From: Pseudoalteromonas sp. G4
GTDB taxonomy: Bacteria; Pseudomonadota; Gammaproteobacteria; Enterobacterales; Alteromonadaceae
NCBI RefSeq assembly: GCF_028875915.1
Contig: NZ_JAPEHW010000001.1
Location: 62,001 to 126,000 of the forward strand
Direction of reading: 5' to 3'
Length of the DNA stretch: 64,000 bases
Below, piece by piece: positions 1-64,000 of the stretch. The first letter of the stretch is position 1. The number at the start of each line of letters is the position of its first letter. The notes beneath the pieces are model-generated. The model ran no database searches. It saw only the letters and a list, made by a program, of their open reading frames with translations, and had not been told where the DNA came from. The translations under genes were made by a program, and so were the position numbers.

Positions 1-867
1 GTGGCGCAGCAGTTACATGTGTCCCAACCCTCAGTGTCGATTCAGTTAAAGCAATTAAGCGAAACGGTGGATATGCCGGTCTATCACCAGCATGGCAAAA
101 CCATTGTGCTTACCGATGCAGGAAAAGCCTTGTTAAAGTGCGCCAATGAGGTATTTACTAGTTTTCATAATTTGTCTGTATCGATTGATGAGCTTAAAAG
201 TGTGACATCGGGTTCGCTTAATTTATGTGTGGTCTCAACTGCTAAGTATTTCTTGCCACTGATTCTAGGGGCGTTTTGTAAAAAGCACCCAAAGGTAGAT
301 ATCAACCTAAAAATTGGTAACCGTCAGGAAGTAAAAGAGCGTATAGAAGCCAACGAAGATGATTTTTACTTTTTTAGCCAGTGCCCTGAGCGCCCCGAAA
401 TTATTAAAACACCGTTGCTCGATAACGAACTGGTGGTAATCGCACCAGCAAGGCACGAATTGCATTTACAACAAGAAGTCAGCCTAAACCGTTTATCGCA
501 TTACCCATTTATAATGCGTGAAAAAGGCTCGGGTACACGCAATTTAATTGAGCAATTTTGCACTGAGCAACAATTAACCTTAAATGAAAAAATGACGATC
601 GAAAGTAACGAAGCAATAAAGTACGCCGTTGCGTCTGGTTTAGGGCTCTCCATTTTAAGCCGTCATGCCCTTGATTATGGCGAAGTACCCGGCTTGGTGA
701 AGCTAGATGTAAAAGGGTTTCCTATTCGCAGTACGTGGTTTTTAGCGAAACGACAAGATAGAAAACAAAGCTTGCTTGCCAGTGCATTTGAAGCCTTTAT
801 GAAAGAACAAGGTGTAGCGATTTTAGAGCGCTCACAAGTGGGCTCTAAAACTATGCCGCCAAACTAG
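1..867 (+). CDS. LysR-family transcriptional regulator, 5' end missing
   Basis: The visible 288 residues begin inside the helix-turn-helix (QLHVSQPSVSIQLKQL is the recognition-helix part), so about 15-20 N-terminal residues lie left of the window and the first codon is not the true start. The effector domain (roughly residues 65-270) has the periplasmic-binding-protein fold, with typical LysR segments such as SNEAIKYAVASGLGLSILSRHAL. LysR proteins bind DNA as tetramers and usually regulate a neighbouring, often divergent gene, which here would be outside the window. The overall look is closest to CbbR/CysB-like LysR proteins. The effector cannot be told from sequence. The next gene follows 72 bp downstream. 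Confidence 0.9.
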   Translation: MAQQLHVSQPSVSIQLKQLSETVDMPVYHQHGKTIVLTDAGKALLKCANEVFTSFHNLSVSIDELKSVTSGSLNLCVVSTAKYFLPLILGAFCKKHPKVDINLKIGNRQEVKERIEANEDDFYFFSQCPERPEIIKTPLLDNELVVIAPARHELHLQQEVSLNRLSHYPFIMREKGSGTRNLIEQFCTEQQLTLNEKMTIESNEAIKYAVASGLGLSILSRHALDYGEVPGLVKLDVKGFPIRSTWFLAKRQDRKQSLLASAFEAFMKEQGVAILERSQVGSKTMPPN

Positions 868-939
868 AGTTTTAGTACTTTTTTCTGCTACTATTAGGCC
901 CGAAATTTATAATTAGAAAGAATGGATTTGAGGCATTAG

Positions 940-1866
940 GTGTCTGAACTTGAAAAGGAAAATGCAAACCCATTTAGTGGGTTAACCGCGGCGCAAAGTA
1001 AGCAGTTGCATACTTGGTATTTAAACGAAATAAATAGCCATTTAACCACGTTACTAAAAGGCAGTCAGTCAGGGAAAATTTTAGAGAAAAAGCTTAACCA
1101 AGCGCTTACCAAAGCCGCTAAACCTTTGGTAACTCAAACTAGTGCAAACAGTACGCACAATTTAAACTTCAAAATTAAAAATGGCAGTGTGCTGCAAGAG
1201 CTAAAAGACACCCGTGATGTATTACAAAGCGCTCAACTGCGAATTGCCCAATTACAAAAGCAACAGCTTGAAAAAGGTGAAAGCGAACTTGCATTAGAAG
1301 CTGAAGTAAGCCGTTTAAAAGCAGAAAACCGTAATTATCGCAAACGTTTAAGCAACCTATTACAAAGCGCTGATAAACAAGGTGGCAGCTATTTAAAAGT
1401 GCATTTTGTTGGGCGTATTTTTGTGCACGCGCTCAAGTCGAGTTTTGCGGATTGGCAGCAAACTGAAAAAGGCAAAGCGTTTCAAAACAAAGATTTCTAC
1501 AGCTTGTTTCCACGCGTACTTTACCGTGGCTTATTGAAAGAGTTAGAGCTGTTAATTGGTCAAAGTGATTATTCAAAAATCAACCAAACTCTTTCTAGTT
1601 ATGTTTATCAAACTAAGGGTGTGCCCGTTGAAAACTGGCCTGATGAAGACCCTATTTATAACACGAGACTCATAAACCAAAAGCAAAATGAACTGCTGTT
1701 TACGCTGCGTACTCATCACGATAAGCGTAAAAACTTTGCTAACTACCTTGAGAAAAAACTCGAGAAAACGGGTTTTACGCCAATGCATGGTAAGTTACTG
1801 GTTAATCTAATTCAGCATGCCACAGATAAAGAATCTACGTTAAAAGATAGTACCCTTTCCCAGTAA
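940..1866 (+). CDS. Hypothetical coiled-coil protein
   Basis: A 308-residue protein starting at a GTG with a GAGG ribosome-binding site six bases upstream (930-933). It has no signal peptide and no membrane segment. Residues about 80-145 are rich in Leu, Gln, Glu and Lys with heptad spacing and should form a coiled coil. The C-terminal half (about 150-300) is basic and helical, with conserved-looking aromatic pieces (HFVGRIFVHALKSSFADW, YSLFPRVLYRGLLKELE). I do not recognise the family. It follows the LysR gene on the same strand, but the 72 bp gap does not prove an operon. Likely a cytoplasmic scaffold or nucleoid-type protein, by inference only. Confidence 0.7.
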   Translation: MSELEKENANPFSGLTAAQSKQLHTWYLNEINSHLTTLLKGSQSGKILEKKLNQALTKAAKPLVTQTSANSTHNLNFKIKNGSVLQELKDTRDVLQSAQLRIAQLQKQQLEKGESELALEAEVSRLKAENRNYRKRLSNLLQSADKQGGSYLKVHFVGRIFVHALKSSFADWQQTEKGKAFQNKDFYSLFPRVLYRGLLKELELLIGQSDYSKINQTLSSYVYQTKGVPVENWPDEDPIYNTRLINQKQNELLFTLRTHHDKRKNFANYLEKKLEKTGFTPMHGKLLVNLIQHATDKESTLKDSTLSQ

Positions 1867-1916
1867 AAAATAACTTATCAAAGCGTTTAGGTAAGGACGG
1901 TAACTAATATTTTCAG

Positions 1917-2321
1917 TTACCGCCATGGTGTTGCGGGGGCTTTTAGGTAATGTGTAACTAAATAGCCCCATGGCAGTACAAGCGGTGTAAGAATAACCCC
2001 CATAGCGCACGCAAAAACTAGCTCTTGTGCGTATTCATCGAGAGAGTGATTTAAATACATAGGTAAGGCATAAACTAAAAGCCAAAACACTTTCCAAATA
2101 AGTTCCAGTAAAAGCACTGGTAACATTTTAAGTGGGTACTTTATACCGAGTAGCGAGAGAAGGCAAAAGCCCATTAAGATGGCATTGATAATGGTGTCTG
2201 AATCGGCAAATCGACCAGAACCAGAAACTATATCGGGCAGGGTAGTTACACCTAAGCCAAAGGCAATAAATGCATACATTGCTCTTAACAGATAAATTCT
2301 AGCTGTGCCGACTTCATCCAT
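1917..2321 (-). CDS. Small integral membrane protein, unknown function
   Basis: A 134-residue protein with about four hydrophobic segments (near residues 10-28, 45-60, 65-88 and 100-122) and short polar loops, so an inner-membrane protein. The segment LLELIWKVFWLLVYALP looks family-specific, but I cannot name a family. Stand-alone minus-strand gene convergent with the coiled-coil gene (50 bp apart). Its start has no upstream partner gene, and the 180 bp before it is AT-rich without an obvious operator. Confidence 0.7.
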   Translation of the reverse strand: MDEVGTARIYLLRAMYAFIAFGLGVTTLPDIVSGSGRFADSDTIINAILMGFCLLSLLGIKYPLKMLPVLLLELIWKVFWLLVYALPMYLNHSLDEYAQELVFACAMGVILTPLVLPWGYLVTHYLKAPATPWR

Positions 2322-2505
2322 TATTTTAGCTCCCTATTTATTCCGGTTTAGGTTAACTAATACTATTAGTGTCTTATAACTTAACATTTATTATTGTGAA
2401 GATGACGACTTTTTCATCACTTTTAATTTAACAGAAATTTTGAAGTAGGATCATTACAGTTAGTGTGTAAGAGTTTAAAAAGGCTTTGCAACGCACTAAG
2501 TTAAA

Positions 2506-3024
2506 TCAAAGTGTGACACGATAAATATTTAAATTTTGTTTAATACCATTTGCCACCATAAAATCTGGTATAGAGCCCACAAGGTTAGCACCAGCGCGAA
2601 GTGCTACTTTAATACTTGCATGATTTTGTTCAAGGCATCTAAATTCGATGGCGTTGGCTGATGTGTTTGCTAATAGCTTTGGTAAATAATTTACAATTTG
2701 ACTAATTACACCATTGCCCTTGGCACTATCGCCAAGCCAATAACCTAATTCAGCGACATGCGTTTGTGGGCAGACTGATTTAACTGCAAATACGCCACAT
2801 ATTTCATTGTTAAAGTAAATTTTGAACCAGTGCGCTTCATTCAAACCGTTGTTTACACGATCAAATATATATTGCTTGGCAGAATCAACACACTGCACAT
2901 CTTCGACCCAGTATAAATATTCAGCCAGTCGCTCGCGATTAAGGTTTACTAACGACAAAATTGCAGATGCATCTGAAAGATTTAAGGGTCTTAAAATGAT
3001 TTGAGGTGATATTTGAATAGGCAA
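2506..3024 (-). CDS. GNAT N-acetyltransferase, RimJ/RimL type
   Basis: A 172-residue acyl-CoA-dependent acetyltransferase. The N-terminus (ISPQIILRPLNLSDASAILSLV) matches the opening of RimL-type enzymes, and the core ELGYWLGDSAKGNGVISQIVNYL is the acetyl-CoA-binding motif A (the usual Q/R-x-x-G-x-G/A is present as KGNG). EFRCLEQNHASIKVALRAGANLVGS is motif B. RimJ/RimL-type proteins acetylate alpha-amino groups of ribosomal proteins or small amines; the substrate here is unknown. Monocistronic on the minus strand. Confidence 0.85.
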   Translation of the reverse strand: MPIQISPQIILRPLNLSDASAILSLVNLNRERLAEYLYWVEDVQCVDSAKQYIFDRVNNGLNEAHWFKIYFNNEICGVFAVKSVCPQTHVAELGYWLGDSAKGNGVISQIVNYLPKLLANTSANAIEFRCLEQNHASIKVALRAGANLVGSIPDFMVANGIKQNLNIYRVTL

Positions 3025-3418
3025 ATGAAGTCCTTTTACGTTAAATCGCCAGTAGGGAATGTTATTAAATTGTATTTAGTGAAACATGTTTAAGTTTAAA
3101 TTTGAAGTTTTCACAATGCTTATTGATGAAGTTAAGAAAGTTAGCAATATCTGTTTTTTTAACAACATGTAATTTATAAGCAAGGCTGGTTGTTGGTTAT
3201 TAAATCACAAAGAATCGCATAGTACTGAAGCAATTTAACTTTAACAGTGCCTTACACTAATCATATCTGTGAAACTGCCTTTTCATTCGTGTATCAAGCT
3301 CGAGTTTAAGATCTGTTTTATATTTACGATCTGCGAAAAACGTCCGATCATCTTAAAAAACTATGATTTTAAACGTGTTTATGCTTAACATGAGCAAGTA
3401 ATCAATAAGGGATATACT
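3025..3418. other. Intergenic, no gene recognised
   Basis: 394 AT-rich bases between divergent genes (acetyltransferase minus, PEBP gene plus). It must hold both promoters. I see no clear dyad operator, RNA or coding remnant. The PEBP gene has an AAGGG ribosome-binding site just before its start. Confidence 0.4.
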
Positions 3419-3942
3419 ATGTTAAAACAAATTATAGGCGGTACTTTATTGTTATCAGCCGCGCAGCTTTGGGCTAACACCTTTACACTTACTAGTAATG
3501 ATATTGCGAACGGTGAAATGCTTTCAAATAAGCATGTTTTTAATGGCTTTGGCTGTGAAGGTGAAAATATATCTCCGCATTTAGCGTGGAGCGGTGCACC
3601 TAAAGAGACCAAAGCGTTTGCTGTTTTTGCCTATGATCCTGATGCGCCAACTGGCAGCGGCTGGTGGCATTGGCAGGTTACAGATTTACCTGCGAGCACT
3701 TCTGAACTAGTAACTGGCGCGGGCAGTAGTTCAAGCCCACAACTGCCAGAAGGTGCAGTACAAATTAATAACGACTTTGGGGGAAATGGTTTTGGTGGTG
3801 CGTGTCCACCAAAAGGGCATGGCATTCATCGTTATCAATTTACGGTGTTTGCGTTAGCAAAGAAAGCGCTGTGACAGGCTATATGGTGAATGCCAATACA
3901 TTGGCAAAAGCAACGATTGAGGCGGTGTATAAACGCGATTAA
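3419..3942 (+). pseudogene. YbhB/YbcL-type PEBP (Raf kinase inhibitor-like) protein, frameshifted
   Basis: The first 145 or so codons encode a signal peptide (cleavage after QLWA) and a bacterial phosphatidylethanolamine-binding-protein fold: AYDPDAPTGSGWWHWQVTDLP (ligand-site DPDAP) and GFGGACPPKGHGIHRYQFTVFAL. The frame then ends at 3872-3874 as AKKAL-stop. The expected C-terminus continues in another frame from about 3855 to 3942 as VSKESAVTGYMVNANTLAK followed by ATIEAVYKRD. Compared with the family, about seven residues of the usual DKLD-type linker are missing at the junction. A deletion of about 22 bp, not a multiple of three, therefore broke the gene. The junction carries GTTA, which would fit slippage between short repeats (inference). 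A shortened exported product is still possible. Confidence 0.75.
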
Positions 3943-3957
3943 TTTATTTAAGTGTTA

Positions 3958-3992
3958 AGAAAAAAGCCAGTATGTGAATGCTGGCTTTTTTT
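3958..3992. terminator. Rho-independent terminator, probably bidirectional
   Basis: Stem GCCAGTAT / ATGCTGGC (8 bp, one G-T pair) with a GTGA loop, a T-run on the plus-strand 3' side and an A-run on the 5' side. It sits between the convergent PEBP gene and the MFS gene. Confidence 0.85.
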
Positions 3993-4030
3993 GTTTTGAC
4001 TGTAAAAAACAAAACTTAAAACTAAAAAAT

Positions 4031-5326
4031 TTACGCTGTTTTAGCCGCTTGTTCAGTTGCAAGCTGCTCTGTAATAAATGCTGGGCGCTTTAATTTATCC
4101 ATAATGAGATAAAGTAAAAATACCACCACAGCAATAGCACTACACACTAAAAATAGGGTTCGCCCATCATACATATCAAGCAGTATGCCGCCGCCTATTG
4201 GGGCAAAGGCATAACCTAAATCGTAAAATGCGGTTGCGCCAAAATATGCGCCGCGAAGGTTAGTTGGCGCAATGCGGTCAACATGTACGCTCATGGTAGG
4301 GAATAAAATGGCCTCAGCAAGGCTCATAATGACCACCGCACCTAACCAACCTGCAAAAAAAGTAATTGGATTAAAAGCAAACCAGATTTGCGAGATGATA
4401 AGTAACACCAAGCCAAAACGAATACGCACTAAAATTGGCCGCGATGCCATTAATTTAAGCAGCAAAAATTGGCAGGTAATGATCACTAACGCGTTGGTAA
4501 AGATCATTGATGAAATAAGTTCGAGCAAGTTATTTGCGCCCGCACGGGTGAGGTATTGCACCAGTGAACTATCCATTTGACCATAAATAAAAAAGCACAA
4601 AATGTTCGCCAAAATAAGGCACTGTAACAGTTTATCTTGTACTAGCACGCTGAAGGTTTGTTTAAAGCCGGTTTTTGTTTCAGGTGTTTCGGTGCTGGGC
4701 GCACTTTGTGCGTTATCTAAATCCACTTTTGATTGGATTTTATCTTGATGTTTAAACCCCCAGGTTAATAACACAAGTAAAAAAGCAAAGGCGTAAACAG
4801 TAATAAAAAAGCTCGATTGCTCGCCAGTTAAGCCAAGCCAAACCCCGAGCATTGGGCCAACCGCACAGCCAACATTAACCGCAAAATAGAGCGATTGCAT
4901 TGCAAGTTCGCGAGTTGCTTTATCAACAATAATATCGCCAATTAAAGCCGATGCCAGCGGTCGCCAAAGTGAGGTTGCAATAGAGCAAAGCGTAATCACA
5001 ATAGTAAACATTAAGATTGTGTCGGCGATGGCAAGCAAACTAAACGAGACAATATAAAGTACACCTGTGGCGTACATCATAGGCTTTCGGCCAAGCTTAT
5101 CTGAAAGGGTGCTACCAACAAAACTGACAAACACCGAAATAACCGCAGCGAGCGACAATACCGAACCGACTTCAGTTGCCGAAAGGGCAAACTTTTTATA
5201 CAGAATCACTGCCAAAAATGGCCAAACCATATAAAAACTGCCGCGTGTTATAAACGAGCCAAATAGCATAATCCACATTAAAGGCGGGAATTGCTTGAGA
5301 CGAGAAATTGAAATATCACTGTTCAT
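4031..5326 (-). CDS. MFS transporter, drug-efflux type
   Basis: A 431-residue major facilitator with about 12 transmembrane segments and a long charged central loop (about residues 195-220, KVDLDNAQSAPSTETPETK). The loop 2-3 signature SDKLGRKPMMYATG is the MFS motif A (G-x-x-x-D-x-x-G-R-R/K). It resembles MdtH/YfmO-type proton-coupled exporters; the substrate is unknown. The gene is alone in its unit. Its promoter region carries a MerR-family operator inside a 19-bp spacer (see 5357-5387), which suggests induction by a redox, metal or toxic-compound sensor encoded outside the window. Confidence 0.9.
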   Translation of the reverse strand: MNSDISISRLKQFPPLMWIMLFGSFITRGSFYMVWPFLAVILYKKFALSATEVGSVLSLAAVISVFVSFVGSTLSDKLGRKPMMYATGVLYIVSFSLLAIADTILMFTIVITLCSIATSLWRPLASALIGDIIVDKATRELAMQSLYFAVNVGCAVGPMLGVWLGLTGEQSSFFITVYAFAFLLVLLTWGFKHQDKIQSKVDLDNAQSAPSTETPETKTGFKQTFSVLVQDKLLQCLILANILCFFIYGQMDSSLVQYLTRAGANNLLELISSMIFTNALVIITCQFLLLKLMASRPILVRIRFGLVLLIISQIWFAFNPITFFAGWLGAVVIMSLAEAILFPTMSVHVDRIAPTNLRGAYFGATAFYDLGYAFAPIGGGILLDMYDGRTLFLVCSAIAVVVFLLYLIMDKLKRPAFITEQLATEQAAKTA

Positions 5327-5356
5327 TATTTTGTTCTTATTGCTGTGAAAAGTGGC

Positions 5357-5387
5357 ATGCTAAAACCTCAAGTTGCTTTTAGGTCAA
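5357..5387 (-). promoter_or_regulatory. MerR-type promoter/operator of the MFS gene
   Basis: Reading the minus strand, a -35 TTGACC (5387-5382) and a -10 TAGCAT (5362-5357) are separated by 19 bp. That long spacer is the hallmark of promoters remodelled by MerR-family activators. The spacer holds a partial dyad from 5365 to 5384 (plus strand ACCTCAAGTT-GCTTTTAGGT). Its left half equals the SoxR/MerR-type half-site ACCTCAAGTT and its outer ends are ACCT/AGGT. The predicted start point is about 25 bases before the MFS start codon. No MerR gene is in the window. Confidence 0.65.
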
Positions 5388-5638
5388 GCCGTAATTTAAA
5401 AACTATTTCTTATAGACTTCAGTTTATTCATCTCATTTGAGCAGAGGTTAGTAGCGCGATAAAAACCTTAAAAATAAAGGCCGATTAAGAGATAAAACTA
5501 AAATTTAGTTAAAAAGAAAATAACCTCAGTGTAACTCTGATTCTTAGAGGGAAGATAGGGGTTTTTGGCATAAAAAATGGAACTTTCTTCAATACAGCTA
5601 AAAAAAACACGTATTTAAACAAGTATTGGAGATTTGCA

Positions 5639-6385
5639 ATGCAAAATGCGAAAGAAAATAGGTTTGTGGAATTATATCGCGATACGGCACGCGGAAAACT
5701 AGATTCACCTGACAGCTATAAAGGCTTGCCAATTCATGCCTATAAAGGGTTGCATCATCGGGCGGGTGAGCTGATTAATCAATACAGTGATGTAAATAAT
5801 GCTGAGGTGCTTGATATAGCCTCAGGCTCGGGTGCGATGACACTACGTTTAATAGAGCAAGGCGCTAAGGTAAATGCCGTTGATATTGTTGAAGAAAATT
5901 TTCGCGTTAAAGATCAAAAATGCACATTTCATAATTTAAATTTGAATGATGACTTTTCCGCTAATTTTGAAAATCAATTTGATACTATTGTTGCTCTTGA
6001 AATTATTGAACATATTAACAACTCACGGCATTTTATCAAAAATTGTGAAAAGCTATTAAAACCGGGAGGCATACTCGTGCTCTCAACACCAAATATTAGC
6101 TCTGATTTAGCTTTAGCTGAGTTTATTTGTAAGGGCACTTTTCCTTATTTTAACGATGATTATTATCATCACGGTGGGCATATAAATCCCGTTACAGAAT
6201 GGCAGCTTAAATTACTGCTAGAAGACCATAATTTAAACGTTAAATATCAAGAAAGTTTTGGTAAACCGGTGGTGACGTTTAAAGCGTGGCCAAAACTTTA
6301 TTTGGCATATAAGGTGGTTGCTGCGTTAAGGAAGGGTCAAAGCAGGCCAAACGGAGTGATAAACCTTTTTGTAGTAACTAAGTAA
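5639..6385 (+). CDS. Class I SAM-dependent methyltransferase, UbiG-like
   Basis: A 248-residue Rossmann-fold methyltransferase. Motif I is VLDIASGSGAMTLRL (about residues 57-71), followed by the acidic strand VNAVDIVEEN, motif II-like FDTIVALEIIEHI (about 117-129) and post-motif LKPGGILVLSTPN (about 143-155). The family includes UbiG and many O-methyltransferases for lipids and natural products. The N-terminal part lacks the usual UbiG opening, so I do not call it UbiG. A GGAG ribosome-binding site lies upstream of the ATG. It stands alone between the MFS gene and the sulfatase region. Confidence 0.85.
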   Translation: MQNAKENRFVELYRDTARGKLDSPDSYKGLPIHAYKGLHHRAGELINQYSDVNNAEVLDIASGSGAMTLRLIEQGAKVNAVDIVEENFRVKDQKCTFHNLNLNDDFSANFENQFDTIVALEIIEHINNSRHFIKNCEKLLKPGGILVLSTPNISSDLALAEFICKGTFPYFNDDYYHHGGHINPVTEWQLKLLLEDHNLNVKYQESFGKPVVTFKAWPKLYLAYKVVAALRKGQSRPNGVINLFVVTK

Positions 6386-7011
6386 CTAAACTTATTAAGG
6401 TTATTTAATCATCACTGGTTGTTAACTCAACAAACTGAATAACGTAACTTTGCTAAGATGTTAGCTATTAAAGGATTTTTGCTAAAAGGAAAGCGCTAAG
6501 TGTTGCATTTTATATATTCAGGGTTTTTAAATCGCCAAGTTTGCATTATTAGTGATTTGGCGTATTTAAAAATAGCGTTTTACTGCGACTGTAAATATTA
6601 AAAGGTGATGTAATTCATTTTTGTAATGTTTTTATATAACGCTATTTATCAATCAAATAAGGTTAAAGCTATGTATTAATGCGTCCACTCTTTAAGGACT
6701 ATTTTTAAAGAGTCTATCAAGGCAAAAAGACATTAAATGACAGCAATGGCTTTTTGTTGAATTCAAAAACAGTGATTAGTTTTATATTTTGGGACGAGCA
6801 GTGGGCTATGTTTGTTCCTAATTTTCTTGTAAGGTAGAAATTGAGAAATGCTTGTAAACTGGGCATTTAATCTTGGTTAGTTACAAAAATGGTGTTTATT
6901 TTTGGATGTTAAACATCTGCCCATGCTGGCTTTTCGTAATCAAGGTTTACTGTGTGAGTGCATTTAGAAAACAAATTCAACTTATACTTCAATAATCTAC
7001 AAGGAGAAGTA
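6386..7011 (+). other. Intergenic with two inverted repeats upstream of the sulfatase
   Basis: 626 bases without a credible gene. Two structures are visible. First, arms at 6524-6538 and 6557-6572 (TTTTTAAATCGCCAA against TTGGCGTATTTAAAAA, one bulge). Second, a perfect 9-base inverted repeat ACTCTTTAA / TTAAAGAGT (6687-6695 and 6705-6713). The latter, about 300 bp before the sulfatase start, could be an operator or an RNA hairpin; neither is followed by a T-run. Confidence 0.5.
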
Positions 7012-8505
7012 ATGAAATTACCATTAGTCAGTGTGTTAGCTGGGCTACTTTCGTTGTCAGCCCATGCGAAAGACCCAAACGTTCTCGCCATTATGGTGGA
7101 TGATGTGGCGCAGGTTTCTTTAAGTGCCTATTCACATGGCATGACCTACAACACGCCCAACATCGACCGAATTGCCAACGAAGGTGCCTTATTTACCGAC
7201 CATTATGCCCAGCCAAGTTGTACCGCAGGACGCGCTGCGTTTTTAATGGGGCAATTACCAGTGCGCACAGGACTGACAACTGTGGGTCAGCCCGGCAATC
7301 CTTTAGGCATTAAAGAAGCCGATCCAACGATTGCTGAGTTTTTAAAAGACAAAGGCTACATGACAGCGCAATTTGGTAAAAACCATTTAGGCGACCTTGA
7401 TGAGCACTTGCCAACGCGTCATGGTTTTGATGAGTTTTATGGCAATTTGTATCATCTGAATGTGTCAGAAGAACCTGAGCAGGAAGACTACCCAAAAACA
7501 AAAGAGTTTAAGAAAAAATTTGGCCCGCGCGGTGTGATTGAAGCGTACGCCGATGGCCGCATAATTGATACAGGCCCGCTAACGCGTAAACGCATGGAAA
7601 CATTCGATGAAGAAGTGTTAGCACGAAGCCTAGATTTTATGGAGCGTGCGGTTAAAGCAGATAAACCCTTCTTTATTTGGCATGCGCCAAGTCGTATGCA
7701 TGTTTACACGCGCTTAAAACCAGAGAGCCGTCATCTTGCCACTCATATTAGCTCTGAAGAAGATGTTTTCGGTAGCGGTTTATTAGAGCACGATGGTCAT
7801 GTAGGGCAGCTTCTTGATAAACTCGATGAGTTAAAAATTGCCGACAATACAATTGTAATTTACACCACAGATAATGGCCCTGAGCAAAGTTCGTGGCCTG
7901 ATGCGGGTACAACCAAATTCCGCGGTGAAAAAATGACGACATGGGAAGGTGGTGTGCGTGTGCCGTTTATGGTGCGTTGGCCGAAAAAAATACCAGCAGG
8001 TTTAAAGCTTAACGGTATTTCCTCGCATGAAGATGTATTTCCAACCATTGCTGCAGCGGTTGGTGAGAAAAACTTACGTAAAGCAATGGAAAAAGAGTTT
8101 AATGTATATATCGATGGTGAAAACAACCTTGATTATTGGCGTGGCAAAAGCAAAAAATCTGCACGTAATCACTTCTTTTATTATTACGAATCGCAGTTAA
8201 CTGCAATTCGTGTTGGCCCTTGGAAAATGCACTTTGCATCAAAACCTGGTGGTCGTTACTACGAAGATTTGGTTACCCACACCATGCCTAAACTGTTTAA
8301 TCTACGTAAAGATCCAATGGAACATTACGATGGCGTAACAGGCTTTCATCAAATCATGAAAAAGAGCTGGGTATTTCAACCTGCAATTGCGATGCTAACG
8401 GAGCATATTAAAACATTTGAAAAGTTCCCACCGCGCCAAGAAGCAGCGTCGCTAAATATTAATGAGGCGATTAAAAAAGCAAAATCGGTATCGACAACAC
8501 GATAA
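7012..8505 (+). CDS. Exported arylsulfatase (formylglycine-dependent)
   Basis: A 497-residue sulfatase of the alkaline-phosphatase superfamily that hydrolyses sulfate esters. The ATG at 7012 is chosen over an in-frame GTG at 6958 because AAGGAGAAG precedes it and a signal peptide follows (MKLPLVSVLAGLLSLSAHA). The activation motif C-T-A-G-R (Cys70, Arg74) fits C-x-A-x-R, where Cys becomes formylglycine. Metal ligands include Asp30-Asp31 (MVDD). GKNHLG (about 122-127) replaces the more common GKWHLG, and YTTDNGPEQ (about 282-290) supplies the late Asp-Asn pair. It is periplasmic, or reaches the outer face. It probably acts on algal sulfated polysaccharide or small aryl sulfates. A terminator follows directly. 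Confidence 0.92.
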   Translation: MKLPLVSVLAGLLSLSAHAKDPNVLAIMVDDVAQVSLSAYSHGMTYNTPNIDRIANEGALFTDHYAQPSCTAGRAAFLMGQLPVRTGLTTVGQPGNPLGIKEADPTIAEFLKDKGYMTAQFGKNHLGDLDEHLPTRHGFDEFYGNLYHLNVSEEPEQEDYPKTKEFKKKFGPRGVIEAYADGRIIDTGPLTRKRMETFDEEVLARSLDFMERAVKADKPFFIWHAPSRMHVYTRLKPESRHLATHISSEEDVFGSGLLEHDGHVGQLLDKLDELKIADNTIVIYTTDNGPEQSSWPDAGTTKFRGEKMTTWEGGVRVPFMVRWPKKIPAGLKLNGISSHEDVFPTIAAAVGEKNLRKAMEKEFNVYIDGENNLDYWRGKSKKSARNHFFYYYESQLTAIRVGPWKMHFASKPGGRYYEDLVTHTMPKLFNLRKDPMEHYDGVTGFHQIMKKSWVFQPAIAMLTEHIKTFEKFPPRQEAASLNINEAIKKAKSVSTTR

Positions 8506-8511
8506 TCACAT

Positions 8512-8542
8512 AAACCCACTTGGCATTTGCTAAGTGGGTTTT
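8512..8542 (+). terminator. Rho-independent terminator after the sulfatase
   Basis: Stem AAACCCACTT / AAGTGGGTTT (10 bp, perfect) with a 10-base loop and a short T-run, 7 bp after the sulfatase stop codon. Confidence 0.8.
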
Positions 8543-8812
8543 ACCATCTAGGTTTAACTCAATTTCGAATTAATAAAATTTAACCTCTGCCCTTAGGTTT
8601 ATTTGTGATGGCTTATTTGCATAAGTAAAGTAAAAAAGCTTTTTTGCTTTTACGCATCTTTTACTTAAAACTCATTTTTGACCTATCACTTTACCCGGCC
8701 AAACAGGGCGTGTTGTCTTTGATTAACACCTTGTTGCAAATTACTCTTAAATTGCTTTGCTAAAGTAGTTGCCTAAACGTTAAACTGGTTGGCAAAAAGC
8801 CACATTGAACCC
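8543..8812 (+). other. Intergenic before the CadC-like gene
   Basis: About 270 AT-rich bases. A poorly formed hairpin around 8627-8668 (AAAAAAGCTTTTTT core) is visible. No gene is seen. Confidence 0.35.
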
Positions 8813-10588
8813 ATGCGTTACCAAATTAAACACTTTGAATTTGATGCCAATAATTTAGTACTGAGCCACAACCGCCAGCCTGTTTCAATTCGTCATAATG
8901 AAGCACTTTTGCTAAAGCTTTTTATCGAAAATACTGGCAAGGTGCTTAGCAAAGACGAAATATTAACGCATATTTGGCAAGGTAAAGTGGTATCTGAGCA
9001 GGCGGTATTTCAAAACATTAGTCATTTACGCAATATTTTTGGTGCTGATGCCATTAAAACCTATGCAAAACGCGGCTATGAGTGGCAATTACCAATTCAG
9101 CAATTAAATGAACATACCAAGCAAATTGAGCAAATAGCTAAAGAAGCCACAGTAACTAAATCGTCTCAATCAGTCATTCTGATAGTAAGTTTATTGCTTA
9201 TGTTAGTTTTGGTAGCCGTGTTAAATATTAATACAGCACCAAAGCGCAGCATGGCGCTTATTCCGTTTGAAAATAACTGTGAGCAGTCGGTTAATCTGGT
9301 AGATGTAATAGACTTTAATGTTACAACGATCAACAAGATAGAAACGAACCGCTTTAATGCAACACAAATTTTAAGCTATAAATCTTTATCTGCAGAACAC
9401 CCATTAATTCTTACTGGTGAAATGAGCAAAGCAGGTGAGGGGTGTTTGATTGATTTTAAGTTAGTTGGCCCAAAAGGACAGTGGCATGGGCAAATAATTG
9501 CTGATAGTGAAGCTGCGGCTATAAATAAACTGAACAGCCATTTATCCCAAAACGTTATGTTTGATTGGGTAAATGTACCAGCTACCCCAAGTGTAAAACT
9601 TGCTATGCTAACGCTTGCACACCAAGAGCACGCTGAAGACTTAATAGTTTTGCATCAATTGGCAAATACGTACTTACAAAGTAATAAGCTTGATACCGCC
9701 ATGAGCCTTGCAGATAAACTTGAGCAATTGGCTAAGCAGCGACACAATCAAGTACAACAGGGTAATGCACTATTACTGCAAAGCACAATATTAACTCGCA
9801 AAGAATTGGTTGAGCTGAGTAACCATAAATTGGATGAGGCGATATCTGCATATGCTCAGATAAATGATCACAAACGCCTTGCTGATGCGTTTAATGCAAA
9901 GTCTTGGCTTAATCACCTTGATAATGATTTTGGCAGCGTTAAACATAGCTTATTAACATCAGCAGAGCACGCGCTTCTAGCGAATGATATAGAGCGTGAG
10001 CTTCATGCGCTTACTTATTTGTCAGTAATGGCGCATAAGCATAAAAATCAAAGCGATAAATACCTCTATTTACAACTTGCTGAAAGCAAAATGAAGGCAT
10101 ATAACTTACCGCAATATCACTATGCGAAAGTACCTTTTCACTATGCCATTTATGCCGATAATCCAGCAGATAAAGAGCCTCATTTAAAACGCGTTTTAGA
10201 ATATACAGAGCTTACGCCCGATCACTGGGTAGCACAGTCTAGCCGTAAACAATTACTCGATTACTATTTGGATACTGAACGTTTAGCGCTTGCAAAAGCC
10301 TTGGTTGAAACACTAACAAATACCACACCGCAAAATATGTTATTAAAAGCGCGTTTAGCTCTTGCTGAAAAAGACGATGTAGCATTTGAACAGCTTGGTA
10401 AAGAGGCATTTGAGCAAGCACAGCTAGCAGGTAGTTTAGAATTAAGTTTGGATATTGCACTGCTACTTTGTAATGACCCAAAAGAGCAAATTAACCATGA
10501 TTTTTATTTTGATTACATTAACCAAAATGCGACAGCAAATTGGTCTAAACGTAATCAAACCAAACTTCATGCGTTAAATAATATTTAG
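8813..10588 (+). CDS. CadC/ToxR-like membrane-bound transcription regulator with periplasmic TPR region
   Basis: About 591 residues. An N-terminal OmpR/PhoB-type winged helix (residues about 1-95, FDANNLVLSHNRQPVSIRHN and EILTHIWQGKVVSEQAVFQNISHLRN) is followed by a linker, a single transmembrane helix (about 118-137, SVILIVSLLLMLVLVAVLNI) and a large periplasmic domain whose second half has helical TPR-like repeats. Such proteins bind DNA from the membrane in response to periplasmic signals. I prefer the ATG at 8813; a TTG at 8789 would add eight residues. It lies between the arylsulfatase and the SUMF1-fold gene, so control of one or both is a reasonable inference. Confidence 0.85.
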   Translation: MRYQIKHFEFDANNLVLSHNRQPVSIRHNEALLLKLFIENTGKVLSKDEILTHIWQGKVVSEQAVFQNISHLRNIFGADAIKTYAKRGYEWQLPIQQLNEHTKQIEQIAKEATVTKSSQSVILIVSLLLMLVLVAVLNINTAPKRSMALIPFENNCEQSVNLVDVIDFNVTTINKIETNRFNATQILSYKSLSAEHPLILTGEMSKAGEGCLIDFKLVGPKGQWHGQIIADSEAAAINKLNSHLSQNVMFDWVNVPATPSVKLAMLTLAHQEHAEDLIVLHQLANTYLQSNKLDTAMSLADKLEQLAKQRHNQVQQGNALLLQSTILTRKELVELSNHKLDEAISAYAQINDHKRLADAFNAKSWLNHLDNDFGSVKHSLLTSAEHALLANDIERELHALTYLSVMAHKHKNQSDKYLYLQLAESKMKAYNLPQYHYAKVPFHYAIYADNPADKEPHLKRVLEYTELTPDHWVAQSSRKQLLDYYLDTERLALAKALVETLTNTTPQNMLLKARLALAEKDDVAFEQLGKEAFEQAQLAGSLELSLDIALLLCNDPKEQINHDFYFDYINQNATANWSKRNQTKLHALNNI

Positions 10589-10717
10589 TGTTAAATGAAG
10601 TGGGATTTTAATTAAGAGATTTCATTTCAAAGCGAATTAGCTTGTCAAAAGTAATAAATCTAAAGTTTGCTTAATTCTGTTTGTTCTAAAGCAAAAATAA
10701 AACGTTATCGGGGAAAC

Positions 10718-10746
10718 CTGGCTATGTATATTTCATACATAGCCAG
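10718..10746. terminator. Perfect 12-bp hairpin between convergent genes
   Basis: CTGGCTATGTAT and its exact complement ATACATAGCCAG enclose a 5-base loop. A weak T-stretch (GAGAGTTTTAC) follows on the plus strand. It lies between the convergent CadC-like and SUMF1 genes and probably ends transcription. Confidence 0.6.
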
Positions 10747-10818
10747 AGAGTTTTACTGTCATTTATCGACTTACAAGTACACAAAATGACTATTCGTTCA
10801 ACACCCTTCAATAAGATG

Positions 10819-12477
10819 CTATTGGCTTTCTTTAAGTGCAAGCCAATTTAATTTCCAATGACTGTCTAAAGACTTAAGTGTAAGTGTATGCTTACCTTTT
10901 GGTAAGTTAACTTTATCTTTAGATTGGGTTTGCCAATCGTGGTAGCCACCCGTCTTTTTAACAGCTGCAGTCGTTAGCTTTTTATCACCTAAATACAGCT
11001 CAAAACCTTTAGTTTCGTTAGGTGTGGCAACGCGATAATGCAATGTGTAATCACCGGTTTTTGTCACATCAATTTGGTACACCATAGTTGCATCGCTTTC
11101 GATACCATTTCGGCCAGTGAGGTTATGCCCGCGAGACTCATCAGAGGTTAAAGTTACACTTGCGCCCGTAATACTTTTAGCCCATTCAGCTTCAATCTGG
11201 CCTGGAACTTTACTCCAGCCAGTTTCGGTAGCAATGGGTTCACTGTATGGCCCTTGTAGGTGATTTTTAACGGCAACCACAGTGTACTCAACACTGTGTT
11301 GTGTGTCTGAAATATGACGATAAAACGGGGTTTTGATGTTGGTTGCAACCAGTTTGAACATTGCATCTTTTACATCATTTTTATAAACACGGTAGCCAGT
11401 TACGTCGCTGTCGTCACTTTTATCCCAGCTTAAAAATACGATATCGCCTTGTTGTTTTAATGCGACGTTTTCTACTTTGTTAGGCAGTGAAGCAATTAAA
11501 TTACGGCGTGCTTGCTCATTTTGTTGTGCGTGTATCAGCTCTTTTTGAAAAAGCTTTGTGGTTTTAGAAAGTTTCGGCGCTTTGCCATCTAACGCGATAC
11601 GGAAACCATCAACACCACCGGCAAAATCAACAGGAATTCGGCCTCGATTTGTCAGCGGCCAATGATCCCAGTGCCAACTTGCACCACGGGTAGAGCGACT
11701 CTCACAGTTTTCAGACTCACTTGGTGCGCCTGTTGTTGAGGCATTGTTATAGTTTTCAACATAGCAATCGGCAACAAATTCTAATACGTTTGACAGCATA
11801 TCGTGTAAACCAAATGGATTAGGTTTATACATGCCGACGATACTTGCTCGTGCAGCCCCATCGGAACAGTGATTGATGCCTGTGCTCCAATTAACATAGC
11901 TGGTGTTAGTTTGGGTTTGCAAAATGCTCTCGCCGTAATAGTCTGCCGTGTTTTCAAATTGGCATACTTCTGTTTTATTTGGGTCATCACCAAAATAATA
12001 TTTTGTGTCAGTACCGGCACGCGCTGCATATTCCCACTCGGCCTCACTTGCAAGTCGATAAGGTTTGCCGGTTTCTATTGCAAGCCAATCCACATAGGCT
12101 TTTGCGGCATTCCAATTAATACACACCACAGGTTGGTATTCGCTGGTGTTGAGCGCATTGGTTTGCCAATTACCTTTACTGGCTGGTTTAAACCAACCAT
12201 CTAATTCATGGCGGCATTCGGTGGGGGCTTCATAATTAGTGGCTGCGATAAATCGGCTAAACTCCTTAACCGTGACTTCATATTTGCCTAGGCTAAACTC
12301 AGTTAAATCGACTTGATGAACAGGTTGCGTACTTTCACGATCTAAAGAGCCCATTTCAAAACTGCCAGCAGGGATTGTTACCATAATTGGTTCAATAGGT
12401 TTTACTTTGTTTGCTGCTACAGCATTAAAACCGATAGGTGTTAAACATAATGCCAAGAACAGGTTATTTAATTTCAT
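10819..12477 (-). CDS. Exported SUMF1-fold (formylglycine-generating-enzyme-like) protein with FN3 and carbohydrate-binding-like domains
   Basis: About 552 residues: signal peptide (MKLNNLFLALCLTPIGFNAVA), a SUMF1/FGE-sulfatase domain (about residues 30-295: MVTIPAGSFEMGS, CINWNAAKAYVDWLA, RLASEAEWEYAARAG, FGLHDMLSNVLEFVADCY), a fibronectin type III domain (about 335-420) and a C-terminal CBM6/CBM35-like beta domain (about 430-550). The start at 12477 is preferred because AGGA lies nine bases upstream; the ATG at 12486 sits right against that AGGA. Known aerobic FGEs use a Cys pair in the segment before the last strand. Here it reads STRGASWHWDHWPLTNRGR, without cysteine, so sulfatase activation is doubtful. 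It may instead be a sugar-targeted protein of the PvdO/EgtB-like branch. Confidence 0.85.
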   Translation of the reverse strand: MKLNNLFLALCLTPIGFNAVAANKVKPIEPIMVTIPAGSFEMGSLDRESTQPVHQVDLTEFSLGKYEVTVKEFSRFIAATNYEAPTECRHELDGWFKPASKGNWQTNALNTSEYQPVVCINWNAAKAYVDWLAIETGKPYRLASEAEWEYAARAGTDTKYYFGDDPNKTEVCQFENTADYYGESILQTQTNTSYVNWSTGINHCSDGAARASIVGMYKPNPFGLHDMLSNVLEFVADCYVENYNNASTTGAPSESENCESRSTRGASWHWDHWPLTNRGRIPVDFAGGVDGFRIALDGKAPKLSKTTKLFQKELIHAQQNEQARRNLIASLPNKVENVALKQQGDIVFLSWDKSDDSDVTGYRVYKNDVKDAMFKLVATNIKTPFYRHISDTQHSVEYTVVAVKNHLQGPYSEPIATETGWSKVPGQIEAEWAKSITGASVTLTSDESRGHNLTGRNGIESDATMVYQIDVTKTGDYTLHYRVATPNETKGFELYLGDKKLTTAAVKKTGGYHDWQTQSKDKVNLPKGKHTLTLKSLDSHWKLNWLALKESQ

Positions 12478-12989
12478 TTGTGTCATTCCTAAATGATTGT
12501 TTTAAACACTGAGCTAGCATTACCTGTTGTGAATTTTGGGTCTTAAAAAATAGTTATAACCTGCCAAAAATAGAAAAATTATAGAACTTAACGTAATAAC
12601 GGAATCTTACTTGTTATTTAAGTTATTAATAAAATTGAAGTTTATTTATTTCTTGGGAAATGAGGCTATTTTTTAGAACGATTAAATATTACGACTAATT
12701 AGCGCTGTTTACGTTTGAATGCATTTTTAATTAAGCGTAATAATTTCAATTTATTAGCTAGTTTAAAAGCTTTGGGATATTTAAAAGATGAGCGAATAAT
12801 ATTTAAAAAGTGTGTTCAAATAGGGTACGTTATCCATTAATGCGTTTTATTGAATATTAGTTATGTTCCCGTTCATTTATTGATCTAGGTTAATCACTCT
12901 CATTAAATATACAGATAGACTCGTTTCGATTTGGTGATTATTGCGTCAATTATCATGATAGCGCAGCAAAAGAAAAAGCGAGAAAATGT
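12478..12989. other. Intergenic between divergent genes, no gene recognised
   Basis: About 510 very AT-rich bases between the SUMF1 gene (minus) and a diguanylate cyclase (plus). Both promoters must lie here. I see no clear operator, RNA or remnant. Confidence 0.4.
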
Positions 12990-14156
12990 ATGGAACCGAC
13001 ACCGCTAAGCGATGTGTATACTGAACAAAGCGAGCCTTTAACCTTACTCAAAAAATTAAAATTACAAACCTATTTTAGTTTAGAAAACAATCCATTAATT
13101 GAGCTTGTTTCATCCAATACTCACTCAGTCGATTTTACTCACAAACGCTCCGAATACATTCGCGGAAGACTGTGGATTATGTGCATGTTTTTCGCGTTTT
13201 CAGTGCCTGCTTTCTCTTTTTTTGATTTTTTAACGCTTGATTATCAACACGCTGAAATATTGTTGGTTGCAAGATTAACGCTTTCTATTAGTTTGTTTAT
13301 TATGGCCTATCGAGTAAAGCGCTCATCTTCTGTAAGCCTAATAAAACACGTTATAGCGCTTTCATTTTTTCTGCCGGCATTATTTTACTTTTCTATTATG
13401 TTTACCTTTTCTTCGCTTCAAGATGTACCGCTTATTTTTACCATGATGCCGTATTTAATTTTAGCGATGATAGGCCTTTTTCCGCTCACAATACGCGGCG
13501 GAGTAATTTTAATAAGTTTGATTTTTATGCCGTTTATGCTGGTGCAAGTGCATTTTTTTCAAGGTGATTATTGGCAGCTGTTTAATGCTGTGTGGCTATT
13601 TATACTATTTGCTGGCATTAGTTTGTGGCTGCAAATAGCTCAGCTTTCTATGTTGATGAATTTGTACCGCGAATCCACCATTGACCCGTTAACTAAGCTG
13701 ATTAATCGCCGTGTCATGTTACGCCGTATTGATATGTTAAAAGCACATGCAACGCGTTTTAGTGTGGTGATGTTTGATCTTGACCGATTTAAACGCATTA
13801 ATGACACATACGGCCACCTTGCAGGTGATAAAGTGCTAAAAGTGGCATCTAACATCATTAAAAAAAATTTAACGCGCAGTGATATTGTGGCGCGATACGG
13901 TGGCGAAGAGTTTGTGGCAATCTTGCCAAGTACCAGTGCGATTGAAGCTATTAAGAAAGCTGAGTTAATAGCATCGTCATTAAAGGCTTCAAAAATTACA
14001 ATGAGTAATAATGAAGAAATTACTGTTACATCAAGCATTGGTGTAACGGCATACCAACAGGGTGAAGCTATCGAAGCCCTATTTAAACGGGTTGATGACT
14101 TACTTTACGATGCAAAAGAGTTGGGGCGCGATAGAGTAGTATCGGACATAAACTAA
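12990..14156 (+). CDS. Membrane diguanylate cyclase (GGDEF)
   Basis: 388 residues: six or so membrane segments (about 60-225) followed by a GGDEF domain (about 230-385). The active site reads RYGGEEF and the metal/substrate Asp is in MFDLDRFKRINDTYGHLAGD, so it should make c-di-GMP from GTP. The inhibitory I-site RxxD, five residues before the motif, is not intact (TRSD). It resembles MASE-type membrane sensors in layout, but I do not assign a MASE class. Monocistronic. Confidence 0.9.
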   Translation: MEPTPLSDVYTEQSEPLTLLKKLKLQTYFSLENNPLIELVSSNTHSVDFTHKRSEYIRGRLWIMCMFFAFSVPAFSFFDFLTLDYQHAEILLVARLTLSISLFIMAYRVKRSSSVSLIKHVIALSFFLPALFYFSIMFTFSSLQDVPLIFTMMPYLILAMIGLFPLTIRGGVILISLIFMPFMLVQVHFFQGDYWQLFNAVWLFILFAGISLWLQIAQLSMLMNLYRESTIDPLTKLINRRVMLRRIDMLKAHATRFSVVMFDLDRFKRINDTYGHLAGDKVLKVASNIIKKNLTRSDIVARYGGEEFVAILPSTSAIEAIKKAELIASSLKASKITMSNNEEITVTSSIGVTAYQQGEAIEALFKRVDDLLYDAKELGRDRVVSDIN

Positions 14157-14307
14157 AGTTACAGATTTACTTGTTATCTAGTCAGCCATAAAGATTATCA
14201 GGTTATTTGCTGGAGCTTTTTTAAAACGGAATTAAATAAGTGTTCCAATTCGATTCGTAAAATTAATAGCGATATACTGATACGCCATAACTATTAGTAA
14301 GTGACTT

Positions 14308-14748
14308 ATGTATTCAATCAAAGTGGGTGAATTAACGGATATTGCCGTTATTGAAACGCAAATCCCAGAGTTTACATCGCCAAAAAAGTTGGCAGATATT
14401 CAGGCGCGTATTAAAAGCCCGCAATATTTGTTATTAGTTACATATTTTAATCAAGAGCCTGTGGGTTATAAGCTAGGATATGCCTTAAGTGATAAGGTTT
14501 TTTACAGTTGGTTAGGGGCGGTTTTGCCTTCTCACCGCGGTCACGGCCTTGCGCAAAAAAAGCTAGATGCGCAAGAGCGCTGGATAATCGAACATAATTA
14601 CTCATATGTTCAAGTGAAAACCATGAACCGCTTTCGTGCTATGCTCGGTATGCTTATTAAAAATAATTACCATATCATTGATATAGAAAAAGCATCATCA
14701 TCGCTAGATGTTAAAATCCGTTTTGAAAAGTGTTTGATTAACGCTTAG
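14308..14748 (+). CDS. GNAT N-acetyltransferase
   Basis: A 146-residue acetyltransferase. The acetyl-CoA motif A is VLPSHRGHGLAQKKLDAQERW (about residues 72-92) with the R-G-H-G-L-A loop, followed by YVQVKTMNRFRAMLGMLIKNNYHI as motif B. The substrate is unknown. It is followed 25 bp later by a small membrane protein on the same strand, so the two are probably co-transcribed. Confidence 0.85.
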   Translation: MYSIKVGELTDIAVIETQIPEFTSPKKLADIQARIKSPQYLLLVTYFNQEPVGYKLGYALSDKVFYSWLGAVLPSHRGHGLAQKKLDAQERWIIEHNYSYVQVKTMNRFRAMLGMLIKNNYHIIDIEKASSSLDVKIRFEKCLINA

Positions 14749-14773
14749 TTTAAAAAGATTGCAAGGAAGCAAA

Positions 14774-15088
14774 ATGGTTAATGTATTAATTGGCTTTGTG
14801 TTGTGTTTATCTGTGGTATTTGGTGTTATTTCTGCTGCGGCGTTTACACCTGCCATTGGTTTTGCGTTTATTTTTATTTTGTTTGCTGGAGTGATCGGTT
14901 ATTTTGGATATTTGCAATCAAGCTTGCTGTTAATTCTGATTAATTCATTAGCTATAATTGCAAGCCCAGGCATTGTGAATGCAACTCTCTCATCACTCAT
15001 TTTGCTCGCTATTTTATACATATCTGCGTTTTCTGGTGTGATGACTGGTGTACGTAAATTACAAAAGCATGTTCAAATTAGAACATGA
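14774..15088 (+). CDS. Small hydrophobic membrane protein
   Basis: About 104 residues, almost entirely hydrophobic, with three to four membrane helices and a short basic tail (GVRKLQKHVQIRT). The ATG at 14774 is chosen because AAGGA lies six bases upstream; a TTG at 14759 is less likely. It is probably in a two-gene unit with the preceding acetyltransferase. The last 11 bases overlap the end of the convergent lipoprotein gene. Family not recognised. Confidence 0.7.
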   Translation: MVNVLIGFVLCLSVVFGVISAAAFTPAIGFAFIFILFAGVIGYFGYLQSSLLLILINSLAIIASPGIVNATLSSLILLAILYISAFSGVMTGVRKLQKHVQIRT

Positions 15089-15605
15089 CCTCGTAGAGTA
15101 CTTGAGGCACCCGTAAGCGGTCTATTTGTCTTTCTAAATCACGGATATCATGACGGATTTCGCGTTTTATATCTTCGTTCGGCTCATTTCGGTATTGTTC
15201 TTTTAAGCGATAAATTCGGTTTTCAAGTGCACTTATTTCTGTCGCAATATCATACTGGCGTTTTCCTTTGTTGTAGTTTTTTACAAACCCCTCACTTAAA
15301 CAAACACCATTATAAGTTTGGCCTGCACGGCCGACACGATAACCATTTTCAGGTGTGCAGTACATTTGATTGCCTTTTTCGTAACCTGCTTGCCACCTTT
15401 GGATATTCACATTGATATTGACTTCGGCACAAGCTTGGTTGTAATCGTTGACACGATCTCGTTTTAAACCGCTTTGGCCATCACTAAAACCAAGGTTATA
15501 CCAATCAGCAGTTTTGCACTTTTCTGGCGAAATTGCGGCGCATCCGTTTAGTGTTAAATAAGCGAATATCAAGGGTGTTGTTTTAAGCGCTGAAAGTATT
15601 GTCAT
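15078..15605 (-). CDS. DUF2799-type lipoprotein
   Basis: A 175-residue lipoprotein: a hydrophobic leader and lipobox LNGC (Cys about residue 22), then repeats of the type DWYNLGFSDGQSG, RWQAGYEKGNQMYCTPENGYRVGRAG and FVKNYNKGKRQYD, which I recognise as the DUF2799 pattern. A C-terminal coiled coil (about 125-165, ALENRIYRLKEQYRNE) follows. Likely anchored to an outer or inner membrane facing the periplasm. Function unknown. Confidence 0.85.
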   Translation of the reverse strand: MTILSALKTTPLIFAYLTLNGCAAISPEKCKTADWYNLGFSDGQSGLKRDRVNDYNQACAEVNINVNIQRWQAGYEKGNQMYCTPENGYRVGRAGQTYNGVCLSEGFVKNYNKGKRQYDIATEISALENRIYRLKEQYRNEPNEDIKREIRHDIRDLERQIDRLRVPQVLYEVMF

Positions 15606-15830
15606 AAATGCTATTTTTTGTGGTAACTGTTTCTAACATAGAAATCATTCGATGAATCTTAACTGAATAACAAAAAATTAATATCTGTACATATTTTGCA
15701 ATACATTCTCACTTTCAAAGGGTCAACAAGAGGAGTAGCATAAACACACATTGTGTCAGGTTATAAAGACCTGAATGTTTTTAAAATTTTAATAGTGTTC
15801 AGCTCTTTATAACTTTTAAAGGGCACAATT

Positions 15831-17144
15831 ATGATTAACACACATCCTAATATCGTCATTATTGGCGGGGGCGCAGGCGGTCTTGAACTTGCAAGTAAAT
15901 TAGGACATAAATTAGGAAAATCACGACGCGCAAATATCACACTTATTGATAAAAACCGCACGCATATTTGGAAACCTTTGCTTCATGAAGTTGCAACGGG
16001 TTCACTCGACACCAGTTTAGATGGTGTTTCATACTCTGCTCATGCAGCTAAGCATGGCTTTCAGTTTATTTGGGGTGAATTTATTGGCCTCAATACCCAA
16101 GAACAAACCCTCACCCTTAAAGCGCAAAGTGATGAAAGCGGTAAAGTGCTGTTGCCAGAACGCACACTTAATTACGATAAAGTCATTTTAGCGATTGGCA
16201 GTATAAGCAATGACTTTAATACGCCGGGCGTTGCTGAACATTGTTATTTTCTCGATTCACAAAAACAAGCAGAACGCTTTCAACATGCTTTGCTGAATAG
16301 TTTTACGAGAGTACATCAAAATGCCAGTGACGATACGCGTAATAATACGCTCTCAATTGCGATTGTTGGTGGTGGAGCCACTGGGGTAGAGCTAAGCGCT
16401 GAACTTATTCATGTATCTGGTTTACTTAAGCATTATGGTTTAAGCGAATTTAAAAGTACGCAGTTAATTATTCATTTAATTGAAGCAGGCCCAACCATTT
16501 TACCTGCTTTACCAACAAGGATAAGTGATGCAGCAAGACGTGAATTACTCAATTTAGGCATACAAGTACGTGAAAACACGCGCATCAGTGAAGCAAATGA
16601 AAATGGTTTTGTGACCGTGGAAGGCGAAACGATCCTCGCAGATTTAATGCTATGGGCAGCAGGTGTAAAGGTTGCTGATTTTGTAAAAGAAATTGATGGG
16701 CTAGAGTTTAATCGTAGCAATCAAGTGTTAGTTGACCCGTATTTAAAAGCTAAAGGGGTAGAGCAGGTGTACGTTTTGGGTGATGCTAGTGCCTGTGAGC
16801 AAAATGATGGCAGTTTTGTCCCACCGCGCGCGCAGGCAGCGCATCAGATGGCCAGTAATTTAGCGTGTAATATTATTGCTGAACTGAATGGTAAAGCGCA
16901 AAAACCATTTAAATATAACGATCATGGCTCATTAGTTAACTTATCACGTTACAGTGCGGTGGGAAGCTTAATGGGTAATCTCACAAATAACACCATGTTT
17001 ATTGAAGGTAAGTTAGCGCGTTTAATGTATGTGTCGTTGTACCGTATGCATCAAAATGCCATTCATGGCCTGCTTAAAACATGTGCATTATGGCTTTGTG
17101 AAAAGTTAATGCGCAGTGTTAGGCCAAAAATGAAACTACATTAA
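15831..17144 (+). CDS. ndh: Type II NADH:quinone dehydrogenase (NDH-2)
   Basis: 437 residues, the usual length. The FAD-binding Rossmann motif is IVIIGGGAGGLELASKLG (residues about 8-25) and the NADH-binding motif is IAIVGGGATGVELSAEL (about 177-193). The second FAD-site strand is YVLGDASACEQNDGSFVPPRAQAAHQMA. It oxidises NADH and reduces quinone without pumping protons, as a peripheral inner-membrane enzyme held by the C-terminal amphipathic region. An AAGGG ribosome-binding site precedes the ATG. It is followed by its own terminator and then a DUF2999 gene. Confidence 0.93.
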   Translation: MINTHPNIVIIGGGAGGLELASKLGHKLGKSRRANITLIDKNRTHIWKPLLHEVATGSLDTSLDGVSYSAHAAKHGFQFIWGEFIGLNTQEQTLTLKAQSDESGKVLLPERTLNYDKVILAIGSISNDFNTPGVAEHCYFLDSQKQAERFQHALLNSFTRVHQNASDDTRNNTLSIAIVGGGATGVELSAELIHVSGLLKHYGLSEFKSTQLIIHLIEAGPTILPALPTRISDAARRELLNLGIQVRENTRISEANENGFVTVEGETILADLMLWAAGVKVADFVKEIDGLEFNRSNQVLVDPYLKAKGVEQVYVLGDASACEQNDGSFVPPRAQAAHQMASNLACNIIAELNGKAQKPFKYNDHGSLVNLSRYSAVGSLMGNLTNNTMFIEGKLARLMYVSLYRMHQNAIHGLLKTCALWLCEKLMRSVRPKMKLH

Positions 17145-17156
17145 ATTATTGATTAT

Positions 17157-17184
17157 GGTAAATGCCGCTTGGCGTTTACCTTTT
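17157..17184 (+). terminator. Rho-independent terminator after ndh
   Basis: Stem GGTAAATGCC / GGCGTTTACC (10 bp, one G-T pair) with a GCTT loop, followed by TTTT. Confidence 0.85.
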
Positions 17185-17258
17185 CTCACTTGATGATTAA
17201 CAGCTCGCAATTCAACTGATAAACTCTAAAAAATGATTAAGTTTTTCAAGGTAATCAA

Positions 17259-17510
17259 ATGAATCCAATAATTGCACTTTTAAAAGAAAATAATATTAGT
17301 GATGAACGCATCAATGAAATTTTTCAGGTGCTTACCGAAAACCCAATGGCTGCAATGCTAACGATTAGTCAGCTGGGCTTACCGCAAGAGCAATTACAGC
17401 AAGTAATGGGGCAAGTAATGCTAAACCCAGCACTTATTAAAGAAGCGGTAGATGAGTTGGGGCTCGATTTTTCAAAAGTAGAAGATGCAAAAGAAAAAAT
17501 GCAAAAATAA
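17259..17510 (+). CDS. DUF2999 family protein
   Basis: An 83-residue acidic helical cytoplasmic protein (MNPIIALLKENNISDERI, then repeated Gln- and Leu-rich helices). I recognise the DUF2999 pattern of marine gammaproteobacteria. No function is known to me. It has an AAGG ribosome-binding site and its own terminator, so it is expressed alone. Confidence 0.8.
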   Translation: MNPIIALLKENNISDERINEIFQVLTENPMAAMLTISQLGLPQEQLQQVMGQVMLNPALIKEAVDELGLDFSKVEDAKEKMQK

Positions 17511-17532
17511 TCTTACTTATGGATAACCAAAG

Positions 17533-17559
17533 AAAACCTACTTTTAGTAGGTTTTTTTG
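17533..17559. terminator. Rho-independent terminator
   Basis: AAACCTAC-TTTTA-GTAGGTTT followed by a T-run on the plus strand and A-rich on the other side. It lies between the DUF2999 gene and the convergent GGDEF-EAL gene and could serve both. Confidence 0.85.
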
Positions 17560-17588
17560 TATTTATTACCAGTTTCCAGCAGACACCT

Positions 17589-19685
17589 TTAATGTTCATT
17601 TTTAGCGATTTTAAAAAACTCATTATGATGTTTGATATATTTTTGTGTTTCGCTGAATGACATGGCTTTGGCATAAAAGAAACCTTGGGCAAAATCACAC
17701 TTAAAACGCTTTAGAAAGTCAATTTGCTCAACATTTTCAACACCCTCAGCAACAACAGTAGCACCTAAATTGTGTGCTAGTTCGATAATGGTGTTGAGTA
17801 AAATAAAATCATTTTTTCGATTGTGCTCTAACTTATGGATAAAGCTGCGATCAATTTTGATGGTATCAAAACTGAGCTCTTTTAAATAATTTAATGAGGA
17901 GTAGCCGGTACCAAAATCATCCAGTGCGATTTTAAATTGCATTGACTTTAATACTTCTAGCTGGCGACGTACGTTAGTGAAGTTATCTATTAAACAACTT
18001 TCTGTGATCTCAATCTCAATTTTGCTAGCTGGAATTTGATGTGTTTCGGTGAGTGCAAATAACGCTTTAGGGAAGTCATAATCTGCCAACTCTTTAGCTG
18101 AAATATTAATTGCTAAGGTATAATCACCGCTTGCTCTAAACCACTTCAACATACTTAAACTTTGATTGGCAAGGCAAAGGGAAAGCTGGCTTATTTGACC
18201 TGATTTTTCTGCAATAGGGATAAATTCAGCGGGTGATATAAATTGGCCATTTTGCTGCCAGCGGGCAAGAGACTCAAAGCCAATTAGTTGCCCTTTTTGC
18301 ATGGATATCTTGGGTTGAAAATAGGGAGTAATCGCCTTATTTCTAATGGCATTTTGTAGTGATAATTCAATATTATTACTGCGCGCAAAAGCGTCACCAA
18401 TTTCTGTTTCAAACAGGGTGTAGCGATTTCCTTCACTCTTTTTAGCTTGATACATTGCAATATCAGCTTTTGACAGCAGCTCTTCGGCATTTTTGCCATG
18501 AAAAGGGTATTGGCATAAACCTCCACTTAGACGCACCTGGTATTGCATGTCATCTATATAAACTGGCTGTGCTAATCGTTGATAGATAGTCTCAAGGACT
18601 TGTCTTATTTGGGTGATGTCTTTGCGTCGAGAAAAGATGATTAAAAACTCATCACCACCCATGCGGCCTACCATATCGCTGTCGCAAGATAAATTTGATA
18701 GCAACGACAAAACTTCTTTAATGACCTTGTCACCAAAACCGTGTCCTTTTGAATCGTTGATAACTTTAAAGTCATCAATATCAAAATAGCCTAGCCAAAA
18801 TCCATACTGACAATCGGCTGTATTAACCTCATGTATATGTTTTTCAAGTGTATCCATCAGTAGCTTACGGTTTGGTAAATTGGTCAAATCATCATAGTAA
18901 GCAAGTTTTGTCAGTTGCTGCTGATACTTTACTTTTTCATCACAGTCAGCAAAAACAGCTAGGAAATGTGGCGATTTCGTATCTTGTTGTTCAAGAGACG
19001 TAATGCGAACGTGTTTTGGGTAAATATGACCTTCTTTATGTTTATCCCAAATTTCGCCTTGCCAAGTGCCTGTTTGTTCGAGAGATTGCCATAATCGTTG
19101 ATAAAAACCATGATCGTGAATACCTGATTTCATAAATCCAGCAGGCTTTTGATAGGCCTCATCAAAGCTGTAGCCAGTAATTTTCTCAAATGCATGATTT
19201 ACATAATAAATGCGATTATTCTCATCGGTGAGCATAATGGCATCACTAATTAAATCGAGCGCTTTATCAATAAACTGATTGGTGTAGTTATGGGCAATCG
19301 AAATATGCTCTGAGATTACAGCCAGAAATAATGATTGTTTTGCATGACTCAAACAAATAAGTTGAACTGAAATATCCTTTTGAACGCCTTTTGCATCAAG
19401 CATGCGCCAACTAAACTTGCATTCGCCTTTATGTAACGCCTTAGTGATGAAATATTGTGATTTATGCAACGATGATTTGCCGCAAGATTGGGTTTTTGGT
19501 GATAGTTGATGAGGTGCAAGTGCTGTTACTTCTACTTCAGGGCTAAGTTGAAATAAGGTTTTAGCCGCGATATTTACATCAATAAAAGCGCTTCGTTCCA
19601 TGATTATCATTGGTGTGCTTGAGCGATGAATAAGCTGCTGAAAATGAGATAATTTGGTTGAATCCGTTATTTGCTCGACCACCAT
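17589..19685 (-). CDS. PAS-PAS-GGDEF-EAL c-di-GMP protein
   Basis: 698 residues without membrane segments. Two PAS folds (about residues 10-125 and 140-260; the second has DAIMLTDENNRIYYVNHAFEKITGY) precede a GGDEF domain (about 270-425, motif GRMGGDEF intact) and an EAL domain (about 440-690). The EAL motif reads ESL. The other catalytic residues are present: NISAKEL, EIEITES, DDFGTGYSS, KIDRSFI and AEGVEN. It may be bifunctional or mainly a phosphodiesterase. A GGAAG ribosome-binding site lies seven bases before the ATG. The PAS ligand cannot be told. Confidence 0.92.
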   Translation of the reverse strand: MVVEQITDSTKLSHFQQLIHRSSTPMIIMERSAFIDVNIAAKTLFQLSPEVEVTALAPHQLSPKTQSCGKSSLHKSQYFITKALHKGECKFSWRMLDAKGVQKDISVQLICLSHAKQSLFLAVISEHISIAHNYTNQFIDKALDLISDAIMLTDENNRIYYVNHAFEKITGYSFDEAYQKPAGFMKSGIHDHGFYQRLWQSLEQTGTWQGEIWDKHKEGHIYPKHVRITSLEQQDTKSPHFLAVFADCDEKVKYQQQLTKLAYYDDLTNLPNRKLLMDTLEKHIHEVNTADCQYGFWLGYFDIDDFKVINDSKGHGFGDKVIKEVLSLLSNLSCDSDMVGRMGGDEFLIIFSRRKDITQIRQVLETIYQRLAQPVYIDDMQYQVRLSGGLCQYPFHGKNAEELLSKADIAMYQAKKSEGNRYTLFETEIGDAFARSNNIELSLQNAIRNKAITPYFQPKISMQKGQLIGFESLARWQQNGQFISPAEFIPIAEKSGQISQLSLCLANQSLSMLKWFRASGDYTLAINISAKELADYDFPKALFALTETHQIPASKIEIEITESCLIDNFTNVRRQLEVLKSMQFKIALDDFGTGYSSLNYLKELSFDTIKIDRSFIHKLEHNRKNDFILLNTIIELAHNLGATVVAEGVENVEQIDFLKRFKCDFAQGFFYAKAMSFSETQKYIKHHNEFFKIAKNEH

Positions 19686-19942
19686 TTGTAGCTTCCTTTA
19701 TTATTATTTATCTAAGTCACTGTAGTAATGGTATTTTTTAGGTACAAGACGATACCCTTACGGATTACTCCGTTTAAATTGTATATGTGAGTTTTATCGT
19801 CTTTTTTTTCAGTTGCAAAGTGTAAATCGTTGTAAACATCAAGGATTGCGCTTTTTGTATAAGATTTGCTGTTGAAACTTGATCTAAGTCGCAAGTTTAT
19901 AAAGGTAGAGCGCTAAAATATTGTTATTTACTCACTAATTTA

Positions 19943-20869
19943 GTGATTGGTTTGACTACACGCTCTTACACATTTAATTCAATTGACGAATATCGCCGTA
20001 ATTTGTATCTCTACGGTATTGATGCTTTGCAATTTTCATCAGGTCGATTGAAGGTGAATAATCACACCATCATGTTTAGCAACATGCTACTAACGCACCG
20101 CAAAATTAATCGTGAATTGATGCATTTCATCAATAGTATTGGCGAGCGTTTAGTTATTGTGGTGCCATGCAAAGATGAAAAGGCATTGGTCGATGGCGTA
20201 ATTGTTGGAAAATCGCAATTATTTGTAAGAACCCCTTTTGAAACGGGTGTGACTAAATTTCCTGAAAATTTTTGTGCGCTTCATATTGAACTAGATCTAA
20301 ATGCCTTGAAGCCATTTTTTACTGACCAACAAATTAAAACGCTGTGGCGAAACCTTGCTACAAATACAATCGAAAGTGTATTTACAAAGGACGCGGCTGA
20401 TTTTAGTGAACTAGCATTAGATGTTTACCATTGTGCGGCAAAAATGGACAGTGCTTTAGCTGTCACTGAATATAAAACGCTCGAAAATATTATGTTGGTT
20501 GCGCTTCACGATATGTTAAAAGTATTTGCGTTTAAGCAAGTTAAACAAACAATAAATACCCGTAAAAATACCGTTTTTCGTGCACTTAAGTACTTAAAAG
20601 GGTTGCCAGGTAATTCAATCAGCGTAAATGGCTTAGCAGAGCGAGCCTGTTGTTCAAAGCGGACGTTGGAATATGCTTTTAAAGAAACCTTGGGTTGTTC
20701 GCCTAAGCAATATTTGAAAATAAGAAAACTACACCTTATTCGAGATGAGTTAAAAAACTCGCATAACAAAAGTGTAAAACAAGTATTAACACAATTTGAT
20801 GAGAAAAACCAAGCACGTTTCGCTAGTGACTATTTGGTATTGTTTGATGAAATGCCCAAAATCCTTTAA
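19943..20869 (+). CDS. AraC-family transcriptional regulator
   Basis: 308 residues. The C-terminal third has the double helix-turn-helix of AraC proteins: NGLAERACCSKRTLEYAFKE followed by TLGCSPKQYLKIRKLHLIRDEL. The N-terminal half resembles the sensing part of EutR-type or similar AraC regulators, without a clear cupin motif. The second helix-turn-helix lacks the usual G-F-x-x-x-S-x-F pattern (FDEKNQARFASDYLVLFDEMP instead). The start is the GTG at 19943 with no strong ribosome-binding site. The target is unknown; the next gene on the strand is a STAS-like protein 276 bp downstream. Confidence 0.85.
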   Translation: MIGLTTRSYTFNSIDEYRRNLYLYGIDALQFSSGRLKVNNHTIMFSNMLLTHRKINRELMHFINSIGERLVIVVPCKDEKALVDGVIVGKSQLFVRTPFETGVTKFPENFCALHIELDLNALKPFFTDQQIKTLWRNLATNTIESVFTKDAADFSELALDVYHCAAKMDSALAVTEYKTLENIMLVALHDMLKVFAFKQVKQTINTRKNTVFRALKYLKGLPGNSISVNGLAERACCSKRTLEYAFKETLGCSPKQYLKIRKLHLIRDELKNSHNKSVKQVLTQFDEKNQARFASDYLVLFDEMPKIL

Positions 20870-21145
20870 ATAACCTAACCAATTAACTTTGGATATTCTT
20901 TTATTTATAAGCCCCAAAGTGTTCTATCAACTTATAGCAACTATAATCAATTCATATTATTTGGAATATATGACTATGGTTCAGTTTGTTGGTGAATCAT
21001 TTTAATTTCAGCAAATATTCGAATTTATTTACATCACACTAATAAAGAACCACACTTGAAGAAAAGTAAACTTTAACCTGAATCAAAACGTTTATTTAAT
21101 AGGTAGATATGCTTGCTAATATATTAAGAAATATTGTTGATTATT

Positions 21146-21580
21146 ATGAACAAGATCCCTTATTCAATATTTGCTGACCAAGATTTATTTGTTGCTCGAG
21201 CTGATGGAAGTATTTCATTTGATGATTTATATCAACATGTACTTATTCTGATGGGTGATAAAGAATTTAAATCGGGTATTAACGCTCTATATGATTTTTC
21301 AAAACTTACTGATTTCACTGGCGATCTGGCAAAGCTTGAGGCGTTAGCTGCTGGTATGTCTAGTGAGGATGTAATTGTAGAAAAGGCAAAAACAGCGATT
21401 CTATTACCTAATAAATTTGAACTTAATATTCATGGCGTTATGGAACAATATATGGCTATGACAGCAAGTTCACAAATTGATTATCGTATTTTCATGCTAG
21501 CTGAATTTGAACAAGCTGCAGATTTTTTAGGTTATGACTCACTGTTTTTAGAGGGGTTACTTAACTTCGCTTTTAAATAG
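21146..21580 (+). CDS. SpoIIAA/STAS-like small protein
   Basis: About 144 residues from the ATG at 21146 (an upstream TTG at 21134 is less likely). The layout is two short beta strands (YSIFADQDLFVARADGSISFDDLYQHV), a helix, then LYDFSKLTDFTGDLAKLEALAAG and KTAILLPNKFELNIHGVMEQYMAM. This resembles SpoIIAA-like/STAS proteins of marine bacteria. It is probably a cytoplasmic protein-interaction module. No enzyme motif is seen and the assignment is tentative. Confidence 0.65.
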   Translation: MNKIPYSIFADQDLFVARADGSISFDDLYQHVLILMGDKEFKSGINALYDFSKLTDFTGDLAKLEALAAGMSSEDVIVEKAKTAILLPNKFELNIHGVMEQYMAMTASSQIDYRIFMLAEFEQAADFLGYDSLFLEGLLNFAFK

Positions 21581-21591
21581 TAAACAGCAAT

Positions 21592-22179
21592 TTATCCGGA
21601 TACCTCACTTGGATACTTTGCCATTTCTTTTGGAAAGCAGGCTTTAACGTTGGCAAGATCAGTTGCTAAGTCACCGCTTAATGTGATGGCATCCATTACG
21701 ATAAATTCTTTCGTTCTAAAATCCAGAGCCATCGGCACAACAGGTACATTTGCTGCATAGGCAATATGCAAAAAACCTGTTTTCCATTCATCGGTTCTTT
21801 TTCGTGTACCTTCTGGGGCAATACCCAAAATTAACTTTTGCTCTTGGCGAAAAACGTCGGCAACTTGTGAAACTAGACCGTGTTTAGAGGACCGTTCTAC
21901 AGCAATTCCACCCCAATTACGCAGCAGCACACCTAATGGCCAAAAGAAAATAGTGTGTTTACCAAGAAATTTAATTTCAATGCCTAATGCTAATTTAACT
22001 GCTATGGCAATCACAAAATCCCAATTAGAGGTGTGTGGTGCAACAGCGGCTACAAATTTGGGGTGATTTGGGAATGAACCTGATACACGCCAACCGAAAA
22101 GTGATAAAAAACGACAGCCAATAAAACGGCCAATTTTACTATTTGTGCGCGGGATCTCGGCAGGGATTTCTGTCTGCAT
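21592..22179 (-). CDS. 1-acylglycerol-3-phosphate acyltransferase-like protein (PlsC fold)
   Basis: 195 residues with the acyltransferase motifs H-x4-D (APHTSNWDF, about residues 47-55) and EGTR (APEGTRKRTDEWKTGFLHIAY, about 118-138). The enzyme transfers acyl groups to a lysophospholipid or related acceptor at the membrane. It is shorter than typical PlsC and belongs to the small soluble-looking branch. Convergent with the STAS-like gene (12 bp between stops). Confidence 0.85.
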   Translation of the reverse strand: MQTEIPAEIPRTNSKIGRFIGCRFLSLFGWRVSGSFPNHPKFVAAVAPHTSNWDFVIAIAVKLALGIEIKFLGKHTIFFWPLGVLLRNWGGIAVERSSKHGLVSQVADVFRQEQKLILGIAPEGTRKRTDEWKTGFLHIAYAANVPVVPMALDFRTKEFIVMDAITLSGDLATDLANVKACFPKEMAKYPSEVSG

Positions 22180-22354
22180 TTCTATTTATTATTTGTACTT
22201 CAGCTTGTAACGATTTCATATTTAGAGTTTAAAGTCTAGTTATAGCCAAAACTAAGCCATAGCTAAAGGTTATGGGCGTCAAATATTCAATTACTGTTGC
22301 TAGAGAAAATTACGTGTTAGCGTGTTCATCTATATTCACAAATTAAATAAGAAA

Positions 22355-24376
22355 ATGCTTAGAATATTACTCCTAATTTGTCTGTTTGTGCCATTCCTTA
22401 CTATGGCAAAAAATCAAATTACGCTCTATGGAAAAGTGTTTAATGAGCATGCATCACCAATACATAACGCAAAAATAGTTGTTGGAGAAATCACAACATT
22501 TTCATCTAAATTAGGTGAGTTTAAAATCAAAGTGCCAAAACAAGCTATTTACTCTCTTGATATTAGCGCAAAAGAATTCTACGAAATGCGTTTTAGTTAT
22601 TCTTTATTTGAATTAAACGCATCAAATACTAAATCGGTTAAATTGGACGATTTCTTCTTGGTCGAAAAGAAAGCTGGTCGTGTTTTAATGGCGTTTGGCG
22701 GTGATGTAATGATGGGGCGACGATACGCAAAACCCTACTTCAATAACCCAACGCTTATCAAAGAACAAACGGTCGAAGAAGATACCAAAGAGATTGTGCA
22801 GTATATGGCTCCATACCTGAAAAAAGCCGACTTTGCTGCAGTTAATTTAGAAACCCAAATTGCTGACAAAACACCAGTTCAAAGAGCACCTAAATCAGTT
22901 ACTTTTTATTCACCACCAGAAACAGTAAATGCTTTAAAAATAGCGGGGGTTGACTATGTAACACTTGGAAATAATCACACATACGATTATTTGGATTCTG
23001 GGCTCAAATCTACTATTGAAGCGTTAAAAAAATACAACTTGCCATATTCTGGAGCTGGGCAAAATGATCAAGAAGCTCTAAAAGCGCATCGTACTTTAAT
23101 AAATGGAAATGCTTTTGGCATGCTTGGTTTTGTTGGATGGGAAGGTAGTGCTAATCCAAGTCAAACAGCTGATTCTCACAAAGGGGGAGCAGCGTATGGT
23201 TCGTTAAAAAATATTGTTGCTTCGGTTAAGCGTGAAGTAGCAGATAATAGAATAACCGTCGCTCAATATCATGGCAGTTTAGAGTATGAAGATGAACCGA
23301 CAATGATGACTGAAACGCGTTTAAAAGCGGCTATTGACGCGGGTGCAGACTTAGCGATTGCCCATCACCCGCACGTTACACAAGGCTTTGAAGTATATAA
23401 TGGTAAATTAATCGCCTATTCAATGGGTAACTTTATTTTTGATCAGTTTTTTTATGCGACGAATCATTCATTTTTGCTATATGTGTGGATGGATGGCGAA
23501 GAGTTTTATCGGGCGGAGGTTGTGCCTGTATATTTACAAGGCTATGTTCCAACACCTGCAACAGGTGAGCACCGAAGTCGAATATTGGCTCGATTAAATG
23601 ACTTAACTAGCAAGCGTAATACTCATTTTTCACGAAATGCTGGGCATGGCGTTATTCTACCAAATAAGGTACAAGCAGATTTTGATCATATATCACTTTT
23701 TTCCAATGGTAAATACATTACTCCTTTGCCAAAGAATGCTTTCGAGGGACAAATTAGAAAGTTAACAAGTTCATCATCAAACAGATATCGATTAGGTGTT
23801 AATCTAATAAATAACAGTGATTTTGAGACTCACACAGCATTTTACTCGCACGATCGAGGATTTAACTTAGATCAAAGTGATTTTTATATCACTAATGAAA
23901 ATGCCTTTAGTGGAGAATTTTCGCTAAAAAGAGATAGCAAAGATGCTAATTCCACTTTAGCAATGACTAATTTTACCCGAGTATACAGAGCCGGTAATCC
24001 GGCGAGTGTAAGCGCTATGATTAAAGGAAAAGGGAAGGTAAATATTTATTGGCAGGGGCGAAAAACTCGAGACAAAATGTTTGACGCGTTAAAAAATGGT
24101 AATAAACATTTAATCGAAAGTGTAGTCCTCACTGGAAACTGGCAAGAAATTGTCAGTGAGTTTAATACACCTCGTGTAGGGTATCGCAGTATTCGCATAT
24201 TATTAGAGTTTGAATCAACAGACGAAATTTACATTGATGACTTGGCACTAATAGAGTGGCGCACACCATGGCTAAATTGGCTTCAACAAGCCAATTTCCA
24301 CAATGGCGCGGGACAATCGACTTTTATAGGGTTTGAAACTCCACTTATTAGTAATGTTGAGTTGATGTTAGAGTAG
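22355..24376 (+). CDS. CapA-family protein with carboxypeptidase-regulatory-like and C-terminal beta domains
   Basis: About 673 residues from the ATG at 22355, which gives a clean signal peptide (MLRILLLICLFVPFLTMA); a GTG at 22322 is possible. A CarboxypepD_reg-like domain (ITLYGKVFNEHASPIHNAKI) comes first. The CapA metallophosphatase-like domain follows (FGGDVMMGRR, AAVNLETQI, VTLGNNHTYDYLDSG, LAIAHHPHVTQGFEVYNGKLIAYSMGNFIFD broken across motifs), then a C-terminal jelly-roll-like domain (about 500-650) of the CBM4/9 type. CapA proteins act in poly-gamma-glutamate capsule export or related polymer handling, but no capB/capC genes are here. A perfect bidirectional terminator follows. Confidence 0.85.
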   Translation: MLRILLLICLFVPFLTMAKNQITLYGKVFNEHASPIHNAKIVVGEITTFSSKLGEFKIKVPKQAIYSLDISAKEFYEMRFSYSLFELNASNTKSVKLDDFFLVEKKAGRVLMAFGGDVMMGRRYAKPYFNNPTLIKEQTVEEDTKEIVQYMAPYLKKADFAAVNLETQIADKTPVQRAPKSVTFYSPPETVNALKIAGVDYVTLGNNHTYDYLDSGLKSTIEALKKYNLPYSGAGQNDQEALKAHRTLINGNAFGMLGFVGWEGSANPSQTADSHKGGAAYGSLKNIVASVKREVADNRITVAQYHGSLEYEDEPTMMTETRLKAAIDAGADLAIAHHPHVTQGFEVYNGKLIAYSMGNFIFDQFFYATNHSFLLYVWMDGEEFYRAEVVPVYLQGYVPTPATGEHRSRILARLNDLTSKRNTHFSRNAGHGVILPNKVQADFDHISLFSNGKYITPLPKNAFEGQIRKLTSSSSNRYRLGVNLINNSDFETHTAFYSHDRGFNLDQSDFYITNENAFSGEFSLKRDSKDANSTLAMTNFTRVYRAGNPASVSAMIKGKGKVNIYWQGRKTRDKMFDALKNGNKHLIESVVLTGNWQEIVSEFNTPRVGYRSIRILLEFESTDEIYIDDLALIEWRTPWLNWLQQANFHNGAGQSTFIGFETPLISNVELMLE

Positions 24377-24380
24377 CAAT

Positions 24381-24406
24381 AAAAAAGAGGCTTAAGCCTC
24401 TTTTTT
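24381..24406. terminator. Bidirectional Rho-independent terminator
   Basis: A 26-base perfect palindrome with AAAAAAGAGGCTT and AAGCCTCTTTTTT arms, between the convergent CapA and FadL genes. Confidence 0.9.
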
Positions 24407-24411
24407 ATTTA

Positions 24412-25698
24412 TTAAAATGTATAACTGTATTGCATGGCGGCAAGGCTCGCATCACCATGAGATTCAAAGCCCCATGTTTGGCCGAAATCATCTTGTTCTT
24501 CAAAAGTAACTGATTCGCCATCAATAAAACTTACTGCAAAATCAATTTTATGCTGTTTGGTTGGTGAATAGCTTAGGCCTGCGCTATACCAAATTCGGTC
24601 GCTATCTGGGATCGAAATTGACTTATGCGCTGTATTTGTAGGTGTTGCATCATTTGCTATACCTGCACGGACTAAGAATGTAGGGGATAATTGGTAAGTT
24701 GCACCTATTGCAACACGGTAAGCATCACTAAAATCTTCCGTTTTACTAAATACTGCTTCTTCTTTACCCTCTACATAGGCAGCAAGTTCTTTAAAATCGC
24801 TCCAATCGGTCCATTGCACGCTGTAATGAATTGCAAATGTATTGGTTACAGCGTGGTACCCTGAAAATTCAGCAATATCAGGTAATGCTATGGCAAGTTC
24901 GCCAGGGACAATCGTACCTGCTAATCCACCTAATGCTGCTGGTAATTGATTAGAATAATCGCCTTTTAGATCTAAATCGACTTGCGAGCGATAACTTAGA
25001 CCAAAGCGGTTTTCCGTGTTTACCTCGTAAAGAGCACCTACGTTCCAACCAAAAGAAACATCATCGCCACTCAAATTTGCTGCTTCAACGTTATTTGGTA
25101 AACCAAGTGGCGTTTGCCCTATATGGCGAATTAAATGCGCATCGGCATATACTAGGTTAAACCCAGCTCCTAGACTTAATGCATCAGTAAGTTTATATGC
25201 TGCGCTTATATTAAAGTTCACTGTGGTGAGTGCAGTTTCTCCTGCCAGTTGGCCTGCTGGGTAATTTTCATCAAACTCGGTGCTGAGCCCATAGTTTGAA
25301 AAGGCACCGCCTCCTAGCGTCATCTGTTCATTGATTGGCAAAACAAAGTAACCTGCAGGCACAATAGCAGAAGGTGCGATACTATTATCATTTAAAAGAG
25401 ATGCATTAGTGCCATTTGGTGCACTTTCGCCTGTCACAGAAACATCAGGCGAAATATAAGATACAACGCCGCTTACTTGAGCTCGTTCGATTTTTGTCAT
25501 ACCTGCTGGGTTACGTGCCACAATACTTGCATCATCAGCAATGGCTGCGTCACCTGCAAAGGCACGGCCAAGGCCAGAAGCACTATGTTCATTGAGTTGG
25601 AAGGCTCCGGCATATGCGTTGCTACAAATTACCGAGATAGAAATTGCAATAAGTGTTTTTTTATTAAGCACGGATAAAACTCTAATTGTGAAATTCAC
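24412..25698 (-). CDS. fadL: Outer-membrane long-chain fatty acid transporter, FadL/OmpP1/TodX family
   Basis: 428 residues with a signal peptide ending NAYA, followed by the N-terminal hatch signature GAFQLNEHSASGLGRAFAGDAA with ARNPAGM. The rest is amphipathic beta strands, ending in an aromatic residue (YSYTF) as needed for BAM insertion. It lets long-chain fatty acids or other hydrophobic compounds cross the outer membrane. The start is a GTG at 25698 without a strong ribosome-binding site; a GTG at 25671 would shorten the leader by nine residues. Monocistronic, with terminators on both sides. Confidence 0.9.
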   Translation of the reverse strand: MNFTIRVLSVLNKKTLIAISISVICSNAYAGAFQLNEHSASGLGRAFAGDAAIADDASIVARNPAGMTKIERAQVSGVVSYISPDVSVTGESAPNGTNASLLNDNSIAPSAIVPAGYFVLPINEQMTLGGGAFSNYGLSTEFDENYPAGQLAGETALTTVNFNISAAYKLTDALSLGAGFNLVYADAHLIRHIGQTPLGLPNNVEAANLSGDDVSFGWNVGALYEVNTENRFGLSYRSQVDLDLKGDYSNQLPAALGGLAGTIVPGELAIALPDIAEFSGYHAVTNTFAIHYSVQWTDWSDFKELAAYVEGKEEAVFSKTEDFSDAYRVAIGATYQLSPTFLVRAGIANDATPTNTAHKSISIPDSDRIWYSAGLSYSPTKQHKIDFAVSFIDGESVTFEEQDDFGQTWGFESHGDASLAAMQYSYTF

Positions 25699-25778
25699 GC
25701 CAGTTTAGAGTAAAGCTTTGCCTATACCTGTAGTTATTAGTGATTGATGTAACTGATGAGTTACATATGTTGAAAATA

Positions 25779-25805
25779 AAAAAGGGAAGATAACTTCCCT
25801 TTTTA
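25779..25805. terminator. Rho-independent terminator, probably bidirectional
   Basis: AAAAAGGGAAG-ATAA-CTTCCCTTTTT. On the minus strand it ends the yiaA-like gene just upstream of fadL. Confidence 0.85.
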
Positions 25806-25809
25806 TTGA

Positions 25810-26241
25810 TTATTCGATGATGTCTTGTGTGGGTAAATCAGTTTCATTTTTTTGAAACAGCAACATGTCTCTAATATTTTTCTGAACTGTGATGGCAGAA
25901 AATAGTGAGAGTGTGTAAGCCATGGCAAAGAAGCCTTTCTCACTCAATAACATGTCGGCGTTATATAAGCCAATTGTTAATAGCGCAATGGCAATGCCTA
26001 GCGATAGCCAACAAATAACCGAATACGGTTTAGAAATTGGTAAAGCTTCTTGTTTGTCTCGCACTACTTTTTGTAACGACACTGCAGCAAACAAGCTATA
26101 CAGTAAAATGATTAAATAATAGCCTTTTTCGTTAAGCAGCATATTGGCATTGAAAAGCCCAATTAAATAAGCGCCCATACCAATGATTAAACTTGCAAGG
26201 GCACTTAGTTTAAATGCGTTTGTTGGTTTCATGTTATCCAT
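25810..26241 (-). CDS. yiaA: YiaA/YiaB-type inner membrane protein
   Basis: About 143 residues from the ATG at 26241, chosen because AAGGA lies eight bases upstream; a longer frame to 26277 has no such site. Two tandem YiaAB domains, each two membrane helices with the signature G-L-[FY]-N-A-[ND]-M-L-L-[NS]-E-K-G (residues about 28-45 and 92-108) and a following Q-K-x-[VI]-R-D. E. coli YiaA has the same two-domain plan. Function unknown. Inner membrane. Confidence 0.85.
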   Translation of the reverse strand: MDNMKPTNAFKLSALASLIIGMGAYLIGLFNANMLLNEKGYYLIILLYSLFAAVSLQKVVRDKQEALPISKPYSVICWLSLGIAIALLTIGLYNADMLLSEKGFFAMAYTLSLFSAITVQKNIRDMLLFQKNETDLPTQDIIE

Positions 26242-26343
26242 AATAGTAATCCTTGTTTTTCTCTTGAGTGCCAACAAGTATTGCTAAATTACCAAATATG
26301 TAAACTTGATTGTTAAAAGTGGCCTATTTTTATCTCTTTAGTA

Positions 26344-27102
26344 TTAATATTTGCTTCTTTCCTGATTTTGAGTACGTCGAAACTGTTCAAATAATGATGG
26401 CTCCCACGGGCGCATCGCAAACAATATTCCCATGTGTTTTCTTTTTTCAAGGGCTAAGCTTGCATCTTCAATGTTTAACTGTGCCGCTTCTTTTGTCAGC
26501 TGTTCTAATTTCTTTTTAATGTAATCAATAGATGTTTGTGAGTATCGACCGCGCAGATAAAAGCGTGATGCATCTTCATTATCAAATTTGTTTGCCATAA
26601 ACTTGGTCATTACTTCGTTTTCCATAAAGCGCTCTAAAGGCCCGTTTTTTTGCCAGCGAAAGTCTTGTGCAATTAGCGATTTATAATGATTGTTTGGTAA
26701 TAACTGAATGATCTTAAGTTTGTCTAACTTTGCCATTAAGCGGATTGCTTCAAGTTCGTCAATTTCATATTGCTCAATTATTTCATCAAATTGCCAACCA
26801 TCACGAATACACACCGCGACAAGCAATAATTTAGGATCATCAACTAACTGTTGTTCTTGCTCTAAATTTAACTGTGATAGTTGAGATTGTTGCTTTTCGG
26901 TAAGAGAAAAGAGGTCAGTTAAACCAATATTAACCAGCTGACAAATTTGTTCTAGTCGAGCCAGCGAGAAATTATGACTAGCAAACACACGCTTTACATT
27001 CGCTTCACTTAAATTAAGGTGCTTTGCTACATCACGGTAGGTCAGCTTATGCTGCTTTAATAATTGTTTAAGTGTGAGCGTAACACTCTTAATTTGGCTC
27101 AT
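26344..27102 (-). CDS. XRE-type helix-turn-helix regulator
   Basis: About 252 residues from the ATG at 27102 (AAGGA five bases upstream). The N-terminal Cro/C1 helix-turn-helix (about residues 10-65) reads KQHKLTYRDVAKHLNLSEAN and VKRVFASHNFSLARLEQICQLV. The long C-terminal region (about 85-250) is helical without a recognised ligand fold; similar proteins are annotated as XRE regulators in Alteromonadales. It is divergent from the 27230-28380 gene pair with 127 bp between starts, so it may control that pair and itself. Confidence 0.85.
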   Translation of the reverse strand: MSQIKSVTLTLKQLLKQHKLTYRDVAKHLNLSEANVKRVFASHNFSLARLEQICQLVNIGLTDLFSLTEKQQSQLSQLNLEQEQQLVDDPKLLLVAVCIRDGWQFDEIIEQYEIDELEAIRLMAKLDKLKIIQLLPNNHYKSLIAQDFRWQKNGPLERFMENEVMTKFMANKFDNEDASRFYLRGRYSQTSIDYIKKKLEQLTKEAAQLNIEDASLALEKRKHMGILFAMRPWEPSLFEQFRRTQNQERSKY

Positions 27103-27229
27103 ATTAATCCTTGGTATTATTTTGTAATACTTTAAGTCTTTAAAATTCATACTTCAATAGTTTTGGTTTACATAGATAATTCTTTCTCATAATTTGAAAT
27201 CAGTTAAACGGAACCCGAAAGGATAAAAC

Positions 27230-27571
27230 ATGAAGTTTATTAAACCATTAGTTATTAGTTCAGTGTTATTTACAACTATGTCATACCAAGCAAATGCAGC
27301 ATCAGATAATTACAGTGCGGCGAGTAAGCATTCTGCGCTTGCAACTACCCACAGTGCAAAAGGCACAGCGCAGGTAGCAAGTGGCGTTGTTGCTGTGCCC
27401 TTGATTGCTGCAGGGAGTGTTGGCTTGGTGAGTTTGGCCGCTGGCGACAAGGTAATTCGAAGTGCAAAAGCTCTTGGCAAAACGGCAGATGAACCACTGG
27501 AAATTACTGAAGTTACCATTACGGTTGATCGCTCTCCAGCAGAGGCGATGAAAAAGAAATGTAAAGATTAA
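27230..27571 (+). CDS. Small exported protein, unknown
   Basis: 113 residues with a signal peptide (cleavage after YQANA), a Ser/Ala/His-rich segment (ASKHSALATTHSAKGTAQVA), one hydrophobic stretch (GVVAVPLIAAGSVGLVSLAAG) and a charged tail with one Cys. AAAGGA lies before the ATG. It is 14 bp before the DUF2145 gene, so the two form an operon. The hydrophobic stretch may sit in the membrane or seed assembly. Family not recognised. Confidence 0.75.
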   Translation: MKFIKPLVISSVLFTTMSYQANAASDNYSAASKHSALATTHSAKGTAQVASGVVAVPLIAAGSVGLVSLAAGDKVIRSAKALGKTADEPLEITEVTITVDRSPAEAMKKKCKD

Positions 27572-27585
27572 AAGGACGTTAATAT

Positions 27586-28380
27586 ATGAAATGGACGCAT
27601 ATACTTATCAGTTGCTTATTTATATCTAAGGCTGCCTTTGCTGGCAGCCAGCAACATAACAAACAGACGTTTCCAGCTGAAGATGTAAGTGCTTTTGCAA
27701 AACAAGTTGAGCATTATGCAGCAGGTAAAGGGGCTCGTGCTTTTATTATTGCAAGAATAGGCCAAGATAAAAAAACGTTACCAAAAGGAGTTAATTTTAC
27801 CCATTCAGCGTTAGCCATTTATTCTGAAATAGCGCTTGATAATGGCGAAACAGCAAAAGGGTATGCGATTTATAATCTTTATCAAAATGAAAAAAATAAA
27901 AACAAAAGCAGCTTAGTTACTGACTACCCTGTGGATTTTTTCTGGGGTGTGCCAGAACTTACTGCAGGCATCATAATTCCAAATAGTGATTTGCAAACGC
28001 GTTTAATAGAAGCTGTTATCAATGGGGATAATGTAAAATTACATAATGAAAATTACTCTTTGATATCAAACCCTTATACAACGAAATACCAAAATTGTAA
28101 TGAGCATTTATTAGATGTGATCAATTCAGCGATTTATCAAACTACTGATAAGCAGCTATTAAAAGCCAGTACTAAAGCCTATTTTAAGCCACAGCAGATT
28201 AAAATAAGCCGAGCCAAATTAGCAATGGGTGATTTATTTATGGCAGGTATTTCGACTGATGATCATGGCAGTAAAGTGTATACCACGACATTTAGCAGTA
28301 TTGCCCGTTATTTATCATTTTATGACCTGGCGAGTGACGCGATAACAATTAGTTATAATCAACAAGCACAGAAAATGTAA
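27586..28380 (+). CDS. DUF2145 family exported protein
   Basis: 264 residues with a signal peptide (cleavage after KAAFA). The pattern ARAFIIARIGQDKKTLPKG, NFTHSALAIYSEI, GYAIYNLYQNE and later NPYTTKYQNCNEHLLDVINSAIY matches DUF2145. The conserved His (THSALA), Asn-Cys (QNCNEHLLD) and the layout resemble NlpC/P60-like or other papain-fold proteins; that is a structural guess. Periplasmic. Operon with the preceding small exported protein, and likely under the divergent XRE regulator. Confidence 0.75.
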   Translation: MKWTHILISCLFISKAAFAGSQQHNKQTFPAEDVSAFAKQVEHYAAGKGARAFIIARIGQDKKTLPKGVNFTHSALAIYSEIALDNGETAKGYAIYNLYQNEKNKNKSSLVTDYPVDFFWGVPELTAGIIIPNSDLQTRLIEAVINGDNVKLHNENYSLISNPYTTKYQNCNEHLLDVINSAIYQTTDKQLLKASTKAYFKPQQIKISRAKLAMGDLFMAGISTDDHGSKVYTTTFSSIARYLSFYDLASDAITISYNQQAQKM

Positions 28381-28495
28381 ACAAAGATTTTAACTCTGTA
28401 TACCTATAGGGCTTTAAAATATTGAGAACTGAATTTTGTAATCGGGGTTTACAGTAAAGTTAAAATTCAGATTCTGATTAGAAGAAGAGACTTTT

Positions 28496-28527
28496 CAATT
28501 GATGTGATTTGTTCATCACATCAATTG
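28496..28527. terminator. Perfect 13-bp hairpin between convergent genes
   Basis: CAATTGATGTGAT and its exact complement flank a 6-base loop (TTGTTC). No proper T-run follows on either strand, so it is not a textbook intrinsic terminator. The spacing (8 between TGTGA and TCACA) is wrong for a CRP site. It most likely marks or protects 3' ends. Confidence 0.45.
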
Positions 28528-28541
28528 AGATTTGAATAAAA

Positions 28542-28772
28542 TTATTTTTTGCTTACAGCATTAAGTTGTTTATAAATATAGAAGACCAAAGCTGCGTTAG
28601 GAATGCCGAAAGCCACAATTAGTTTAACTAAAAAGGCTAGTTGTGGCACTTGAGCATACATAAAACCAATTACAAAAAATGAAATTGCTACTGTAAAAAT
28701 AGTGAGAATCACTGAAAGTCGTAAATTAAACAGTTCATCTTGGGCTTTCAGTATTTGCATTACATTAGACAT
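28542..28772 (-). CDS. Small two-helix membrane protein
   Basis: About 76 residues from the ATG at 28772 (AAGGA six bases upstream; the longer frame to 28787 has no such site). Two hydrophobic helices (about residues 20-40 and 45-66) with a short cytoplasmic N-terminus and a basic C-terminus. No family recognised. Located between the DUF2145 operon and glrR on the minus strand, 119 bp after... the glrR stop side, with no sign of co-transcription. Confidence 0.65.
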   Translation of the reverse strand: MSNVMQILKAQDELFNLRLSVILTIFTVAISFFVIGFMYAQVPQLAFLVKLIVAFGIPNAALVFYIYKQLNAVSKK

Positions 28773-28890
28773 TGTTATCCTTAACATTATTTAGGTTAGA
28801 TTATCCATAAAAAACCATATTAATTACTATCAAATAAAATATCAATAATTTAACGCCAAAATTAAATCTGCTAAACCGTTTAGAGCTGCA

Positions 28891-30225
28891 CTATTCATTA
28901 TTTATTTCGTGCTTTTTCATTAGCTTATAAAAATCTGAACGATTGCGTTGTGCAAGTTTTGCAGCTTCTGACACATTTCCGCCTGACAGTGCTAACACCT
29001 TTCGAATGTAGTCATACTCGAACTGACGTTTGGCCTCGTTTAAGCCAACAAACGCATTATGTGTTTCATTTGAGTCGGGCAGGGCTTTTGCAACTACGTC
29101 TTCGGTTATGATTTTGCCAGCGCTAATGGCAATACAATGCTCCACAATATTATGGAGCTGACGTACATTGCCGGGCCAATCATAACTTAATAAGCGTGTA
29201 ATACTTTGCGGATTAAATTGTTTATCATCATTGGTGAGTTTGTTTAAAAAACGCGTTGCTAACAATGGAATATCATCAAGGCGCTCTTTTAAACTTGGTA
29301 GGGTGATAGACACCACATTAAGGCGATAATATAAATCTTCACGAAATTGGTTATCTTTAACCGCTTGTACAATGTTTTTATGACTTGCTGAAACAACGCG
29401 AATATCAACGTCTTGCTCAAGTTGGCTGCCGACTGGGCGAACTTTCTTTTCTTGTAATACGCGAAGTAATTTTACCTGTAAATCGAGCGGCATATCACCA
29501 ATTTCATCTAAAAACAGGGTGCCGCCATTAGCTGCTTGGACAAGGCCTTGTTTATCACTGACTGCACCTGTAAACGCCCCTTTTGTATGACCAAAAAGTT
29601 CAGATTCTAGTAAATGCCCTGGCATAGCACCACAGTTTATTGCGATAAAAGGACCATTCGCTTGCTCACTGGCTAGGTGAATGGCTTTTGCTGCAACTTC
29701 TTTACCACTGCCACTTTGCCCTTGAATAAGAATGTTCACTTTACTGTTGGCAAGCGCTTTAATTTGTTGCACCAATTGATGCATTTTCTCGCTTTGATAT
29801 AACAAGCCATGGAAATTATTAGGCTCAACCCCCACTTGCTGTGTTACTTTACCTTCAAGCGTTTTTTCAATCACGTCCAACATTTGTTGGCTGTCGATTG
29901 GCTTGGTTAAAAAGCTAACAAAGCCTTGGTGCATTGCATCGACTGCATCTGGTATCGAGCCATGAGCAGTCATCATAATGACAGGTAAGCCAGTATAAAA
30001 TTTCTTAATTTCTTGATTAAGTGCAAATCCATCCATATTGGCCATTTTAAAATCAGTTATCACTAAATCTATGGCTGTTTGCTTTAATATCGCAAGCGCT
30101 TGGTTGCCATTTTCTGCAACAGTAACCTGATAACCATGGCTCTCTAAACGGATTGCTAACAGCTCTGCAAGTGCAGTGTCATCATCAACAAGTAACAAGC
30201 TGGCGGATAAAGCATGATTGTGCAT
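28891..30225 (-). CDS. glrR: GlrR/QseF-type sigma-54-dependent response regulator
   Basis: 444 residues: receiver domain (phospho-acceptor Asp58 in LVITDFKMANMDG, Lys in FLTKP), AAA+ sigma-54 interaction domain (Walker A GQSGSGKE, GAFTGA loop in KGAFTGAVSDK, Walker B-like GGTLFLDEIGD) and a C-terminal Fis-type helix-turn-helix (SGGNVSEAAKLAQRNRSDFYKLMKKH). Phosphorylated by the partner kinase encoded upstream, it should activate sigma-54 promoters. The order glrK-yfhG-glrR equals that of enterobacteria, which supports the name. The probable target is the EF-hand cassette beyond glrK. Confidence 0.9.
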   Translation of the reverse strand: MHNHALSASLLLVDDDTALAELLAIRLESHGYQVTVAENGNQALAILKQTAIDLVITDFKMANMDGFALNQEIKKFYTGLPVIMMTAHGSIPDAVDAMHQGFVSFLTKPIDSQQMLDVIEKTLEGKVTQQVGVEPNNFHGLLYQSEKMHQLVQQIKALANSKVNILIQGQSGSGKEVAAKAIHLASEQANGPFIAINCGAMPGHLLESELFGHTKGAFTGAVSDKQGLVQAANGGTLFLDEIGDMPLDLQVKLLRVLQEKKVRPVGSQLEQDVDIRVVSASHKNIVQAVKDNQFREDLYYRLNVVSITLPSLKERLDDIPLLATRFLNKLTNDDKQFNPQSITRLLSYDWPGNVRQLHNIVEHCIAISAGKIITEDVVAKALPDSNETHNAFVGLNEAKRQFEYDYIRKVLALSGGNVSEAAKLAQRNRSDFYKLMKKHEINNE

Positions 30226-30234
30226 AATATTCCT

Positions 30235-30711
30235 TTAAAGAGAGCTTTCTAGGCGCTGTTTTTCAATATCAACTAATTTTTGTTTTAATTCAATTAGTTG
30301 TTTTTGCAATTCTAAAAGTTGTTGTTCGTGTTTTTGTGCTTTTGAATCAGAATAAAAATTGGTGATTTTTTGTTTGCGTAAATTCTCGGTATGCCATGTT
30401 AAAGATGCAAACCAAATTTGATAGTCGCTAGGCCAAATCGCTTGATTTTCAATATCACTAATAAGTTTCAGCTGTTTATTAGTTGAGTCAGTTTCACAAT
30501 AGTCACGAATAAACTGCGCAATTTCTGCATTTTCGATAACAGCTGAAGGTTGGTTATTTTCGCACACACTTAAGAATGCTTGCATCACTTGTGTGATAGG
30601 CTGATGCGTAAGTTGCTTTGTCTCAATTGGCTTCTCTACGGGCTCTTCGGTTAGTGAGCAGGCTGAGATAAGCGCGATAAAACTAATTAATAATGTATTT
30701 TTAATGATCAT
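30235..30711 (-). CDS. qseG: YfhG/QseG-type lipoprotein
   Basis: About 159 residues from the ATG at 30711, which overlaps the glrK stop as ATGA. This start gives a lipoprotein signal with lipobox ISAC (MIIKNTLLISFIALISAC); a longer frame to 30765 reads through the kinase end. The C-terminal third is a coiled coil (KAQKHEQQLLELQKQLIELK). Position between the kinase and the response regulator is that of YfhG (QseG), an outer-membrane lipoprotein that contacts GlrK and modulates it. Confidence 0.8.
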   Translation of the reverse strand: MIIKNTLLISFIALISACSLTEEPVEKPIETKQLTHQPITQVMQAFLSVCENNQPSAVIENAEIAQFIRDYCETDSTNKQLKLISDIENQAIWPSDYQIWFASLTWHTENLRKQKITNFYSDSKAQKHEQQLLELQKQLIELKQKLVDIEKQRLESSL

Positions 30712-32063
30712 AATTGTCGCGGAAAAGTGATTAATATACTTGCGCCAGCTGTGTTTTCTAGCCATTTAACATCGCCTTTTAACTGCTTAACGCACTCAGA
30801 AACAATCGCTAAACCAAGGCCTGAACCCTGATTGTTTTGACTGTGTTCGCTTTGATAAAACGGTTGAAATAATAAATGTGCTTCATCATGTTGTATGCCA
30901 GCACCATCGTCTGTCACGTTAAGCTCAATGGTATTGTTATTTTGCTTAATGTAAACATTAACGGTACTGCTTGCATGTATTAATGCATTACTTACTAACT
31001 GAGTAAGGATTAATTTGCAGGGCAAATAGGGCACCTTGCAATTAGCAGTGATATGCCAATATAAACTAACATTACTTCTTTCTATGGTATCACTTAAATG
31101 ACGATTAATTTCTTCTTCAAGAGTAGATAACTGAGTTAGTTGCTGTAAGCCATCAGGGTGGCTCGCTGCACTGTAGTTTAAAAGATCATCAATCATGCGT
31201 GCCAATTTCTCTACTGACTGCTGCACAATAGTTAAAATACGGCTTTGCTTTTCGGTTACATCACCAAGTAACCTGCTATTTAATAAGCTACTGCCTTCAT
31301 TTATGGAGGCAAGTGGGGTTTTTAGTTCGTGGGTCACATGCCGCAAAAATGTTTCTTTTTGTTGTTGCACGCGTTTAAGTTCTAACCTTAACCAATCAAG
31401 CCTTCTACCTAACTGTTTTAGTTCGTGGCTACCAGATAGTTGCACCGGTGTATCAAGTTGGCCTCGGCCTACCTCAGAAACCACTGTCTCAACCTGATCT
31501 AATTGACGGCATATTCTAAAAATTAAAAACGAACTAATAATCACAAGCACTGGTAGTAAAATAATTAAGCCAATTAAAAACTCAGTTTGTAAGTCTTTAA
31601 ACTGTGCGTTCTTTTTTGCTAATCGGTTATCAAGGGTTCGGTCAAATAGATCATCAAATTGTTTTAATTGAGCCACTAGATTTGCAAATTCGTCGACGCT
31701 TTCGACATCAATTTTTATGGTTTGTTGCCATTTTGCAACAAAATCACTGCTCTGCAGTTTTATTTTTAAAATTTCGATGCGTTTTTGTGTGTTCTGCCAT
31801 TTCTGATCGATCGATTCTTGTAACTGATCGCTTTCTAACAATTGATTGTTTTTGAGTGCTTTTTCAATCCCACTTACATCGCTTTTTATATAATTATAAT
31901 CAAGTATAAGTTGTTGATTCTCATCATATATTAAAAGGGTTTCTTGTTGGTGGTAAGAGATGCTTTGCGCATACCAAAGGGTTAAAAAAACAATCGGTAA
32001 TACCCCCACCAGCATGGCTACTAGCGCTTGTTTTTGTAAAGACTGAGAAAAAAATTGTTTCAC
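30708..32063 (-). CDS. glrK: GlrK/QseE-type sensor histidine kinase
   Basis: 451 residues. Two membrane helices (about 13-31 and 163-185) flank a periplasmic helical sensor. A HAMP region comes next (about 185-235), then HisKA (phospho-acceptor in RHVTHELKTPLASINEGSSLL, about residue 240) and HATPase_c (N box NALIHAS, G1 DDGAGI, G2 GSGLGLAIV). In enterobacteria GlrK phosphorylates GlrR in response to envelope conditions. Start of a three-gene operon with 4-base overlap to yfhG and a 9-base gap to glrR. The gap before it is shared with the divergent EF-hand cassette. Confidence 0.9.
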   Translation of the reverse strand: MKQFFSQSLQKQALVAMLVGVLPIVFLTLWYAQSISYHQQETLLIYDENQQLILDYNYIKSDVSGIEKALKNNQLLESDQLQESIDQKWQNTQKRIEILKIKLQSSDFVAKWQQTIKIDVESVDEFANLVAQLKQFDDLFDRTLDNRLAKKNAQFKDLQTEFLIGLIILLPVLVIISSFLIFRICRQLDQVETVVSEVGRGQLDTPVQLSGSHELKQLGRRLDWLRLELKRVQQQKETFLRHVTHELKTPLASINEGSSLLNSRLLGDVTEKQSRILTIVQQSVEKLARMIDDLLNYSAASHPDGLQQLTQLSTLEEEINRHLSDTIERSNVSLYWHITANCKVPYLPCKLILTQLVSNALIHASSTVNVYIKQNNNTIELNVTDDGAGIQHDEAHLLFQPFYQSEHSQNNQGSGLGLAIVSECVKQLKGDVKWLENTAGASILITFPRQL

Positions 32064-32134
32064 TAAAAAAACCTTATTAAATGGTTACCAAATGAACATA
32101 ACTTGATACATAAATCACACCTTACTGATTGTAT

Positions 32135-32152
32135 TGTTGCAAATTGGCAACA
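32135..32152. promoter_or_regulatory. Upstream activator palindrome, copy 1 (probable GlrR site)
   Basis: TGTTGC-N6-GCAACA, a perfect 18-bp dyad. Enterobacterial GlrR sites are TGTC-N10-GACA, also 18 bp. The second copy is centred 65 bp downstream. About 175 bp before the predicted start point of the EF-hand transcript. Confidence 0.7.
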
Positions 32153-32196
32153 TTTTAACTTATTGATTTTTATGTGTTTAATTTATCAATAATTAG

Positions 32197-32220
32197 ATGT
32201 GTTGCTATTTGGCAACACAT
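32197..32220. promoter_or_regulatory. Upstream activator palindrome, copy 2 (probable GlrR site)
   Basis: ATGTGTTGC-N6-GCAACACAT, perfect 9-base arms; its core is identical to copy 1. Centre about 110 bp before the predicted sigma-54 start point, a usual distance for enhancer-binding proteins. Confidence 0.7.
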
Positions 32221-32290
32221 TTTAAGCTGGTTTTTAGATGATTTCGCAAATTAAAAATGTAAAGCATTGTTTTTAATGCTTTTTTCAAAG

Positions 32291-32307
32291 TTGGCACCAA
32301 AGTTGGA
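32291..32307 (+). promoter_or_regulatory. Sigma-54 -24/-12 promoter of the EF-hand cassette
   Basis: TTGGCACC-AAAG-TTGGA matches the TGGCACR-N4-TTGCW consensus except that the -12 GC is GG. The GG (32293-32294) to G (32305) spacing is right. The start point should be near 32318, giving a leader of about 94 bases with a hairpin at 32348-32374 (GCTTAAC / GTTAAGC). Confidence 0.7.
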
Positions 32308-32411
32308 ATATCCTAGTTGTCAGTGCGAAAGCATAAAACGCTAACAAGCTTAACAAATGTATTTTGGGTTAAGCAAAAATTAATCGATTTCCAATTTAGG
32401 GGGAAATACCA

Positions 32412-32636
32412 ATGCAGATCAGAGCAATTGCATATGTAACAGCGGTTCTTGGTGCAGCAGCACTTAACACTCAAGCAAGCACTTTATTCAGTGAATTAGA
32501 CCTAAATAATGATGGCTATATCTCTGAAGTAGAAGCGGGTGTGAACAGCATTTTATCAGCAGCATTCGAAGAGCTAGACGTTAATGAAGACGCAAAGCTA
32601 AGTAAAGAAGAGTTTGCAGCCTTTAAAGGCGAATAA
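32412..32636 (+). CDS. Exported EF-hand protein 1
   Basis: 74 residues: signal peptide (about 1-22, cleavage near TQAS) and two EF-hand loops. The first, DLNNDGYISEVE, is canonical (D1, N3, D5, G6, I8, E12). The second, DVNEDAKLSKEE, has Ala for Gly at position 6 but keeps the other ligands. A mature protein of about 50 residues would bind up to two calcium ions in the periplasm or outside. AGGGGGAAA precedes the ATG. It is the first gene after the sigma-54 promoter. It differs most from the three that follow. Confidence 0.85.
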   Translation: MQIRAIAYVTAVLGAAALNTQASTLFSELDLNNDGYISEVEAGVNSILSAAFEELDVNEDAKLSKEEFAAFKGE

Positions 32637-32648
32637 ATTAAAACAATG

Positions 32649-32667
32649 GGGAAGTGCGCTACTTTCC
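32649..32667 (+). other. Short hairpin between EF-hand genes 1 and 2
   Basis: GGGAAGT-N5-ACTTTCC (7 bp, one G-T pair) with no T-run. A similar hairpin follows gene 2, so these are likely RNA processing or stability elements. Confidence 0.45.
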
Positions 32668-32710
32668 AATTTATTTGAATACCCAAAAGTAAAGATGAAA
32701 GGAAATTAAA

Positions 32711-32926
32711 ATGAAAAAATTAGTAATGTCAGTAATGGTAGTTGCAAGTTCATTTTCAGTAGTTGCAGCTGATGATTTCGCATCATTTGATGTTGATGGT
32801 AACGGTGCAATTAGCATTGAAGAAGCGGCTACAAACGAAGCACTTTCTGAGCAATTCAAATCTCTTGATACTGATGGCAATGGCGAGTTAAGCAAAGACG
32901 AGTTTGCCTCTTTTAAAGGCGAGTAA
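32711..32926 (+). CDS. Exported EF-hand protein 2
   Basis: 71 residues: signal peptide (MKKLVMSVMVVASSFSVVAA) and two canonical EF-hand loops, DVDGNGAISIEE and DTDGNGELSKDE. Near-duplicate of gene 3 in protein, ribosome-binding site and leader. AAAGGAAATTAAA precedes the ATG. Probably co-transcribed with genes 1 and 3. Confidence 0.88.
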   Translation: MKKLVMSVMVVASSFSVVAADDFASFDVDGNGAISIEEAATNEALSEQFKSLDTDGNGELSKDEFASFKGE

Positions 32927-32935
32927 TCGCCAATC

Positions 32936-32952
32936 GAAAGTTCGATACTTTC
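32936..32952 (+). other. Short hairpin between EF-hand genes 2 and 3
   Basis: GAAAGT-TCGAT-ACTTTC, no T-run. Counterpart of the 32649-32667 hairpin; it is duplicated along with the gene unit. Confidence 0.45.
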
Positions 32953-32996
32953 AAACCAGTTTAGATACCCAAAGTGAAGATGAAGGAAGTTAAAAA

Positions 32997-33212
32997 ATGA
33001 AAAAATTAGTTATGTCAGTATTTGTTATCGCAAGTTCATTCTCAGCTATTGCAGCAGACGACTTTGCAACATTAGATGTTGATAACAGCGGCACTATTAG
33101 CAAAGAAGAAGCGATGCAAAATGTATCTTTAGTTCACCAGTTTAAAGACTTAGATGCAGACAGTAATGGCGAATTAAGCAAGGAAGAATTTGCTAACTTT
33201 AAAGCGTCATAA
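32997..33212 (+). CDS. Exported EF-hand protein 3
   Basis: 71 residues: signal peptide (MKKLVMSVFVIASSFSAIAA) and two EF-hand loops, DVDNSGTISKEE and DADSNGELSKEE. It arose by tandem duplication with gene 2: the leader sequence ACCCAAA-GT-AAGATGAA-GGAA before each ATG is nearly the same. A strong terminator follows, so the main transcript probably ends here. Confidence 0.88.
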   Translation: MKKLVMSVFVIASSFSAIAADDFATLDVDNSGTISKEEAMQNVSLVHQFKDLDADSNGELSKEEFANFKAS

Positions 33213-33240
33213 CGTTTAAGGCTCTAGATATCCGTTTTAC

Positions 33241-33298
33241 AGTCGGGCTTACTTTACTCCTTGTCAATCAGTATGCCGAGTGAGTCCGACTTTTTTTA
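33241..33298 (+). terminator. Rho-independent terminator after EF-hand gene 3
   Basis: AGTCGGGCTTACT pairs with AGTGAGTCCGACT (13 bp with two G-T pairs) across a long loop, followed by seven T. Gene 4 lies beyond it and would need read-through or its own promoter. Confidence 0.8.
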
Positions 33299-33319
33299 AT
33301 TCAAAAAGTAGTATGTGAA

Positions 33320-33544
33320 ATGAAAAAGGCAGTTATTCTCGCTATATCAATGTATGTAATGTTATTTGTCACAGTAAAAGCCGTTGCAGATGAAGAGTTT
33401 GCTTTGTTCGATTCTGACAACAACGGCACCATTAGTTTAGAAGAAGCCAAAATTAATCACACACTACTTGAACAATTTACACATTTAGACCGTGATAATA
33501 ATGGTGAATTAAGCCCACAAGAATTTGCCAAATTCACAGGATAA
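33320..33544 (+). CDS. Exported EF-hand protein 4
   Basis: 74 residues: longer signal peptide (cleavage near AVADE) and two EF-hand loops, DSDNNGTISLEE and DRDNNGELSPQE, both canonical. Same plan as genes 2 and 3 but more diverged. It begins 22 bp after a strong terminator, with no good ribosome-binding site, so its expression is uncertain. Confidence 0.8.
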   Translation: MKKAVILAISMYVMLFVTVKAVADEEFALFDSDNNGTISLEEAKINHTLLEQFTHLDRDNNGELSPQEFAKFTG

Positions 33545-33700
33545 TCCCAAATCAACCCTCCCTAGTGCGGCCTGAACTATTTTTTGTTGGACATGAATAC
33601 TTTTACGGTCGCACTATTTATATCTTTGCCTGAAAAATATCTTTTCTTTTGATATGGCTTATATAAGCTGTTTATATCGTTAATTTTAATAACAAATACC

Positions 33701-34171
33701 ATGACGCCAGCAATTAAAGCGTTAGAAAAAGCCAAAGTTGGATTTTCTGTGCACCAGTACGAACACGACAGTAATGCACCATCGTACGGTTTGGAAGCAA
33801 GTGAAAAATTAGGTGTAGCTACAGATAAAGTATTTAAAACCTTAGTCACCAACCTTGATAGTGGCGATTTAGTGGTTGCGATTATTCCCGTCGATCAAAA
33901 ATTAAATCTAAAAGCTGTGGCGAAGGCGAGTAAAGCAAAAAAAGCAAAAATGGCTGATCCGATAGATGTAGAACGCGCTACAGGGTATGTTTTAGGTGGG
34001 GTGAGTCCTCTAGGCCAAAAAAAGCGCCTTAAAACCCTGCTTGATGAATCAGCTAAAGCGCAATCAACCATTTATATCAGTGCAGGTCGTCGCGGTCTTG
34101 AAGTTGAATTAAGTGCCACTGATCTTCTTAAAATCACTAATGGGCAATTTGCGCAGTTAAAAGCTGAGTAA
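33701..34171 (+). CDS. ybaK: Cys-tRNA(Pro)/Cys-tRNA(Cys) deacylase YbaK
   Basis: 156 residues, the usual length of the YbaK/EbsC single-domain trans-editing enzyme, which hydrolyses Cys mischarged on tRNA(Pro) in the cytoplasm. Recognised from FSVHQYEHD, EASEKLGVATDKVFKTLV, the catalytic Lys segment VDQKLNLKAVAKA, GYVLGGVSPLGQKKRLKT and YISAGRRGLEVELSATDL. Monocistronic, without a clear link to the EF-hand or phosphonate genes. Confidence 0.93.
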   Translation: MTPAIKALEKAKVGFSVHQYEHDSNAPSYGLEASEKLGVATDKVFKTLVTNLDSGDLVVAIIPVDQKLNLKAVAKASKAKKAKMADPIDVERATGYVLGGVSPLGQKKRLKTLLDESAKAQSTIYISAGRRGLEVELSATDLLKITNGQFAQLKAE

Positions 34172-34247
34172 GTTGACTACCAAAGCAATAACTACAAATA
34201 TTTGTCATTGAAGTTTCATAATTCCATACAATTTTTTGTGATTAAAT

Positions 34248-34267
34248 AATCTGGACTATACCAGATT
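34248..34267 (+). promoter_or_regulatory. Palindromic operator upstream of phnW
   Basis: AATCTGG-ACTATA-CCAGATT, perfect 7-base arms, 12 bp before the phnW start codon. The core TCTGGACTATACCA differs at only two positions from TCTGGTCTAGACCA before the TonB receptor gene. Its size and half-site spacing fit GntR/HutC regulators. It lies where it would block RNA polymerase or early elongation. Confidence 0.7.
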
Positions 34268-34279
34268 GGAAAAGATGAA

Positions 34280-35380
34280 ATGAATGAATACTTGTTATTG
34301 ACGCCGGGCCCACTCTCAACCAGTGAGACAGTTAAACAGGCAATGCTTAAAGATTGGTGTACCTGGGATGACGACTATAACATTGAGATTGTAGAGGCGA
34401 TCCGTGCAAAACTCACCGCACTTGCGAGTAACACTTACGATTATACCAGTGTATTAATGCAAGGTAGTGGCACTGCAAGCGTTGAATCAGCACTTGGCAG
34501 TTTAATTAAAAATACCGATAAACTGCTTATTATCAATAATGGCGCTTATGGTAAGCGCATCGCTGAAATAGCAAAGTACCTAAATATCAATGCAATAGTG
34601 CTTAATTTAAATGAGACTCAGCTGCCAGATATGGCAGAAGTTGAAGAGCAATTACAAGCGCAAAGTGATATTACTCATATTGCAATGGTGCACTGCGAAA
34701 CCACCACGGGCATGCTTAACCCGGTTGCAGAAATGGGCGCCCTTGCTAAAAAATACAATAAAACCTTTATATTAGATGCAATGAGCAGCTTTGGTGGTAT
34801 TGAGCTTGATATGGCTGAACTAAACATAGATGTGCTTATAAGCTCTGCTAATAAATGTATTCAAGGTGTACCGGGTTTTGGTTTTGTGATTGTTAAAAAG
34901 GCAATTATTGAAAAATGCCAAGGTATTGCACGTTCACTTAGCTTAGATTTGTACGCGCAGTGGAAAACCATGGAAGAACACAATGGTAAGTGGCGTTTCA
35001 CGTCACCGACTCATGTGGTAAGAGCTTTCCATCAAGCGCTTTTGGAACTAGAAGAGGAAGGTGGTGTAAAAGCCCGCTATAACCGCTACAAAACAAATCA
35101 ACAGCGTTTAGTTGATGGTATGCAAGCACTTGGTTTTACCACCTTGCTAGCGAAAGAGCTTCATTCGCCGATTATCACCTCGTTTTATTCACCAAAGAGT
35201 AATCAATATAACTTTGGCCTTTTTTACAGTGCGTTAAAAGAGCAAGGGTTTGTGATTTATCCAGGGAAAGTATCTGATGCCGATTGCTTTCGTATTGGCA
35301 ATATTGGCGAAATTTACCCAAATGATATTGACCAACTACTTAGCGCAATAGAGCGCAGTCGATTTTGGTTAGAAGCATAA
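34280..35380 (+). CDS. phnW: 2-aminoethylphosphonate--pyruvate transaminase
   Basis: 366 residues, typical length. Fold-type I PLP aminotransferase: [19 protein letters not shown] opening, PLP Asp166 in [10 protein letters not shown], and Schiff-base Lys192 in [16 protein letters not shown]. It converts AEP and pyruvate to phosphonoacetaldehyde and L-alanine; the aldehyde is the substrate of phnX encoded 4 kb away on the other strand. The palindrome at 34248-34267 suggests shared control with the TonB receptor gene. A bidirectional terminator follows. Confidence 0.94.
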
Positions 35381-35399
35381 AAAAATAGCTTCATTAGGT

Positions 35400-35431
35400 A
35401 AAAGGTAATAGCCAAACACTATTACCTTTTT
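35400..35431. terminator. Bidirectional Rho-independent terminator
   Basis: AAAAGGTAATAG-N7-CTATTACCTTTTT, between phnW and the convergent GGDEF gene. Confidence 0.88.
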
Positions 35432-35436
35432 GCTTG

Positions 35437-36549
35437 TTAGCTAACTGTCGTTTGATTGCGTCCCGCTTGTTTTGAGGCATAAAGTGCCTTATCAGCAGTA
35501 TCTATATTTTCGTCTATAGAATTAGCTTCTTGAAATTGTGTTAATCCCACACTAATGGTTAATGGTCCATACAGTTTATCTTTTGACTGTTCGGTTACCG
35601 CATGACGAATGCGCTCTGCGATTTGAAAGGCAGCGTTACTATCAGTATTAGTCAAAAAAATAAAAAACTCTTCACCACCATAACGACAACTAATGTCGTA
35701 TTCGCGCGTGCAGTATTGTATTTGATCAGCAACGAGCTTAATTGCATCGTCTCCTTGTTGGTGACCATGTTGATCATTCACTTTTTTAAAGTGATCAATA
35801 TCTAACATTAACACCGAGCATGTTTGCTTATTGCGCTTAGCTAATGCCAATTGATTATTAACAAGATTGTAAACCGCTGTGCGATTATATAAGCCCGTTA
35901 ACGCGTCTTGTGTTGCTAAGGCTTTATATTTTAATGTGAGGTTGATCAGTTGGCTGGTGAATATAAACACCGTCAGAACCAAAATGAGCGATGAGAAATA
36001 AACAAGTGGATAATAAAAGTCTGTTTCAAAGTATTCACGGCGGCTAATACCACTGGGAAGATTATAGAGTTCATAAAATATTACTAACAGTAATATCACT
36101 AGGAAGATTGCTAACCCTTTATCTGCTTGGTTGGGATTTTCCGCTCTTACTAAGCTTATAAGTGAAATACAAAGACAAAAGGCCGAAAATGCCATGGTGT
36201 AAAAGACATGACTTTCATTAAACATCAGCGCACATGTAAACAGGATAAAAGAGGCCATGAGAAGGCGGCTAAGATTGCTACTACCGCTTTTCTTGCAGAT
36301 GGTTAGGCCAAAAAGTACAGACGTTATCGTGCCAAATATGTCCTCTAAGTACCAACCTGTATTTATTATTTCAAAAGGGGGCTGATTTAAAAAATAAAAG
36401 AACAATAAGGAGCTAATAAAGTAGCCAAAGAGGTAGGGTGTTTCTTTGTTGTCTTTCACAACTGAGCGTAAAATAAAAAGTGCGAAAATACAGGCGATGA
36501 TCTCGATAGTGGTACTCACACCCACTGTCTCTTGGTAACTAATACTCAT
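35437..36549 (-). CDS. Membrane diguanylate cyclase (GGDEF)
   Basis: 370 residues: about seven membrane helices (residues 10-205) and a GGDEF domain (about 212-370). The active site is RYGGEEF, the Mg/GTP Asp lies in LMLDIDHFKKVNDQHGH, and the inhibitory I-site is intact (REYD, five residues before GGEEF), so feedback inhibition is expected. It sits inside the phosphonate locus between phnW and the regulator gene, but nothing shows a functional link. Confidence 0.92.
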   Translation of the reverse strand: MSISYQETVGVSTTIEIIACIFALFILRSVVKDNKETPYLFGYFISSLLFFYFLNQPPFEIINTGWYLEDIFGTITSVLFGLTICKKSGSSNLSRLLMASFILFTCALMFNESHVFYTMAFSAFCLCISLISLVRAENPNQADKGLAIFLVILLLVIFYELYNLPSGISRREYFETDFYYPLVYFSSLILVLTVFIFTSQLINLTLKYKALATQDALTGLYNRTAVYNLVNNQLALAKRNKQTCSVLMLDIDHFKKVNDQHGHQQGDDAIKLVADQIQYCTREYDISCRYGGEEFFIFLTNTDSNAAFQIAERIRHAVTEQSKDKLYGPLTISVGLTQFQEANSIDENIDTADKALYASKQAGRNQTTVS

Positions 36550-36667
36550 TCATTCTGCCGCTGTGTAATTAATAGTCTGAGTTTATTAAAAATTCAACAG
36601 AATTAAAATGTTGGTTACAAAATTAATGGTAAATCTTAAATAACTTGAAGCCAACTTAATTGGTTTT

Positions 36668-37320
36668 TTATTGGCCAATTACAATCATTTCAATGGCATC
36701 ATGTAGCCAGTATTCAATGTTGTAATCGATTAAAATACCGCTTGTTTCATAACGCTGACGAATCACTTTTAAACACGGCGCGCCGCTATTTTTTTCAAGG
36801 CTTTTTGCAACATCATCTGGCAGAACGGTAACACTTATTACGCATTCTTCGTTGTTAATATTCACATGATAATGTGAGGTCATAATGGTGGTGATTGAGC
36901 CATTGAGCGGTTGTGATTCTAAATCATCAAAACGGCTGGCATCGCAGTTAATCTGCTCAAACATAATGGGTCGGCCATCAAGGCTGCGAACACGCTCGAT
37001 TTTATATAACGTATCTCCACTAAAGTGCTGGTTAAGCGACAGATTTTCTTGTTTCTCGATACTCAATACATGGGTGTTTGGCGTAAAGCCTTGCTCTTGC
37101 GCTAATTGATAAAAATTAACCTTAGTAGCAGGTCGCCACTTAAGTTTATTGGGTGTAACAAACCAGCCGCGACGTTTTTTAATGCTTCACGCACAGTAAT
37201 ACGAGTAGAGTTAAAATGTTCTTGCAGCGTGCGCTCAGATGGCAGTTTATCACCAATAGCAAGTTCACCATTGGCGATATGTGTTTGAATATACTTTTGT
37301 ATTTTTTGATATAGCAACAT
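36668..37320 (-). pseudogene. GntR/HutC-family regulator (UTRA domain), broken by internal deletion
   Basis: The 5' part (from 37320) encodes a GntR winged helix: KIQKYIQTHIANGELAIGDK, LPSERTLQEHFNSTRITVRE. After REAL the frame runs into nonsense and stops near 37102. The UTRA domain continues in another frame: KKRRGWFVTPNKLKWRPATK, NFYQLAQEQGFTPNTHVLSI, then GDTLYKIERVRSLDGRPIMF down to 36668. Relatives have about 12 residues (of the LEAEGLIYR kind) between REAL and RRGWFVTP; these are missing and the reading frame shifts. So a deletion of about 35 bp, not divisible by three, has inactivated it. By location it should be the AEP-responsive regulator (PhnR-like). Confidence 0.85.
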
Positions 37321-37351
37321 AGAAAGCGGCTTTTAAAATCTGCAGAAAACG

Positions 37352-37385
37352 AGGCCTATGCTATTAGGCCTAAGAAATATGTCAA
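37352..37385 (-). promoter_or_regulatory. Promoter with inverted repeat before the GntR gene
   Basis: On the minus strand TTGACA (37385-37380), 16 bp, TAGCAT (37363-37358). A perfect repeat AGGCCTA-N6-TAGGCCT (37352-37371) overlaps the -10. It could be an operator or a hairpin ending the upstream FAD gene transcript. It differs from the TCTGG motif. Confidence 0.5.
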
Positions 37386-37401
37386 GCGTATGAATCGCGC
37401 G

Positions 37402-38811
37402 TTAATTTGTATCTGCTTTTGCAGCAGCACCGGAAAGCTTAGCTAAGTAATTATCGAGTTTAGATGGTGCTAAATTATTATCCTCTGCGCGCTCTTTTCG
37501 CCTGATGCCGTTGCGAATGACATAAGCGCCAAGTGTTCGAAAGGGCTCGATGGGAAGACGTTCAAGCTTTTGGTTTACAAGGCCACACTTTTGCCATTCA
37601 TCGTTCGTATTTAAAAGCATAGACGCAAGAATTTGCCCGCCTAAATAGGATTGCACCACACCATTACCCGAATAACCTGCTGCAACCACTACATTTTTAT
37701 CGCTCTCTTGGAAAAATGGAAAGCCGCTTACGCTGCGATCCGATGGGCCTGTCCAGGTGCGGTCAATTTCAAAGCCATGATCGCCAAAGAAATAATTAAG
37801 TGAGTGTTGTAGCTCAGCTTGATATTGGCTGGGTGCGTTGAATTTATCACTCATCTGATTGGCAAAACTAAAATAGTTACCGCCTTTACCTAGCATTAAA
37901 CGACCATCGATTGTTGTGCGGTAATAATTAACAAAGATACGCGAATCGATCACTGCTGCACCATGGTTAAGATTAAGTGTTTTTAGCCTTTCAGGCATAG
38001 GTTTAGTTATCACCATATCGGATGATACCAACACAACATTTCTTGAAAATTGTGGCATTAAACTTGGTAACCAAGCATTGACAGCAAATAACAATTTTTC
38101 AGTATTAAGGGTTTTTATTGAATGATTTTTATCGCTATAACTAGCGCTAATAGTCTCTTCTTGTTTTGCCTTTGCGTGGGAAATATAACGAGTAGATTCA
38201 CTTATTATTATGCCCATTTCAATAGCAATACGGCGTAGCCCACGAACCAGTTTAGCCGGTTGCACACTGCCAGCGTGAGGTGAAAAGAGCGCCTGTTGAT
38301 TCTGCCGTGATCCAGTATGTTTTAGCTGCTCTTTATTTACCACTTGCCATTGATTAAGCGAAACACTGTCAAGGGCATTAAGACAGGGTGTAAGCACATC
38401 TTGCTGCGCAGCATTGGATGCAGTGATATAACAGCCATCAACACGTAAATCACAGTCAATATTATGTTCTTTTGCGAATTTGGATATTGCATGAACGGCG
38501 TTTTCAGATTGTTGCACTAGCCACTTGGCTTGTGACTCACCAAAGCGTTTTTTCAAACTTAAATACTTGGTTGACCACGTCAGCATGGCGCCGCCATTTC
38601 GACCCGAAGCACCTTGGCCACATAAATCTTTTTCAAGGATCACAATACGCGTTTTTGGCGCGCGTTGTTTTATGGTTATTGCCGTCCAAAGTCCGGTAAA
38701 TCCGCCACCAATAATCGCAATGTCATAAGGGTTTTCATCAATACTAGCCGAAGAAACAGAGGTTGTTTCTTCAGCCATTGCTTGATCAAACCAAAAGGGT
38801 TGATACGTCAT
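37402..38811 (-). CDS. FAD-dependent oxidoreductase (DAO family) of the phosphonate locus
   Basis: 469 residues. The FAD-binding Rossmann motif is DIAIIGGGFTGLWTAITIKQ (about residues 30-49), with GQGASGRNGGAMLTW (about 66-80) typical of D-amino-acid-oxidase/GlcD-type flavoenzymes, and a C-terminal FAD segment VVVAAGYSGNGVVQSYLGGQ. The start overlaps the phnX stop by one base, so it is translationally coupled. Flavoenzymes of this family recur in AEP gene clusters and, as I recall, some oxidise N-methyl-AEP or AEP to phosphonoacetaldehyde. Such a reaction would feed PhnX; the substrate here is inferred. Confidence 0.88.
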   Translation of the reverse strand: MTYQPFWFDQAMAEETTSVSSASIDENPYDIAIIGGGFTGLWTAITIKQRAPKTRIVILEKDLCGQGASGRNGGAMLTWSTKYLSLKKRFGESQAKWLVQQSENAVHAISKFAKEHNIDCDLRVDGCYITASNAAQQDVLTPCLNALDSVSLNQWQVVNKEQLKHTGSRQNQQALFSPHAGSVQPAKLVRGLRRIAIEMGIIISESTRYISHAKAKQEETISASYSDKNHSIKTLNTEKLLFAVNAWLPSLMPQFSRNVVLVSSDMVITKPMPERLKTLNLNHGAAVIDSRIFVNYYRTTIDGRLMLGKGGNYFSFANQMSDKFNAPSQYQAELQHSLNYFFGDHGFEIDRTWTGPSDRSVSGFPFFQESDKNVVVAAGYSGNGVVQSYLGGQILASMLLNTNDEWQKCGLVNQKLERLPIEPFRTLGAYVIRNGIRRKERAEDNNLAPSKLDNYLAKLSGAAAKADTN

Positions 38812-39620
38812 TAAGGGCGTTCGCCTCTTGCTAATCGTGCATTAATCTCAAAAAGTACCGGTTCAATATCGGCTAAGCTATTAATCACGAAATGAGCACC
38901 TGCACTTGATAATTGGGCATATGCTTCGCGTGTTAAATCGCTTTGCTCACTTGCTGATAATGCTTGCCACTCTTCCTCACTTTTGCCCACAGCATTGCCC
39001 GTCAGTGCTACACCCACTGTCCACATGCCCGCATTTAATCCTTCCAAAATACCGGGGACTGAGTCATCGACTTTTACACAGTGATTAACTGAATTAATCG
39101 CAAGCTTGTTAACATTTTCCAATGCCATCCAAGGACCGGGGCGAGAGCCCGCTGTTAACTCGTCACTTGCAACGCAGTAATCAGGGCGATAGCCGTGCTC
39201 AGCTGCGGCAATTTCAAGTTCGGTCATAACTTCGCGCGGGTAGCCTGAACAGCTGCCGATTTTGACTCCTTTTGCTTGTAAGCGTTGGAGCACTGGTAGC
39301 ACACCTTCGATAGGTGCTGAGCGATCCGCAACTTTGGCTTTTTGCAGCGGCATAAAGGTTTGGTAAATATGGTCAATTTGCTCGGTGGTCATTGCCTTAC
39401 CAAACTGTTCACACCAACGGCGTTTAACACTGTCGAGCTTGCCAAGTGATTCGATATGATCCCATTTACCCATGCCCATTGGAATTCGTGCTTCTTCGAG
39501 CGTGATGTCAAAATCATAAGCCGATTTAAACGCTTCAACAAAGATGGTAGTGGGTGCAATTGAGCCATAGTCAACAACGGTGCCAGCCCAATCGAGAATA
39601 AGCGCTTCTACTTGTTTCAT
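38811..39620 (-). CDS. phnX: Phosphonoacetaldehyde hydrolase (phosphonatase)
   Basis: 269 residues, HAD superfamily. Nucleophile Asp10 lies in LILDWAGTVVDYGS and the Schiff-base Lys52 in MGMGKWDHIESL, both characteristic of PhnX. Later HAD motifs are KIGSCSGYPREV and CVKVDDSVPGILEGLNAGM. It cleaves the C-P bond of phosphonoacetaldehyde to acetaldehyde and phosphate in the cytoplasm. It lies 9 bp after the MFS gene and overlaps the FAD gene, forming an operon. Confidence 0.95.
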   Translation of the reverse strand: MKQVEALILDWAGTVVDYGSIAPTTIFVEAFKSAYDFDITLEEARIPMGMGKWDHIESLGKLDSVKRRWCEQFGKAMTTEQIDHIYQTFMPLQKAKVADRSAPIEGVLPVLQRLQAKGVKIGSCSGYPREVMTELEIAAAEHGYRPDYCVASDELTAGSRPGPWMALENVNKLAINSVNHCVKVDDSVPGILEGLNAGMWTVGVALTGNAVGKSEEEWQALSASEQSDLTREAYAQLSSAGAHFVINSLADIEPVLFEINARLARGERP

Positions 39621-39629
39621 AAATAGTCC

Positions 39630-40955
39630 TTAATGAGTTGGTGCGAGCGACTTAGCATTAAGTGCTCGTTTAGAGGTGTATTTGTTAGATAAAATAATGC
39701 TGAAGTAGCAAAGGGAGCTGATGACCAATACGCTTGCAACCGCACAGATCCAGTAACTGGTAGCAATAAAGTAGCTCAGCCATGACAGCTCAGGCTCGGC
39801 AAAGGTGCGATACAGCAAAATACTGACCGAGCCGATATATCCTGCAGAATCAGCTAAATAGAGTAGAAAACCCACATTGGCAACACCGCCCACGGCGGCA
39901 ATCATGCGGTCGAATAAAAAGCAGTTGTAGGGGATATACGCGATATAAAGCCCTGCGCCAAGTAACACCATCCAGGCTTTGGCATCTAATAGGCCCAATT
40001 CAAAACCATAAGTGCTGGCACCAAGTAACAATGTACCAAATAAGATAAAACCATGATTAACTAAAAACGCGGTTTTGTTGTTTTTAATCAGTACCATCAT
40101 GGCAAGGGCAATCAGCACGATAAATGAAATGCGAATGCCTGCGTAAGCAAAAATGGTTGGCTCTTCGCCATAACCTAACGCCATCCACAGCTCTGCTTGA
40201 AAGTTATCTAAAAAGTCACGAAAGCCTGTGAAAAGTAAAAAGCTTAAAACGAGCGCTGTAATACCAAACCAATATTGTTTAAAGAAATTAAACCGTGCTT
40301 TACCATCCATTGGTGTGCGTTTTTGCCTTGCAGCAATATCGCTTTGATCAGGTTTTGGAATGGCGTTTAAACACACAACACTGAGCAGCAATAAGGGTAA
40401 AAAGAGTAGGCCAGTTAGGGCAGGCATCCATAACTCTGAAACGCCTAGGTTGTTGGTAATAAAGCGGCCAACGGTTTTCACAACACCGGATGATAAAATA
40501 AAGGTGATACTTAAAATGGCACCGAGGATTTCGGTGGTGCGTCTACCTTCTAAATAACTAAAGACGACCCCCCAAATCATGCCAAGAGATAAACCATTAA
40601 AAAATAGGCAAATAATGTTTAGGCCAATTGGCAATAGTGCAAATAACACCAGCGAGATCTCTGCGCCTAAGATCATTAAAATTATGGCTTTGGCTCGCTG
40701 ATTAGATTGCATTTCGGAAATCACTTTTACACCGATAAATTTTGCTAGCATGTAACCAAATACCTGGCTTAATACTAGCGCCACTTTAAAGCTTACAAGC
40801 CAGTTTTCTTGCTCAAATGCAAGATAGCTTGATGCGGCAAATGGCTTTCGAAATGCGTACATACAAAAATAAGTCATAAAGGCAGCTGAGGCTGCGAATA
40901 ATACGAACGCGGGGCCTTGTGTCTTTTGTAACCAGTTAGCATTTTTAAACAACAT
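39630..40955 (-). CDS. MFS-like transporter (DUF5690 type), probable phosphonate importer
   Basis: 441 residues with about 12 membrane helices. The N-terminal segment FMTYFCMYAFRKPFAASSY is the hallmark of the DUF5690 branch of the major facilitators and resembles the glycerol-3-phosphate/hexose-phosphate antiporter group. First gene of an operon with phnX and the FAD enzyme. Because no phnSTUV or phnCDE ABC importer is present, this is the likely inner-membrane route for AEP or a derivative (inference). Two hairpins lie between it and the TonB receptor gene upstream. Confidence 0.85.
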   Translation of the reverse strand: MLFKNANWLQKTQGPAFVLFAASAAFMTYFCMYAFRKPFAASSYLAFEQENWLVSFKVALVLSQVFGYMLAKFIGVKVISEMQSNQRAKAIILMILGAEISLVLFALLPIGLNIICLFFNGLSLGMIWGVVFSYLEGRRTTEILGAILSITFILSSGVVKTVGRFITNNLGVSELWMPALTGLLFLPLLLLSVVCLNAIPKPDQSDIAARQKRTPMDGKARFNFFKQYWFGITALVLSFLLFTGFRDFLDNFQAELWMALGYGEEPTIFAYAGIRISFIVLIALAMMVLIKNNKTAFLVNHGFILFGTLLLGASTYGFELGLLDAKAWMVLLGAGLYIAYIPYNCFLFDRMIAAVGGVANVGFLLYLADSAGYIGSVSILLYRTFAEPELSWLSYFIATSYWICAVASVLVISSLCYFSIILSNKYTSKRALNAKSLAPTH

Positions 40956-40975
40956 AATACGTCTCGACTGCGTTT

Positions 40976-41010
40976 GAAAAAGGGTGCAAAGCAGGTGCTT
41001 TGCAACCTCG
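40976..41010 (-). terminator. Hairpin plus T-run just before the MFS-phnX operon
   Basis: Minus-strand AGGTTGCAAAGC-ACCT-GCTTTGCACCCT with one mismatch, followed by TTTTT. It ends about 20 bases before the MFS start. It could be a terminator for upstream transcripts or an attenuator in the operon leader. Confidence 0.65.
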
Positions 41011-41151
41011 GTACTATCAACAAATCAGTGTTAATTTAGGGCAATTTATTCGGGAACCCATTGTGATAGTGTTCTGTGAACTTAATGTGTAACCAAAGGG
41101 GTTAAGTTTGCACTGTGATGCACCCTTACCCCTGTTAGCTTTTTCGCGTTA

Positions 41152-41180
41152 AAAACATTCGTTAAAACTTCGTTTTAACG
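41152..41180 (-). terminator. Terminator of the TonB receptor gene
   Basis: Minus-strand CGTTAAAAC-GAA-GTTTTAACG (9-bp perfect stem) followed by AATGTTTTT, directly after the receptor stop codon. Confidence 0.75.
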
Positions 41181-41184
41181 TTTG

Positions 41185-43989
41185 TTAGAAACGATAATTA
41201 AGGCCGAGCATGCCGCGAATACCGTAGTATTCAACTTGCAATGGACGACCTTGCTGACCTTGGTAATACATTAAGGGTTCGTTAGTTAAGTTATTAATCT
41301 CAAGGTAAACCATGGCATCGTCATTAATTTGATACGAGGTAGTGAAGTCAACGCTGGTATAGTCACCGTAGTAACTGTCGCTTTGTTTATCACTGCCGTG
41401 CTCTTCAATGTATTCGCCTTTGTGGTTCACAGCTAAACGCGCAGCAAAGAATGTGTTGTCGTAGTAAAGGGTAATGTTAAATAATTCATCGGCTTGGCGA
41501 GGGATGCTAACGACGTCATCGCGCTCTGGGATGGTCATTTCTGAATCCATAAAAGTCGCATTTGCCATTACCCCAAAGTTCTCAAGGCTTGGCGCGATAA
41601 AACCAAAATCACGATTAAACGCAAGTTCTAATCCCACTAACGATGCGTTGTCGCCATTTTCTGGTCGAATTAAATTAACGCCTTCACGGCCGTTGTAACT
41701 GCCAATGGAACTGCTTTGGAAGATTGGATCTTCAATATCTTTATAGAACACACCGGCTGACACTAAACCAAGGCGGTCAAAGTAATGTTCAAACATCACA
41801 TCAATGTTGTTTGAATAGGTTGGATCGAGTTCTGGGTTACCTGAAAACAGTTGGTTATCTGCTTCTAGGTAAGTTGCACCTGGTGATAATGAGCCAAAAT
41901 CCGGACGGGCAAAAGTGCGCGTGAGCGCTAAACGCCAATTGGTCATATCACTCATTTTATACGTGATATTGAGCGATGGCAGCACAGAGAGATAATCATT
42001 CTCGGCCTTACTTTCAACCACTTTGTCTTGATCGGCAAGATAGGTAAAGCCCGATACTTCGGTATCGGTTTGGGTTAAACGCAGGCCACCAAGTATTTCG
42101 ATTTGTTCATTTGCTTGCCATGTTGCCATAGCGTAAATACTGGCATGTTGCTCGTTTACATCAAAGTTACGACCAAGGGCGCCACCATTTGAAATAAGCG
42201 CTGATTCACCAGCATCGAGCTTAAATTTATTACGGTTTTGTGTCCAAAACTGTGCTAACGCATCCGTGGAAGCCACTTGAGAGAACTGGCTTGCGTAATC
42301 AATGCTGAGTTCGTTTAAGTAATCATTTCGACCTGGTTGGTCGCTTAACGCAAAGTCAGCAAGGGTAGGCGCATCGCCGTAGTTCTCACTATCCCATGCG
42401 TAAAATTCATCAGCAAATTCGGCAACGCGCTCTTTATCACGGTACTTCACACCGAATTTAAGTAATAAGCTGTTATCTAGTTGCCAGTCAAAATCACTGC
42501 TGAAAACGATTTTGTCTTTTTCATTAACGAATACCTTGTAGAGCTCTACCCATGCAAGCTTGGTATCGCTTGGTGACATTTGAAAACCATTTGGCAAGTG
42601 GTTACTGATGGCATTCCATGGGTCACTGCCGCCGTCCACTTCGTTGTAGGCATAGTTTTTACCTGTGCCACGGTCTTCAAGGCCAACATAGCCAACGTTC
42701 TTTTGGTCAAAACGTACAATAAAGTAACTATTGTCTTCACCATTTGGCATATCGCCGTAGCGGAACTCATTTTCGTAACTCGACAGTGACCAAGAAAGTG
42801 TTTTATCAAAACCAAAATAATGTTCACCAGCAAGTTCACCGCCACGCATTTCGGTGATAAGTTCATTGCGAATGTGCTGTACTTCAACGCGGTCTTTGTC
42901 AAAGCGCATACGATGTTTGTAATGGGTTTCATCGTCGATTAAGGTACCGTACATTGCGCTGGCACTGACTTTACCCTGATCTAAGGTGTACTCTAAAGAG
43001 CCATTTAAACCGTAGGTTTCGCGTGTGCCTGTGTAGTCTCGAAGCTCTAAACGACGAATACCAATACCATCATTTCCGCGACGAGGTTCAAAGTTATCCG
43101 TCGCCCAATCACGTTTCCATGCAGTGGCATTAATTAGATAACCGAGTTTGTCATCGGCTACACGGTCGCCATATAGCACACTCGCAGAGTAGTTAGTGCC
43201 TTCGGCAAGTTCATTTGCACCCAGCGCAATATTGGTATTTAAGGTAAATTCGTCAGGGGCTTTTTTGGTGATGAAATTAACGTTACCACCAATTGCATCA
43301 CCTTCCATATCCGGTGTTATGGCTTTTGATACTTCAACAAATTCAATGAGTTCACTTGGAAAGAAATCAAATGCGGTAGCACGGCTGGTGGTTTCTTCTT
43401 CAGCGGTTGGTAAGCGATTACCATTAATTGATGCTGAGCTCCATTGTGATGGTAAACCGCGCACAGCTACAAAACGGCCTTCACCTTGGTCGCGCTCAAT
43501 GGAAATCCCCGGAATACGCTGTACTGCTTCTGCTGCATTTCGGTCTGGTAATTTGCCAATGCCGTCACTTGATATCACATTGATAATATTGCTGGCATTT
43601 TTTTGGCTGTTAGCTGCAGCCATTTCGCCACGTTGAATTTGACCAATCGCAACCACTTCTTCAATTTCATTGTTGGTGTTGTTTGCATTGAGGAAAATGG
43701 TTTCAAGTACTTTCATTTCATCATCTTTAACAGAAACGCTCAGTAACTTTGTTTGGTAACCCATATAATTAACTTCCAGTTGATACGTACCCGGTGTTAA
43801 TTTAGGAAGTTCAAAGCGGCCATTAAAGTCGGTAACGGCACTGTTATTAGTACCAACGACTTTCACCATGGCACCTGGCAGTGTTGCATGTTGATCTTTT
43901 ACAACGCCTGTCAGTTTTGCTTCGGCGGCAAAAATGTGGGGGCTTGTTATCAGCAGTATACTGGCGGCAATACGCGATATATTTTTCAT
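41185..43989 (-). CDS. TonB-dependent outer-membrane receptor of the phosphonate locus
   Basis: 934 residues: signal peptide (cleavage near IFAAEA), CarboxypepD_reg-like domain (about 27-105, GVVKDQHATLPGAMVKVVGT), plug domain (about 125-255: ISSDGIGKLPDRNAAEAVQR, GRFVAVRGLP, GDAIGGNVNFITKKAP) and a long beta barrel ending in an aromatic (LGLNYRF). The plug pattern belongs to the TonB-Xanth-Caul group (TIGR01782), which often imports carbohydrates or other large ligands. The operator palindrome 30 bp upstream matches the one at phnW, so the ligand is probably an AEP-containing compound (inference). Confidence 0.9.
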   Translation of the reverse strand: MKNISRIAASILLITSPHIFAAEAKLTGVVKDQHATLPGAMVKVVGTNNSAVTDFNGRFELPKLTPGTYQLEVNYMGYQTKLLSVSVKDDEMKVLETIFLNANNTNNEIEEVVAIGQIQRGEMAAANSQKNASNIINVISSDGIGKLPDRNAAEAVQRIPGISIERDQGEGRFVAVRGLPSQWSSASINGNRLPTAEEETTSRATAFDFFPSELIEFVEVSKAITPDMEGDAIGGNVNFITKKAPDEFTLNTNIALGANELAEGTNYSASVLYGDRVADDKLGYLINATAWKRDWATDNFEPRRGNDGIGIRRLELRDYTGTRETYGLNGSLEYTLDQGKVSASAMYGTLIDDETHYKHRMRFDKDRVEVQHIRNELITEMRGGELAGEHYFGFDKTLSWSLSSYENEFRYGDMPNGEDNSYFIVRFDQKNVGYVGLEDRGTGKNYAYNEVDGGSDPWNAISNHLPNGFQMSPSDTKLAWVELYKVFVNEKDKIVFSSDFDWQLDNSLLLKFGVKYRDKERVAEFADEFYAWDSENYGDAPTLADFALSDQPGRNDYLNELSIDYASQFSQVASTDALAQFWTQNRNKFKLDAGESALISNGGALGRNFDVNEQHASIYAMATWQANEQIEILGGLRLTQTDTEVSGFTYLADQDKVVESKAENDYLSVLPSLNITYKMSDMTNWRLALTRTFARPDFGSLSPGATYLEADNQLFSGNPELDPTYSNNIDVMFEHYFDRLGLVSAGVFYKDIEDPIFQSSSIGSYNGREGVNLIRPENGDNASLVGLELAFNRDFGFIAPSLENFGVMANATFMDSEMTIPERDDVVSIPRQADELFNITLYYDNTFFAARLAVNHKGEYIEEHGSDKQSDSYYGDYTSVDFTTSYQINDDAMVYLEINNLTNEPLMYYQGQQGRPLQVEYYGIRGMLGLNYRF

Positions 43990-44017
43990 GTTAAGGCTTC
44001 TCAGTTAGTAAAATTAT

Positions 44018-44034
44018 TATGGTCTAGACCAGAA
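44018..44034 (-). promoter_or_regulatory. Palindromic operator upstream of the TonB receptor gene
   Basis: TGGTCTAGACCA is a perfect 12-base palindrome (44020-44031). Read on the minus strand as TCTGGTCTAGACCA it matches the phnW operator TCTGGACTATACCA at 12 of 14 positions. About 30 bp before the start codon, overlapping a possible -10 (CATAAT). Confidence 0.7.
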
Positions 44035-44115
44035 ACTGAAAAACAGTCTAACGAGGGTTTTTTACAAATCGGTTACGCTTGTGTGAAAAATAGAAAATCG
44101 ACTGAGTTTTTTATT

Positions 44116-44312
44116 TAACCTGAACTTGGGATAAGAAGTTAACTAACAATTTTTAATACATATATATTTTTATTTAAGCCTTCTAGCTTGATAATTTTTC
44201 TTAGTACAAGGCAAATTTGTGCGTCAATAGCGAGTCTATTGCAAACAAATTTAACGCAGTAATAAGTAAAAGTAGCTGCTAGAAAGTAATTTGTTATTCC
44301 TAGCTCAGGTTA
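44116..44312. repeat. Short dispersed repeat with terminal inverted repeats (MITE-like), full copy
   Basis: 197 bp bounded by TAACCTGAACTTGGGATAA and, inverted, TAACCTGAGCTAGGAATAA (16 of 19 match). No gene inside. Its left end (AAGAAGTTAACT-N2-CAATTTTT) and right end (GCTCAGGT) recur in a shortened copy at 62521-62571. It sits about 85 bp upstream of the TonB receptor operator. The rest of the 43990-44439 gap shows nothing else. Confidence 0.6.
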
Positions 44313-44439
44313 TTTAATACATTGATTTTAAATAGATAAATTCAAGCAGTGACAAAGGACGTAGGTTGTAACTGCTTGTTAGGAATTTTTTTAGAGTCTT
44401 CCAGCAAAGTGAAACAGCAAAAAAGCCTTATTAGATTTG

Positions 44440-45642
44440 TTATACCAATAAACTAGCGGGCCTTGGATTTGCTAATAAATCTGCAAACACCTGCCAAACA
44501 GAGGTTTTATCTTGCATATTGGCATGTTTTTCAATGTAGGCTTTAACAATATCTTGGCCGAGGTTGTAATTAAGTACATAGGCACGGTTTGCTTTAATAA
44601 ACCCTAAGCGCTGTGTTGCACGCTCTTTACTCACTAAGGTGTATTTAACTAATAAATCGATTGCGAGTTGCTCTGATATTTCGCCATCGAGTAAACGTTT
44701 AGCGACCATGTTGTCAGCATAAGAGAGTTTTTGCATTAGCGTTTGTACTTCATAATAGCGCTCAGCTTGTGAGACATCGAGACCGGCAAGCACGAAGAGC
44801 ACTTCTTTTTCAAATACCATGCGCTCATGCTTTGGAAAAACCACTTCAATGCCATAGTTAGCAGAGCCTTCGGCAAGCAGTGACATAGGGGAAAATAATG
44901 GATAAACACAATATTCCATCCAACCTTTTTCGTTTACTAGGTGTTTTTCCATCAATGAGTTAAACACATGGTGGCCGGGATAGCCTTCATGGGCAGCTAA
45001 ATCGACCGCACGTGAAATATAAATAGGGAAGTCTGTATTCATTTGAATCAGGCTAAAGTTATCGCCTTTATACCAGTTATAACCACTCCAAATTTGGTCT
45101 GTTACATACTCCAGCTGAAAATTCTCGTTATCTGCGAGGGGAATAAATTGTTTGGTAATCTCGCGTGAACGCGCTACTGCGGCTTTAAATACGTCATCGA
45201 GTTTGTTTTTGGGGATTTCAAATTGTGCGTTAAATGCCACCATGCGTTCGCTTAAAGTACCATCACCTGGCACTAGTTTTTCCAGTTCTAACAATACTTC
45301 ATCAAAATCAGATTCTGTCTTATTTGGCGAAATGGCGTCGTATAACGCAAGCGACTCATCATCGAATTTCGGTGCATTGCCCGAAATCACATTTATAAAG
45401 GTTAGCATTGATTCACTTTGCTTTAATAAAAAGGTATGTCTGAGTGTTTCGCTTTCACTTGGTGTTGTATTTTTTAAGGTATCTACAAGCTTTTTAACCT
45501 GCTTTTGAATAGCTTCAAGCGGCTCTTTCGTTGTGGGTTGCCAGTCACTTGGGCCATAGTAAGCGTCAACATAGTGTGGATGATGAAGGCCAATTGCCAG
45601 TACTAGCTTTACGTATTGCTCTGCAAGGGGATTTAATGACAT
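44440..45642 (-). CDS. DUF885-like zinc metallopeptidase, cytoplasmic
   Basis: 400 residues, no signal peptide. The segment DLAAHEGYPGHHVFN (about residues 214-228) holds a gluzincin-like H-E-x-x-x-x-H-H motif as in DUF885 proteins (HEGxPGHH), and LLAEGSANYGIEV (about 254-266) gives the downstream Glu. DUF885 proteins are usually near 600 residues and exported; this is a shorter cytoplasmic form. The C-terminal third is helical. Function likely peptidase, substrate unknown. Monocistronic. Confidence 0.8.
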   Translation of the reverse strand: MSLNPLAEQYVKLVLAIGLHHPHYVDAYYGPSDWQPTTKEPLEAIQKQVKKLVDTLKNTTPSESETLRHTFLLKQSESMLTFINVISGNAPKFDDESLALYDAISPNKTESDFDEVLLELEKLVPGDGTLSERMVAFNAQFEIPKNKLDDVFKAAVARSREITKQFIPLADNENFQLEYVTDQIWSGYNWYKGDNFSLIQMNTDFPIYISRAVDLAAHEGYPGHHVFNSLMEKHLVNEKGWMEYCVYPLFSPMSLLAEGSANYGIEVVFPKHERMVFEKEVLFVLAGLDVSQAERYYEVQTLMQKLSYADNMVAKRLLDGEISEQLAIDLLVKYTLVSKERATQRLGFIKANRAYVLNYNLGQDIVKAYIEKHANMQDKTSVWQVFADLLANPRPASLLV

Positions 45643-45730
45643 CGCTAACTCATTTTAAACGTTAAAGAGGTTTGTATCTTAACGAATTTTGAAATTGTAT
45701 ACAATTAATGGAGGGGTAAGCGTAACTTAA

Positions 45731-46579
45731 ATTACTGCAAATATTGCTAAAGCGATGTTGGTCAAAGAAGGTTTAGGCCAAGGTAACATGACAGACTTCT
45801 TATCAGTCAGCTTTTCATCGAATGATTATGTGATTCATGTGTTTGGTCCTTCGTCGCAAGGAGCTGAACATAACCTAGTGAGACTAGATAGCACCTTAGC
45901 TGAATTCTTTAAGTAGCTTGATAACCAGGTTGGATTAGAAAATACCTTAATTGTACTTTCTGCGGATCATGGTGCACCTGAAAGTGCAGATTATGCGCAT
46001 ACTCTGGGTATTGATCATGCCAGTTATTTTGCAATTGATACGCTTATTAATGACGATATTAAATTGGCTGTTAAAAATCGTTTTGGTCTGACAGACAAAG
46101 TATTTCGCACATATACACATCCTTATGTGTATTTAGATAAAGACTATATTGCTAGTAAAAATGTAAAACTGGCTGATGTACAAACCTTTGTCGCAGGGCT
46201 TATACGAAAACAACAGGGCGTTTATACAGCATATGCCGAAACCGAGATTTTACGAAATCAATTAACGCCTTCGCGAATAGCACGTTTGGTATCGAATAAT
46301 CATTTTGACGGTAGTTCAGGTGACATTTATATCGTGCTCAATAAACGAGGATATGTGAATGATTTTGATGGCTTAACAGTATCATCAACCCATGGCTCAG
46401 TGTGGCAGCACGACACGCATGTGCCGATTATTTTTGCAGGCTATGGCATAAAGCAACAAACGATTTACCGTGCTGTAACCCCTTATGATATTGCACCTAC
46501 ATTAGCGCTTAGTGCAAATACCACTATACCCAGTGGTGCAATTGGAGAGCCACTTGTTGAAGTATTAACGGGGAAATAG
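45731..46579 (+). pseudogene. Alkaline phosphatase (PafA-like) relic, N-terminal half lost
   Basis: The open frame resumes after a stop at 45728 and reads DFLSVSFSSNDYVIHVFGPSS, then meets an in-frame TAG at 45914 (EFFK-stop-LDNQVG). It continues with LENTLIVLSADHGAPESADY, a long insert, SSTHGSVWQHDTHVPIIFAGYG and YDIAPTLALSA to the end. This is the C-terminal half of the PafA-type calcium-dependent alkaline phosphatase. The nucleophile-bearing N-terminal half is absent and position YVGH is now YVIH. So it is a dead remnant. A partial ORF from 46064 remains open but has no good start. Confidence 0.85.
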
Positions 46580-46613
46580 AGGCTTTTTCAAATAAAAAAA
46601 GACCCTTTTGAGA

Positions 46614-48266
46614 TTACACTTTAAATTGAGCCACTTGATTTTTAAGTTCACTGGCGAGGGCTGCTAATTCGGTACTTGCACTACTCGTACTGGCTGCTTC
46701 TTGTGCTGTATTATCTGAAATGGTCGAAATATTCACAACATTTCGATTTATTTCTTCATTCACACTGGTTTGCTCTTCAGCTGCTGTGGCAATTTGCGCT
46801 GCCATATCATTAATAGTTGCAACAGCAGCTGTTATTAAGTCTAGTGCCTCACCTGCTTGAGATGCGTTGGCAACGCTGTTTTCTGCTTGTTGTTTGCTTT
46901 GTTCCATTAGTAAAACAGCATCTTTACTGCCACTTTGTAAGCTTTCAATCATTTGCTGAATTTCTTGGATTGAGCTTTCGGTGCGAGAAGCGAGAGAGCG
47001 GACTTCATCAGCTACAACAGCAAACCCACGCCCTTGCTCGCCAGCACGAGCTGCTTCAATCGCAGCATTGAGTGCTAATAAGTTTGTTTGCTCGGCAATG
47101 CCACGAATAACATCCAGTACACGTCCAATTTCTTGGCTATCGTTTGATAGTTTATCAATTGAAAGGGATGCAGTATCAATTTGTTGTGCAAGCTTATCGA
47201 TACTCGCAACGGTTGATGAAACTACCTGTTGGCCGTTTTCGGCCTGATTATTGGCATCTATTGCACCTGATGCTGTGTCAGCAGCATTACGCGATACTTC
47301 ATTGGCAGTAATCGCCATTTCATTCATGGCAGTTGCAACCATATCGGTTTCTTGTCGTTGTTCAGTTATAAGTGAGCTGGTGTTTTCACTAGACTGTGCC
47401 AACATATTGGATGATTGATGTACTTGCTCACTGGCATTCACGACTTGTTGGAGAGTTGTGTGAAAATTATCAATTAAAGCGTCAAATGCCTGACTTACCG
47501 CGCCTAACTCATCATGTGATACAAGATTAGTACGTTTTGTTAGATCGTTTGAAGATGAGATTTGATTGATTGATTCACGTAATTTAAGTAATGGGCTGAT
47601 AATGTTTTTGGTAATTATCCAGCTTAAAAAAGCGGCGATAATAGTGACGATAACTGCAAAGTAAATTGATACTGAAACGGAAGATTCGATGCTTTCTGAA
47701 GTATTTTGTTCAATGATGCTTTGCTTGCTGTCAATTAAGTCATCAAGCGCTGTGAATTCTTCTCTAGCAGTTGCTGCTAAAGGGCTTAAATCTGATTTGT
47801 ATTTCTGCCATGCGGTTGTAAGTTCTTGTTTAGATGAATCAGCTGATAATGTTTGTAACAGCTGCAAACTTTGATCTAAAAAACGTGTCGTCGAGGTTTT
47901 AGATTGCTTGATCATTTGAGCAAGGCGATTGTCGATATTTGGGTCTATTGCTTGAATAGTTTCAAGAGAATCAAATAAAGTTTTAATATTATTGATTTTG
48001 TCTCGCATTTTATTCATGTTTGCATGGTAGTTATCGCCAAGCATTATGCTGCGATTTAAACGAGAAACATAATTAGTGTCACGATTGATTTCAAGCGTGG
48101 TTACTTCTAGTGCCACTGCAACTTCACTGTATTTTTTAAAGTTTGCTTTAATTGTTGATAGTTTATAAATCTCAAAAGAAGCAAATAAAATCAATGCAGA
48201 GAGTAACGTTCCTGATAGAATATTTATTTTGTTTCGAACAGAAATATTTGAAAGCAATGTGTTCAT
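46614..48266 (-). CDS. Methyl-accepting chemotaxis protein
   Basis: 550 residues. Membrane helix 1 at about 16-34, a helical periplasmic sensor (4HB-type layout, about 35-190), membrane helix 2 (about 195-217), HAMP (about 218-270) and the MCP signalling domain, with the conserved hairpin tip [37 protein letters not shown]. It signals to CheA/CheW. The ligand is unknown. No CheR-binding pentapeptide is seen at the C-terminus (AQFKV). Monocistronic. Confidence 0.93.
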
Positions 48267-48387
48267 ATGTGCAGTCCATTATTTATTAGTATGATTTATT
48301 CTAAACAACAAGTTTAGCCTAACTTATTGTATCGACATATTATCTAAAGTATTAATAGTAAATATTGGAATTAATTGATAAATCGCA

Positions 48388-49254
48388 ATGAATAAAAAGG
48401 TTTCCCTTATTTTAGGCAGCGGTGGTGCTCGCGGTCTTGCTCATATTGGTGTTATAAATGCGCTAAATGAGCATAACTTCGAAATTTGTTCGATATCAGG
48501 GTGTTCAATTGGTGCGCTAATAGGCGGAATTTATGCTGCAGGTAAATTACCTGAGTTTGAGAAATGGATATTAACTATTGATAAGTACGATATTGTGTCT
48601 TTACTTGACCTTGCATGGGGCAATAATGGCTTAGTAAAAGGCGATAAAATTATCAATACCTTAAAAACCATGGTTGATGATCTTACTATTGAAGAGTTAC
48701 CCATGCCTTATACCGCGGTAGCAAGTGACATACTTAATGGTAAAGAAGTGTGGTTAAACTCAGGGCCACTTTTTGATGCGATAAGGGCTTCTATTTCTCT
48801 GCCACTTTTCTTTACACCCGTTGAAAGAAATGGAAAAGTATTAATTGATGGTGGGGTGCTAAACCCAGTACCCATTGCACCTACCTTTAACGATGACACA
48901 GATCTGAAATTAGCTGTTAATTTAGGCAGTGAACTAGCAATGCCTCCGGAGCCTATCGAGAAGCCTTTAGTGCACAGTGAAAGTTCGGCAATTTCACGAT
49001 TTATTGCCTCCTTAAAATTTGATAAAGAAGAAAAAGAAGTTAATAAACTAGGAGCATATGAAGTTGCCGACAAAGCATTTGATGCTATGCAATCGCATTT
49101 AGCGGCAGCTAAATTGGCAGCATACCCACCTGATGTACTGGTTGAAATTAGTCGAACTGCCTGCGGTACCTTGGAATTTGATAAAGCGGCAGAAATGATA
49201 GCGCTTGGGTATAAGACCTGTATTAAAGCTTTAAAAGATAATTATCTTATTTAA
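48388..49254 (+). CDS. Patatin-like phospholipase (RssA type)
   Basis: 288 residues. Oxyanion loop GSGGARGLAHIG (about 10-21), nucleophile Ser40 in GCSIG and catalytic Asp in LIDGGVLNPVP (about 152-162), as in NTE/RssA-type patatins. It acts as a lipid acyl hydrolase at the cytoplasmic side. No signal peptide or membrane helix. Length suits the bacterial single-domain form. Start codon ATG. Confidence 0.92.
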   Translation: MNKKVSLILGSGGARGLAHIGVINALNEHNFEICSISGCSIGALIGGIYAAGKLPEFEKWILTIDKYDIVSLLDLAWGNNGLVKGDKIINTLKTMVDDLTIEELPMPYTAVASDILNGKEVWLNSGPLFDAIRASISLPLFFTPVERNGKVLIDGGVLNPVPIAPTFNDDTDLKLAVNLGSELAMPPEPIEKPLVHSESSAISRFIASLKFDKEEKEVNKLGAYEVADKAFDAMQSHLAAAKLAAYPPDVLVEISRTACGTLEFDKAAEMIALGYKTCIKALKDNYLI

Positions 49255-49900
49255 ATTGTGTAACTATGGGTTTAATGAGTTTAATCGAGCTTTATTAGTG
49301 TTAGCGGCGTGCCTTAAGCGAAGTCGAAACTGCTTAAAGTGTTTTTCTAATTTGTCTAGATTTTTAGCGCTTTATCCAATGCTGTTTGAAACAGCTGGGC
49401 ATTTTGCGAAGCTAAGCTATTTTCTTCAATCTCTTTTTGCCAATGAACGCACCACGTAAATTAAAAGAACATAGGCGTCAACTGGGTTTTGTTTTAATGT
49501 TTTACGCGTTTTATCAAATAGCACCAATCACATCAAATACGTATTGCCATTGGATGAATGGTCGTGCTTTTAGGCTGGTGCATTGGCAAGCTTATGTTGG
49601 TCAGTTTTTAGAAACCTTTAAGGAATACCCGCCAAGACAAAAACAGCGAGATTTAGCATTGTTCAAGTTATGGAAAAGTTAAATACGTCTGTTAATAATT
49701 AAGTTACTCAAAATGTTAGGTAAGCTTTCTGTTGTTTGAAAGCTTACCTATATTGTTAATGATTTGTTTGAAATAAGATCATTTATTTCTTTTGAAGATG
49801 CGATTTCTGTTTTACACTGTATTAATGAAACAACAGCAGTGACAGCTCGTTTGTTTACTTTTTCTTTTACGAATGGATTCATGGGGCTAGGGTTTTATTT
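49255..49900 (+). other. Gene-poor region with a sulfatase fragment
   Basis: 646 bases with no intact gene. It contains an arylsulfatase C-terminal fragment (49540-49682). On the minus strand near 49356-49470 a short frame ends QLFQTALDKALKI-stop and looks protein-like; it may be the tail of another lost gene, but I cannot name it. Confidence 0.4.
49540..49682 (+). pseudogene. Arylsulfatase C-terminal relic
   Basis: The frame gives QAYVGQFLETFKEYPPRQKQ, which resembles the end of the intact sulfatase at 7012-8505 (LTEHIKTFEKFPPRQEA) and the usual tail of secreted arylsulfatases. The catalytic domain is gone, and sequence before about 49540 in this frame does not resemble a sulfatase. So it is the 3' remnant of a second sulfatase gene. 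Confidence 0.65.
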
Positions 49901-52900
49901 TTGTTTCATAAAGTCATCTCTTTTTGCTTAATTTTATTATTTGCAATCAGCAATGCATATTCTGCTGAATATAGCCGTTATCTAAAAAATTATTCTGTTG
50001 AAGAAGGGCTTTCACAAAGCTATGTAAATCAAACCATTCAAGATGATTATGGGTATTTGTGGGTTGCAACAGACTATGGTCTGAATCGCTTTGATGGTTA
50101 TGAGTTTGAGCAAATAAGCGGTCCAGATAATATTTTTGCAAATGATGGCATCATTGCAATAAAAAAACTAAAAAATGGTAAGTTAATTGTAAGTACTTAC
50201 TATACTGGTGCATATTTTCTTGATCCTTTAACGCTTGATGTTACTCGCTTTTACGATGGTAAGTTAATAGAAACAAAAGATGAGTACCTTAGCGTTGAAG
50301 AGGTTATTGAAATAGATGACAACTTATGGCTTGCAATTGGTCGTCATCTAGTTTTGTATGATACTTCAACAAACCAAATGAAAATTCAGTTTTCGCTCGC
50401 AGAAGTACCTGATTTAATTCGCGCATTATATTTGAAAGATGAATATATTTATTTAGGCACTTCAAAAGGACTGTATGTTTATCACATAGAAACTGGTGGC
50501 GCTGGCTTAACACATCATAAACCTTCCGAACTGCCAGACACCGATGATAATAACAATGTTAAGTATTTAGCATGGGATCATCGATTGGGGTTATTGGTTG
50601 GCACAGTAGAAGGTTTATATGCAATAAAGCCACATGAAGCAGACTCGAAACCTCGTATGCTTATCCCTGATTTAAATATTTGGGGTGTTGTGAGAAATGC
50701 AAATGCTTTTTATATCGCAACAGAAAAAGGCTTATATCGATTTGACCCGATTAATTTAGATCTAAACCTTTTAGCACAATATTCTAAGCGACATCCCTTA
50801 GTTAGTAATAATGCGATAAAGGATATTTATCAAGATGATAGTGGCCTTCTTTGGCTTGCTTCAGAATCTAAGGGGGTTTATTACTGGCATCCGGATTTAC
50901 AAAAATTCTCGAGCTTTAGTAAAGCTTCAGGTGTGGATTTATCCAATTCTTCTGTAACTGATTTCATTGAAATAGAGCCAGGTATTTTATGGATTTCAAC
51001 AGAAAACGGTTTAACTAAACTCAATATCAAAACAAAAGCAACAAAACACTTTTTTGTTGAGAGCAATCCTAAAAATAAGTTTGGCAATCATTTTATCGGG
51101 CAAGTTTTTGATGCGGGTGAGGGCAAAATTTGGCTCTTTCATACTGAAGGGCTAACGTTATTTGATACGGTAAAAGAAGTGGTTGTTCCTACTGCTTTAT
51201 CTCAAGAAGTTAACAAAGAATTCTCTGAATTGTATGCCAATAGTATTTATCCGATTGATAAAGAAAGATTTATATTTGTAAGCTTCAGGGGTCATTTTAT
51301 TCTTGATACAAAAAATAATACGTTAAAGCCGCTTGCAAATTTAGATAAAAACTTCGACCCAGAATTAGCAATCGGGTTTATGAAGAGCTTTGTTGATGAC
51401 AGTGGTGTTTTGTATAGTGTCGGTGGTGAAATTTATCACTACAATTATCAAGAAGATACTTATCAACTAATACATCAACTTGAGAATTATCAAGTACATG
51501 ATTATAAATTCGCATCTGATTGGGTACGTGATGCTGATGGTATCGTTTGGATTGCCTATAATGCATATGGTGTTTTGGCACTTGACGATAAGTTACAAGT
51601 ACATAAAGAAATTACTTTTGCAGATGGGTTGCCTGACAATCGCTTATTCAGTATTAGTCAAAGCGATAACAATGCGTTGTGGGTAAGCTCGCAAAGTGGT
51701 TTATTGAAATACGATAAATCACTAGACACCATCAATCAATATACCCATGAACAAGGTTTAATAAGTGATGAAGTCTACAGTGCACCTCATAAACTTAAAG
51801 ATGGCCGCATAGCGTTTACTTCGCCAGCAGGCATTATTTTCTTTAACCCTGACGACATCGAAAAAAGCGGTAAAGATAAAGCTGTTAAGTTATTAGATCT
51901 GGAAGTTAAATCGCGTAATAGCAAAACAACTATTGCCAGTATCTTAAAGGATGATTTTTCACTTGAGTATGACGATTTTGGTTTAAAGTTTCATTTTTCA
52001 AATTTTGATTTTGCTAATCAAAAGCAAACTAAATACTTCATAGAACTGGATGGACCAAGCCACGTTAAATATGAAAACTACAGTAAAAACAATATTGAGT
52101 TTACTCGTTTAACACCGGGCGAGTACACATTTAAAGTCGCAGCTTATTCGCTTAAAACAGGTGTTTTAGGTAAAACTGAAACCTTCAGCTTTGTTGTTAA
52201 ATATAACCCTTGGACCTCACCGCTTGCGATTTTGAGTTATGTATTTGCGTCATTGCTGATTTTTGTTGCTATTTATATTCGTCGTGTAAAACAGCAACAT
52301 ATTTTACAAAAATTGCATGATGATTCGATGGCGGCTAAAGAACGTGCACGACTAGCACTTGAAGCGAGTAATAGTGGTGTGTGGGTGTATAACAGCCAAA
52401 ACCATCATTTATACCAAGAGCGTATTATATCTGACCTAGGGTATGGTAATGAGCTAAATGGCAGCTTGCATGATCATATGACACTTATTCACCCTGATGA
52501 TAGAAAACGTTTAGACAGCGAATGGCAAACATTTTCACAAGGTAAAACTAATCTGTGGGATGTTACTTACCGGATGTTGTCTAAAAACGGGGAATGGATC
52601 TGGTATCGCGATATGGGCAAACTTTCTAAAGAGAGTAATGCTGACGGAAGCCTTGTTTATACAGGGACTTATACCAATATTAGTGAAACAAAAAATAAAG
52701 AGATGCAAGCACGTCTATATGGCGAAGCGCTTCGTAAGATGAATGAATGGCTGATTATTCTCGATAGTCAATTTAAGCTTGTTGCCTCAAATGAAGCTTT
52801 TAATAAACGCTTTGCTAAAAATGGACAAGATGCAAATCAGGAAACCTTACTTGCATTATTTGATGAAAATAAACAAGCAGAGTATCGGGAGCAACTGGCT

Positions 52901-54379
52901 AAATTAAAAGTCGGGCAACACCTGCGTCGTGAAGAAGTATGGGTTTTTGATAATGAGCACATTGATGTGCTGTTATCAATTTCAACGATAGGCGAAGACA
53001 ATATTTCCAATTATGTTGTAGTGGTTACAGACCTTACACAGCAAAAAATAGCTGAGAAAAAACTAAAACAAATGGCAAATTTTGACCATTTGACGCAGCT
53101 TGCTAACAGAAGTTTAATTAATGATCGTATCGAACAAGCAATTCTACATGCCAAGAATAAAGTGGTTGCCGTTTTGTTTATTGACCTTGACCGTTTTAAG
53201 CAAGTAAATGACTCATTAGGTCATAGTATTGGTGATAGATTATTAGTTAAAGTTGCAGAACGTATGTCTCGAGTTGTAGGTGAAGAGCATAGTGTTGGCA
53301 GACAAAGTGGCGATGAATTTATTATTCTGTTTGAGGATGTAGTTTCACCGGAAGAAGTGAGCCAATATGCGAGTGAGCTTAATAAACAGTTAGAAAAACC
53401 TTACAATATTGATGGCAATACCATAAATATAAGTTCATCGATTGGAATATCCTTCTACCCGTTTGACGCAGAAAACACCGAAGAGCTTATTCAAAAAGCA
53501 GATATTGCAATGATCCATGCCAAAAATAGTGGCCGAAATTGCTACCGTTTTTATACAGAGCAGCTTAATAAAGATGCACGTAATCGTGTACTTTTAGAAA
53601 ATGAATTAGTTAATGCAGTAAAGCAAAATCAATTAACTAACTTTTATCAACCAATTATTAATACTCAGTCACAAAAAGTGGTAGGTGTTGAACTATTGTT
53701 ACGCTGGTTCAATAAAGAAGAGATGATATCCCCAGGTGTGTTTATTCCGCTTGCAGAACAAATTGGCCAAATTGTTACTATAACGGAACTTGCCCTAGAA
53801 AAAGCTACTTTGGAGTTAAAAGACTGGCTTGCCAATGATCGCAACCGCTATTTATCAATAAACTTATCAGCCCTGCATATAGGTCAACCTAACCTTGTTA
53901 AAAGTTTTGTGGATATTCTCAATAGCACCGCCGTATCTCCAAGACAAATACGCCTAGAAATCACGGAAGGGATCTTGATTGATGATACGTCTAATGCGCT
54001 TGAACAATTACAACGCTTGAAAGATGCTGGTTTTAAGTTGTACTTAGATGATTTTGGTACTGGTTACTCATCCCTTACTTACATTAACCAATTTCCGATT
54101 GATGTAATTAAAATAGATCAAAGCTTTATTCGTCAGATGCTTTCCAGTAAAACCAATCAAGCTATTGTACAAACAATAGCAGTACTTGCTAAAAACTTAG
54201 GTACTTATTGTATTGCTGAAGGTGTTGAAGAGTTAACGCAAGTAACCGTATTAAAACGCTTAGGTTGTTATAATTTACAAGGGTTTTACTTTGCAAAACC
54301 TGTCCCTGCAAACACATTTTTAAGTGAAGAATTTCAATCTAATGTGGAGCGCAAAATTAGCGCTTGTAAGAATGCTTAA
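49901..54379 (+). CDS. Propeller-YYY-TM-PAS-GGDEF-EAL hybrid sensor
   Basis: 1492 residues. Signal peptide (cleavage near NAYS), two-component-regulator-propeller repeats (about 30-680; DDYGYLWVATDYGLNRFDGY, DDSGLLWLASESKGVYYW, QSDNNALWVSSQSGLLKYD) and a Y_Y_Y domain (about 685-770). Then a single transmembrane helix (about 775-795), two PAS-type regions (about 815-1050), GGDEF (about 1060-1225, motif SGDEF) and EAL (about 1240-1480; ELLL, NLSALHIG, RLEITEG, DDFGTGYSS, KIDQSFI, AEGVEE). It links a periplasmic ligand to c-di-GMP turnover. The start is a TTG with TAGGG eight bases upstream. Confidence 0.92.
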   Translation: MFHKVISFCLILLFAISNAYSAEYSRYLKNYSVEEGLSQSYVNQTIQDDYGYLWVATDYGLNRFDGYEFEQISGPDNIFANDGIIAIKKLKNGKLIVSTYYTGAYFLDPLTLDVTRFYDGKLIETKDEYLSVEEVIEIDDNLWLAIGRHLVLYDTSTNQMKIQFSLAEVPDLIRALYLKDEYIYLGTSKGLYVYHIETGGAGLTHHKPSELPDTDDNNNVKYLAWDHRLGLLVGTVEGLYAIKPHEADSKPRMLIPDLNIWGVVRNANAFYIATEKGLYRFDPINLDLNLLAQYSKRHPLVSNNAIKDIYQDDSGLLWLASESKGVYYWHPDLQKFSSFSKASGVDLSNSSVTDFIEIEPGILWISTENGLTKLNIKTKATKHFFVESNPKNKFGNHFIGQVFDAGEGKIWLFHTEGLTLFDTVKEVVVPTALSQEVNKEFSELYANSIYPIDKERFIFVSFRGHFILDTKNNTLKPLANLDKNFDPELAIGFMKSFVDDSGVLYSVGGEIYHYNYQEDTYQLIHQLENYQVHDYKFASDWVRDADGIVWIAYNAYGVLALDDKLQVHKEITFADGLPDNRLFSISQSDNNALWVSSQSGLLKYDKSLDTINQYTHEQGLISDEVYSAPHKLKDGRIAFTSPAGIIFFNPDDIEKSGKDKAVKLLDLEVKSRNSKTTIASILKDDFSLEYDDFGLKFHFSNFDFANQKQTKYFIELDGPSHVKYENYSKNNIEFTRLTPGEYTFKVAAYSLKTGVLGKTETFSFVVKYNPWTSPLAILSYVFASLLIFVAIYIRRVKQQHILQKLHDDSMAAKERARLALEASNSGVWVYNSQNHHLYQERIISDLGYGNELNGSLHDHMTLIHPDDRKRLDSEWQTFSQGKTNLWDVTYRMLSKNGEWIWYRDMGKLSKESNADGSLVYTGTYTNISETKNKEMQARLYGEALRKMNEWLIILDSQFKLVASNEAFNKRFAKNGQDANQETLLALFDENKQAEYREQLAKLKVGQHLRREEVWVFDNEHIDVLLSISTIGEDNISNYVVVVTDLTQQKIAEKKLKQMANFDHLTQLANRSLINDRIEQAILHAKNKVVAVLFIDLDRFKQVNDSLGHSIGDRLLVKVAERMSRVVGEEHSVGRQSGDEFIILFEDVVSPEEVSQYASELNKQLEKPYNIDGNTINISSSIGISFYPFDAENTEELIQKADIAMIHAKNSGRNCYRFYTEQLNKDARNRVLLENELVNAVKQNQLTNFYQPIINTQSQKVVGVELLLRWFNKEEMISPGVFIPLAEQIGQIVTITELALEKATLELKDWLANDRNRYLSINLSALHIGQPNLVKSFVDILNSTAVSPRQIRLEITEGILIDDTSNALEQLQRLKDAGFKLYLDDFGTGYSSLTYINQFPIDVIKIDQSFIRQMLSSKTNQAIVQTIAVLAKNLGTYCIAEGVEELTQVTVLKRLGCYNLQGFYFAKPVPANTFLSEEFQSNVERKISACKNA

Positions 54380-54402
54380 AAAAAGGGGCAATTAAGCCCC
54401 TT
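54378..54402. terminator. Terminator for the fasciclin gene, perhaps both directions
   Basis: AAGGGGC-AATTA-A-GCCCCTT with a run of seven T on the minus strand, and only TTATA on the plus strand. Between convergent genes. Confidence 0.8.
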
Positions 54403-54418
54403 ATACACGAAGGGAGTG

Positions 54419-56614
54419 TTAATTTAGGGTTTCTGTAATAACAGTATCGATCACATGAATAACACCATTAGTAGTGTAAATATCCTTAGTAACCACATTT
54501 GCACCTTGGATCTGTAGGGCAACTTGTGGCAGTGATACTTTCCACCAAACATTATTTGCGCCATCACCTTTAGTTTCTCCTGCAGCCATATCTTGTGCAA
54601 AGAAGTATAAAGGACGACCCATAAATGCCGCTTGTTTAGTGCCATCAGCACGTGTGATTATGCTCAGACCTTGAATATTATCTGCCATTTCATCAGTAAC
54701 TATTACTGGTGGCCACGCATCTGCACATGCATCAATACATGTACTGCTAGCTTGACCAAGGTCATTATCGAACACATATAACGTATAACCTGCTTTGTCA
54801 GAGCCATTACCACCTACGAGCATTTGACTTGCTGCATCATAAGCAACTTCATCTGACTCCGAATTGGTTGATTCGGTGTAATTGATTAGATCTACTGAAA
54901 CATCATTGTTTGCAAGAGTGTCCACGGCTTTACCATTTGCGGCAAACGCAGAAACCGAATCAATTTCAGCTGCGACAACATGTTGAAGTAATACATTTGT
55001 AAGCGCTGTGTTGTCAGCAAGGAGTGCTGAAAGCACATCATCAGGGATTTTATCAAAAGCCGCATTAGTTGGTGCGAAAACAGTATACGATTTAGTTTCA
55101 TCAGCTAACGCATCAACCAAGTTTGCAGCTTGTAATGCAGTTACAAGTGTAGAGAATTCAGGGTTAGATACAGCAACTTCAACAATGTTTTGTGTCGGTT
55201 CACCTTTAATTGACGGCGGTAAAATTACTTGGTCTACAACGTGAATTACACCATTGTTTGCAGCTACATTCGCAGCAGATACTTTTGATGCATTGATATA
55301 TAAATCAGTACCAGATAATGATAAAGCAGCCATTTGAGTATTAGCCATAGTGACTTTATTATTCTCACTATTCGCAACTGCAACAGCACCGTCTGACATT
55401 ACTTTTTCATCAGCGATTACATGGTAAAGTAACACATTTTTAAGGGCTTCAGTGTCAGCAAGTAAAGCTTCTAACGTACTTTCTGGAATTTGTGCGAAAG
55501 CTGCATCAGTAGGAGCGAAAACAGTATAAGTAGCTGATTCATCAGCAAGTACATCTGCAAGGCCTGCGGCTGCAGCAGCAATTAATAGTGTGTTAAATGC
55601 CCCGGCTTTTGATGCAACCTCAACAATATTTCCAACAGGCTCTGGTACAGTTACGTCACCCACAATAACAGCGTCAATTACATGAATAATTCCGTTAGTA
55701 GTATAGATGTCTTTGGTAATTATCTTTGCTCCACCGAACATCAGTGAATCTGTTTCAGAATTAATAGATACAGGTATTTTTGCTCCAGAGGCTGTTTCTG
55801 CTTCCATACCGTTTAACGTGTAAGCAGTAACGGAATCAACTTCGCCCACAACGACATGTTGCAATAGAATGCTGCTCAGCACATCTGTGTTTTCAAGCAA
55901 AGTGTTAATGGTTTCTTCACCTAAAAGTGCAAAAGCATCATCGGTAGGTGCAAATACAGTGTAAGATTTTGATTCATCAGCAAGTACTGTGTCTAGGTTT
56001 GTTGCTTGTAGGGCGGCAACTAAGGTGTTAAATGTACCTGCTGCAACAGCCGTTTCTACTATATTACTAGTTGGCATGTCTTTGTCTTGAGGTGGCATCA
56101 AAACAGCGTCGATAACATGAATAATGCCATTGTCGGCCATAATATCCGTTGCGGTAACTGTCACAGTGTTAACAAGCAAGCTGTCACCGTCTAGTGATAA
56201 GCCAACGTAATCGCCATTGACCATTTCAACCTTTGAACCTGCACTAGAAATTGCTGCAGACGCATCAACTTTACTACCGATCACGTGATAGGTAAGAATA
56301 TCTGTCAGCGTATCCGTATCAGCAAGTAAGGCGTCTAAGGTGCCTTCGGGTAAGAGTTCAAACGCGGCATCAGTTGGTGCGAACACAGTAAAATTCCCGT
56401 CAGTGTTTGCAAGGGTTTCATCAAGACCTGTAGCCTCTAATGCAGCGACAAGTGTTGTAAAATTACCATCATTTACTGCAACATCAACCACGGTAGTGGC
56501 TGAAGGCTCTGGGATGGTGGGTATTTCGACTTTTTCGTTGTTGTCATCGTCATTACACCCAGTTACCACGAGCATTGATGACACTAAGAGTGCAGATTTC
56601 AGTAAATTTCTCAC
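54419..56614 (-). CDS. Fasciclin-domain lipoprotein with four repeats and a nested domain
   Basis: 731 residues. GTG start with AAAGGA eight bases upstream, and a lipobox VTGC (Cys20). Four fasciclin (FAS1) domains lie at about 42-175, 182-318, 326-460 and 468-731, each with TVFAPTDAAF-type H1 and DIYTTNGIIHVIDAVI-type H2 segments. In the fourth, about 115 residues (YTLYVFDNDLGQASSTCIDA to NVWWKVSLP, with CIDACADAWPP) are inserted before the last strands. The insert matches the COG4315/Lipoprotein_15 repeat. Probably an adhesion or matrix lipoprotein on the outer membrane. Confidence 0.88.
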   Translation of the reverse strand: MRNLLKSALLVSSMLVVTGCNDDDNNEKVEIPTIPEPSATTVVDVAVNDGNFTTLVAALEATGLDETLANTDGNFTVFAPTDAAFELLPEGTLDALLADTDTLTDILTYHVIGSKVDASAAISSAGSKVEMVNGDYVGLSLDGDSLLVNTVTVTATDIMADNGIIHVIDAVLMPPQDKDMPTSNIVETAVAAGTFNTLVAALQATNLDTVLADESKSYTVFAPTDDAFALLGEETINTLLENTDVLSSILLQHVVVGEVDSVTAYTLNGMEAETASGAKIPVSINSETDSLMFGGAKIITKDIYTTNGIIHVIDAVIVGDVTVPEPVGNIVEVASKAGAFNTLLIAAAAAGLADVLADESATYTVFAPTDAAFAQIPESTLEALLADTEALKNVLLYHVIADEKVMSDGAVAVANSENNKVTMANTQMAALSLSGTDLYINASKVSAANVAANNGVIHVVDQVILPPSIKGEPTQNIVEVAVSNPEFSTLVTALQAANLVDALADETKSYTVFAPTNAAFDKIPDDVLSALLADNTALTNVLLQHVVAAEIDSVSAFAANGKAVDTLANNDVSVDLINYTESTNSESDEVAYDAASQMLVGGNGSDKAGYTLYVFDNDLGQASSTCIDACADAWPPVIVTDEMADNIQGLSIITRADGTKQAAFMGRPLYFFAQDMAAGETKGDGANNVWWKVSLPQVALQIQGANVVTKDIYTTNGVIHVIDTVITETLN

Positions 56615-56828
56615 AGTGTTTATCCTTTTAAATAATTAACTGGCGATATTTTGTACGCACAAAAAATTTAAGTAGATCAAAGATTCTAAAGTTATTTATT
56701 ATTCAGTTAATAAAAGAGGTTATTCTGTGAAAGATAAATAAATAGATTTTTGTAATATTTCAGATTGTTACTAAACTTAAAAATAGGGTTTTAATACTCT
56801 GGTATTTCGCAATTGCAAGGAAAGCGGC

Positions 56829-58037
56829 ATGCATAAAAATTTAATTAGAATCGCAATTGTTGATGACAGTAAAACCATGTTATTAACACTAAAAGCAATG
56901 CTTAATGGGCTCGGTTATCCCAATATTGAGACCTTCTCTTCTGCGCGCTTAGCGTTTGGAATAGTGGAAAAAGATGTTAATGCGTTTCACTGTATTTTAA
57001 CTGATTTAAATATGCCAGAGTACGATGGTATGGCGTTTATTCGTCAACTTGGAGAAATAGGTTACCCCGGTGGCGTTGCTATTGTTTCTGAAATGGATGA
57101 GCGAGTGATTGCACTTGCGGCGGATTTAGCAAAAATTCATCATATTAGGTTAATCGGCAATCTTTCAAAGCCTGTCAGTATTAAACAAATTGAAATGGTG
57201 TTAGACCGGCTTAGCACGTTGAATGTCATTAAACAACAAACACTGCAATACCTTTCTGAACAAGAACTTATTGATGCTATTGAAAACCAGCAAATCGAAC
57301 CTTACTACCAACCTAAAATTAATAGTATTACAAATCGAGTTGAAAGCCTTGAAATCTTAGCGCGTATTGTCAAACCAGGCCACATAGATGCGATTTTACC
57401 GCAACATTTTTTACCAACGGCTGTTGCGTTAGGTATCGAAAACATTGTCACATTCCAGTTGGTTGAAAAGGCTGCAAGGCATTACTCTGAACTTAAAGTT
57501 CTTTTTGATCATGATTTTAAGTTAGCAATTAATTTGTCGCCAAAACAAATGCAGGATTATTTTTGTGCTCAGCAAATGGCCACGATTTTATGTGTAAACG
57601 GCTTAGAACCTAATCAATTTATTATTGAAGTAACTGAAGAATATGCACTTAGAACACCTGAGCAACTAGAAACACTTAACCGCTTACGTATGAGTGGTTA
57701 TGGCATTGCGCTAGATGATTTTGGCACCGGTTTTACTAATTTAAATCAGCTTAGAACATTACCATTTACTGAAATAAAAATTGATCGCAGTTTTATCTCA
57801 AGTATTCGTGATGACAAATTCTCGCAAGTTATCGTTAAGTCATTAATCGATGTGGCAAAAGAGCAAAAAGTAGAACTAGTTGCTGAAGGTGTTGAAGATG
57901 TTGAAGATTTAGAATATCTGCAAAAAAGTGAGATTGGGATTTTACTACAAGGTTTTTTTATTTGCCGGCCTAAACCAATTAAAGAAGTTATACGTTGGTA
58001 TGCAAAATGGAAACAAATGACCGAAACACCTCTTTAA
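56829..58037 (+). CDS. Receiver-EAL response regulator
   Basis: 402 residues: CheY-like receiver (about 5-125; acidic pair VDDSK, phospho-acceptor Asp59 in ILTDLNMPEYDGM, Lys in NLSKPV) followed by an EAL domain (about 145-395). The motif reads EIL; AINLSPKQM, IIEVTEE, DDFGTGFTN, KIDRSFI and AEGVED are present. The plan equals VieA/RocR-type c-di-GMP phosphodiesterases without the DNA-binding part. No adjacent kinase gene. AAGGAAAG precedes the ATG. Confidence 0.92.
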   Translation: MHKNLIRIAIVDDSKTMLLTLKAMLNGLGYPNIETFSSARLAFGIVEKDVNAFHCILTDLNMPEYDGMAFIRQLGEIGYPGGVAIVSEMDERVIALAADLAKIHHIRLIGNLSKPVSIKQIEMVLDRLSTLNVIKQQTLQYLSEQELIDAIENQQIEPYYQPKINSITNRVESLEILARIVKPGHIDAILPQHFLPTAVALGIENIVTFQLVEKAARHYSELKVLFDHDFKLAINLSPKQMQDYFCAQQMATILCVNGLEPNQFIIEVTEEYALRTPEQLETLNRLRMSGYGIALDDFGTGFTNLNQLRTLPFTEIKIDRSFISSIRDDKFSQVIVKSLIDVAKEQKVELVAEGVEDVEDLEYLQKSEIGILLQGFFICRPKPIKEVIRWYAKWKQMTETPL

Positions 58038-58150
58038 ATGAGTTCATAAATAATAGTCATGATATCTAAATAAAAAAACCTTAAACACTGTTCTTTCGAC
58101 TTAAACCACTATAAAGTAATGTTGTTTTTATGGCTTTAAGGAAAAAGCGA

Positions 58151-58951
58151 ATGAAAGTAACTTATCCACTCATCAGTTTTACGATTTTATCTTCACTGAC
58201 TTCTTTTAATTCAATAGCAGCCGATACTGCTGACATTGCTAAAAAACTGCAAAACCCAGTTGCTGATATGATCAGTGTGCCTGTGCAATTTAATTATGAT
58301 CAAAATATTGGTTTAAACGATCAAGGTGAACGCTGGCTTACCAATATTCAGCCAGTGGTACCGTTTGATTTAAATGACGACTGGAATTTAATATCGCGCA
58401 CCATTATTCCTGTGGTTAATCAAGATTTTGGCAATTTTACGGAATCAGGTATTGGCGACATCGTGCAAAGCTACTTCTTTTCACCAAAAGAAGTTACTGA
58501 CAATGGCTGGATTTGGGGTGCTGGTCCTGTTTTGATGTTTCCTACGGCTTCTGAGCCTATGTTTGGTACTGAAAACTGGGGAATAGGGCCTACCGCAGTT
58601 GTGTTAAAGCAAGATAACGGTTGGACATATGGCGCTTTAGCTAACCACATTTGGGGCTTTGGTGCTGATGAAAAGAAAGGCGAAACAGATGTAAATGCGA
58701 CCTTTATACAACCTTTTATTGGCTATACATGGCCATCTGCAACATCGCTATTTTTAAACAGTGAAACTACAATTGATTGGGAAAATGATGTTGAATCAGT
58801 ACCTATCAATTTGGTAGCAAGCCAAGTAGTTAAATTTGGTGACAATGTATTTAGCATTGGAGGTGGTTTGCGCTACTGGGCAAAATCACCAGATCCGGCT
58901 GCCGAAGGGTTAGGCGTACGCTTAATGGTAACTTGGTTAATTCCTCAGTAG
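58151..58951 (+). CDS. Exported beta-barrel-like protein (transporter family, phenol-degradation MetA type)
   Basis: About 266 residues. The ATG at 58151 has AAGGA eight bases upstream and a signal peptide (cleavage after NSIAA); the ATG at 58130 has neither. The rest is short amphipathic strands with GIGDIVQSYFFSP, GAGPVLMFPTA, NWGIGPTAVVLKQDNGWTYG and IGGGLRYWAKSP, as in proteins annotated as transporters or MetA-pathway outer-membrane proteins. It probably forms an outer-membrane barrel. Substrate unknown. Monocistronic. Confidence 0.8.
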   Translation: MKVTYPLISFTILSSLTSFNSIAADTADIAKKLQNPVADMISVPVQFNYDQNIGLNDQGERWLTNIQPVVPFDLNDDWNLISRTIIPVVNQDFGNFTESGIGDIVQSYFFSPKEVTDNGWIWGAGPVLMFPTASEPMFGTENWGIGPTAVVLKQDNGWTYGALANHIWGFGADEKKGETDVNATFIQPFIGYTWPSATSLFLNSETTIDWENDVESVPINLVASQVVKFGDNVFSIGGGLRYWAKSPDPAAEGLGVRLMVTWLIPQ

Positions 58952-58975
58952 GTTTAAGTAATGTTTTAGTGATCT

Positions 58976-58993
58976 GTTAGCTTTAAAGCTAAC
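58976..58993. other. Perfect palindrome at the junction of convergent genes
   Basis: GTTAGCTTTAAAGCTAAC, 18 bp, no T-run. It overlaps the last codons of the binding-protein gene and may help 3' end formation. Confidence 0.35.
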
Positions 58994-59837
58994 GGAGCAC
59001 TAACCAATCTTTAACTTGATGATTAATAAAGCCGCTTTGACGGTATGCTTTTTCTATTTGGCCTTTTTCACGAAGAATCGAAAGGCCTTTCTCAATTATT
59101 TCAAAAACCTGTTTGTTTTCTTTTTTTGAATTTGACACCACAAAGTGCCGACTGCCAGGAAGCTTAACTTTAAAACCTTTGATTGGCACAAATCGTTTGC
59201 CGTCCTGTGTGAAACTCAGGTCACTTGTATTATAAAATGCAGCTAACATCACATCGCTACGACCCTTAATAATCATATCGGTCATCTGTGTGAATTGACT
59301 TACATTATCAAGGTGTTTAAAGCCAATCGCCGACATAATTTTCCAGTCAACTTGCCAGTGTTGGTTTGATATAGCGTGTAACTGCCTTAAATCAGCAAGT
59401 TCAGTTACAGCAGTTGCTTTTTTATTTTCTTCAGAAGTATAAAACCCAGCTTCAGCCTCGCCATTGCGAAGCAGTGGTGAGGTAATAAATACACTTTCTT
59501 TAATCGATAACGCATCCGATTGCCAAATAGCGGTGACACTTAAATCTAACATGCCTTGCTCTAATAATCGTAAACGTCTTTTATAATGGTCCGCTTGAAC
59601 AAATTCAATTTTGCCATCATAACCGCCGTAATAAAGAGCCTGTAAAAGCAATACTTGTTCGATTACATCACGATAGGCAAGTGGTCCAGAGTAATCAGTG
59701 ATTGATTGAATAGGGCGGTTGTTTATGAACTGTTCGACATGCGTCTGTCCTTCAAGTTGAACACCAATGCGAAGAGCGGCATTAACATATGGCGAAACCA
59801 AACAACATAACACTGCACAGAAAAGCCAAATACGCAT
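58989..59837 (-). CDS. Periplasmic solute-binding (SBP family 3-like) protein
   Basis: 282 residues with a signal peptide (cleavage after YVNA) and a two-lobe type II binding-protein pattern (LEQGMLDLSVTAIWQSDALS, VMLAAFYNTSDLSFTQDGKRF, NKQVFEIIEKGLSILREKGQIEKAYRQSG with breaks). It resembles family 3 amino-acid binding proteins and the periplasmic sensor modules of c-di-GMP proteins, but no ABC partners are adjacent. It may be an orphan binding protein or a sensor accessory. AGGA precedes the ATG. Confidence 0.8.
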   Translation of the reverse strand: MRIWLFCAVLCCLVSPYVNAALRIGVQLEGQTHVEQFINNRPIQSITDYSGPLAYRDVIEQVLLLQALYYGGYDGKIEFVQADHYKRRLRLLEQGMLDLSVTAIWQSDALSIKESVFITSPLLRNGEAEAGFYTSEENKKATAVTELADLRQLHAISNQHWQVDWKIMSAIGFKHLDNVSQFTQMTDMIIKGRSDVMLAAFYNTSDLSFTQDGKRFVPIKGFKVKLPGSRHFVVSNSKKENKQVFEIIEKGLSILREKGQIEKAYRQSGFINHQVKDWLVLR

Positions 59838-60019
59838 CTTGAATCCTTTTACATATATAAATCCTATTTACAACAATGATTTAATCATAATTATTATGTT
59901 AAAGCAGCTTTAGCGTTTAATTTTATAAAAAATAATCATTAGGTTAGAAGTAGGTTGAGTTGTAAATAAAGTCATAAAAACAGCAATGGAATAAAGGTTT
60001 TCAATTTTTATATTGTATC

Positions 60020-60242
60020 TTGCTTATAATTCAGGCACAGTTTCCGTACTTACCTTTTTGGAGTCGACGCCGACATGAACAACTAACTCCCATACAACAC
60101 AAACATTTTGTTTTCTGTTCGGGATTAGTGGGCGTTACTTCGTCGATTTTCTATCAATTTTTTGTATGTTTTAACAACATAAAACTACGACAATTAGCGC
60201 CATAACGCTTATCCCGTTTTACTTTTGTAAAGGGAGGCTGTT
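60020..60242 (+). promoter_or_regulatory. Long structured leader of the ABC-F gene (possible attenuator)
   Basis: The -10 TATAAT at 60025-60030 implies a leader of about 205 bases. It contains a tiny frame ATG-AAC-AAC-TAA (60075-60086) with GGAG 11 bases upstream. A long-range stem joins 60120-60137 (CGGGATTAG-TGG-GCGTTA) to 60203-60216 (TAACGCTTATCCCG) and is followed by TTTTACTTTT. The stem-plus-T layout looks like a terminator just before the AGGGAGG ribosome-binding site. Ribosome-mediated attenuation is known for several antibiotic-resistance ABC-F genes; the match here is inference. The rest of the 59838-60242 gap holds nothing else I can name. Confidence 0.5.
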
Positions 60243-61814
60243 ATGCCACACATTATTATTTCAAATTTCACTAAGCAACTTGGCAATAAAGTTTTATTCA
60301 ATAATCTTAATTTGACACTTCAAAACGGCGTTTATGGCATTGTTGGTAGCAATGGTTCGGGCAAATCGACATTTTTAAATGCATTAAATGAAGTAAATCT
60401 GGGCACTAATACCATTCAGTTGTTTGGTATGAGTATTTTGTTTTCACAACTATCAACAATACCAAATCAAAATATAGCTCAATACCTAGGTGTAGATAAG
60501 CAGCTAAAAGCGTTTAATCAAATCGAAGCGGGTATTGCAAAAGATACTGATTTTGAATTACTTAATGAACAATGGCATTTACCACATAAAGTGAATGCTT
60601 TATTAGCTGAGCTAGGATTACCAGAAGACCCTTTTATGTCATGTAAAAATTTAAGTGGGGGGCAATTAGCACGGTTAAAATTGCATTTATGTTTTGCTAG
60701 TGATGCAAATATTTTACTGTTGGATGAGCCTTCTAATCACTTAGATAGTAAAGGCAAAGAGTGGCTGATTTCATCCATAAACAAGTTTAAAGGGCTGGTG
60801 TTAATTGCAAGTCATGATGAGCAGGTATTGAGTTGTGTAGATAACATTTTGCACTTTAATAATAACAGTGTTCAAAGTTACCCTATGGACTATCAAACGT
60901 TCAAAAAGCACTTTACCAGTCAACAGGCGTCTTTATTAGCTAAAATAGATCATGAAAAGGCGGCGCAAAGAAAGCTTAAAAAAGTAGCTCAGCAAAGCCT
61001 CGAAAAAGCCCAGCAGCGTGCTGCACAAGGGAAGAAATTACGCGCGTCAGGCAGCCAAGCCAAAGTGCTATTAGATGCTAAAAAGAATGCTGCCGATAAA
61101 ACAAAAAGCAGGCTTATATCGATGCAGCAACATCGATTAAGTGATGCAAAAGAAAAACTGGCAAACCTCACAACACAGCAATCTTCGTCTAAATCACAAC
61201 ATTTTTACCTTAACCAAGCGGAGCATCATAAAGAGAGTACTTTGCTTACAATAGAAGATTGGCAATGTGCTTATTTAAATAGCTCAAGTGTCTCGTTTAC
61301 AGTAAAACAAACAAATCGAATTTGGCTAAAAGGGCCAAACGGTTCAGGCAAGTCAACGCTATTAAAAGCTCTCACAGATGCAGAGAGTACCTCGCCATTT
61401 ATTACTTTTAAAAGTGGTGACATTACCTATTTAGATCAACATTATGTGTGGTTAGATAGGTTTTCTTCAAGCCTAGACGCCTTAATGACGATATCTAGTA
61501 ATTTGACTGAGCAACAAGCAAGAAGCTTGCTTGCAGGCGTAGGTTTTAAAGGTGATAAGGTTTTTTCAAACACATTAAGCTTAAGCGGCGGTGAAAAAAT
61601 GAAACTGGCGATGCTATGTGTAAGTTATGCCAAAGAAAATGCGTTATTATTGTTAGACGAGCCAGACAACCATTTAGATATTGAATCTAAAGCGAAGTTA
61701 ACAAAGGCGTTATCGCGCTTTATACTTGTAAGCCATGATATTAATTTTGTAAATTCATTGAATATCAATATGATAATAGATATACAGGTTGGGCATACTT
61801 TTGCAGTAAATTAA
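60243..61814 (+). CDS. ABC-F family ATPase
   Basis: 523 residues with two ATP-binding domains and no membrane part. Domain 1: Walker A GSNGSGKST, signature LSGGQLARLKL, Walker B ILLLDEPSNHLD. Domain 2: Walker A GPNGSGKST, signature LSGGEKMKLAM, Walker B LLLLDEPDNHLD. A basic coiled-coil linker (about 225-310) joins them, as in ribosome-acting ABC-F proteins. It works at the ribosome as a translation factor or in antibiotic protection; which of these is unknown. AGGGAGG precedes the ATG after a long structured leader. Confidence 0.92.
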   Translation: MPHIIISNFTKQLGNKVLFNNLNLTLQNGVYGIVGSNGSGKSTFLNALNEVNLGTNTIQLFGMSILFSQLSTIPNQNIAQYLGVDKQLKAFNQIEAGIAKDTDFELLNEQWHLPHKVNALLAELGLPEDPFMSCKNLSGGQLARLKLHLCFASDANILLLDEPSNHLDSKGKEWLISSINKFKGLVLIASHDEQVLSCVDNILHFNNNSVQSYPMDYQTFKKHFTSQQASLLAKIDHEKAAQRKLKKVAQQSLEKAQQRAAQGKKLRASGSQAKVLLDAKKNAADKTKSRLISMQQHRLSDAKEKLANLTTQQSSSKSQHFYLNQAEHHKESTLLTIEDWQCAYLNSSSVSFTVKQTNRIWLKGPNGSGKSTLLKALTDAESTSPFITFKSGDITYLDQHYVWLDRFSSSLDALMTISSNLTEQQARSLLAGVGFKGDKVFSNTLSLSGGEKMKLAMLCVSYAKENALLLLDEPDNHLDIESKAKLTKALSRFILVSHDINFVNSLNINMIIDIQVGHTFAVN

Positions 61815-61982
61815 AAATGCTGCTCTGTAGTAACATTTGAAATATTGATGCTCTAAGAGCCTATTTATATTTGCACTGCAATACTATTTTAAGGCGGTGT
61901 GTTATTAGTGATTGCTTGGTAAAGTCAAACGCGTCTTTTTACCTCTAAATCAATGAATTCATAACTTCAGCACAGGTGCTTT

Positions 61983-62495
61983 TTGCTTAAATTAAGACCA
62001 TTAACAATCGATGATAAAGACGCACTCGTTAATTACTTAAACGATGCGTCTGTCACACAGTATTTATCAAGTAATATTCCATCTCCTTATACACAAGAAG
62101 ATGCAATTTGGTTTATCACCAAAGGCAGTTTAGAAAATGCGATGGTTAGAGCAATAGAACGAAACGGTAAATTGTGTGGTGTCATTGGCGTATATTTAAA
62201 ACAAGCTGAATATGCGCATAGCGCTGAAATTGGTTATTGGATAGGGAAAAAGTTTTGGCAACAAGGGATTGCAACAACTGCGGTTAAACTATTTGTTGAT
62301 GATATTTTTAGTAAAACCCAGATTTCACGAATTTATAATCCTGTAACGAGTGCAAATATCGGGTCCATCCGGGTTATGGAAAAAGCAGGGTTTGTAAGGG
62401 AAGGTGTGTTAAAACAGTCTGTTAAACATCAGGGCAAATTGTATGATGAATACTTTTACGCCATAACCAAAACGTTTAAAAGCGAAGGTGATTAG
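61983..62495 (+). CDS. GNAT N-acetyltransferase, RimJ/RimL type
   Basis: 170 residues from a TTG with AGGTG nearby. N-terminal LKLRPLTIDDKDALVNYLND, acetyl-CoA motif EIGYWIGKKFWQQGIATTAV (Q-Q-G-I-A) and motif B NIGSIRVMEKAGFVREGVLK are typical of RimJ/RimL-like enzymes that acetylate amines or N-termini. It is unrelated in detail to the acetyltransferase at 2506-3024 apart from the shared family. Substrate unknown. A hairpin covers its stop codon. Confidence 0.87.
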   Translation: MLKLRPLTIDDKDALVNYLNDASVTQYLSSNIPSPYTQEDAIWFITKGSLENAMVRAIERNGKLCGVIGVYLKQAEYAHSAEIGYWIGKKFWQQGIATTAVKLFVDDIFSKTQISRIYNPVTSANIGSIRVMEKAGFVREGVLKQSVKHQGKLYDEYFYAITKTFKSEGD

Positions 62496-62510
62496 TAAAT
62501 CACCTTCGCT
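62481..62510. terminator. Perfect 12-bp hairpin over the acetyltransferase stop
   Basis: AGCGAAGGTGAT-TAGTAA-ATCACCTTCGCT, with weak T-runs (GTTTATTG on plus, TTTAAAC on minus). Likely a terminator for one or both convergent acetyltransferase genes. Confidence 0.6.
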
Positions 62511-62520
62511 GTTTATTGTT

Positions 62521-62571
62521 AGTCTAAACTCGGGCTAAGAAGTTAACTCGCAATTTTTTCCGAGCTCAGGT
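62521..62571. repeat. Dispersed repeat, internally deleted copy
   Basis: CTAAACTCGGG-CTAAGAAGTTAACT-CGCAATTTTTT joined to CCGAGCTCAGGT. These are the two ends of the 44116-44312 element with about 145 internal bases missing. It lies between convergent acetyltransferase genes. Confidence 0.55.
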
Positions 62572-62574
62572 GAG

Positions 62575-63063
62575 TTATGCTTTAACCTTTTCAGCGAATC
62601 GTAAAAGAGTATCACCACTCATACGGTAGCCAATCCATTCATGTTGAGGCTCTGCACCCAGCGATTCATAAAATTCACGTGATGGTGTGTTCCAATCTAA
62701 ACAGCTCCATTCAAATCGACCGCAGCCTTTTTCAACAGCGATTTCTGCTAAGTGTTTTAATAGTGCAATGCCAGCACCCTTACCACGATGCTCTGGTGAA
62801 ACATAGAGATCTTCGAGGTATAAACCAGGTTTAGCAAGCCATGTTGAATAGTTGTAGAAGAACACAGAAAAACCAATTGCTTTACCCTCTAATTCACAAA
62901 TTAAACCGTGAACACCTGAGTGCTCAGCAAACATAGTCTGTTTAATGGTGTCAGGTGTGGCTAATACTTCATGTTCAGCTTTTTCATAAATCGCTAGCTC
63001 TTTAATGAAATACAAAATTGTGTCGACATCGTTTATCGTTGCTGGACGAATAGTTAAGCTCAT
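62575..63063 (-). CDS. GNAT N-acetyltransferase, diamine/SSAT-like
   Basis: 162 residues from the ATG at 63063 (GAGG five bases upstream; a longer frame to 63195 is not needed). N-terminus MSLTIRPATINDVDTILYFI, then LEDLYVSPEHRGKGAGIALLK (acetyl-CoA motif A) and GRFEWSCLDWNTPSREFYESLGAEPQ (motif B). This layout is that of spermidine/thialysine-type N-acetyltransferases. It is divergent from the LysR gene at 63161 with 97 bp between starts, so that LysR may regulate it. Confidence 0.88.
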   Translation of the reverse strand: MSLTIRPATINDVDTILYFIKELAIYEKAEHEVLATPDTIKQTMFAEHSGVHGLICELEGKAIGFSVFFYNYSTWLAKPGLYLEDLYVSPEHRGKGAGIALLKHLAEIAVEKGCGRFEWSCLDWNTPSREFYESLGAEPQHEWIGYRMSGDTLLRFAEKVKA

Positions 63064-63160
63064 GGAAACCTCATCTAGTAAATTTGCAGCTAGTTTATGT
63101 TTAAATGGATAATGAAACCAATGCATAATAAACATAAATACATGAATATTGATCATAATT

Positions 63161-64000
63161 ATGAATGTAAAACAGTTTGATTTAAATTTACTCATCTTAT
63201 TTCATAAACTTTATTTAACAGGCTCTGTAAGCCAAGCTGCAGATGAAATGTGCATAAGCCAGTCAGCATTTAGCCATGCTTTAGCCCGCTTAAGAAAAAG
63301 TTTGAACGACCCGCTTTTTGTCCGTGAAGACAATCAAATGAAACCGACAGAGCGTGCGCATTTACTTGCTAACTATACTGAAAAAGCACTGCCTTTGATT
63401 GAGCAAGGCCTTAGTCGTGTAGCACCATTTGAACCGCTAACAAGCGAAAAAACCTTTCGTATTGCAGCAACAGATTTCTCAGAGTTTTGCTTATTACCTA
63501 AATTAACCAAACATTTTGCATCTGTTGCGCCTAAAGTAAAACTGCAAGTTTTACCAGCAAGCCCGTTACCAGTTAAGCAGCAGCTTTCGCAAGGCAATTT
63601 AGATTTTGTTCTTGGTTTTCAACATCAAAATAGCGAGATGGAAGGGGTTAAACACTTAACTTGGTTAAGTGATGAATATGCAACTTTAGTGTGCCAACAT
63701 CATAAAGACATCAAACAGCAAATTACCTTAGAGCAATTTTTAGCTCAAAAACATATTTTAATTGCACCCTGGGGCGAGAATGCAGGGGTTGTTGATCACG
63801 CCCTTGCAAGTTTAGATTTAACTCGCGAGATAGGCGCTCAGCAAGCGAGTGTTCTAGTTGCTCCATATTTACTACCTAATAGTGATTACGTGTTAACCAT
63901 GCCTAAACGCATCGCAACCTTAGTGGCGGACGACTTGAAATTACAAGTACTCAAACCACCTATTCATATTCCTAACTACTTTTTACAGTTGTATTGGCAT
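63161..64000 (+). CDS. LysR-family transcriptional regulator, 3' end outside the window
   Basis: 280 codons read without a stop to the last base, so the C-terminus is cut. Start ATG at 63161. N-terminal helix-turn-helix (FDLNLLILFHKLYLTGSVSQ, AADEMCISQSAFSHALARLR, DPLFVREDNQMKPT) is complete. The effector domain starts about residue 90 (FRIAATDFSEFCLLPKLTKH). It resembles the NodD/NahR branch of LysR proteins. Divergent from the SSAT-like acetyltransferase, which it may control. Confidence 0.88.
   Translation, partial: MNVKQFDLNLLILFHKLYLTGSVSQAADEMCISQSAFSHALARLRKSLNDPLFVREDNQMKPTERAHLLANYTEKALPLIEQGLSRVAPFEPLTSEKTFRIAATDFSEFCLLPKLTKHFASVAPKVKLQVLPASPLPVKQQLSQGNLDFVLGFQHQNSEMEGVKHLTWLSDEYATLVCQHHKDIKQQITLEQFLAQKHILIAPWGENAGVVDHALASLDLTREIGAQQASVLVAPYLLPNSDYVLTMPKRIATLVADDLKLQVLKPPIHIPNYFLQLYWH

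Follow-up and report, generated by a model that had tools for sequence, protein, structure and literature searches.

The glrK locus and its divergent control region

The window, the whole 64,000-nucleotide stretch of the Pseudoalteromonas sp. G4 genome that was analyzed, carries genes of a GlrK/GlrR two-component system on its minus strand and, divergent from them, four small genes for EF-hand proteins. The features of this locus are as follows.

28891–30225, minus strand: glrR, response regulator and sigma-54 activator with GAFTGA and a Fis-type helix-turn-helix (Pfam Response_reg, Sigma54_activat, HTH_8)
30235–30711, minus strand: qseG/yfhG-like lipoprotein gene; open reading frame (ORF) with likely start MIIKNTLLIS... 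and lipobox-like LISAC, overlapping the glrK stop
30708–32063, minus strand: glrK, membrane sensor kinase (HAMP, HisKA, HATPase), kept across the genus
31723–31740, no strand: third GlrR-type dyad, TGTTGCCATTTTGCAACA, within glrK
32135–32152, no strand: UAS1, perfect dyad TGTTGC-N6-GCAACA
32156–32168, plus strand: IHF-like site 1, TAACTTATTGATT, perfect against the consensus YAANNNNTTGATW, between UAS1 and UAS2
32200–32217, no strand: UAS2, perfect dyad TGTTGC-N6-GCAACA, 65 bp from UAS1
32260–32272, plus strand: IHF-like site 2, TAAAGCATTGTTT, one mismatch, 32 nt 5' of the TGG of the next element
32291–32307, plus strand: -24/-12 element, TTGGCACCAAAGTTGGA, a sequence conserved in the genus
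32412–32636, plus strand: EF-hand protein 1, 74 aa, probably exported (ORF and Pfam EF-hand)
32711–32926, plus strand: EF-hand protein 2, 71 aa, probably exported (ORF and Pfam EF-hand)
32997–33212, plus strand: EF-hand protein 3, 71 aa, probably exported (ORF and Pfam EF-hand)
33241–33297, plus strand: terminator-like hairpin between EF-hand genes 3 and 4, 14-bp stem with a U run at its end (-21.1 kcal/mol, z -4.0)
33320–33544, plus strand: EF-hand protein 4, 74 aa, probably exported, past the hairpin (ORF and Pfam EF-hand)

The top NCBIfam match of the window's GlrR is the GlrR equivalog, at 550.7 bits and below its 763-bit cut-off, and the recognition helix reads RNRSDFYKLM in the window and RNRTEFYKLL in E. 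coli. The gene at 30235–30711, with a start chosen by eye, yielded no Pfam or NCBIfam match at 1e-3; it is named by position and lipobox only. The order and strands of glrK-qseG-glrR are the same in the window and in Pseudoalteromonas xiamenensis, the qseG-like gene being recognized by its position and lipobox. The initial annotation had placed four small plus-strand EF-hand genes beside glrK and an enhancer-binding protein with GAFTGA in the adjacent glrR, and both statements are borne out, with all four EF-hand ORFs exceeding the Pfam gathering cut-offs and the motif present in glrR. It had also described one control region driving a four-gene cassette, of which the genes and the promoter element are confirmed, whereas the hairpin at 33241–33297 separates gene 3 from gene 4, so the four genes may not share one transcript; its presence may lower or uncouple the expression of gene 4. 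A mechanical terminator scan, restricted to loops of at most 8 nt, omits this hairpin and lists a weaker one between genes 1 and 2.

The two dyads lie exactly where they had been annotated, with centers 65 bp apart, and they fit the published QseF/GlrR site TGT-N12-ACA. In the 4.40-Mb genome the pattern TGTTGC-N6-GCAACA occurs four times (reversed control pattern, twice), and three of the four occurrences fall within 500 bp at glrK because the third dyad sits inside the kinase gene. The start of UAS2 is 92 nt from the TGG of the -24/-12 element. The position of this element was likewise exact, but its count of a single mismatch has to be amended: besides a G in place of the strongly conserved C at -12, there is a second, weaker mismatch at the R following TGGCAC. 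From the position of the element, transcription of the EF-hand genes would be expected to start near 32318.

Conservation in Pseudoalteromonas and co-occurrence with GlrR

We surveyed 108 genomes of the genus, finding a kinase match in 100 and a full-length GlrK-like protein in 87, and it is these 87 loci that were examined. EF-hand ORFs are divergent from glrK at 84 of them, the exceptions being L019, L098 and L102, and the three genomes lacking the glrK-side cassette still carry EF-hand genes elsewhere together with the dyad and -24/-12 element, hereafter the unit. TGGCAY-N5-TTG is present in the first 340 nt at 81/87 loci; 35 loci have their last dyad starting 92 nt from TGG, two exact dyads 65–69 bp apart are found in 28, and 24 of the 51 dyad-bearing loci have a perfect IHF site, judged by sequence consensus only, after the first dyad. 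In the more distant clade B (51 loci, GlrK 30–35% identical), the complete dyad, where present, is positioned farther out, and the dyad proximal to the promoter is degenerate (TGTTGC...ACA), lying 90–92 nt from TGG in 32 loci and about 101 nt from it in 9; this degenerate site was not found in 10 of the 51 loci, 5 of which are also without the promoter motif. Alignment of 18 control regions revealed conserved blocks corresponding to a dyad, an IHF-like site, a dyad, an IHF-like site and the -24/-12 element, with little conserved between them. The initial annotation had named lack of conservation in relatives as the outcome that would speak against its reading; across the 108-genome survey, the EF-hand genes are retained along with the dyads, the -24/-12 element and their spacing, at loci distant from glrK as well, and all of these track GlrR, and that objection fails.

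The dyad inside glrK is kept in position, within 1 mismatch, in 33 of the 34 clade A loci and also in L069 and L070; it is broken in L019, the sole clade A locus without the EF-hand cassette. The Val codon in this dyad is GTT in 34/34 clade A loci. Among the first 150 glrK codons, counted on the presumption of a gap-free alignment up to codon 150, 21 have an invariant amino acid and two of these (an Asn and the dyad Val) never vary as codons, the Val being the only four-fold degenerate one. This constancy hints at, without proving, selection that acts on the third dyad as DNA.

All 108 genomes were then scanned for a dyad followed after 60–90 nt by TGGCAH-N5-TTG, with the reversed pattern as control. 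The unit gave 116 matches in 85/108 genomes and the control 0/108. Of these matches, 36 are within 1.5 kb of glrK; the other 80, spread over 62 genomes, lie 5 kb or more from it or else on a different contig. These matches reduce to 113 distinct 140-nt stretches that were read (the other three may be identical copies), and an EF-hand ORF follows within 1.5 kb in 111 of the 113 by script and in a 112th (L150) on reading, leaving L122 (minus strand, gap 84) with no EF-hand ORF within 1.5 kb; away from glrK, 76 of the 77 distinct units read precede EF-hand genes. The gap from dyad to TGG is 74 in 95/111 units and 73 in 13/111. An IHF consensus with at most 1 mismatch occurs in 37 of 54 non-redundant units, 34 of these at one position, compared with 7.4 in shuffles that preserve letter composition only. 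The unit supplies a sequence rule by which EF-hand genes throughout a common marine genus can be assigned to a single predicted regulon. At L035, L038 and L056, which are second EF-hand loci, the unit follows genes that read by eye as a TrkH-like potassium transporter and a PilZ-like protein.

The mechanical scan lists both dyads at glrK as terminator-like, one per strand, and hairpins followed by T might be taken as transcription terminators and not as protein-binding sites. The fixed distances from dyad to dyad and from dyad to -24/-12 element, the recurrence of dyads ahead of EF-hand genes elsewhere in the genome and the presence of one within the coding sequence of glrK all argue otherwise, and we regard the terminator explanation as almost certainly wrong.

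The presence of the unit was compared with that of GlrR, called at E 1e-120, and of EF-hand homologues, called at E 1e-4. GlrR is found in 87 of the 108 genomes; 85 of these have the unit, which is absent from all 21 genomes that lack GlrR. EF-hand homologues are present in exactly the same 87 genomes and in 0/21 of the others, G104 being counted among the negatives by elimination. In the two genomes with GlrR and without the strict unit (G035 and G065), the dyad and the -24/-12 element at glrK (L117 and L120) are farther apart. RpoN is present in 107/108 genomes, missing only in G049, a less complete genome, so the distribution of the unit and the EF-hand genes does not follow sigma-54. On an RpoN tree of 90 of the 107 RpoN-bearing genomes (21 without GlrR and 69 with), the GlrR/EF-hand trait changes at least 6 times and 6/6 independent pairs agree (sign test, p 0.031), with the qualification that GlrR and EF-hand presence are identical and thus one vector entered twice in the pair test, and that this short-search tree does not distinguish gain from loss. 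Joint loss of GlrR and a cassette adjoining glrK could be a single deletion. G090, without GlrR, is sister to a clade with EF-hand genes at several separate places; if G090 lost them, more than one deletion would have been needed.

The departure from the sigma-54 consensus at -12 is uniform. The -24 element is TGGCAC or TGGCAT and TTG is present at -12, but TTG is followed by T, G or A, and never by C, in 113/113 units and in 81/81 glrK-linked elements. A search of the window genome with TGGCAY-N5-TTGCW returned 12 matches, no excess over the 9 of the reversed control; two of the 12 precede ORFs that read by eye as the flagellar proteins FlgF and FliE. The lack of C in all 113 units would suit a promoter that GlrR controls but that is not a normal sigma-54 promoter, for instance one served by another sigma factor, alternative or overlapping. 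We consider this unlikely, given that TGGCA is held at a fixed spacing to TTG, that the IHF site and UAS stand at a near-fixed distance and that the mechanical scan lists no sigma-70-like promoter on the plus strand between 32000 and 33700. In two loci of other genera (L268 and L269), the C at -12 is present downstream of a dyad, though 69–70 nt from the dyad start and not 92. With sigma-54 as the preferred reading, we postulate that these EF-hand promoters are tuned to need strong activation.

Comparison with glmY of E. coli and with loci beyond the genus

In the literature consulted, GlrK/GlrR is described in enterobacteria through glmY and rpoE, its role and signal being weakly defined, and the QseF (GlrR) site is given as TGTN12ACA, with three sites plus IHF (PMC6075780); for Proteus glmY, three QseF sites and two IHF sites are listed as putative (PMC8745638). 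Upstream of glmY in E. coli K-12 we find, in order, TGTCGCTTTCTGGCGACA, TAACTCATTGATTTT, then TGTCTCTTTTTAGCGACA and TTGGCACAGTTACTGCA, with an IHF-like TAACTCATTGATT right after a UAS, matching the place of IHF-like site 1 in the window. The E. coli system, there called QseE/G/F, shares with ours the gene order glrK-qseG-glrR, 18-bp UAS dyads 63 bp apart (65–69 in Pseudoalteromonas) with an IHF site directly after one, and the -24 element TTGGCAC. As had been annotated, the enterobacterial dyads equal the window's in length, with TGTCGC-N6-GCGACA at glmY and TGTTGC-N6-GCAACA in the window. The UAS-IHF-UAS cores of the window and of E. coli glmY align with a score of 75, compared with 300 shuffles, again keeping letter composition only, that average 34 and never exceed 54.

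There are also differences between the two systems: 1) the last UAS is 107 nt from the promoter in E. coli and 92 nt in the window; 2) glmY, flanked by the enhancer and glrK, is oriented towards glrK, whereas the EF-hand genes point away; 3) the targets are glmY and rpoE in E. coli, and in Pseudoalteromonas the predicted targets code for EF-hand proteins, both divergently from glrK and at several other loci; 4) the -12 C is absent in Pseudoalteromonas. The second of these refines the proposal that the same place near glrK drives glmY in enterobacteria and calcium-binding proteins here. GlmY itself was rejected as a target here, as RF00128 had no match at 31500–34500 of the window and none in 21 genomes (the window's and 20 relatives; 13 of the 21 belong to the genus), with the E. 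coli control positive; the single Rfam match at the locus, a sub-threshold CPEB3, was taken as noise.

Across the order, 394 genomes were sampled, and the 30 best GlrK loci (28 from outside the genus) were read for neighbors within about 1.5 kb. An EF-hand ORF is divergent from the kinase in 12 of the 28, which belong to the window's family and two others, and none was seen within about 1.5 kb at the remaining 16, from four other families. A TGT-N12-ACA dyad lies between kinase and EF-hand ORF in 10 of the 12 loci, being absent in L263 and L264. One EF-hand protein per locus, taken from ten of the 12, exceeds the Pfam EF-hand cut-offs in each case. Two of these loci, L261 (g129, another family) and L262 (g2), have EF-hand genes and dyads, and their kinases fit the genus GlrK profile far better than those of the other outside loci; either whole-module transfer or old descent would account for them.

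Outside the genus, 28 of the 30 units read precede genes other than EF-hand genes. In g18, of the same family (L155–L166), TGTYGC-N6-GCRACA is followed after 83–84 nt by TGGCAC...TTGTA, then a short ORF (MDLFLLGTVLFLLANVAV...) and a GlrK-like kinase, an arrangement that looks like self-control of the kinase operon. In g24 (L167–L179), what follows a similar dyad and TGGCAY-N5-TTG is a lipoprotein-like ORF together with another conserved one (MSTESNYTPPEVW...), with no EF-hand, and another activator or regulator may act at these units. GlrR or similar regulators therefore appear to have other targets too.

Both groups bear on alternatives to EF-hand genes as the GlrR target. The g18 arrangement and the dyad within glrK would be in keeping with dyads that mainly autoregulate glrK-qseG-glrR, the EF-hand genes being passengers. 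We find this very improbable, as the 80 matches away from glrK, where all but one of the distinct units read precede EF-hand genes, and a -24/-12 element that faces the EF-hand genes speak against it. Palindromes alone do not identify the protein that binds them, and the g24 units precede unrelated genes, so the dyads might be bound by another regulator of the TGT-N12-ACA type with the GlrR neighborhood incidental; TyrR boxes resemble this dyad in outline. This seems quite unlikely in view of the distribution of the unit with GlrR (85/87 vs. 0/21), the 18-bp form and IHF neighbor shared with the E. coli glmY sites, and the conserved recognition helix of the helix-turn-helix. GlrR remains the regulator that we favor for the EF-hand units.

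EF-hand proteins and the predicted GlrR regulon

From the loci we collected 419 distinct two-EF-hand ORFs, giving 838 loops by a pattern that itself demands D at position 1 and E at position 12; Ser is at position 9 in 742. The ORFs have a mean charge of -7 beyond residue 20, and none of the 419 has Cys after residue 22. By an export heuristic, a hydrophobic stretch and an AxA-like site are present in 379/419, with K/R ahead of the stretch in 302, suggesting that the proteins are probably exported. The closest solved structures by sequence are calcium-binding proteins and calmodulins. In P. xiamenensis (L369, 1302–3662), ten tandem EF-hand ORFs lie next to glrK, where the annotation gives seven hypothetical proteins and one CoA-transferase.

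Several known calcium-binding systems were considered. Lanmodulin is likewise a small EF-hand protein, but its profile matches three of the four window proteins weakly, at 27–32 bits against a cut-off of 135 bits, and Pro at 2 or Asp at 9, both lanmodulin traits, is found in 0/838 loops; lanmodulin was rejected. The Buf_EGKC|EF-hand_5 MNIO precursors (PMC12452194) have EF-hand_5 pairs in small envelope proteins, as here; identity with these precursors was rejected, the window family having no Cys after residue 22. Caulobacter CaBP-sigV (PMC13171946) also ties a small Sec-exported EF-hand protein to an adjoining stress regulator, but this is an ECF sigma factor and not a sigma-54 activator, and in place of a multi-locus family there is a single 133-aa protein. 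Pseudomonas aeruginosa EfhP, cited in PMC12452194, is a bacterial EF-hand protein with a calcium role and no GlrR link in the text consulted.

A full-text search, with subscription papers largely outside its range, found no literature linking GlrR or QseF with EF-hand proteins. Passages from two papers that name both Pseudoalteromonas and EF-hand do not concern GlrR-controlled EF-hand genes, and those from a sigma-54 regulon paper (PMC3162934) name QseF with EF-hand and calcium absent. Pseudoalteromonas and GlrR are mentioned together in a Salmonella paper.

Conservation, tracking with GlrR and the alignment with the glmY core support the regulatory reading of the initial annotation, a sigma-54/GlrR region driving EF-hand genes. 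We consider it highly probable that the units define a GlrR/sigma-54/IHF regulon of small exported two-EF-hand calcium-binding proteins. The parts, their geometry, the association with EF-hand genes and the co-occurrence with GlrR were read from sequence, and from them we infer binding, activation, export, calcium function and signal. GlrK, aided by the lipoprotein encoded alongside, would phosphorylate GlrR, which would then bind the 18-bp dyads UAS1 and UAS2 and perhaps also the dyad inside glrK. With IHF bending the DNA of the control region, GlrR would, via GAFTGA, open RNA polymerase-sigma-54 held at the -24/-12 element, and EF-hand mRNA would be made at glrK and, in many species, from other copies of the unit. 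Transcription would accordingly depend on GlrR binding, sigma-54 and IHF, and it might respond to calcium. The proteins would reach the periplasm or surface and bind calcium there, most likely for envelope calcium buffering or sensing.

A broader proposal, which we hold tentatively and think somewhat more apt to be wrong than right, is that GlrK/QseG/GlrR has long controlled exported calcium-binding EF-hand miniproteins in marine gammaproteobacteria, and that its enhancer was wired later, or separately, to glmY in enterobacteria. If this were true, the natural cue of the system in these marine bacteria would be the envelope calcium or divalent-cation state, and the EF-hand proteins would close a feedback loop on the kinase or its lipoprotein partner.

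The uniform absence of the -12 C offers a ready natural variant for studies of sigma-54 promoters, and the locus is an example of one enhancer core retained while its target differs between lineages. GlrK/GlrR is an envelope-signaling system with a small RNA as its output in E. coli; in Pseudoalteromonas it appears to switch on tiny exported calcium-binding proteins at several genome sites. This second, widely conserved class of targets, calcium-binding envelope proteins, would suggest a purpose for the system and give a direct test of its cue.
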